Below, piece after piece: positions 1 to 32,429 of a stretch of DNA of 32,429 nt (its first letter is position 1; the number at the start of each line of letters is the position of its first letter). Source of the DNA: Candidatus Buchananbacteria bacterium CG10_big_fil_rev_8_21_14_0_10_42_9. GTDB lineage: Bacteria; Patescibacteriota; Patescibacteriia; Buchananbacterales; 21-14-0-10-42-9. Position numbers and translations under genes: made by a program. Below the pieces are notes generated by a model. It saw nothing but the letters and a program-made list of their open reading frames with translations. It made no database searches and was not told where the DNA came from. Where the stretch lies: the NCBI GenBank assembly GCA_002773845.1, contig PEZZ01000012.1, positions 1-32,429 on the forward strand, written 5' to 3'.

Positions 1-2993
1 ACCAATTCTATTTTTTTCTTTTCAAAGTATTCTGTAACGTTAGGGGTGCGGCGGCTAGAAGCTTTATGTAAAACTTTTGATTCAATGCCGTATTGGCTCA
101 AAAAATTATGCGTCCGCGGAGTAGCAAATAGGTTAAACCCGGCTCGATCCAACTCCTTAGCTGAGTCTAAAAACTCAATTTTATTATTAGCGCCGCCTAA
201 ACTAAGAAAAATGTTACGGCGCGGCAAAGTTACGCCAGTAGCAATTAATGATTTTAAATACGCCGCAGGCAAATTATTCCCAAAACATGCCACTTCGCCG
301 GTTGAAGACATCTCTACAGTTAAAACTGGGTCAGCGCCGCGTAGCCTTGAGAAAGAAAACTGCGGCGCCTTAACTGCTACAAACGGTAGACCAGTGCGCG
401 GCTTTGGTGCTTTGACTGCCTCTCCAAGCATTATTTTAGTCGCCAGCTCAATTATATTTAGTCCCTTTACCTTAGAAATAAAAGGCATGGTGCGTGAAGC
501 GCGTAAGTTGCATTCAATGACTTTGATTTCGTTGTTGATAGCTAAAAATTGGATATTAAACGGCCCGTTAATTCGTAATTCTTTAGCAATTTTTCCTGCC
601 GCGACAATTATTTTATCAATCGTTTGAGCATATAACTTTTGGGTTGGCAAAACTATAGACGCATCCCCGGAATGCACTCCGGCGTTTTCGATATGTTCGC
701 CAACGACCCAGTATTTTAGCTTACCTTTTTGGGCGACCGCGTCAAATTCTATTTCTTTGGCGCCAGAGATAAACTTACTTACTACCACTGGATGTTCTTG
801 GTTGACCGCCACGGCCTTTTTCAAATAATTTGCCGCCTGCTTGTCGTCAAAAGCCACGCTCATTGCCGCGCCGCTCAAAACGTATGATGGGCGGATTAAA
901 ATTGGATAACCAACCTTTTTAGCAAAGGCTTTGGCTTCTGCCTCAGAACGGCATTCTTTCCAGCCGGGTTGGTCAATATCTAGGCGGTCTAACAGGGCGG
1001 AAAATTTATGCCGATCCTCAGCGCGGTCAATATCGCTTGCTTGAGTCCCTAATATAGGCGCGTGATATTGTTGTAGTTGTTTCGCCAAGTTGTTTGGAAT
1101 TTGACCACCAACTGAAACAATCACACCCTTAGGCTTTTCAATGTCAATAATATCCAAAACTCGTTCTGCGGTTAATTCTTCAAAATATAATTTATCACTT
1201 TCATCATAATCAGTTGACACAGTTTCTGGATTGCAATTAATCATAATTGATTGATAGCCGAGTTTTCTGCTGCTTCGCCCGGCATTAACGGCACACCAAT
1301 CAAACTCAACCGATGACCCAATGCTGTATGGACCGCCGCCAATTACCATGACTGATGCCTTCTTATTGTCAATTAGGTTATCACTTTGCGTTCCGTGGTA
1401 AGTCAAATACAAATAATTAGTTTGGGCCGGATATTCGGCAGCTAAAGTATCAATTTGTTTTACCACCGGCTTAATTTTCCATCTTTGCCGTAAAGACCTA
1501 ATTTTTGATTCAGGCTGTCGCTTTAATTTAGCTATTTGTTTATCAGAAAAACCATCTTGTTTAGCCAAATATAAAAGTTCAGCCGTTAATTTCTTTTTCT
1601 TAATTTGCTGTTCAGTCCGAATAATTTTTCTAATTTTATATAAAAACCATCGGTCAATGCCAGTCAACCGATTAATTTCACTGCCGCGCAGACCTTTACG
1701 AAAAGCTTCCGCCACCATAAACACTCGCTGGTCTGTCGGCAAACGCAGTTCTTTTCTAATCGCAACCGGCTTAGCAATAGAATCCAACCCGTCAACGCCG
1801 ACATTTAACATTCTCAATGCCTTTTGCAACGCTTCTTCAAAACTCCGCCCAATCGCCATGACCTCTCCAACCGACTTCATTTCTGTCCCTATCACTTTTG
1901 ATACTTGGTTAAATTTCTTTAGGTCCCAACGCGGGATTTTGACGGTTATATAATCTAAGGCCGGTTCAAAACAAGCAATGGTTTTTTGAGTCACTGCATT
2001 TTGTAATTCAGTCATGCTATAACCTAAAGCTAACTTCGCGGCAATGTATGCTAAGGGATAGCCAGTCGCTTTACTGGCTAAAGCGGAACTTCTAGAAAGC
2101 CTGGCGTTAATTTCAATAATGCGGTACTCGTTTTTTTGTGGGTTAAGCGCATATTGGATATTGCACTCCCCGACTATGCCAAAATGCCGCACCGCTTTAA
2201 TCGCAATTTCACGCAACCAATGGTATTCATAATTATTTAATGTTTGCGACGGAGCGACCACAATACTTTCTCCGGTATGAATGCCAAGCGGATCAAAATT
2301 TTCCATGTTGCAAACAGTAACGCAATTACCAAAACTATCACGCACGACTTCGTATTCTACTTCTTTCCAACCAACCAAGCACTCCTCAATTAAAAATTTA
2401 TCCCCGACCGCGACATTTTTAGCAATCATCTTTTTAAGCATGGCTGCGTCCTTAGCAATGCCAGAATTTCTGCCGCCTAAAGCAAAGGCAGACCGCACCA
2501 TAACTGGATAACCAATCGATTGAGCTTGCTTCAAAGCTTCATTCATCGTATTAACGTACTTGCTTTTCGGGAACAGCAACCCGGCTTTTTTCAATTCAGC
2601 GTTAAACATGCCGCGATCCTCAGTTTTAATGATCGCTTCAACCGGCGTACCTAAAATTTTTACTCCGTGTCGTTTCAAAACGCCGTGGCGATGAAGCTCA
2701 ATGCCGCAATTTAAAGCAGTCTGCCCGCCAAAACTCAGCAACAAACCATCTGGCCTTTCTTTGGCGACAATTTTCGTAACAAAATGCCGGTTAACTGGCA
2801 AAAAGTAAACTTCATCGGCCATGCCTTTTGATGTTTGCACAGTAGCTATGTTAGGATTCACTAAAACAACCTTGATACCATCGTCTTTCAAGGCCTTGAT
2901 TGCCTGCGAGCCTGAATAATCAAATTCACCAGCCTCCCCTATCTTCAGTGCGCCAGAACCTAAAATTAATACTTTTCTAATCTTTTGGCTCAT
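1..2993 (-). CDS. carB: Carbamoyl-phosphate synthase large subunit (partial, C-terminus beyond left edge)
   Basis: This subunit makes carbamoyl phosphate from bicarbonate, ATP and the ammonia supplied by CarA, for pyrimidine and arginine synthesis in the cytoplasm. I translated the minus strand from ATG 2993 and the frame stays open to base 1, giving about 997 residues of a usual 1,050-1,080. Two ATP-grasp halves are visible (GGQTALNCGIEL in the first, GGQIPNNLAKQL and RPSYVLSGAAM in the second), followed by the start of the MGS-like allosteric domain (FATPRTHNFLSQYGI). The N-terminus (GEAGEFDYSGSQAIKAL) and the first half (WKEVEYEVVRD, CVTVCNMEN, KIPRWDL) resemble the eukaryotic CAD/CPS1 type more than the E. 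coli enzyme. The start codon overlaps the carA stop as ATGA, so the two subunits are translationally coupled. Only the last 60-80 residues are missing. Confidence 0.95.
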   Translation of the reverse strand, partial: MSQKIRKVLILGSGALKIGEAGEFDYSGSQAIKALKDDGIKVVLVNPNIATVQTSKGMADEVYFLPVNRHFVTKIVAKERPDGLLLSFGGQTALNCGIELHRHGVLKRHGVKILGTPVEAIIKTEDRGMFNAELKKAGLLFPKSKYVNTMNEALKQAQSIGYPVMVRSAFALGGRNSGIAKDAAMLKKMIAKNVAVGDKFLIEECLVGWKEVEYEVVRDSFGNCVTVCNMENFDPLGIHTGESIVVAPSQTLNNYEYHWLREIAIKAVRHFGIVGECNIQYALNPQKNEYRIIEINARLSRSSALASKATGYPLAYIAAKLALGYSMTELQNAVTQKTIACFEPALDYITVKIPRWDLKKFNQVSKVIGTEMKSVGEVMAIGRSFEEALQKALRMLNVGVDGLDSIAKPVAIRKELRLPTDQRVFMVAEAFRKGLRGSEINRLTGIDRWFLYKIRKIIRTEQQIKKKKLTAELLYLAKQDGFSDKQIAKLKRQPESKIRSLRQRWKIKPVVKQIDTLAAEYPAQTNYLYLTYHGTQSDNLIDNKKASVMVIGGGPYSIGSSVEFDWCAVNAGRSSRKLGYQSIMINCNPETVSTDYDESDKLYFEELTAERVLDIIDIEKPKGVIVSVGGQIPNNLAKQLQQYHAPILGTQASDIDRAEDRHKFSALLDRLDIDQPGWKECRSEAEAKAFAKKVGYPILIRPSYVLSGAAMSVAFDDKQAANYLKKAVAVNQEHPVVVSKFISGAKEIEFDAVAQKGKLKYWVVGEHIENAGVHSGDASIVLPTQKLYAQTIDKIIVAAGKIAKELRINGPFNIQFLAINNEIKVIECNLRASRTMPFISKVKGLNIIELATKIMLGEAVKAPKPRTGLPFVAVKAPQFSFSRLRGADPVLTVEMSSTGEVACFGNNLPAAYLKSLIATGVTLPRRNIFLSLGGANNKIEFLDSAKELDRAGFNLFATPRTHNFLSQYGIESKVLHKASSRRTPNVTEYFEKKKIEL

Positions 2994-4063
2994 TGTCGCT
3001 TAACTAATTTAACCCATTCATCAAAAATAAAATTGGTATCAACCGGTCCGGGAGTGGCTTCGGGATGGAACTGGACTCCCCAAAAAGGTTTGCTTTTGTG
3101 CTTGATCGCTTCGATCGTGCCGTCATTCGCATTTGTCATCCAAACTTGCCAATGCCTTGGCAGTGTACTTGACCTTACCGCGTAACCGTGATTTTGTGAG
3201 GTGATATAGCAGCGCTTTGTATTTTTCACCAAACAAGGTTGATTATGTGATCTATGCCCAAACTTCAATTTATAAGTTTTAGCCCCGGCAGCGCGGGCCA
3301 TAATTTGCGAACCCAAGCAAATCCCTAAAATTGGTTTTGATTTTTTGTATTGCTGGCTTAACAAATTAACCGTGTCCGGACACATGGCTGGGTCACCAGG
3401 CCCGTTCGAAAAAACAATGCCGGCGAAAGCATCTTGGGAGTAATCATAATCCCACGGCACGTGTTTTACCGTAAAGCCGCGACCCAGCAAGCTTCTAATA
3501 ATATTAAACTTAACCCCGCAATCGACAACCACAATTTTTTGCTTGCCGCCCTTATAAACCCGCGGTTGAGTAATTGAAACTTCGGAAACTAAATTGCGCT
3601 TGTTGGGATCGTCAAAATGGATCTTATCGCCGGGAAACTGGATTTTTCCTAAAACTGAACCTTCTTCCCGTAATATAGTTGTTAGGTGGCGAGTGTCAAT
3701 TCCAGATAGCGCCGGAATTTTTTCTTGCTGCAACCACGCCCCCAATGAGCGGACCGCTTGCCAATGTCTGTAGTCATGGCTATAGTCACTCACAATCACG
3801 CCGGCTACTTGTATCCTAGATGATTCGAAATATTTTGGTATCCCCTTCACCACTTTAGATTCTGGTACACCGTAGTTACCAATTAATGGATAAGAAAAAA
3901 CGAGGATTTGTCCTCGATATGATGGGTCAGTCAAACTTTCCACATAGCCGGTCATGCCGGTATTAAAAACCACCTCACCGGCAATCGATTTAGGGTAGCC
4001 AAAAGATTTACCTTTAAATTTTATGTGATTGGGTAAAACTAATTGCGCAATGTCGGCCCGCAT
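2990..4063 (-). CDS. carA: Carbamoyl-phosphate synthase small (glutaminase) subunit
   Basis: This glutamine amidotransferase subunit hydrolyses glutamine and channels ammonia to CarB. It has 357 residues, close to the usual 360-380. The N-terminal CPSase_sm_chain domain (about 1-140, with VVFNTGMTGYVESLTDPSYRGQ) is followed by a class I GATase domain with nucleophile Cys249 in GICLGSQ, then SQNHGYAV, and His333/Glu335 in FHPEATPGP. The stop TGA overlaps the carB ATG. GtrA ends 5 nt upstream. No obvious Shine-Dalgarno precedes ATG 4063. No pyrB or arginine genes are in view, so the carAB pair sits at the end of an otherwise envelope-related operon. Confidence 0.96.
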   Translation of the reverse strand: MRADIAQLVLPNHIKFKGKSFGYPKSIAGEVVFNTGMTGYVESLTDPSYRGQILVFSYPLIGNYGVPESKVVKGIPKYFESSRIQVAGVIVSDYSHDYRHWQAVRSLGAWLQQEKIPALSGIDTRHLTTILREEGSVLGKIQFPGDKIHFDDPNKRNLVSEVSITQPRVYKGGKQKIVVVDCGVKFNIIRSLLGRGFTVKHVPWDYDYSQDAFAGIVFSNGPGDPAMCPDTVNLLSQQYKKSKPILGICLGSQIMARAAGAKTYKLKFGHRSHNQPCLVKNTKRCYITSQNHGYAVRSSTLPRHWQVWMTNANDGTIEAIKHKSKPFWGVQFHPEATPGPVDTNFIFDEWVKLVKRQ

Positions 4064-4068
4064 ATAAA

Positions 4069-4521
4069 TTACAGCTTTGATTTTTTGGCCTTAAAGGTCC
4101 AAAACTTGTTAGTAAAAAAATTCCAAAACATTACCACCAGCGTAGCTACCGCCTTACTGAGATAAAACCATGGCGTTGAAGACGATACAAATACCATCAA
4201 CCAAAGCACTAAATTATTAATGCCTAACCCAACAGTATTAAAGCTGACAAACTTGGCGAACATCGTTTTTTCACTTGATGCATTTGCCGTTGCTTCATGA
4301 TGAAAGACCCACCAACGATGAATAAAAAACTTAATCGTGACAGCTGTGGCATAAGCGATACTATTAGCTATATATTGTTGAACCCCGGCAATTTCTCTCA
4401 AGGCAAACAAAACAGCAAAATCAATCACCGCCACTGCCGTGCCGGTGATACCAAATGAAATAAATTGAATGTAAGGGTTGCGTTGAGTTGATCTGATTTT
4501 AGCCTTAAAAGAATCCGCCAT
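4069..4521 (-). CDS. GtrA-family membrane protein
   Basis: This is a small polytopic membrane protein of 150 residues, typical of the GtrA family (PF04138). Family members are thought to help move polyprenyl-linked sugars across the cytoplasmic membrane or to assist cell-wall glycosyltransferases. Four hydrophobic segments fit the sequence (about residues 20-41, 47-66, 88-112 and 120-142). The family hallmarks near the ends of the second and fourth helices are present (KFFIHRWWVFHH, and NFFTNKFWTFKAKK at the C-terminus). It sits between the secreted protease and carA with 5-nt gaps on both sides. A role in exporting the glycan made by the neighbouring locus is an inference from context; the substrate cannot be read from sequence. 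Confidence 0.9.
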   Translation of the reverse strand: MADSFKAKIRSTQRNPYIQFISFGITGTAVAVIDFAVLFALREIAGVQQYIANSIAYATAVTIKFFIHRWWVFHHEATANASSEKTMFAKFVSFNTVGLGINNLVLWLMVFVSSSTPWFYLSKAVATLVVMFWNFFTNKFWTFKAKKSKL

Positions 4522-4526
4522 AATTA

Positions 4527-6773
4527 TTAATAGATAAGTAAGTCAGTTCTAACTCCCCCAAAATATCGACCAACATCATGCGGGTTAAAGGAATCTAATT
4601 TCTTGCCCACAAAATCATAAACTTCAATATCTGCCGGACCCCTGGCTTGACTTACGACCACTTCATCTAAGCCATCATTATTATAATCGAAAACAGAAAC
4701 TTGTAAACCATGCTCCGACCGGCCGTCAAACACTAAATATTGAGAAATAAAATTACCATTACCGTTAAACATTTTTACAATTGGTTGAGCAACGGTTGCC
4801 GGCGCAACCGTAATTAAACTAACTGTCGGATTGGCTAAATTCCCAACCTCAACGTTAACACCGCCCTCAAAAGAGGCGTGATAGGCGAAAAATTGCGCTT
4901 TAACGCCGCCTAGGCGGTTAAACACGCGCACGTGCGGTCCGCCGCCCGGTCCGGCTCCAGTGATAATTTCATCTGTGCCATCGCCATCTAAGTCTCCGCT
5001 CGCTACATTAACTCCCCCCCTAAATCCTGGCGCGTAGGCAAAAAACTCATTTTCTAAATTTCCGCGATAATCGAATATTCTCACGTGCGGTCCGCCGCCC
5101 GGTCCGGCTCCAGTGATAATTTCCAGTTGCCCGTCATTATCAACATCACCGACAGCAATATTAACACCCCCTCTAAAAAATTGATTATAAGCGAAGAACT
5201 GGCCGATGCTATTACCAAAACGATCATAAATTCTCACGTGCGGTCCGCCGCCCGGTCCAGGTGCGGTAATGATTTCCGCCGCCCCATCGCCGTTAACATC
5301 TCCCGTCGCGACATTGATCGCTCCGTTAAAATTTAAATCGTAGGGGAAGAAACTTGACACTAACTTTTTATTGGCATCTAAAACTTTAACTTGTGGCACT
5401 GACTGAAAACCAAGACCAACGACGACATAGACGTTACTAATTTCTTTAGCCGGAGTTTTACCTGCAAATGTTTCGGCTCGATTTACCGCTTTTAGTAAAT
5501 TGAAACGTCCACTGCCTAAATCTTGGGCAAACTCTGTGTCTACGGCACTTAAGTCATCCGCCGCCTTAATGATAATATCTATCACCTCTCCGTTGCTTAA
5601 ATCTGGCCTCATTGATCTTACAACCGCGGCTCCGCCAGCAATTACCGGAGAGGCCACAGAAGTGCCGGCAAAGGGGCCCCCATAAAAAGTAGTAAGGCCA
5701 ACTTGCGGATTATACATAGTCGCCGCATAAAAACCTTCGCCAGGAGCTGAGATATCAACACAATCTGACCCGTAGCTGGAAAAAACCGACTTTCGCCCCA
5801 AGTTATCTAAGGCCGCAACTCCAATCACATAGTTAGTGCCGTTAGGGTTGTCATAGCAAACCGGATAGGATTTTTGAACATTTAAATTATTGCCGTTTTC
5901 AGGTGAATCCGTATTGCCAGCTGCCGCGACAATTACCACACCTGCGTTGTAGGCTGATTGGATAGCATCATATAAAAACTGATTGTAGCCAAGGCCAAAA
6001 AAACTCATGTTAATTACATCGGCGCCGTTAGCGACGGCGTAATCAATAGCTGATTTAACATCTAATGACGATCCTAGGCCCTGATTGTTTAAAACCTTAA
6101 GCGACATTACTTTAGCATCCCAACTAATGCCCGTAACACCTTCATTATTATTTGATTCAGCCGCGGCAATGCTTGCCATCACCGTGCCGTGCTGAAGCGC
6201 GTCTAAAGAATAGGCTCCGGTAGTGTCTGGATTAATGTTAGAATTTTTGCTCACAAAATTCCAGCCATTGTAATCGTCAATATATCCATTGCCGTCATCA
6301 TCAATACCATTATTTGGAATTTCATTTTCATTTATCCAAAGCTTGCTTTGTAGATCAGGGTGGTCAGTATCAATACCCGTATCCAAAAAGGCAATCGTTG
6401 CATCCCCTTTTAAACCTTTGAGCTGTTTATATAAAAGCTCCTTGGACCAAGCCTCGCGTGCGGAAATAAGTTGAATGTAATTTTGTTTCCCATATTCAGG
6501 ATCATTGGGAAAATTTGTCGTCTGAAAAATATAATTTAATTCAGCATACTCCACTAAAGGATTGTTGTTATAGGCTGTCAGCACGGATCTTAGATCGCTA
6601 TTACTTTCAAACTTAAAAGTATATAATCCGCTAAGTTCTTTAAACTTCACAACAATTTGTCCAGATTCATGACTAGCCAATTTCATTTTAGCCATTGTGT
6701 CAGTTCGGCCATATATTAAAACCACTGCCGCCAAGACAGTTATGCTAAACAAAACTGAAGCTAAGTTTTTCAT
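4527..6773 (-). CDS. Secreted subtilisin-like serine protease (S8) with C-terminal FG-GAP-like repeats
   Basis: This is a 748-residue exported protease. Residues 5-22 form a signal peptide or membrane anchor. Residues about 38-85 resemble the short prodomain of fervidolysin-type subtilases (GQIVVKFKEL, then VEYAELNYIF). The peptidase domain has a complete triad: Asp131 in FLDTGIDTDHPDL, His195 in QHGTVMAS and Ser372 in GTSVASP, with oxyanion Asn287 in AAAGN. Cys306 and Cys338 could form a disulfide. From about residue 446 onward there are FG-GAP/integrin-alpha-like repeats of 51 residues with calcium-loop motifs (GDVNGDGAAE, GDVDNDGQLE, GDLDGDGTDE), probably a beta-propeller for surface binding. 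The ATG overlaps the stop of the upstream ligase gene (ATGA). It may process or display surface proteins carrying the glycan, but its substrate is unknown. Confidence 0.94.
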   Translation of the reverse strand: MKNLASVLFSITVLAAVVLIYGRTDTMAKMKLASHESGQIVVKFKELSGLYTFKFESNSDLRSVLTAYNNNPLVEYAELNYIFQTTNFPNDPEYGKQNYIQLISAREAWSKELLYKQLKGLKGDATIAFLDTGIDTDHPDLQSKLWINENEIPNNGIDDDGNGYIDDYNGWNFVSKNSNINPDTTGAYSLDALQHGTVMASIAAAESNNNEGVTGISWDAKVMSLKVLNNQGLGSSLDVKSAIDYAVANGADVINMSFFGLGYNQFLYDAIQSAYNAGVVIVAAAGNTDSPENGNNLNVQKSYPVCYDNPNGTNYVIGVAALDNLGRKSVFSSYGSDCVDISAPGEGFYAATMYNPQVGLTTFYGGPFAGTSVASPVIAGGAAVVRSMRPDLSNGEVIDIIIKAADDLSAVDTEFAQDLGSGRFNLLKAVNRAETFAGKTPAKEISNVYVVVGLGFQSVPQVKVLDANKKLVSSFFPYDLNFNGAINVATGDVNGDGAAEIITAPGPGGGPHVRIYDRFGNSIGQFFAYNQFFRGGVNIAVGDVDNDGQLEIITGAGPGGGPHVRIFDYRGNLENEFFAYAPGFRGGVNVASGDLDGDGTDEIITGAGPGGGPHVRVFNRLGGVKAQFFAYHASFEGGVNVEVGNLANPTVSLITVAPATVAQPIVKMFNGNGNFISQYLVFDGRSEHGLQVSVFDYNNDGLDEVVVSQARGPADIEVYDFVGKKLDSFNPHDVGRYFGGVRTDLLIY
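4855..5336 (-). repeat. In-gene tandem repeat of 153 bp (three clear copies) encoding FG-GAP-like units
   Basis: The core CACGTGCGGTCCGCCGCCC recurs at 4929, 5082 and 5235, exactly 153 bp apart, so each unit is 51 codons. The core extends through GGTCC in all three copies, and the following stretch to TGATAATTTC is identical in the first two and diverged in the third. The encoded block is GPGGGPHVRI/V followed by FFAY and GGVN. Other parts of the unit have diverged. Near-identical DNA only at the core suggests recent duplication, gene conversion or strong codon constraint there. Confidence 0.9.
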
Positions 6774-9427
6774 AAATCGTCTAAACTAATATCTAAATCA
6801 GGTTTTAATTTTAAGGCTTGCTCAAAGGCCTGCTTAGCTAACGTGTCTTCGCTTAATTGCTTATAAGTTTGGGCTAAGCTAACATAGACGTCTGGGTTGT
6901 CGGTAAATTTTTCAACAGCTACTTGATACAACCGCAACACTCTTTGGACATCATTTTTGTTTTTGTACATATCTACAAATCTCAAGTAGTCTCCTAAAAG
7001 TAAGATATCCCGGCTAATCACATCGTTCAATAACCCGTCAAATTTATCATGCTTGTCTAATAATATTAAAACGCTGCCTAAATTCATTTGTGACTCACGA
7101 ATATCTGGATTAAGTTGAACCGCAAACTCTAACGCTTCAATCGCCTGGTCTGGTTGGTTTGCCAATAGATATGATTGGCCAAGCTCATAATAGACGCCGG
7201 CTCTTTTCTCGCTAATTTCAATGGCTTGATTTAAAACCTTAATTGCTGACTGCGCATATTGCGGGTCAACTCTGGCAGCTCGATTATAAGCTTGGGCTAG
7301 CCATAATAAATAACGTGTATTTTGTGGATTGTTAGCCGCGGTTTTTTTAAGCTCTTTTAAAACCAGCTGCATTGCTTTTAATCTGTCATCAGGTGCAATT
7401 TTATCATTGCCCAATTGCGGTAACACAAAATTAGCCAACTGTTGCCTAGCCTCATCTTTACCTATTAAGCCAGTGTTAATTGAATGCTCTAATGAATCAA
7501 CAGCATCATTAAATGTGATTGCTTGCTGATTAATCTGGCGCAGGACTTTAAATAACTCATGGTTCGCCCGGGCCGGTTTAACGTTAAAATGATAGATAAA
7601 AACCGCTACCACCAAAATGATTAGCGCCGCCTGACCATATTTAACTTTAATCACATCGTGGTTTAGCTGCCTTTGCTCTGGGCGGCCATGCACCAATGGA
7701 ACAAGCGAGGCAAAAATTAGAAATATTACAACATCTGTATTCAAAGTATCAAAGACGAATAAATTTTGAATTAAAAAAGCTACTAATAACGCCATTAAGG
7801 CGGCAAAAGCTCGGTTGGACCGATCGCGTCGATACAATATTAATAAATACCAAAATGCCACAACAAAAATAGACGCGTAGGCTGCCAGCCCTAAAATGCC
7901 AGTGGACACGCCCCAATCAAACACAAAATTATGCGCCCGGTCAAACCATATGCGCGAGCCAGCGTCTTGGTAAATTGGAATCGGAAAATTTTTATTAAAA
8001 GCAATATAATAATTTTCCGGGCCATAACCAAGTAATAAATGGTCTTTCCATCCGCTCCAACTCGCCTGCCAAGTCAGTACTCTTGATTCAATTGTAGTGC
8101 TGCCAGGGCCCGTCAAAAAACTATTTAAAGGTACAATAATCAAATTAACCGGAAATGACGCTTGGGCCCACGGCTCATTTCTAACTTTATACGCTGTGTA
8201 AGGGGTGGCTAAAAGTATTACAAAAACTATAACTGAAAAAAACGCCGCCAAATTTTTCTGCTTGCGCCAAAATGAATAAACTAGCAAAATTACTAACATT
8301 AAAACACTGAAATAAATCCCCACTAAAGGAATTTCCTTGCCAAGCCGTGCCAGCACTATTGATTCAGTGACTAACCTGGAGTCGCGAATCAAATAAAAAA
8401 TAAGTTGAATAAAAATTAGTAATAACCCAAGGCCGTAATAGGTTTGTTTGGTTTTTTTCTTATCGCTCACATGGCCCAAAAATCCAGCCAGTAAAACTAA
8501 ACCAGCCAGCAGGGCGATTATCGCCCCTCGGGTTTGAGTGTGAAATAAAATGTAAATTTGAAAAATAAGCAATGACCATAAAACTATTTTATTGCTCATA
8601 TAACGCCAGGGCCGGCTAAGCTTCAAAAGATACCAAATCGCCAGCGCGTTTAACCCAATCGCGATGGCAATTAAAATATTACTTTTCAAAATTGCAAAAA
8701 ATAAACCTCCATCTAGGCCCCGCGAGCGCATTAAAAACTCATGTCCAACAATAAAAATATCAAACAAAATAATCGACCAAGCGAAAACTTTGGGGTTGAG
8801 TTGAAGCTTGCTTTTGGAATTGGACAATAAAAAGAAAAGAACAATAAAAATATTAAGTACTAAATAACCGCCGTAAAAAGCGGCATTGCCTATTGTTCCA
8901 GTCAGCCGAGTGCCGCCAGAGGATGCCAAAAAGACCGGGATATTTAACTGCTGGGTTAATGCTAGTAGCGCAATGACTAAATTGACGAACACAGTAAAGG
9001 TCAAAAAATCAGCGATTTGCTTTTTGCTTGTGATAAATTGAGTCAGCACAAAAAAGAATAAAAATACGTGCAGATAATGGATAACACCGCTCATCCGCTC
9101 GTAGGTGCTAAATAAGCTGCTACGTAAATTCTCGCCGAAAAACATGCTCACAACCATAACCACAAATAGTAATGCGACCGAACCAGAAAGCCAATCTAGG
9201 CGCGGGCGCGGAAACTTTTTGGTCATGGCCAAAATCACATAAGCGCCAAATATTATTTCAACAATTATTCTAAAGACAATATTTTTAGGCACAATAAACG
9301 GAAAAAAGAACTGGCTATGCAAAAAAGCAGGCAAAAATAAAATGGCATAAATGCCAATTGTAATGAGCCCGCCAAGCACCCAGGCAAGCGCCGTACGCCC
9401 TTTTAATGATTGTACTGAAAGCTTCAT
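6770..9427 (-). CDS. O-antigen ligase / Wzy-like polytopic membrane protein with C-terminal TPR repeats
   Basis: This membrane protein probably transfers or polymerises a polyprenyl-linked glycan at the outer face of the cytoplasmic membrane. From ATG 9427 it has 885 residues: about 12-14 hydrophobic segments up to roughly residue 615, a large extracytoplasmic loop with the Wzy_C/O-antigen-ligase pattern (Arg in ESRVLTW near 448, GYGPENY, and His near 499 in RAHNFVFDWG), then a soluble tail with three or more TPR-like repeats (about 696-880, for example VYYELGQSYLLANQPDQAIE). The frame stays open 49 codons further upstream to a TTG, but that stretch contains the promoter, so I chose the ATG where typical membrane-protein sequence begins (MKLSVQSLKGR). 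It is the first gene of the ligase-protease-gtrA-carAB operon. Ligase versus polymerase versus protein O-glycosyltransferase cannot be told from sequence. Confidence 0.88.
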   Translation of the reverse strand: MKLSVQSLKGRTALAWVLGGLITIGIYAILFLPAFLHSQFFFPFIVPKNIVFRIIVEIIFGAYVILAMTKKFPRPRLDWLSGSVALLFVVMVVSMFFGENLRSSLFSTYERMSGVIHYLHVFLFFFVLTQFITSKKQIADFLTFTVFVNLVIALLALTQQLNIPVFLASSGGTRLTGTIGNAAFYGGYLVLNIFIVLFFLLSNSKSKLQLNPKVFAWSIILFDIFIVGHEFLMRSRGLDGGLFFAILKSNILIAIAIGLNALAIWYLLKLSRPWRYMSNKIVLWSLLIFQIYILFHTQTRGAIIALLAGLVLLAGFLGHVSDKKKTKQTYYGLGLLLIFIQLIFYLIRDSRLVTESIVLARLGKEIPLVGIYFSVLMLVILLVYSFWRKQKNLAAFFSVIVFVILLATPYTAYKVRNEPWAQASFPVNLIIVPLNSFLTGPGSTTIESRVLTWQASWSGWKDHLLLGYGPENYYIAFNKNFPIPIYQDAGSRIWFDRAHNFVFDWGVSTGILGLAAYASIFVVAFWYLLILYRRDRSNRAFAALMALLVAFLIQNLFVFDTLNTDVVIFLIFASLVPLVHGRPEQRQLNHDVIKVKYGQAALIILVVAVFIYHFNVKPARANHELFKVLRQINQQAITFNDAVDSLEHSINTGLIGKDEARQQLANFVLPQLGNDKIAPDDRLKAMQLVLKELKKTAANNPQNTRYLLWLAQAYNRAARVDPQYAQSAIKVLNQAIEISEKRAGVYYELGQSYLLANQPDQAIEALEFAVQLNPDIRESQMNLGSVLILLDKHDKFDGLLNDVISRDILLLGDYLRFVDMYKNKNDVQRVLRLYQVAVEKFTDNPDVYVSLAQTYKQLSEDTLAKQAFEQALKLKPDLDISLDDL

Positions 9428-9437
9428 AATCTTAAGT

Positions 9438-9466
9438 ATTATAATGATTTGTGCCAGCATGGTCAA
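9438..9466 (-). promoter_or_regulatory. Sigma70-type promoter of the ligase-protease-gtrA-carAB operon
   Basis: On the minus strand, -35 TTGACC (9466-9461) and -10 TATAAT (9443-9438) are separated by exactly 17 bp. The expected start of transcription is near 9431, only about 4-6 nt before ATG 9427. The mRNA is therefore nearly leaderless, and no Shine-Dalgarno fits before the ATG. Confidence 0.8.
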
Positions 9467-9473
9467 TGGCCTG

Positions 9474-9502
9474 TTGACATTTAGATCCAAATGCCGTATT
9501 CT
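9474..9502 (+). promoter_or_regulatory. Sigma70-type promoter of the GC-rich island gene
   Basis: Consensus -35 TTGACA (9474-9479) and -10 TATTCT (9497-9502) are spaced by 17 bp. The expected start is near 9509, giving a leader of about 65 nt before GTG 9575. The -35 is only 7 bp from the -35 of the divergent minus-strand promoter, so the two polymerase sites lie back to back and could compete. Confidence 0.78.
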
Positions 9503-9508
9503 TTTTTG

Positions 9509-9630
9509 TTCTTGTGTTCGCAATTGGGCGTTCGCAAGACATAGTTCTTTTAACATAGAAAGGAAGGTGCGCAAGTGCCTAATTCCGGTATTCTATTGGT
9601 CGCCAGAGATAAAGCGCCTTCCTTGGCGCT
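9509..9630 (+). promoter_or_regulatory. Structured leader with alternative hairpins that can hide the Shine-Dalgarno
   Basis: The Shine-Dalgarno AAGGAAGG (9560-9567) and the next three bases can pair with 9614-9624 (codons 14-17 of the gene): 11 consecutive pairs including one G-U. A second, mutually exclusive hairpin is AGCGCC (9613-9618) with GGCGCT (9625-9630), which would free the Shine-Dalgarno. Upstream, GTTCGCAA occurs twice (9516 and 9530), and CTTGTG (9511-9516) can pair with CGCAAG at 9533-9538 or at 9570-9575. This is pairing read by eye; I could not fold it or test covariation. It matches no riboswitch class I know. Confidence 0.45.
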
Positions 9631-10384
9631 GAGCAAGCTGGCGGCTGAGCTACAAAGTCGAGAAACAGCCGTCATAGCGTTTCTTGGCCATGGCAACCCA
9701 ATCATCGGAGCCCCCGATCAGATTGTGACGTCAGCCCGTAAGGCCACGGCAGTTGTCATCGGTGTATCCTCGAGCCCGAAGCTCTCGGCTCAGGAGACGC
9801 TCGCTGGCTACGCCGCCATTGAGGCTGGAGTGCCCCTCTACGTGTATTGTGACACCTACGGGTGCCACTGGCAGGTACCCACCAAACGCAACGGGCTTCG
9901 GGAGTTCGAACGCCTTCGCCCGCCGGTGAGCCAGGATGATCGCTGGGCATGGGTCGGCACCGTTACCCTTCCCCCACGCGATCCCTATCTGCACGTAGCG
10001 TCGTGCGCCCTAAAAGTTAAGGACGATGGCGTGGCCCAGCTCTGGACGATTGAGTACAACGATGAATGGCATGACGTCTGACGCTACACGGTGGAAGACG
10101 GCCAGATCACACAGCGTCAGTACCTTGACGCCATCGCGCCGGAGACGTACGGCATCGCCTTTAGCCGCCACGTCGCGCCCTGGTTCATCACGGGTGCAAG
10201 GTGTGAGCATGCTCGGGGAATCTACCGGGGCGACAAACTGGTTGTGCCGAATGTATGCGGTACCGGACTCGCCTTTCTGCATAACGGTGACCTGCTCGTC
10301 GTCGAGTACGGCCGCCACTACCCTGGCGCGATCAAAGGCCGTTCGTGCCGTATCAAGATCGTGCCCAGGGAGATGCTTCAGTAA
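9575..10384 (+). CDS. Unrecognised GC-rich gene, frame interrupted by an in-frame UGA (168 + 100 residues)
   Basis: I do not recognise this protein. GTG 9575 follows a strong Shine-Dalgarno (AGGAAGG, 7 nt spacing), rare in this window. The frame reads 168 codons to TGA 10079-10081 and continues in the same frame for 100 more codons to TAA 10384. The first part alternates hydrophobic strands and helices like a Rossmann-type fold (GILLVARDKAP, TAVIAFLGHG, AVVIGVSSSPKL, AAIEAGVPLYVYCDTYGC), loosely like the N-terminal half of GT-B glycosyltransferases. The second part (from RYTVEDGQ) has beta-rich character (GTGLAFLHNGDLLVVEYG) and no good start of its own: GTG 10091 lacks a Shine-Dalgarno. G+C is 40/60 in 9781-9840 and 39/60 in 10141-10200, against 21/60 in 10561-10620. 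Both halves look protein-like, so this is either one gene with a recent nonsense change or a readthrough gene. Horizontal origin is likely. Confidence 0.6.
10078..10120 (+). promoter_or_regulatory. Inverted repeat enclosing the in-frame UGA
   Basis: CTGACGCT (10078-10085) and AGCGTCAG (10113-10120) are a perfect 8-bp inverted repeat with a 27-nt loop. The UGA stop (10079-10081) lies in the 5' arm and is followed by C, a context known to favour readthrough. It could be a readthrough-stimulating RNA structure or a chance palindrome in a GC-rich gene. Confidence 0.4.
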
Positions 10385-10389
10385 TTTTT

Positions 10390-10453
10390 ACCCGGCGTGC
10401 GCCGGTGAGTAGCGTGTATGCTAAGACGCTTCTCATCGGCCCGCCGGGTTTTC
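10390..10453 (+). terminator. Long composite rho-independent terminator after the GC-rich gene
   Basis: The outer stem ACCCGGCG (10390-10397) pairs with CGCCGGGT (10442-10449). The middle stem GCCGGTGAG (10401-10409) pairs with CTCATCGGC (10432-10440) with one G-U. The inner stem AGCGT (10411-10415) pairs with ACGCT (10426-10430) around a 10-nt loop. The hairpin is followed by TTTTCCTTT. It begins 6 nt after the TAA at 10384 and insulates the sugar-transferase promoter just downstream. Confidence 0.85.
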
Positions 10454-10461
10454 CTTTATGC

Positions 10462-10490
10462 TTGAAAAATTATGGTAAAATCAGTATACT
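10462..10490 (+). promoter_or_regulatory. Sigma70-type promoter of the sugar-1-phosphate transferase
   Basis: -35 TTGAAA (10462-10467) and -10 TATACT (10485-10490) are spaced by 17 bp, with transcription expected from about 10497. This promoter overlaps the upstream in-frame ATG at 10472, so that ATG cannot be on this transcript and the start at 10532 is preferred. Confidence 0.75.
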
Positions 10491-10531
10491 CTAATGAGTT
10501 TGCCCCTCGGCTTAGCTTGGGGAATAAATTT

Positions 10532-11869
10532 ATGGGATTAAACGTTAGAAAATTTATTTTAATCATAGGAGACATCATTTTACTATATGTCTCTTTGTAT
10601 TTAGCGCTTACGGCAAGGTATTTTGTTACGCCAACTTCAGATGCTTGGTTACGGCATGTTTGGCCATTTACTATTGTATTTGCCATTTGGTTTTTAGTTT
10701 TATTTATTGATGAGTGGTATGATTTGCGCAAATACCAACAACAATCTAAATTTTATTACACCCTGACGCGAGACATGGTAATTAATGCGTTAATTGCCAC
10801 AGCTATTTTTTACTTTTTTGCCTATCGCTTTACAAACATTCGCCCGCAAACAATTTTAGTTATTGATGTTGTTATTTTTAGCCTGCTATTTACTTTATGG
10901 CGTCAATTTATAATCAGAATTACGAGAAACAAATTAGTTTTACGCAAAGCCATAATCATCGGTAAAAATGAAGAGACTGAAACCGTTAAAAACGAGCTAA
11001 ACTCTAAGTCTCACTTGGGCTATAAAATAATTGATTTGTTGGCGGTGGAAACGTTTGATTTTAAAACCCTAAAAAATTACATTCGCCAAAATAATATCGA
11101 CACTATAATCATGGCTAATGACGCCAGGGAAAATCCAGCTATTATTGAGGAAGTGTTTAAATGCTTGGATCAAAAACTAGCCATTCACAACCTAGACACG
11201 TTTTACGAAAACATCAGCAGTAAAATTCTAATCAACACTATCGGGCAACTGTGGTTTTTAGAAAATTTAAACGAACAAAGCAAGCAAGCCTTTGATTTGA
11301 TAAAACGTTTACTGGATATCATCTTAGCGGCTTTGCTTGGATCAATTACATTAATATTGTTACCCTTTATTGCCCTGGCCATTAAAGCTGACAGTCCCGG
11401 GCCAATTTTTTATAAACAAAAACGCCTTGGCAAAAACCAAAAAGAATTTGAAATTCTTAAGTTTAGATCAATGGTCGCTAACGCAGAAGCTAACGGCGCG
11501 GTTTGGTCAGCCAAAGACGATAAACGCATAACGCGGCTAGGTAAATTTATGCGCAAAACTAGGATTGATGAGTTGCCGCAACTGATTAATATCCTCAGAG
11601 GTGAAATGAGTTTTATCGGCCCGCGGCCGGAACGCCCGGAATTTTACCAAGAGTTAAGCAGTAAAGTGCCATTTTATAATGAACGCCACTTGGTAAAGCC
11701 GGGACTTACCGGCTGGGCTCAAGTCAATTTAGCGTATGACGCTTCAACTGAATACACAGGAGAAAAACTTCAATACGATTTATATTATATTAAAAACCGA
11801 TCCATTTTTTTGGATCTAGCCATTCTATTGCGCACAATTAAAACGATTATCTCCCGCGGCGGGCGGTAA
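10532..11869 (+). CDS. Polyprenyl-phosphate sugar-1-phosphate transferase (initiating, WbaP/WcaJ type)
   Basis: This enzyme starts glycan assembly by moving a sugar-1-phosphate from a nucleotide sugar onto undecaprenyl phosphate in the cytoplasmic membrane. From ATG 10532 it has 445 residues: four N-terminal hydrophobic helices, a nucleotide-binding-like middle region (AIIIGKNEETETVKNEL), another membrane helix, and the bacterial sugar transferase domain (PF02397) with KRLLDIILA, SPGPIFYKQKRLGKN, FEILKFRSM, TRIDELPQLINILRGEMSFIGPRPERP and KPGLTGWAQVN. A GGGGA run at 10519-10523 serves as Shine-Dalgarno 8 nt before ATG 10532; an alternative ATG at 10472 overlaps the promoter. It is the only plus-strand glycan gene and its stop abuts the stop of the convergent transketolase gene. 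The sugar specificity cannot be told from sequence. Confidence 0.93.
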   Translation: MGLNVRKFILIIGDIILLYVSLYLALTARYFVTPTSDAWLRHVWPFTIVFAIWFLVLFIDEWYDLRKYQQQSKFYYTLTRDMVINALIATAIFYFFAYRFTNIRPQTILVIDVVIFSLLFTLWRQFIIRITRNKLVLRKAIIIGKNEETETVKNELNSKSHLGYKIIDLLAVETFDFKTLKNYIRQNNIDTIIMANDARENPAIIEEVFKCLDQKLAIHNLDTFYENISSKILINTIGQLWFLENLNEQSKQAFDLIKRLLDIILAALLGSITLILLPFIALAIKADSPGPIFYKQKRLGKNQKEFEILKFRSMVANAEANGAVWSAKDDKRITRLGKFMRKTRIDELPQLINILRGEMSFIGPRPERPEFYQELSSKVPFYNERHLVKPGLTGWAQVNLAYDASTEYTGEKLQYDLYYIKNRSIFLDLAILLRTIKTIISRGGR

Positions 11870-13762
11870 CTAAGCTTTATTGTTTTTCTCAATTCTCCGA
11901 GCCAGCGATGCGGCATCGAGTTTATGATGTTCTAAAACCTCTTGATTACTGCCGCATTCAGGAACTTTATTTAAGCCAAAAGAAATAACCGGCTTATCAA
12001 GTTTCGCCGCAATCAAGCTTCCCTGCCCAAAGGTTGCGTAATGATTATCGAGAGTAAAGATTTGATTAAAATTTTGTGTTACCTCACGCAGCCACTTCGT
12101 ATTAACAACGTTAAGCCAAGGCAAGTTATATATCGCCGCGCTGACGCCTTTGCCATTAAGTAACTCGGCCGCTTTTACTGCTTCACTTAGCAATACCGGA
12201 CCATAAGCAAAAATCACTATATCAGTCCCATCTAAAATTTTTACACCTTGCCCGCGTACTAATTTGTAGCCTGCCGGAAGTTCAAACGGTGTCTCAACTG
12301 GCACACTAACCATGCGAATATACGTACTAAGATCGTTTTCTTTAACTGCCCACCGCAACGCCATCTGAGTTTCTTTCTCGCTACTAGGCTCAACCAAAGT
12401 TAACCCCGGCACAGACCCTAAGGCCGATATATCCCGGACTGACTGGTGTGAATGCCCGGGGCCGCCAGGCAAAAGTCCAGCCAATGAACCGACGTAGATT
12501 ATTTTAGTTTCTTCAGTCGCATTGTTGTATATATGTTCATTTGGCCGCGTTGATAAAAAACAAGCAAAAGAGTGCACCACCGGCAATTTGCCGCCACGCG
12601 CCAGACCTCCAGCCACAGATACCATATCTTGTTCGGCGATACCGCATTCCAAAAACCTGTCGGGAAATTCTTTTTTAAATGAAATTTGACCGGTGTCTTT
12701 CATCAAATCCCCGTCAAGGACAACTATTTCATCGTGTTCTTTGCCCAGCGCGGCTAACTCACTTTCATAGGCTGAAATTAATCTTTGAGGATGTTGTATT
12801 TCCGCGTTTGGGCTAATTTCATGTTCCTCATACTTTAATTTTTCCAATCCCAATTTAATAAGCGCTCCATTAACTCGTTTGGCTAACTCATCCCAAATTT
12901 TTTGGTAATCTTCTTGCGCGGGTGCGCCGGCGTGGAAATTGTATAACTCATCTTCGCTAGTATGCTGCTTGGGTTCAGTTATGCTACTCCCCTTACCTTT
13001 TACCGTGTCGGCAATAATGACCTGAGGTTTGTCCTTGGTTTGTTTTGCCTGTTCAATCGCCTGGGAAAATTCATGCAGGTCGTGCCCGTCGACCCTAAAC
13101 ACTGCCCAACCAAAGGCTTTAAATTTTGACTCCAAGTCACCTAAATCGCTGACATGTTTAATTTCAATGTCGGATTGTAGTTTATTATGATCAATAATCA
13201 CAGTAATCTCAGACATTTTATGGTTTACCGCCGGCTGTAAAGACTCCCAAATTTGGCCTTCTTGCAATTCGCCATCTCCCGTCATGACATAAAATCTTCC
13301 GGCCTTTCTCTCAAGACGCCTGGCATGTGCCAGCCCGCGCGCTTTAGAAATTCCCATGCCGAGCGAACCAGTGTTAAATGCAATATATGGCGTGTGAATA
13401 TCTGGATGTCCGGGCAGGCCGCCTAAACGTCGTAATTGATGAATTTTTTCATAGTCTAAATACCCTAACCCAATCAGCGCAGCATACAATCCTGGCGCAT
13501 CATGGCCTTTGGAAGAAAAAAAAGTGTCTGACTCTTGCTCATTTGGCTGATTTGGATTTTTCATAACATTTGTCCAAAGCCATACCACAATATCTAAGCT
13601 TGAAAAACTCGAGCCTAAATGACCAGAGCCAGCCTCCATTATCATAGACAGCGTATTAATTCTAAAAATATCGGCCAATAAAGCCGCCCGTGAGAATCGG
13701 TCATTAACCTGCCTGACAACTCTCTCAATTTCTTTTTTCGGTATAAAACGTAGTACGGGCAT
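11870..13762 (-). CDS. tkt: Transketolase (single chain)
   Basis: This thiamine-diphosphate enzyme transfers two-carbon ketol units between sugar phosphates. It has 630 residues, near the 620-670 of full-length transketolases, with both halves fused. Visible are GSGHLGSSFSSLD (His48), SKGHDAPGLY (84-93), the ThDP motif beginning GDGELQEGQ (162) with N193 in DHNKLQ, and catalytic Glu377 in ECGIAEQDM at the start of the pyrimidine-binding half. It lies 3 nt after the KdsC-type phosphatase stop, as the last gene of the long glycan operon. It could supply sugar phosphates for the keto-deoxy acid made by the neighbours or be ordinary pentose-phosphate housekeeping. Its position inside the glycan operon favours the first, without proof. 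Confidence 0.92.
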   Translation of the reverse strand: MPVLRFIPKKEIERVVRQVNDRFSRAALLADIFRINTLSMIMEAGSGHLGSSFSSLDIVVWLWTNVMKNPNQPNEQESDTFFSSKGHDAPGLYAALIGLGYLDYEKIHQLRRLGGLPGHPDIHTPYIAFNTGSLGMGISKARGLAHARRLERKAGRFYVMTGDGELQEGQIWESLQPAVNHKMSEITVIIDHNKLQSDIEIKHVSDLGDLESKFKAFGWAVFRVDGHDLHEFSQAIEQAKQTKDKPQVIIADTVKGKGSSITEPKQHTSEDELYNFHAGAPAQEDYQKIWDELAKRVNGALIKLGLEKLKYEEHEISPNAEIQHPQRLISAYESELAALGKEHDEIVVLDGDLMKDTGQISFKKEFPDRFLECGIAEQDMVSVAGGLARGGKLPVVHSFACFLSTRPNEHIYNNATEETKIIYVGSLAGLLPGGPGHSHQSVRDISALGSVPGLTLVEPSSEKETQMALRWAVKENDLSTYIRMVSVPVETPFELPAGYKLVRGQGVKILDGTDIVIFAYGPVLLSEAVKAAELLNGKGVSAAIYNLPWLNVVNTKWLREVTQNFNQIFTLDNHYATFGQGSLIAAKLDKPVISFGLNKVPECGSNQEVLEHHKLDAASLARRIEKNNKA

Positions 13763-13765
13763 AGG

Positions 13766-14281
13766 TTAGTACGTCAAAGGTTTGTTCTGTGCGGATAAAA
13801 TAAGATCTGCCACTTCTCTTACGACATGCTCTCCCCTTTTTCTCTTAGTAATATATTGACATGATTTTTTAACAACCTCGGGAGCATCAAAAACAGTAAT
13901 CGCTAAGCCAACCGCTGGGAAAACTTTGATATCATTAACATCGTCCCCCATGTATATAACCTCGTCGGAGGACAAATCCTTTTCTTTCATAATACGCCGC
14001 AAGATATCAAGCTTGCCTTCGCTATTATGTATCCCTTGCCAGCAATTAATCCCTAACTTTTTACATCTAGCACTCACGACTGGGTTTTCCTCTTTGGATA
14101 AAACAATTATTTCAATGCCTGCCTTTTTTAATAGCTCAATTCCCATACCGTCAATCCGGCTAGCCCGAACCGACTCCTTACCATCTTGATCAACGTATAC
14201 ATAGCCATCAGTAAAGATACCGTCGAAATCCAAAGCGAGTAATTTAATGCGTAGCAACTTATCTTTGATTTCCGGTTCCAT
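13766..14281 (-). CDS. KdsC-type HAD phosphatase (ulosonate / acylneuraminate phosphate phosphatase)
   Basis: This is a small HAD phosphatase of 171 residues, typical of the cap-less KdsC family that removes phosphate from Kdo-8-phosphate, Kdn-9-phosphate or N-acylneuraminate-9-phosphate. Nucleophile Asp18 and acid/base Asp20 lie in LALDFDGIFTDG, motif II in IIVLSKEE, and motif IV in YMGDDVNDIKVFPAVGLAI. The C-terminal tail (KRKRGEHVVREVADLIL) is the KdsC hallmark. It stands 12 nt after the aldehyde dehydrogenase and 3 nt before transketolase. A phosphatase here implies that the NeuB in the same cluster makes a phosphorylated nine- or eight-carbon product. The exact substrate is not readable. 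Confidence 0.9.
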   Translation of the reverse strand: MEPEIKDKLLRIKLLALDFDGIFTDGYVYVDQDGKESVRASRIDGMGIELLKKAGIEIIVLSKEENPVVSARCKKLGINCWQGIHNSEGKLDILRRIMKEKDLSSDEVIYMGDDVNDIKVFPAVGLAITVFDAPEVVKKSCQYITKRKRGEHVVREVADLILSAQNKPLTY

Positions 14282-14293
14282 AATTATGGTAAA

Positions 14294-15733
14294 TTAATCA
14301 TCAAAACTAACTTGCTTCAAATCCGAATAAAAATTCATCGCTTGCCAACCAGTTTCTTTCCAACCATTGCCGGATAAACCTAAGCCGCCAAATGGTGTAT
14401 GGGGCTCCGAGCCGTGAGTTGGTCCATTGACTCTGGCAACGCCCGCGATGTAACGTTTTATAAACGTCATGCCCTTTTTTAGATCACTAGTGTGGATTGC
14501 GCCTGTTAGCTTATAATCAGCGTCGTTAGCTAGATTTATAGCCTCATCAAAATCATTGGCCTGATACAAAATAACAACCGGGCCAAAAACCTCTGCCTTT
14601 GATATTTTATCGTTGGGTCCCACATTTTCCAAAACAGTCGGTTCCATAAAAAAGCCAGGGCGGTCAATTCTTTTACCGCCACATAAAAGGGTCGCACCCT
14701 TTCGCACGGCCTCCTCAACCGATAATAAAATCTCATCCAATCTTCTCTGGTTTATAATCGCTCCTAAATCATCACTATTGCCAGTGCCTGATTTCAAGGA
14801 TTTAACCTTGGCCAAATACATCTCCTTAAACTGATCATACACTTCACGCATCACAATAACGCGACTACCTGACGCACATCGCTGTCCGGTGTCAATAAAA
14901 CCTGAACCTACCGCCGCCTCGACAGCCTTTTCCAAATTAGCATCATCACAAATAATAATTGGATTTTTTCCGCCGGCTTCCACCATGGTTTTTGTCAGGC
15001 GGTCAGCCGAAGCTTTAATAATAGTTTGAGCGGTCGCAACTGACCCCGTAAAGCTTACAAACTGAACCCGCTTGTCAGTAACTAATGGTGTGCCAATATC
15101 ACTGCCTTTACCCTGAACCACATTGTATACTCCTTGTGGCAGACCAGCTTCTTTCAAAATTTTACCGAACCAAACCGCAATGTAGGGCGTATCTTCATGA
15201 GATTTTAAAACGATAGTATTGCCACAAAGTAGCGCCGGGAAAACTTTTGATGCAATGCCGGCTAAGGGATTATTAAACGGCGTAATTAAAACACCTGGTC
15301 CAAGACTTTGCCTAATCATTTGAACTCGCCTTTTTGCCACAGAGCTTTTTAGCACTTCAACTTCATCAAACCTATCGGCCTGGCTAGCCCAAAATTGTCC
15401 CATTTTTACCGCCCAGTTAACTTCCCCAAGAGAAATTATTTCCGACTTGCCTGACTCTAAAGATATTATCTCGGCTGCGGCCCTGCTCTTTTGCTCTAAA
15501 AGGTTTGCCGCCTGGGCGACTAAATCAGCCCTTTGAGCAGTATTTGAGTTTGACCAATTTGGATAAGATTGGCTAGCGGCTTGTATGGCTAAATCAATAT
15601 CATTGGTATCACCGGCAATAACTCTAGATAAAACTTCCCCGCTGGCAGGACTAAATTTATTGAAATAAGCTCCCGATTCGCCAGCGGTCTCTTTGCCGGC
15701 AATCCAGTGAACTATTTCGGATGGATAAGTCAT
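14294..15733 (-). CDS. NAD(P)-dependent aldehyde dehydrogenase
   Basis: This enzyme oxidises an aldehyde to a carboxylate. It has 479 residues, the usual size. Catalytic residues are visible: Asn154 in TPFNNP, Lys177 in VLKSHEDTP, Glu252 in MVEAGGKNP and nucleophile Cys286 in GQRCASGSRV, with EVFGPVV and PFGGLGLSGNG near the C-terminus. It lies 4 nt after the CMP-sugar synthetase and 12 nt before the KdsC phosphatase. An aldehyde dehydrogenase inside a nonulosonate cluster is unusual. It might oxidise a sugar aldehyde to an aldonic or uronic acid, or act on a glycolaldehyde-like fragment linked to transketolase chemistry. Both are inferences. Confidence 0.92.
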   Translation of the reverse strand: MTYPSEIVHWIAGKETAGESGAYFNKFSPASGEVLSRVIAGDTNDIDLAIQAASQSYPNWSNSNTAQRADLVAQAANLLEQKSRAAAEIISLESGKSEIISLGEVNWAVKMGQFWASQADRFDEVEVLKSSVAKRRVQMIRQSLGPGVLITPFNNPLAGIASKVFPALLCGNTIVLKSHEDTPYIAVWFGKILKEAGLPQGVYNVVQGKGSDIGTPLVTDKRVQFVSFTGSVATAQTIIKASADRLTKTMVEAGGKNPIIICDDANLEKAVEAAVGSGFIDTGQRCASGSRVIVMREVYDQFKEMYLAKVKSLKSGTGNSDDLGAIINQRRLDEILLSVEEAVRKGATLLCGGKRIDRPGFFMEPTVLENVGPNDKISKAEVFGPVVILYQANDFDEAINLANDADYKLTGAIHTSDLKKGMTFIKRYIAGVARVNGPTHGSEPHTPFGGLGLSGNGWKETGWQAMNFYSDLKQVSFDD

Positions 15734-15737
15734 ATCT

Positions 15738-16493
15738 TTATTGATGTTTAAAAGGCTGTTTATTTACTTTCGGCAATGCTACATCACCTGTTCGTATCAT
15801 TTTTTCTAACCACTCCCAATCAGATTTGTAATCAACGGCAAAGCCTTCATAGCCTTCAGTTAAAAAAGGGCCTAAAATTTTACCTTCTCGCGTGTTGTAT
15901 TTATCAACTACTTTGGTCCAAGCCATCTCTAAGCTACTATTCTGCACATAAACCTTTGGTAACGCTTGGTATTGCCCAGCATGCCAAGCCACTTCCAAAT
16001 GATCTTGATTCAAAAGCGGTTTCATGGTCTCACCTTCAATTATCCACATCTTGCCCGGGTGTTGCTTGCAAAGTTCTACCGCTCTTAAAGAATCAATCTT
16101 TTGATTATTGATAAACTCCTGATACGCTCGCCGGATTGTATCTGCTGATCTAAACGGGCTGGTTGGGCGAAGGATAGCAAAAATATCATACTTTTCTTCT
16201 ATATTTTCAAGCGCGTGCTTAATCCATTCAATGTCAGGCGAAGTTGAATTTGCAAATTCTTGGGGCCTTAAAAAAGGTGCGTCCGCGCCATAATAAATAG
16301 CGATTTTTTGGATAATCTCAGAGTCAGTCGAAACAACAATTCTGTCAAACAAACCGCTTGCTTGCGCCGCGCTAATAGTATACGCAATCATTGGATGCGA
16401 ATTAAGTGGCCGAATGTTTTTATCCTTAACTCGTTTTGAACCAGCTCGGGCGGGAATTAATCCAATAATTTTATATTTTTTTTGATCAGGCAT
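15738..16493 (-). CDS. CMP-nonulosonic acid synthetase (NeuA/PtmB-like cytidylyltransferase)
   Basis: This enzyme activates a 2-keto-3-deoxy sugar acid with CTP to the CMP-sugar used by glycosyltransferases. It has 251 residues. The CTP-binding P-loop-like motif IPARAGSKRVKDKNI (13-27), the VVSTDSEII strand and LRPTSPFRS are those of NeuA/PtmB/LegF enzymes. VYVQNSSLEMAW and GFAVDYKSDWEW toward the C-terminus resemble the PtmB/CMP-legionaminic type. The start overlaps the stop of the preceding gene by 8 nt. With NeuB, SDR and KdsC in the same run, the substrate is likely the product of the first NeuB after dephosphorylation. It could also be a Kdn- or Leg-like acid. Confidence 0.9.
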   Translation of the reverse strand: MPDQKKYKIIGLIPARAGSKRVKDKNIRPLNSHPMIAYTISAAQASGLFDRIVVSTDSEIIQKIAIYYGADAPFLRPQEFANSTSPDIEWIKHALENIEEKYDIFAILRPTSPFRSADTIRRAYQEFINNQKIDSLRAVELCKQHPGKMWIIEGETMKPLLNQDHLEVAWHAGQYQALPKVYVQNSSLEMAWTKVVDKYNTREGKILGPFLTEGYEGFAVDYKSDWEWLEKMIRTGDVALPKVNKQPFKHQ

Positions 16494-17400
16494 ACGCTTT
16501 AACTTTTCTCTTTATCTGATTTTTTAAATCTGAAATAACTGGGCATGAAATTCCGTGCTTGCTCCCGGCGTCGATAATAGCACCGGGAATGGCCTCAAGC
16601 TCAGGGGTTTTTTTGTTCTCAATATCTCTCAGCATTGAAGATTTAAAATTAACCCCGATTTTATTCACTCTGGCAATTTCCTCTTCAATATTTATACTCA
16701 CGCCCTCAGCCTGCGCTACCGAAGCTGCCTCTTTTAAACACTTAAGAAGAGATTCCATCCAATCAGAATTTTTTCTAAGGTCACCAAGCTTCATGCCTGA
16801 TGCGGCGGTTGTGCAAGCCAGAGCATTTAAGCGGCAAAGCTTTTTCCACAAAACCTCTTTATCGTTAGCATATATTTTTGTTTGAATTCCATGGCCATTT
16901 AACCAGGTGGAAATTTGCTTTACTTCACTCATGCCAACTTCCTCATTCGGAGCCAGTCCAACAACAGTTGCCTTGGAAGGGTGAACAATTTCATTTGAGC
17001 TTTGCCTATACGATTCTGTTAAAATCGATCCAGCTATCACCTTGGGGCCAAGTGTTTGGCGTAAAATATCCATATGCGACAAGCCATTCAACAAAGCTAC
17101 GCCTAACCCAAATTTATCTTTTAGTGAATTGAGTGACGACTTTAGATTAGTAGACTTAGTGCTGACAAATAATAAGTCTGGCGTTTGAGTTAATTGGGTA
17201 GTAGCCTTAGGATGGGCTGTAAATCGCCCGTACTTAACGCTGTCTAGCTTCAATCCTTCTTTATTAATCAAATCAACTGTACGCTTAGTCCCAACGGCAA
17301 TTACATCTACCCCCTGCTTCCATAAAATCGCCGCAATTAAACCGCCTATGGCGCCGGGGCCTAAAATGGCAATAAGTTGTGGATTAAAGCTTTTAACCAT
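16486..17400 (-). CDS. Ketopantoate reductase-like (PanE/ApbA family) NAD(P)H oxidoreductase
   Basis: This is a 304-residue member of the PanE/ApbA family. Its N-terminal Rossmann fold begins with the dinucleotide motif GPGAIGG (14-20), then FVSTKSTN, and its helical C-terminal domain has the family lysine region (VLWKKLCRLNALA) and EAIPGAIIDAGSKHGISCPV. True PanE reduces 2-ketopantoate for coenzyme A synthesis. Here the gene lies between a CMP-sugar synthetase (8 nt overlap) and an enolase-superfamily dehydratase (2 nt gap), so a 2-keto acid intermediate of the sugar pathway is a plausible substrate. That reassignment is an inference; no other pantothenate gene is visible. Confidence 0.87.
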   Translation of the reverse strand: MVKSFNPQLIAILGPGAIGGLIAAILWKQGVDVIAVGTKRTVDLINKEGLKLDSVKYGRFTAHPKATTQLTQTPDLLFVSTKSTNLKSSLNSLKDKFGLGVALLNGLSHMDILRQTLGPKVIAGSILTESYRQSSNEIVHPSKATVVGLAPNEEVGMSEVKQISTWLNGHGIQTKIYANDKEVLWKKLCRLNALACTTAASGMKLGDLRKNSDWMESLLKCLKEAASVAQAEGVSINIEEEIARVNKIGVNFKSSMLRDIENKKTPELEAIPGAIIDAGSKHGISCPVISDLKNQIKRKVKAYA

Positions 17401-17402
17401 AT

Positions 17403-18566
17403 TTAACTTACCGGGTGGGCTTTTAAAACGTCTTCATTAATATCACATCCCCAGCCCGGCTTATCATTTAATGTCAAAATGCCTTGATTTATTTCTGGCT
17501 TAGCGCTAGTTAATTCGTCTTTCCAAGGCACGTCATCAACGTCAACTTCTAAAGTTTTAAGATTTGGCACTAAGGCTGCAAATTGGGCGCTAATAAATGT
17601 GGCCAAATGGCTGTAATAATTATGAGGCGTGATATTCATCTCATAAACTTCTGCTAAATCTGAGATCTTTTTGGATTGAACAAATCCGTTCCAAATAACA
17701 TCAATGCTAGCAAAGTCCATGGAATAATTCTCTAAATATGGCTTATATTGCCTTACACCGTATAAATTTTCACCCGAACAAATTGGCGTGGTTGTATGTT
17801 CTTTAATCTGTGCCAAGGCTTTAGCATCGTAAGAATCAATCTCTAACCAAGTTAAATTATAAGGCTCTAAAACTTTAGCCACTTTTTTATAGCCATCAGT
17901 TTTAAAGTTGTAATTCAAATCGACAATTATGCCGAATTCATCTCCGCCCGCCGATCTAATTGTCTTCACGTATTGTTCCAAATCATTTAACAGCGTTTGG
18001 GAGTAATTCAGCTCGGCCGGACCGTTAAAGCCTGGCATATAGATGTGAGGTTCGGGCTTGAAGCAAGCGATATTAGTTTTGATTGTATTGAAGCCCATGG
18101 CTTTTGTTTGAGATACAAATTTTGCAACATCATCTAAACCTTTAAGCTGCGGCACACCGACCTTGTCAGCTGCCCTAACTCTTGTCGTACCCCAATGAGA
18201 CCAATAAACTGGAATTGTATCTCTAATCGGGCCGCCGAAAAGATCACAGACCCTAACGTTGTGATGCTTACCGACAATATCAAGTAATGCATTTTCAATA
18301 CCGCCAATTGCTTTTTGAATAATACTCCCAACACTTTGCCTTGTAGCGGCGTATAATTCCCAATAAATAGCTTCAAAGGCTAAAGGATTTTTCCCAATAA
18401 GCCTTGGCTTTAAGTCGCTTACCACGCCGGCTATACCCGACGGAGACCCATGCGAATCAGTACACTCGCTATATCCAGTTAAGCCAGTATTCGTAGTAAT
18501 TTTAATAAAAAGCCACTGCCGCCAACCAGCATCACATTTTAAAAACTCAACATTTTCTATCTTCAT
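17403..18566 (-). CDS. Enolase-superfamily (mandelate racemase group) sugar-acid dehydratase-like protein
   Basis: This family abstracts a proton alpha to a carboxylate, and many members dehydrate aldonic or aldaric acids to 2-keto-3-deoxy acids. From ATG 18566 it has 387 residues. Metal ligands fit Asp216 (VDLNYNF), Glu242 (LEIDSYD) and Glu266 (SGENLYG). The general base pair fits His315 (ITPHNYYSH) with Asp289 (SIDVIWNG), and Lys163 sits in TIKTN. The N-terminal capping domain starts MKIENVEF. A 30-base longer version starting at 18596 would overlap the SDR, so the shorter start, 14 nt after the SDR stop, is chosen. Exact substrate is unknown. Finding it next to NeuB and a CMP-sugar synthetase is odd. 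Confidence 0.88.
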   Translation of the reverse strand: MKIENVEFLKCDAGWRQWLFIKITTNTGLTGYSECTDSHGSPSGIAGVVSDLKPRLIGKNPLAFEAIYWELYAATRQSVGSIIQKAIGGIENALLDIVGKHHNVRVCDLFGGPIRDTIPVYWSHWGTTRVRAADKVGVPQLKGLDDVAKFVSQTKAMGFNTIKTNIACFKPEPHIYMPGFNGPAELNYSQTLLNDLEQYVKTIRSAGGDEFGIIVDLNYNFKTDGYKKVAKVLEPYNLTWLEIDSYDAKALAQIKEHTTTPICSGENLYGVRQYKPYLENYSMDFASIDVIWNGFVQSKKISDLAEVYEMNITPHNYYSHLATFISAQFAALVPNLKTLEVDVDDVPWKDELTSAKPEINQGILTLNDKPGWGCDINEDVLKAHPVS

Positions 18567-18580
18567 ATAAGTTTGATTAT

Positions 18581-19372
18581 TTACCAAGCGCTCCATCCGC
18601 CATCAATAACCAGGTTTGACCCAGTCATGTACGAGGATGCGTTAGAAGACAAAAACAAGATGGCGCCATTATAGTCATCTTTCTTTGCCATTCTGCCTAG
18701 TGGAGTTTTATCGCTATATTTATTAATAAATTCTTGATCTTGGCCAGACCCTACTCCGCCCAAGGTTAATGTATTGACTCTAACATTTTTACTTGCCCAA
18801 TAAGTAGCCAGGTAGCGGGTTAAGTTCAAAACCCCTGATTTAGTCACGCTGTAAGCTGCTGGTTTCACAAAATCTTTATAAATTCTTTGATCTGGCGACA
18901 ACAACCCATAAATAGAAGAGATATTAATAATACTACCGTCATTGTTTTCAGCCATCTTGGCCCCGACTACCTGGCAACAAATAAACATGCCCGTTAAATT
19001 AACCGCTAAAGTATCATTCCATTTTTCAATTGGATAATTCTCAAAATTTTCTCCCCCGCCATTAATTGGCGGAAAATCAATTGCGGCGTTGTTAATTAAA
19101 ATTTGGGGCAAGCCAAAGGTATCAATAACAGATGCCAAAGCTGATTCAACTTCCTTTCGCTTAGTTATATCAACTTTTATATTCAATACCGCACCGCTCT
19201 CAATAAGCGAACTCAATGCGTGTCCAGAAACCATTTGTTGTTTGTCGAAAATAGCAACTTTTGCGCCAGCCCGCACTAAAGTCTGGGTGTATTCAGAACC
19301 GAGCATGCCCAAACCGCCAGTTACAATTGCAACCTTGCCGCTTAAATCAAATAATTCTTTCAGATGGTTCAT
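18581..19372 (-). CDS. Short-chain dehydrogenase/reductase, PtmA-like
   Basis: This is an NAD(P)-dependent SDR of 263 residues from ATG 19372, 1 nt after the stop of NeuB. It has the nucleotide motif TGGLGMLG (18-25), NNAA (95-98), Ser152/153 in NISSIYG and the Tyr174-x3-Lys178 pair in AAYSVTKSG. The region around KPAAYSVTKSGVLNLTRY and the C-terminal YMTGSNLVIDGGW resemble PtmA, the SDR of flagellin nonulosonate clusters of Campylobacter. An upstream in-frame start at 19396 would overlap NeuB by 23 nt and is less likely. It probably reduces or oxidises a hydroxyl or keto group on the sugar precursor. Confidence 0.9.
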   Translation of the reverse strand: MNHLKELFDLSGKVAIVTGGLGMLGSEYTQTLVRAGAKVAIFDKQQMVSGHALSSLIESGAVLNIKVDITKRKEVESALASVIDTFGLPQILINNAAIDFPPINGGGENFENYPIEKWNDTLAVNLTGMFICCQVVGAKMAENNDGSIINISSIYGLLSPDQRIYKDFVKPAAYSVTKSGVLNLTRYLATYWASKNVRVNTLTLGGVGSGQDQEFINKYSDKTPLGRMAKKDDYNGAILFLSSNASSYMTGSNLVIDGGWSAW

Positions 19373-19373
19373 A

Positions 19374-20447
19374 TTAAAATTCAATATGGTCCTCAATTAA
19401 TACAGTATCTGCTGGAATATCAATTTTTATTCGCTTGCCAACAATTTCTTGAATCATTTTAGGTTTTAACCCGTAACCTGGACTTTTACAAATAATCATT
19501 TCTTCTGTGATAACGGTGCCGGCCGGTAGGTTTGTGGCAGATACTATGCTTTTACTATGTTTTTCCCTCGTTTTAATCTCGTCGTCCCACAATTTCTTTA
19601 CTGGCGTACCTAAGGACTGCTCAATCGCCCGGGCGTTGTCCACCATATCTTTAAATTCACTCGGCTCAATGCTCACAGTCGCGTGGTCAGGCCCGGGTAA
19701 ATTTTTATTTAAGGTAAAATGACGCTCAACGCATTTTGCACCGATGCTCACTGCCGCCAATGTTGGGATAAAACCTTTCTCATGGCCCGAATAGCCCACC
19801 GGCAAGGGCGAGAAATGTTCTTTAAGCAACGAAATTGTCAATAAATTAATCTTGTTTTCAGGTGTTGGATAAATTGAAAGGCAATACATAATAATTAATT
19901 GTTTATTATACTTTAGTATTGCCGCCACTGCTTCATCTGCTTCTTCCATCGTCGACATACCTAAAGATAAAATAACCGGCTTGCCTTGCTTGGCAATATA
20001 CTCAATTAGCGGAATATTCGTTACATCAAACGAAGCTATCTTGTAAACCTCTTGGCTTACCTTCTCTAAAAAATCAACACTCTCTTTATCAAAAGGCGTG
20101 GCAAAAAAAGTAACCCCCAAATCTTCAGCAAATCTTTTCAAGTGGATAAACTCATCCTCATTTAACTCCAGACGTTTCCGATATTCTCCATAGGTGGCGC
20201 CAAAAATTTGATCCTTAGTTTGGGCTCTTTCCAATAGCTCCCTAGTAAACGTGCCGGACACTGATCTTTTTTGCAATTTCACGGCATCAGCACCGGCATC
20301 AACGGCCGCTTGTATGTGTTTTTTCGCTAAATAATAATCACCGTTATGATTATTCCCTATCTCGGCGATGAAATATGTCGGCTCGTTTTCGCCTATATAT
20401 TTATTGCCAATCTTCACTTTACTAGGTAAATCCATAGATGTTTTCAT
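19374..20447 (-). CDS. NeuB-family nonulosonic acid synthase (sialic/legionaminic type) with SAF domain
   Basis: This enzyme condenses phosphoenolpyruvate with a six-carbon sugar to a nine-carbon 2-keto-3-deoxy acid. It has 357 residues, normal length. The TIM barrel shows FIAEIGNNHNGD (26-37), AVKLQKR, FFATPFD, SLGMSTMEEA, SIYPTP, GYSGHEKG (218-225) and ERHFTLNKNLPGPDHA (241-256). The C-terminal antifreeze-like SAF domain (about 297-354) carries VGKRIKIDIPADTVL. The KLQKR variant points to the NeuB/LegI/Kdn-synthase branch rather than PseI. It lies 22 nt after a glycosyltransferase gene. With the KdsC-type phosphatase in the cluster, a 6-phosphate sugar acceptor is plausible, but this is an inference. 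Confidence 0.93.
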   Translation of the reverse strand: MKTSMDLPSKVKIGNKYIGENEPTYFIAEIGNNHNGDYYLAKKHIQAAVDAGADAVKLQKRSVSGTFTRELLERAQTKDQIFGATYGEYRKRLELNEDEFIHLKRFAEDLGVTFFATPFDKESVDFLEKVSQEVYKIASFDVTNIPLIEYIAKQGKPVILSLGMSTMEEADEAVAAILKYNKQLIIMYCLSIYPTPENKINLLTISLLKEHFSPLPVGYSGHEKGFIPTLAAVSIGAKCVERHFTLNKNLPGPDHATVSIEPSEFKDMVDNARAIEQSLGTPVKKLWDDEIKTREKHSKSIVSATNLPAGTVITEEMIICKSPGYGLKPKMIQEIVGKRIKIDIPADTVLIEDHIEF

Positions 20448-20469
20448 ATATTTAAGTTGAATTGCTATA

Positions 20470-21798
20470 TTAGCTTAATTTATTATATGTTTCAATGGTT
20501 TCAATTATTGCGTGCTCAGCTTTTTTACTCGCCCCGCCGGCCGTGGTCGAGATATATTCGTTCAAAAAATCATCCCTTGCCTCGCGGTCATACTGAAAAT
20601 TATGAGCCTTTTCAAATAACAATTGTTCAAGCGTTTCAATGTCCCGAGCGTAATGAACCAGCTTCTGGTGGTTAGTAAAATAGTCCCATGGCTGGCCTGC
20701 CATAATATCATCAAAATCAGGCGTCACAATCAATTTACCGACTACGATTGCTTCAATTAAGGTTGTGGAGCTAAATCCAATTACCGCCAACGACTGGTGA
20801 ATCATTTCCGAAGGATCACCAATATTTGTAATCTTAAAATTAGCTATCCCGTCTTTAAAATATTTATTTAATATATTCTCAACATATTCCACAAAGTGCT
20901 TGGCTCTCTTGGTTTTCACCACAAAGCTAACATCCGGATGCTTTTTTGCCAGCTCCATTACCATTTTAAAGAATTGTTCTGAACGTTCATCAATTTTTTT
21001 TAACTTATCTTCGTCTTTGGTAATGTAACGAAAACTATGGCGCGGCCAAAAAGAGAAAAAAACAATTTGTTTTCGATTTGGTTTTTCGTCAGGTGATAAA
21101 AAATAATTATCAAAGCGAGGAATGCCCACAATTGAACTATTGTCGCGACTTAGGCCAGCCATATTAATATTCAATAGCCCTTCCATATTTTGCTTGTTAT
21201 AAAACAATACTTTGGCGCCAATAAATTTATGATTTTTGTATTGATTAACATAATTTTCGTACGACTCTGAAACCGCAACCGCTTCTTTATGCAAAACAAT
21301 AAATGGAATGTTTAACTTGGTGCAGGCCCTGGCTAATTCTTGTTGGGGCATGTAAGCAAAATTACCTGTTAAAATAGCTTTAAAGCCGCTAAACTTTTTA
21401 TACGCTGGCAAAAACTTCATTATGAATTGAAAGTATTTTTCTCTGCCTTCTGTGCAATAATTTGTGACATGATAATTATTCTCTTCTAATAATTCATATT
21501 TCGGTCCTCGCATAAAGTGGTCAAAAAATATCTGCCAGTATGGCAAAGGCGTGCTCAAAAATTCAATTTGTCCGCTAAACTCAGACATGGCTTTGACATC
21601 ATCCATAAAGATACTTCTCGCCAACGCCAAAACTTTATACTTTGAACCATTGCTATTCTCCTTTTTAGTCAAAAAAGCTAAAGACATTGCCGCCAAATAA
21701 GGACTGTTTAATGCCAAAGGAGTTTTTAACAATAAATTACTTAAAGTCGACTTAGCCTTGTTTCTAATTTTTCTACCGAATGTAAATATTTTTCTCAT
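20470..21798 (-). CDS. GT-B-fold capsule/surface polysaccharide glycosyltransferase-like protein
   Basis: This 442-residue protein has the layout of capsular polysaccharide or CDP-glycerol-type GT-B transferases. Its C-terminal half has KQIVFFSFWPRHSF, VSFVVKTKRAKH, and the donor-site segment SLAVIGFSSTTLIEAIVVGK followed by IVTPDF. The N-terminus (MRKIFTFGRKIRNKAK) is basic and could lie at the membrane. It follows the methyltransferase by 4 nt and precedes NeuB by 22 nt, so it likely adds one sugar of the glycan. Donor and acceptor cannot be assigned. Annotation as a surface carbohydrate biosynthesis protein is the safe limit. Confidence 0.72.
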   Translation of the reverse strand: MRKIFTFGRKIRNKAKSTLSNLLLKTPLALNSPYLAAMSLAFLTKKENSNGSKYKVLALARSIFMDDVKAMSEFSGQIEFLSTPLPYWQIFFDHFMRGPKYELLEENNYHVTNYCTEGREKYFQFIMKFLPAYKKFSGFKAILTGNFAYMPQQELARACTKLNIPFIVLHKEAVAVSESYENYVNQYKNHKFIGAKVLFYNKQNMEGLLNINMAGLSRDNSSIVGIPRFDNYFLSPDEKPNRKQIVFFSFWPRHSFRYITKDEDKLKKIDERSEQFFKMVMELAKKHPDVSFVVKTKRAKHFVEYVENILNKYFKDGIANFKITNIGDPSEMIHQSLAVIGFSSTTLIEAIVVGKLIVTPDFDDIMAGQPWDYFTNHQKLVHYARDIETLEQLLFEKAHNFQYDREARDDFLNEYISTTAGGASKKAEHAIIETIETYNKLS

Positions 21799-21802
21799 CT
21801 GA

Positions 21803-22510
21803 TTAATCTATTAATGAATAAATTCTCCCGTCTGCCGAAATCTTTGACAAATCAAAGTTACTTTCTGGCAAATCCCCTTTTTTGTTTTTACAAAAAACCA
21901 ATGCTTGCTGGTTGCCAATTTTAGTGAAGCCGGTTAGAAATTCTAAGCGGCTAATGAGCCATGCAAACAAACGAAATGGCCTCAATCCGGCAATTGGATG
22001 CGAACCTAAATCACCCTTACGTTCAAAAATTGATTCATACAACCGGCTGGCTAAATTCTTATAATAAACTATTTTGACATTACTAAAATATTTTTGTGCC
22101 ATCTTGATCGCGTCAGGAAATAAGTTATCCATCGAAAGCTGAAAAAGCAATTCGCCAGGCTTAGCCGTTATTCGGCATAGATGTTCAATCGCCACTATTT
22201 TGTCTTGCCCCGGTAAATGGTCTAAACTATTGGTTGACACTACCACCTCAGCGCTGCCGCTGGGCAAAGCATCTAACTTTTTCATATCAGCATAGATACC
22301 AAATGTGTTACCTGAATTATACTTCTCTACTCCATTTTTCAAAGCGGCCAAATCACTATCAATACCATAGTACCTATCCGTTTTAAACATTTTACGATTT
22401 TTAAAATTAGCTGAGGCCGCATCAATTCCAACCCCGTAAGTAAACTTCTTCAGTTCTTTTTCCAGCCGATCAAATAAGTAAGCTTTGGATGGTCTAATAA
22501 CTAAATTCAT
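21803..22510 (-). CDS. Class I SAM-dependent methyltransferase-like protein
   Basis: This 235-residue protein has the order of a class I methyltransferase: motif I region GVGIDAASANF, acidic strand-2 end YYGIDSDLAAL, motif near IYADMKKLDALPSGSAEVVVSTNSLDHL, then LLFQLSMDN. The motif I glycines are imperfect (GIDAAS instead of GxGxG), so cofactor binding may be altered. Its ATG overlaps the stop of the GT2 gene (ATGA), so it is coupled to glycosyltransferase expression and may methylate a sugar or cap the glycan chain. The substrate is unknown. Confidence 0.72.
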   Translation of the reverse strand: MNLVIRPSKAYLFDRLEKELKKFTYGVGIDAASANFKNRKMFKTDRYYGIDSDLAALKNGVEKYNSGNTFGIYADMKKLDALPSGSAEVVVSTNSLDHLPGQDKIVAIEHLCRITAKPGELLFQLSMDNLFPDAIKMAQKYFSNVKIVYYKNLASRLYESIFERKGDLGSHPIAGLRPFRLFAWLISRLEFLTGFTKIGNQQALVFCKNKKGDLPESNFDLSKISADGRIYSLID

Positions 22511-23301
22511 ATGCGTAATAATTTCATCACTCGAGTAAGTGTATAAAGTGTGGCAAATGGCGCTAAGGCAAACTTATTCCCCGCCTCATAGCGATAGCGA
22601 TATATTTTTAGCCAATTAGCAATTTTTTGCTTTGTATTCATAATGCTCCCATACTTTTTAGTAAACTCAAAAATACCTTTTGCCATTTTGCCCGCGTCAG
22701 TTAATCTTTCGGCGCCATGCTCACGAATAATAGCTTGATTGTCCGGCAAAGTAACAACTTTTATATTTTTCATTAGAAGTTCTAAAATCAAACTTTTATC
22801 TTCTGAAGGGGGCAGCTTGGCGTCAAACCCGCCGACTTGTTTAAATAAATCCTTGCTAATAACGATATTGCTGCCTGTTATTCCCGGATTATAAACTAAA
22901 ATTGCGTCTTGGCTTAATTTGTTATGTGCATTCTTGTATGGTACAACTTTGTCATTTTGTAACTTATCTAAACGGCTAATCATGCATTTAGCACCGCGGC
23001 TAATGGCGTTTGAAACATTTTTTAGATAATCTTTATGCCACAAATCATCATCATCTATAAATGCCACAAAATCTCCCGCCGCCAAAGCAGCTCCCGCATT
23101 TCTAGCTTTGGCCGCACCGGCATGCGGTTCAATGTCTATAATTTTAACTGTATCCATATCGGACGGTAGCTTAACTTTATTATCGCCATTATTTACAACT
23201 AAAACTTCATACGGGCTTAAACTCTGATTCAAAACGGAACGCAAACTCTCTTCTAGATATTGTGGGCGGTTATGAGTTGGTATGACAACGCTAATTTTCA
23301 T
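22507..23301 (-). CDS. Family 2 glycosyltransferase
   Basis: This cytoplasmic GT-A enzyme transfers a sugar from a nucleotide sugar to a growing lipid-linked glycan. It has 264 residues. It shows the GT2 start ISVVIPTHNRPQYLEESLRS, the nucleotide-binding strand VLVVNNGD, GAAKARNAGAALAAGDFVAF and the metal-binding run FIDDDDLW (81-88). Residues 165-195 hold the acceptor-side acidic motif (GGFDAKLPPSEDKSLILELL). The tail has no clear transmembrane helix. It overlaps the genes on both sides by ATGA. The specific linkage is not readable. Confidence 0.92.
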   Translation of the reverse strand: MKISVVIPTHNRPQYLEESLRSVLNQSLSPYEVLVVNNGDNKVKLPSDMDTVKIIDIEPHAGAAKARNAGAALAAGDFVAFIDDDDLWHKDYLKNVSNAISRGAKCMISRLDKLQNDKVVPYKNAHNKLSQDAILVYNPGITGSNIVISKDLFKQVGGFDAKLPPSEDKSLILELLMKNIKVVTLPDNQAIIREHGAERLTDAGKMAKGIFEFTKKYGSIMNTKQKIANWLKIYRYRYEAGNKFALAPFATLYTLTRVMKLLRI

Positions 23302-24815
23302 ATATTTAACACCCGTTTAATTTCAGCTCTATAAAATTGCCACAATTTTTCCATATCGCCCTTCTCGGCTTGTTCCCAAACTTGATAATAATTAAATTCC
23401 AGGCCAGTATCCATTACAGCCGCCACATAATTTTCTAACTTCTGTTCGTACTCAGGAGATTGTAAATTTGTTTTAAGCAATTCCTTAATCTTTGAGGTTA
23501 TAGTAGTAATGTCTGAATGCTGAAAAACATTTGGCAGCTTAAGCATGGTGCCTAAATTCCCCAATTGAATTGCCGGTTTGTTATAGAAAGCCGCCTCGAC
23601 TAAAGTGGTGCCATTTGGGCTGATAACTAAGTCTGTTCTCTTTAAAACATCTTGAGTTGGAATACGATAGTCAATTAGCTTCACATTGATGGTCCGGGCT
23701 AATTTTTCAATATATGACGGAGAGCGCAATCCGACCATAGCCGGGTGTTCCTTAACAACCAAAGTATAATCGCCGGGCAGAGACATGGCTATTTGGCGGG
23801 CTGTCTCAATTTGGTTGCTATAGTACGGCGCCGCTACGTCAATCACCGCTTCCGGTTGAAATTGAAGCGGAAAATAAACAAACTTTTTAATTTGGTCAAA
23901 CGGATAATACTCATACTTATCCATAAAACGCGCATACCGGCGGGAAGCAAAAAAGTCACGTAAAATAATTCTCGGGGGTCGGTAGTCAATCGAAATTCCT
24001 GTGCTTTTTATATAGTTAACATGTTCGGTCGTGTACCACAGCCAAATATGATACCACGGCTTAAGCCAATATTTAATCCACTGCTTAAATGTTTTTCCCC
24101 CACTGTGAACCACGGTAAAATATGGTTTTTTAAACTGAGCACGAAATTCTTGAATGTATTTTTTAGCTTTATCCCTGTTAGGTGAATTAGTTTTTTCAGC
24201 GTTAAGTGCGTCCACATGATCATAAAACAAGCCTTTGTTTTCTTTATAGTAATGTGTAAAAATGTTATAACCTTTTATTCGCGGATCAGTAATTGCCAGC
24301 ATCGTGACGCCTTTTTGCTCAGCATACAAATTACACATGATATGAAAAACGTCCGGGAAATTCGGAACAATTATCACTTCCGGTTTGAATTTTTCAAAAA
24401 TTGATTTAATACATTTATACGCCGCCATAACATAATCTAGAATTTCCTCGTCAGATACATTTTGACGGTAACTATAATAAAATTTATCTTTATATGAACG
24501 CGTATGCCGTCGTGAGGTAGCGATAATTTGCCACATCGAATCAATGCCTAAAGCTTTACCAATCTCTTCCAGCGAATAGTGCTCCCCTGCTAAATAACTT
24601 TTGGGATCGCTCATAATATCATCATGATTAATAATCATTTCGTACTGTACTTCTTTTTGTTCAACAATAAAATTATGCGTGCTGCGTTTAAACGTCAGCG
24701 CCCCAATTTTCGCACCTTCTAAAACCAGCCGCTTCGCTAAATAATGTCCAATCCTAAAACCCCAGCCCCGTTGCTGAAAAATTAAAACGCGCTTATTTGA
24801 AAATTCTGAGGCCAT
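23298..24815 (-). CDS. Capsule-type glycosyltransferase (KpsC/KpsS-like or related GT-B)
   Basis: This is a 505-residue protein with a GT-B-like C-terminal half resembling capsule biosynthesis transferases (PF05159 type): VYFPLQFQPEAVIDVAAPYY, then YTLVVKEHPAMVG, and the donor-site segment TDLVISPNGTTLVEAAFYNKPAIQLG. The N-terminal half has VLIFQQRGWGFRIGHYLAKRL and IIVPNFPDVFHIMCNLYAEQKGV, as in surface glycan proteins. KpsC/KpsS proteins transfer Kdo, a CMP-activated keto-deoxy acid. That relation makes this a candidate for using one of the CMP-nonulosonates made here, which is an inference. It overlaps the formyltransferase stop by 1 nt (TAATG) and the GT2 start by 4 nt. Confidence 0.75.
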   Translation of the reverse strand: MASEFSNKRVLIFQQRGWGFRIGHYLAKRLVLEGAKIGALTFKRSTHNFIVEQKEVQYEMIINHDDIMSDPKSYLAGEHYSLEEIGKALGIDSMWQIIATSRRHTRSYKDKFYYSYRQNVSDEEILDYVMAAYKCIKSIFEKFKPEVIIVPNFPDVFHIMCNLYAEQKGVTMLAITDPRIKGYNIFTHYYKENKGLFYDHVDALNAEKTNSPNRDKAKKYIQEFRAQFKKPYFTVVHSGGKTFKQWIKYWLKPWYHIWLWYTTEHVNYIKSTGISIDYRPPRIILRDFFASRRYARFMDKYEYYPFDQIKKFVYFPLQFQPEAVIDVAAPYYSNQIETARQIAMSLPGDYTLVVKEHPAMVGLRSPSYIEKLARTINVKLIDYRIPTQDVLKRTDLVISPNGTTLVEAAFYNKPAIQLGNLGTMLKLPNVFQHSDITTITSKIKELLKTNLQSPEYEQKLENYVAAVMDTGLEFNYYQVWEQAEKGDMEKLWQFYRAEIKRVLNI

Positions 24816-25456
24816 TATTTTTGCTTATATATTTTAAGTACATACTTCTTGCCTTTATATTTAAACCAGGCTGGATATTTCTCATTATCAACTACGCGCA
24901 AGAGGTTAAATTGCTTCTTAATACTCTGGTTGATGTCTAGCTCACTATCTTTCGGGCCGCGGCGCTTATAAACACTACTTTTACCAACCTGCTTGTGCGC
25001 TTTAATCTTTTGGCTGCGCTTAACAAAATTCAAAACCATTCGTTCAATGCAAAGAAATAATTTTTCTTGCCACTCATCTACCAACTCATGGCCATCTAGC
25101 GTAAAGCTATTCTTCAAATACCAATTACCACTATCAAACCCTTCTGCTACTTCAAATAAAGTTACCGGGATCTTATTTTTGCCTTCTATGATTTGCCACG
25201 TGGTTGGCGACATGCCCTTGCCGTTTGGCAAATCGCTGGCATGAACAACAATGTTAAATTTACTTTTGGCCCGGGTAGTTTTAGTAATATAATCTTCACA
25301 ACTTAAAAAAAACGAGATGTCAGAATTTTTGGGAATCTTTGCTTGAGTGTCATAAATAACACAACGATGCCCTAACTTTTTAATTTGAGTTACTAACCTT
25401 TTAGCTTTTTTGAAAAACCAACTGTTCTGATTATCAATAATAATGTTAATTTTCAT
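24815..25456 (-). CDS. Formyltransferase-like protein (sugar N-formyltransferase candidate)
   Basis: This 213-residue protein has the core of the methionyl-tRNA/sugar formyltransferase fold: NIVVHASDLPNGKGMSPTTW (68-87), IPVTLFEVAEGFDSGNWYLKNSFTL with Asp108, and a C-terminal extension (KYPAWFKYKGKKYVLKIYKQ) like the OB or ankyrin-type appendages of the family. His72 and Asp108 match the usual catalytic pair. The Asn normally two residues before the His is Val70, and an Asn lies four residues before instead (Asn68). It lies 9 nt after the PseI-like synthase, so it may formylate an amino group on that sugar using formyl-tetrahydrofolate. The folate-binding part cannot be confirmed from sequence alone. 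Confidence 0.75.
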   Translation of the reverse strand: MKINIIIDNQNSWFFKKAKRLVTQIKKLGHRCVIYDTQAKIPKNSDISFFLSCEDYITKTTRAKSKFNIVVHASDLPNGKGMSPTTWQIIEGKNKIPVTLFEVAEGFDSGNWYLKNSFTLDGHELVDEWQEKLFLCIERMVLNFVKRSQKIKAHKQVGKSSVYKRRGPKDSELDINQSIKKQFNLLRVVDNEKYPAWFKYKGKKYVLKIYKQK

Positions 25457-25465
25457 ACAAATTAC

Positions 25466-26551
25466 TTATTTTATTAAATCCCAGCTTAAAGGCGTGCCTC
25501 GTCGAATATCTGATTTAGCCATTTTAGTTAAAACTTTTTCATAATCTTTAGGCGGTAGTCCATTAGCTGGCCTGATAACGCGAACATTGTTCGGCGTAAA
25601 AGGTTCACCTTTTTTAATATCTTGAACTGCAAATAGTGAACGCCGAAACCGTTTATTGCCTTCTTCTTGTTTGGTTCTTGGACCGTAAGAAATATTACCC
25701 ATAACTTTTTCTTGCTCACGAATTTTTTCAACCATTTTAGCAAATTCTTTTTGATCCAAAGAAAAAGTATTGTCTAAGGCCTTGCCATCGTGGTTTATCA
25801 CTAAATGCTTTTCTATAATAGAGGCGCCTTTAGCCGCCGCTAGGGCCGGCACCTCAATGCCACCCATATTGTCAGAAAATCCTACTACCACGTTAAACCT
25901 ATCAGCTAAATCAAGCATAGTAGCTAGATGCGTATTCTCTACTTTGGGCTCTAAGCTATATGAAGCCGTACAATGAAGGAGAGCAACATCTTTTGCCCCA
26001 TTGTCCTTTAGCGTCTTTAAAGCTAACTCAATTTCTTCTAAGCTCGCGAAACCAACTGATAAAATTACTGGTTTGCAAGTAGCAGCAACCTTTTTTAATA
26101 GTGGAATGTCGGTGGCTTCATACGATGCAATTTTGTAGCAAGGCACTTGTAGCTGTTCCAAAAAATCAACTGCGCTATTGTCAAAAGGCGTGGAAAAAAA
26201 TATTAACCCCAATTCATGGGCAAGTTTTTGCAAATCAGCGTGCCACTCCCACGGAGTATAAGCTTTTTGATATAATTCATAAAATGATTGGTTTTTCCAA
26301 CTTTCGGGATTATCTTTGCCGTCAACTTGGAACCACTCTTGATCAGAATCTATAGTTAAAGTGTCAGCTGTGTAAGTTTGCAACTTAACTGCATCAGCGC
26401 CGGCTGCGGCAGCTGCTTTGATAATCGCAACCGCTTGGTCATAATCTTGCTCATGGTTAGCGGACATTTCAGCGATTATAAAACACGGAAATCCAAAGCC
26501 AACATTTTTTTGGCCTTTAGAAGTTTTTATCGCAAAGCTTTTTTTATTCAT
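25466..26551 (-). CDS. PseI-like nonulosonic acid (pseudaminic acid) synthase with SAF domain
   Basis: This is a second NeuB-family enzyme of 361 residues, clearly distinct from the one at 19374. It has IIAEMSANHEQDY (25-37) and KLQTYTADTLTID (57-69), the pattern typical of pseudaminic acid synthase PseI. It also shows FFSTPFDNSAVDFLEQL, YKIASYEATDIPLL, ILSVGFASLEEIE, LLHCTASY, VGFSDNMGG and EKHLVIN. The C-terminal SAF domain (about residues 307-357) has RSLFAVQDIKKGEPFTPNNV. The ATG overlaps the stop of the YdcF-like gene by 8 nt. In known pathways PseI uses 6-deoxy-2,4-diacetamido-altrose. Here the precursor is unknown because PseB, PseC, PseG and PseH are not in view. Confidence 0.93.
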   Translation of the reverse strand: MNKKSFAIKTSKGQKNVGFGFPCFIIAEMSANHEQDYDQAVAIIKAAAAAGADAVKLQTYTADTLTIDSDQEWFQVDGKDNPESWKNQSFYELYQKAYTPWEWHADLQKLAHELGLIFFSTPFDNSAVDFLEQLQVPCYKIASYEATDIPLLKKVAATCKPVILSVGFASLEEIELALKTLKDNGAKDVALLHCTASYSLEPKVENTHLATMLDLADRFNVVVGFSDNMGGIEVPALAAAKGASIIEKHLVINHDGKALDNTFSLDQKEFAKMVEKIREQEKVMGNISYGPRTKQEEGNKRFRRSLFAVQDIKKGEPFTPNNVRVIRPANGLPPKDYEKVLTKMAKSDIRRGTPLSWDLIK

Positions 26552-27149
26552 ATTGATATGTACCGTTTTTTATTTGCTCTATACCCTTGTCTTCTAACTC
26601 AAGCCGTTTTTCCATTGCTTTGGAGCCGTAAGCTTGCTCAATATCTGCTTGCCAGCTACCTGGCTCATTTTCTATCGCAATGTCTTCAGCAAACACCAAT
26701 TCGTATGGAATAGCAGAATAAAATTCTTTAAGCTTAGGATGAGTTTCAATCATAGCCTTGACTCTGGGTATATGCCACAAATTAGAAACAATTTTAATCT
26801 CCGAAATATCTTTAGCTTTAATAATATCAATTACGCCAGCCAAATTTTGATATGTATTTTTTGAATCTTCTTCCAGGATAATTCTGTCTTTTGGTACACC
26901 CAGTTCTATTAACTCTTGCTTGATAACTGAAGCAATTGTCGGTGCGCCAGAAATCGAAGCGTACTGACCTTTGCCGCTGGCTGGAATCAAAAGTGCATCA
27001 GGATATTCATTGGCTAAATATGCCGCCGCAACCACACGGACACGATCACCATTAACACCAAAATTATCACCTTCGTCAAAATTTGTGGTGCGCCAAGTCC
27101 CATCTTTTTCTTCAATTAATCCCCCGCCTAAAATAATTATGCCCAACAT
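26544..27149 (-). CDS. YdcF/DUF218-family protein
   Basis: This 201-residue protein has the DUF218/YdcF pattern: N-terminal LGIIILGGGL, then GDRVRVVAAAYLANEYPDALLIPASGKG, a middle KDRIILEEDSKNTYQNLAGVIDIIK and a C-terminal KIVSNLWHIPRVKAMIETHP. No membrane segment is present, unlike SanA or ElyC, so it should be cytoplasmic. E. coli YdcF is reported to bind S-adenosylmethionine; the biochemical role of most members is unknown. Its place between the class III aminotransferase (2 nt gap) and the PseI-like synthase (8 nt overlap) suggests a role in the same sugar pathway. I cannot name a reaction. Confidence 0.8.
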   Translation of the reverse strand: MLGIIILGGGLIEEKDGTWRTTNFDEGDNFGVNGDRVRVVAAAYLANEYPDALLIPASGKGQYASISGAPTIASVIKQELIELGVPKDRIILEEDSKNTYQNLAGVIDIIKAKDISEIKIVSNLWHIPRVKAMIETHPKLKEFYSAIPYELVFAEDIAIENEPGSWQADIEQAYGSKAMEKRLELEDKGIEQIKNGTYQYE

Positions 27150-27151
27150 AT

Positions 27152-28435
27152 TTACCTGACTTTAAAAATATTTGTAATTGGCTTACCGCGCAAAGCCTGC
27201 GTTAACTTACCGTTATCCAACAACTTTTTTAGCTCCGGTAGAATTCCTTTATATGCGCTGATCAAAATCTCAAGGTCTTTTTGGGTGTGGCTAAAACTCA
27301 TATTATGTTGCCCAAGCCATAAAATCCCCCGCTGCAATAGTTCCTGTTGAATATAAGTTTTTATCTCTAAGGCGTTGCTGTTTCGCGCATCTTGAATAAT
27401 AAAAACTTGCCAGCACGGCTTCCCGGCGACTGAAATAATATCTTCTAGACCATTTTGCTTGAGTAGCTTATTCACGGTCATCTGTAAATACTTGCCTTTT
27501 TTCCAAATTGCCGGAATAACTTTTTTGCGCTCCATCTCTTTAATTGTTGCAATGGATGCCGCGAGTGATAAAGCTTCTCCGCCAAAAGTAAACGAATAGA
27601 AAATATCATCAACAATTTTCATGTATTTACGCTTGCCAACTAACGCGGCAATTGGCATACCATTACCCATAGATTTTCCAAAGGTGGCTAAGTCTGGTGT
27701 AACCCCAAATAGTTTTTGGGCCCCTCCAAGGTGATAGCGAAAACCGGTAATAATTTCATCAAAAATCAAAAGGGCGCCGTGTTGGCGGGTCAACTTCCTG
27801 ACTTGGTGCAAGAAATCGTCTTGAGGCTCAACGTAATTCATGGGCTCCAAGATAACCGCAGCAAGTTTATGGCGGGCCATCAATTTTTTTAATGAAGTAA
27901 TATCATTATATTTAAATGTATGCGTCAAGGCACGGGTGCTTTTCGGCACACCAAGGGACCGGGCGGTTGAACCAATGTACCAATCATGCCAACCGTGGTA
28001 TCCGCCAACGGCTATATGGTCGCGGCCAGTATATGCCCGAGCCACCCGCACAGCACCTGTGGTGGCGTCAGAACCATTTTTGCCAAACCGCACCATTTCG
28101 GCGCAGGGAATATGTTTAACTAAAAGTTTTGCTAGCTCATATTCTAAAGTTGAAGACAATGAAAAAGTAATCCCTTTATTTAGTTGCTCTCGAATGGCTT
28201 TATCAACAGCCGGATATTGATACCCTAAAATAACCGGCAGTAAACCATTGATCATGTCTATGTACTCGTTCCCGTCAACGTCCCAAATATGCGCCCCTTG
28301 GGCGCGAGTTACAAATAACGGAGCTTGGCCTTTAACATATTGCAAATAACTTTTACTAAAAGTTTGAGAAGCTAAGGGAATAACTTGCTTAACCTTTTTA
28401 AACATTTGATTACTTTGAGTAAACTTTTTAGTCAT
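27152..28435 (-). CDS. PLP-dependent class III aminotransferase (GSA aminomutase-like)
   Basis: This is a 427-residue fold-type I PLP enzyme resembling glutamate-1-semialdehyde aminomutase. PLP-binding Lys254 is in TFGKSMGNGMP, Asp226 is in LIFDEIITGFRY, and GYHGWHDWYIGS and MVRFGKNGSDATTGAVRVAR fit the family. No heme or tetrapyrrole gene is nearby; it lies between an SpsF-type cytidylyltransferase and the YdcF-like and PseI-like genes. GSA-like aminotransferases occur in some surface-sugar clusters, where they probably move an amino group onto a keto sugar. That role is inferred. It would supply the amino group later formylated or amidated by the neighbours. Confidence 0.9.
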   Translation of the reverse strand: MTKKFTQSNQMFKKVKQVIPLASQTFSKSYLQYVKGQAPLFVTRAQGAHIWDVDGNEYIDMINGLLPVILGYQYPAVDKAIREQLNKGITFSLSSTLEYELAKLLVKHIPCAEMVRFGKNGSDATTGAVRVARAYTGRDHIAVGGYHGWHDWYIGSTARSLGVPKSTRALTHTFKYNDITSLKKLMARHKLAAVILEPMNYVEPQDDFLHQVRKLTRQHGALLIFDEIITGFRYHLGGAQKLFGVTPDLATFGKSMGNGMPIAALVGKRKYMKIVDDIFYSFTFGGEALSLAASIATIKEMERKKVIPAIWKKGKYLQMTVNKLLKQNGLEDIISVAGKPCWQVFIIQDARNSNALEIKTYIQQELLQRGILWLGQHNMSFSHTQKDLEILISAYKGILPELKKLLDNGKLTQALRGKPITNIFKVR

Positions 28436-28436
28436 A

Positions 28437-29195
28437 TTATTTTATTAATTTATCGCTTGCCAGTGACTTAGCAAGACCTTCATTACGTTTAATATTAGTA
28501 TTTTTTAATTTAACTTCCGGATTCTCATCAAGCAAACGAATGAAATCATTGTAAGTAGCATTAACGTCAGTATGTTTAATTAAAAACTCAATGACTTCAA
28601 AATCTTCGGGATTATCAACGGTTAAACGATAGCTGGAATAATTTTTTGTCGCTGCCAGATTGTACTTTTTAAAAAAATCATTATTACGAATAAATAAAGT
28701 AACATGTTCTCGTTCGGATTGCAGCTTGGCTTCTTTCGCGGCCCGGGTTAAAGCGTCCAAAGTAAAAACTTCCACGTCCATGCCGTCAGGAAAAGTTTCT
28801 TTAATAATGTTAGCCGCGTAATCAACTTGACTCTGATTGAACGCTTGAATCACTTTATCTATAACTGCCGGGTCAATTAAAGGGCAGTCCCCAGTCACTC
28901 TCACTATGGTTTGATATTCAGGATAGCTCAATGCACATTGATAATAACGTTCTAGCACATCTTCGTTCGACCCCCTAAAGCAATCTACTTCTAGCTTTTT
29001 GCATAGTGCCTCTACCTTGTCATCACTTGGGTCAGTAGTTGTTGCCACCACAACCCGATCAACCAGCGTGGATCTTCCTAGGCGGCTAATTTCATATTCT
29101 AACAAAGGCATACCGTTAACTTGCTTTAGCACTTTACCGGGCAGTCTAGTTGACCCCATACGGGCCTGAATAATACATAAAACTTTATTTTTCAT
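28437..29195 (-). CDS. SpsF/CMP-Kdo-synthetase-like cytidylyltransferase
   Basis: This enzyme belongs to the CMP-sugar/SpsF nucleotidyltransferase family and probably activates a keto-deoxy acid, perhaps the PseI product (as PseF does). From ATG 29195 it has 252 residues: VLCIIQARMGSTRLPGKVL near the N-terminus with the CTP-binding motif, VVVATTTDPSDD, RVTGDCPLIDP, and DGMDVEVFTLDAL and VDNPEDFEVIEFL in the C-terminal part. The frame also opens at a TTG 12 bases upstream, but the ATG overlaps the MocA stop as ATGA and gives the usual N-terminus. One nt separates it from the aminotransferase. It is separate from the NeuA-like enzyme at 15738. Confidence 0.9.
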   Translation of the reverse strand: MKNKVLCIIQARMGSTRLPGKVLKQVNGMPLLEYEISRLGRSTLVDRVVVATTTDPSDDKVEALCKKLEVDCFRGSNEDVLERYYQCALSYPEYQTIVRVTGDCPLIDPAVIDKVIQAFNQSQVDYAANIIKETFPDGMDVEVFTLDALTRAAKEAKLQSEREHVTLFIRNNDFFKKYNLAATKNYSSYRLTVDNPEDFEVIEFLIKHTDVNATYNDFIRLLDENPEVKLKNTNIKRNEGLAKSLASDKLIK

Positions 29196-30133
29196 CTTTG
29201 TAAACAATATTTTAATGTGTAAAACCCCCGCTCAAAATCATTGAATGTTTTGGCTTTATTCTTGACGCATCTTAAAAAATACTTTAATTCATCCACATAC
29301 ATGTCATTAACCTTAAACTTCCTTGATTCATATACTTTTTTCTTTTGATTATTTATTTCCAGCCAAACAATATTGCGATTAAAATCCCAACTTAACTTAC
29401 CTTCACTGCCAATTACCTCACAAGTCCGAGTGTATTGATTTTGTAGATAATCGCATCCCACAAACCCATACGATCCATTTTTAAAAGTAAACGCAGCTAC
29501 TCCAACATCTTCTGTCTCTATTTGCAAATCGCTTAACTTGGTGGCTATTACACTTGAATTAGTTACCTCAGAAAATTTATTCAGCCAAAAAAGTAAATCA
29601 AACTCATGAATATCATCCAAAATAATTCCTCCGCCCGTAGCACGTTTAGCCGCATAGTTTTTTCGGTAATCTTGGCCCGGCCGCCATTTAGGCAAATAAT
29701 ACCCAAAGTAATGATTGATGAGTTTAATTCGCCCTAATTTGCCAGCGTCGATATATTTTTTAATAAATTTTAAACAGGGGTGAAAACGCATATTGCACGC
29801 TACCATCGTAATCGCCTTTTTTTGTTTCGCTAGTTTAATAAGTTCTTTTATGCCTTGAGTTGAATGTGATAAAGGTTTTTCAATAAAAACGTGACACCCG
29901 GCCTTGACGGCGGCGGAAGCACTTTTGACGTGGGCATTATTGGGGTTACAAATCATAACTACATCAAAATCTTTAAGCGTTTCAATAGTCACATTTGAAA
30001 CAGTTTTAATGGACTTATTTTTAAGTCGTTTCTTATTTATATCAAACACATAAATATCACTAAATCCGAGCGCTTTTAAATTTTTATAGTGGCGTTGGCC
30101 GATTGAACCAAAACCATTAATTAATATCTTCAT
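29192..30133 (-). CDS. Gfo/Idh/MocA-family NAD(P)-dependent sugar oxidoreductase
   Basis: This 313-residue oxidoreductase has the Rossmann motif GFGSIGQRH (7-15), the strand-end VFDINKKRL, ICNPNNAH, and the family signature EKP at 95-97 in IEKPLSHS. The second domain includes GGGIILDDIHEFD, with the histidine position of the EKP-group active site, and KWRPGQDYRKNY. Members oxidise or reduce sugar hydroxyls, often on UDP-sugars. It follows HisF by 1 nt and overlaps the cytidylyltransferase by ATGA. In this cluster it may oxidise a sugar ring position to a ketone for the aminotransferase to act on. That sequence of reactions is an inference. Confidence 0.9.
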   Translation of the reverse strand: MKILINGFGSIGQRHYKNLKALGFSDIYVFDINKKRLKNKSIKTVSNVTIETLKDFDVVMICNPNNAHVKSASAAVKAGCHVFIEKPLSHSTQGIKELIKLAKQKKAITMVACNMRFHPCLKFIKKYIDAGKLGRIKLINHYFGYYLPKWRPGQDYRKNYAAKRATGGGIILDDIHEFDLLFWLNKFSEVTNSSVIATKLSDLQIETEDVGVAAFTFKNGSYGFVGCDYLQNQYTRTCEVIGSEGKLSWDFNRNIVWLEINNQKKKVYESRKFKVNDMYVDELKYFLRCVKNKAKTFNDFERGFYTLKYCLQR

Positions 30134-30134
30134 A

Positions 30135-30899
30135 TTAAGCGTTAATTCTAACCGGCACGTTAAGGGTGTGTAAATAATCTCGGGCTTTAATCACACTCTG
30201 ATTAGTAAAATGCAAAATGCTACCCAAAGATACAGCTGACGCATGTCCCTCATTTATACCCTTAGCTAAATCTTCTAAACTCCCGACTCCGCCTGAAGCG
30301 ATTACCGGTATGGATAAAGCATCAGCCACTTGCCTAATCGTTGCAATATCATAACCACCCCTAGTACCTTCTTGATCTATATTTGTCAGTAAAATTTCTC
30401 CGGCGCCAAGCCGCTCGGCTTCTTTTGCCCACTCCACCGGATCAAGCCCAGTGGCTTTGCTCCCACTATGGGTAAAAACTTCCAACTTACCATTATCATT
30501 TTGTTTATAATCAATTGCCACCACAATACACTGTTTGCCATAACGTTTAGCGGCATCAGTAATAAATTTAGGCTGCTCTGCTGCGATAGTATTAATAGAA
30601 ATTTTATCTGCCCCGGCTCGTAATAACTCCTGAATATCTTCCAATGCGGCTATGCCTCCGCCAACAGTTAGGGGCATAAAGCACTCATCGGCTGTTTGGG
30701 AGACAATATCAAACAATATCGAGCGCTTGTCGCGACTAGCGGTTATATCTAAAAAAATTAATTCATCGGCGCCTTGGGCATCATAAATTTTGGCGTTAGT
30801 AACCGGATGGCCGACATCACGATGATTCATAAAATTAACGCCCTTGACGCAACGTCCGTCCTTTAACAACAAACAGGGGATTATTCTTTTTTTAACCAT
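30135..30899 (-). CDS. HisF homologue lacking the cyclase Asp11 (ammonia-channelling partner for sugar amidation)
   Basis: In histidine synthesis HisF is the cyclase half of IGP synthase. Here the TIM barrel of 254 residues from ATG 30899 keeps Asp130 in VVAIDYKQ, the phosphate loops LTVGGGIAAL and IASGGVG, and ILLTNIDQEGTRGGYD, but position 11 (Asp in CLDV of true HisF) is Leu in IPCLLLKDG. Both aspartates are needed for the cyclase reaction. Leu11 therefore fits the WbpI/WbpG-type systems where HisF2 only guides ammonia from HisH to a sugar amidotransferase. The ATG overlaps the HisH stop by 8 nt. No other histidine gene is present. Confidence 0.9.
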   Translation of the reverse strand: MVKKRIIPCLLLKDGRCVKGVNFMNHRDVGHPVTNAKIYDAQGADELIFLDITASRDKRSILFDIVSQTADECFMPLTVGGGIAALEDIQELLRAGADKISINTIAAEQPKFITDAAKRYGKQCIVVAIDYKQNDNGKLEVFTHSGSKATGLDPVEWAKEAERLGAGEILLTNIDQEGTRGGYDIATIRQVADALSIPVIASGGVGSLEDLAKGINEGHASAVSLGSILHFTNQSVIKARDYLHTLNVPVRINA

Positions 30900-31515
30900 G
30901 ACCGTTCCAATTAACAAAATTAGTTAACAGTCTTAAACCTGAGGTTTGACTTTTCTCGGGATGAAACTGAGTGGCAAAAATATTATCCTGTAAAATTGCG
31001 GCGGTAATTTGGATGCCGTAGTCAGTTGTAGCGACTATGTCTTTTGGGCTTTGGCAAATCATATGATAGCTATGGACAAAATAAAATTCTGATCTTGTCT
31101 TTAAACCGTTAAAAAGTGAACAACTTTCATTATACTTAATTTCATTCCAACCAACGTGTGGTACTTTCAAATCATTATCCGCTATTTTAAGCGGCTTGAC
31201 TTGCGCGTCAATCCAACCTAAACCTTGATGTTTGCCAAACTCTTCACTGCCTTGAGCTAATAATTGCATACCTAGGCAGATGCCTAAAAATGGTTTTTGG
31301 TCTTTTATAACTGCTTGTTCCAATGGCTCAATTAAATTTCTTTCTTTTAAATGCTTCATGCCGTCGGCAAATGCTCCAACTCCCGGCAAAACAATGCGGC
31401 TGGCTTGCAAAATATCTGTCGGCCTGTGCGAAATTACCACCTCGGCATTCAGCAATTCAAAAGCCTTGCTGACCGAACGAACATTGCCCATGTCATAATC
31501 AATAATCACTAACAT
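30892..31515 (-). CDS. HisH homologue, glutaminase feeding the sugar amidotransferase
   Basis: This is a class I glutamine amidotransferase of 207 residues. It has nucleophile Cys80 in FLGICLGMQLL, His185/Glu187 in ATQFHPEKS, and the N-terminal MLVIIDYDMGNVRSV. It should release ammonia from glutamine and pass it through the HisF homologue. It overlaps the sugar amidotransferase stop by 7 nt and the HisF start by 8 nt, so the three are coupled. This arrangement matches the WbpG-HisH-HisF sets of O-antigen clusters such as Pseudomonas aeruginosa O5 and the PseA systems. The alternative is true histidine biosynthesis, disfavoured by the altered HisF and the neighbours. Confidence 0.92.
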   Translation of the reverse strand: MLVIIDYDMGNVRSVSKAFELLNAEVVISHRPTDILQASRIVLPGVGAFADGMKHLKERNLIEPLEQAVIKDQKPFLGICLGMQLLAQGSEEFGKHQGLGWIDAQVKPLKIADNDLKVPHVGWNEIKYNESCSLFNGLKTRSEFYFVHSYHMICQSPKDIVATTDYGIQITAAILQDNIFATQFHPEKSQTSGLRLLTNFVNWNGHG

Positions 31516-32429
31516 TTAGTTCGGTCCCATAATTTTTGATCCCACAACTCCTTTCCCCGTTCAGTCTTTGATGGATCATGTTTATAAGGCGCTACTTGGT
31601 GCGACATAGCTATTTTCATAAACTCGTCTTCGGTAATTCCAACGTACTCCAAAAATACATCCAAACTCGCCGGGCGCTTACCGTCGTATTGCCCGGCCAG
31701 TTCTAACGCCTTATCCCGAGTCATTCTGCCGTTGCGTACATCAATACTAGTTAGGTGGCAAGTTCGGGCCAAACCGCGTTTAATAAATTTTAAATAATCG
31801 TCAGTCCCCTGAAACATATCCTCAATTTTTTCATAACCATATTCGGGTGGATATCCTTCGACTTCATCTGTTTCCCATTCCAATTCACGTTTTATAATCT
31901 CCACATGTTTTTTTACATCCCACGGAACGTAACTGCCTAAACAAATTGACCGGCACTTAATCCCGGCTAGTTCTTGTCGGCTCGGATAACGATAAGGCTC
32001 CAAATCCCTCATTGTCACTTTATCAACCATACCAACCATATCTTCGGCATTAATACCTAAGTTAATAAAACGGTTAAAACGGCGCTCATCTACTTCCTCT
32101 GGCTCATCGTAGCCATAATAAGCTGTGTATTCCGCGCTTGGCTCGCCCCAAACAACTAACGGGATTCCAAACTTAACGGCAATTTGCATCGGGTACGCAA
32201 AAGTAGCAGTGTGCGCATGCCAGTGAAAATCACCCTTACGTTTAAGTGATTCTAGCATTAACCTTTTCACGATTTGCCAATCTGAGCGGAAAGATAAAAA
32301 ATCTACCCCTAGCTTTTTCATAGCTCTAATTCTGTTTTCTAAAGTCTTAGGACGATAAAAACCATGGTCAAAGCTCACCACTAATGGCTTTAAACCAAAA
32401 TCTTTCATCAAAGAGTACAAAGTAAAAGT
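31509..32429 (-). CDS. N-acetyl sugar amidotransferase, PseA/WbpG type (partial, N-terminus beyond right edge)
   Basis: This ATP-dependent amidotransferase converts an acetamido group to an acetamidino group on a sugar (PseA for pseudaminic acid, WbpG for O-antigen amidines), using ammonia from the HisH/HisF pair. The frame stays open to the right edge, so the N-terminal PP-loop (SGGKDS region) is missing. About 306 residues are visible. KPLVVSFDHGFYRPKTLENR, GDFHWHAHTATFAYPMQIAV, IPLVVWGEPSAEYTAYYG, and RGLARTCHLTSIDVRNGRMT match the family. No Cys-x2-Cys zinc motif is visible in the remaining part (a Cys near KCRSICLG fits one region). It is the first gene in view of the long operon running to the transketolase. 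Confidence 0.88.
   Translation of the reverse strand, partial: TFTLYSLMKDFGLKPLVVSFDHGFYRPKTLENRIRAMKKLGVDFLSFRSDWQIVKRLMLESLKRKGDFHWHAHTATFAYPMQIAVKFGIPLVVWGEPSAEYTAYYGYDEPEEVDERRFNRFINLGINAEDMVGMVDKVTMRDLEPYRYPSRQELAGIKCRSICLGSYVPWDVKKHVEIIKRELEWETDEVEGYPPEYGYEKIEDMFQGTDDYLKFIKRGLARTCHLTSIDVRNGRMTRDKALELAGQYDGKRPASLDVFLEYVGITEDEFMKIAMSHQVAPYKHDPSKTERGKELWDQKLWDRTKC

Follow-up and report, generated by a model that had tools for sequence, protein, structure and literature searches.

An interrupted GC-rich gene

The window, which is the whole analysed stretch of 32,429 nucleotides, contains a GC-rich gene on the plus strand that lies between two native cell-surface-glycan genes, one encoding a Wzy_C/TPR protein and the other a bacterial sugar transferase. 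Direct sequence and ORF checks showed a single frame from GTG 9575 to TAA 10384 whose sole interruption is a TGA at 10079–10081 (context GTC TGA CGC), exactly at the coordinates of the original prediction. The 5′ part (9575–10078) has 168 codons and a G+C content of 59.3%, and the 3′ part in the same frame (10082–10384) has 100 codons plus the TAA, with 61.3% G+C over 10082–10381. The earlier estimate of about 65% was therefore a little high, although the gene is clearly GC-rich. Overall G+C is 33–41% in the flanks of the gene and 41.5% in the genome as a whole (1.09 Mb in 50 contigs). Third-position GC in the gene was 65% before the TGA (9575–10078) and 75% after it (10082–10381). Relative to its neighbors the gene is as exceptional as first described, but relative to the genome it is not, as dozens of GC-rich islands occur elsewhere.

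Coding potential was assessed in each frame with codon preferences derived from the other GC-rich genes in the same genome. The frame of the gene scored +19.0 bits 5′ of the UGA and +18.5 bits 3′ of it, with the 40-codon windows across the UGA being the best of all windows (+9.7 and +11.3), while the remaining two forward frames had negative scores. A +1 frameshift product (ORF 10026–10412) was ruled out by its strongly negative codon score. One antisense frame was also positive, which is expected as the mirror of GC-rich codons, and no homology stood behind it. An open stretch of 100 codons 3′ of the TGA has a chance probability of about 0.07, and it is homology on both sides of the TGA that identifies the region spanning it as one reading frame. 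Protein-like sequence on both sides, as the original prediction proposed, is thus borne out by a continuous codon signal together with homologues of both parts. The UGA was the only lesion in the gene, and the 100 codons that follow showed no further decay, with homologues too distant for substitution rates.

A sigma-70-type promoter, TTGACA-17-TATTCT, is located at 9474–9502 on the plus strand and matches the consensus at 10 of 12 positions. The Shine-Dalgarno (SD)-like site AAGGAAGGTG (9560–9569, plus strand) ends 5 nt ahead of the GTG, and the anti-SD of the 16S gene is intact. A long terminator-type hairpin follows at 10390–10449 on the plus strand (−42.6 kcal/mol, z = −6.8) and is itself followed by TTTT. 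The gene is accordingly a self-contained unit with its own promoter, SD-like site and terminator hairpin. Promoter and terminator agree with what had been claimed for them, while the SD-like site is present as a weaker variant than AGGAG or GGAGG and not as the strong one predicted. The same kind of promoter occurs at four homologous genes (L003, L159, L160 and L163), and in all five cases the TTGAC(A/T)-17 element is 68–81 nt upstream of the start; a constant promoter-to-start distance for GC-rich genes in general was sought genome-wide and not found. There was no second copy of the cassette or its flanks elsewhere in the genome. On the minus strand, the neighboring Wzy_C/TPR gene has a promoter, TTGACC-17-TATAAT, within the region 9427–9466 of the window. 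Only about 10 nt separate the end of this promoter from the likely ATG of that gene at 9427. This promoter and that of the cassette are back to back, and the transcript of the neighbor may be nearly leaderless.

Homologues and composite make-up of the protein

Searches of Pfam, NCBIfam, PHROGs and PDB sequences gave no meaningful match to the protein obtained by reading through the UGA, and none was found in phage and plasmid records, IMG/VR viral contigs or, using a peptide pattern, genome contigs. A search of related genomes returned one match, between the first 100 residues and a 340-aa protein (L003) in G003, which belongs to another genus of the same order (34% identity across the N-domain). 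A two-sequence profile recovered the same N-domain in G654 (L159) and G625 (L160), and another, diverged family member (L160:2758–3300) follows immediately downstream of the first one in G625. The shared domain, common to a family of 340–354 aa, corresponds to residues 6–98 (9590–9868, plus strand) and is predicted to be Rossmann-like, with pLDDT of about 70–90.

The remainder of the protein has different relatives. Among 381 genomes of the class, residues 99–269 matched a 305-aa protein (L163) in G635 (39% identity, E = 2 × 10−23), with the alignment passing through the UGA without a stop in the homologue. BLASTP against L163 widened the match to residues 92–269 (9848–10381, plus strand; E = 1 × 10−24, 35–39% identity), an all-beta region that shares homology with the latter half of a propeller-like family of ~300 aa, and a profile added three members, L172, L173 and L174, from the order of G635. 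The closest homology is located across and after the UGA; homologues limited to the first 168 residues would have argued against a longer gene. At E below 0.001, the N-domain was found in 4 of the 381 genomes and the C-part in 2, and every homologue found among the genomes searched came from another genome in this class. The C-family member L174 adjoins genes that resemble glycan-synthesis genes (roles judged by eye), as does the interrupted gene.

These alignments indicate that the protein is a chimera, as two unrelated families cover its whole length with a junction at about residues 92–103. The genomes searched yielded no intact gene with this N/C combination. A single sequence gave a poor structure prediction, while five sequences gave a fairly confident Rossmann-like N-domain and low-confidence beta meanders for the remainder; a fold search with the predicted structure returned nothing at E below 0.001. 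We use ‘propeller-like’ as a provisional label, suggested by the arrangement of strands and by weak Tachylectin/Reg_prop signals in L163, and ‘GT-B-like’ for the N-family in the same tentative sense, following a by-eye reading of motifs in full-length members.

GC-rich genes across the genome and its relatives

Across the genome, 77 segments of 250 bases or more are in a GC-rich state, some of them tRNA or rRNA. About 40 GC-rich ORFs of at least 80 codons have a frame supported by codon usage (among loci L010–L084 and L093). ORF composition was skewed, with 36 high outliers compared to 2 low ones. Only 4 of 39 GC-rich ORFs, including the UGA-interrupted gene, had a protein match in sampled relatives, compared to about half of native ORFs. 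Two have known families, namely a SLOG/TIGR00725-type protein (L031:11072–11626) and an M23 peptidase (L084:7044–7628).

A strong SD (AGGAG or GGAGG) preceded the start of 41% of GC-rich ORFs but only 4% of native ORFs (Fisher P = 5 × 10−11 against length-matched native ORFs), with shuffled controls at 12% and 5.5%, respectively; as noted, the 16S anti-SD is intact. The same split was found in two other genera of the order, represented by G003 (78% of 32 GC-rich ORFs vs. 8%) and G001 (57% of 7 vs. 5%), and was not clear in five other sampled genomes. Downstream hairpins were also stronger in the GC-rich class (median −27 vs. −18 kcal/mol), a contrast that is partly compositional since downstream GC was 46% for the class and 41% for native genes. 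Scanning for short terminators by consensus failed to distinguish GC-rich from native genes, whereas folding of the sequence 3′ of the stop did distinguish them. When we searched G000, the genome under study, and G003 for promoter plus SD irrespective of composition, GC-rich genes accounted for about half of the cases and the rest included EF-Tu and other native genes, such that this combination appears to be the grammar of strongly expressed genes. In G765, two adjacent and unrelated GC-rich genes are 80% identical over 49 nt around the SD and start (L173:1369–1417 and 2530–2578), as if the leader had been duplicated or swapped between them. It is conceivable, though we regard it as doubtful, that genomes of the order draw on a common pool of GC-rich single-gene expression cassettes, dozens in each genome, that have strong SDs where native genes make little use of them, swap and reshuffle their coding parts into chimeras like the present one, and decay fast.

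Interpretation of the stop codon and comparison with related systems

UGA is an ordinary stop in this genome. RF2 is present, 93 of 589 native long ORFs end in TGA and no tRNA with a UCA anticodon was found in the genome, which together rule out an altered code with UGA as a sense codon. A selenoprotein is ruled out as well, as the match to the Rfam tRNA-Sec model is tRNA-Ser(tga) and the best score for SelA (18.1 bits) was below the cut-off of 22.8. The RNA 3′ of the UGA was not unusually structured (z = −0.74), ruling out a stimulatory structure after the stop. In the homologues L163, L172, L173 and L174, sense codons occupy the UGA position and there is no stop; an ungapped alignment to L163 places the UGA opposite a Tyr codon, although the alignment is loose by 1–3 residues and the exact column is approximate, also in an alignment with W substituted for the stop.

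The gene resembles intact genes both before and after the stop within a single frame, as expected of a pseudogene created by a nonsense mutation. We consider it probable that the gene is a GC-rich, monocistronic, chimeric, exchanged single-gene cassette of foreign composition that was recently inactivated by one nonsense codon. It would encode, now or formerly, a chimera of about 269 residues in which a Rossmann-like domain, of the kind that opens the two-domain GT-B-like family, is fused at about residues 92–103 to the latter half of an all-beta protein of the propeller-like family. The single nonsense codon would halt translation past residue 168 and leave a 168-residue fragment, while transcription probably still runs from the gene’s own promoter to its own hairpin. 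The gene would then belong to a wider group of GC-rich single-gene cassettes that are exchanged. For this gene we infer expression, horizontal exchange and a recent loss of function; the self-contained organization and foreign composition of the proposed cassette were confirmed, and compositional foreignness with a patchy distribution makes horizontal acquisition plausible.

The lesion could instead be a base, assembly or minority-strain artifact in a gene that is intact and encodes one 269-residue protein, which we judge unlikely. It is a single lesion with all else in frame and the genome is a 50-contig draft, as an artifact would have it, but the site carries no direct sign of low quality and substitution errors that create a stop are less common than indel errors. 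Programmed or tolerated readthrough, yielding products of 168 and 269 residues, is less credible still. UGA followed by C is generally regarded as a leaky context, so some readthrough may occur, and the coding signal is preserved 3′ of the stop, yet homologues have sense codons at the position, neither suppressor tRNA nor selenocysteine genes were found in the genome, the downstream RNA is unremarkable, and other family members are broken elsewhere by a TAG or a frameshift. Among the 8 loci of the two families, 2 besides this gene are broken, each by a different lesion: an in-frame TAG interrupts a C-family member in G753 close to the 3′ end (L172:2128–2130), and an N-family member in G654 (L159:242–1304) is split, by a frameshift or possibly a sequencing error, into frames of 159 and 230 aa that align to residues 2–147 and 193–325 of L003. 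These broken members are better explained by random decay, or by draft errors scattered among the genomes, than by programmed recoding. Of the two origins initially put forward for the UGA, a nonsense change (or base error) is accordingly retained, while programmed readthrough finds no support in the homologues, the other lesions, the decoding machinery or the RNA structure.

A split gene that stops at the UGA and re-initiates to give two cooperating polypeptides is similarly improbable. Contrary to the view that the second part has no plausible start, an in-frame GTG occurs at 10091, 9 nt 3′ of the UGA, and the downstream frame is preserved; this GTG nevertheless lacks an SD, the break would fall inside a predicted beta strand (residues 166–174) and none of the homologues found is divided there.

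On its own, the presumed inactivated cassette is a broken orphan, and it matters more as a sample of its class. A streamlined genome of ~1.1 Mb retains about 40 GC-rich genes, mostly without recognizable relatives, whose translation-start grammar differs from that of the rest of the genome. The class thereby poses testable questions regarding its origin, its mobility and whether it forms a strongly expressed accessory or host-interaction set. We found no description of such a GC-rich, SD-led gene class in the open-access literature.

Both families that contribute to the gene are uncharacterized. The 340–354 aa family (L003 in G003, L160 in G625 and the broken L159 in G654) is two-domain, without a Pfam match, and shares its N-domain with residues 6–98, while its second half is absent from the interrupted gene, which carries the unrelated beta region in its place. 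L003 and L159 resemble the gene in being GC-rich relative to their own flanks and in having the same promoter type, SD and hairpin. Conversely, the ~300 aa propeller-like family (L163, L172, L173 and L174) matches residues 92–269 through its second half, and its first half is missing from the gene. L163 is likewise a GC-rich unit (64% G+C, 32% upstream) with its own promoter, whereas L174 (L174:1489–2391, G647) is AT-rich (38% G+C, flanks 25–32%). In aquifer genomes of Patescibacteria, to which the present genome may belong judging by its size and relatives, single genes are reported to be exchanged, mostly among Patescibacteria (PMC12455944). A mosaic class of single genes that are GC-rich and SD-led does not feature in the passages of that study drawn on here; what its transferred genes would have in common with the interrupted gene is the exchange of single genes.
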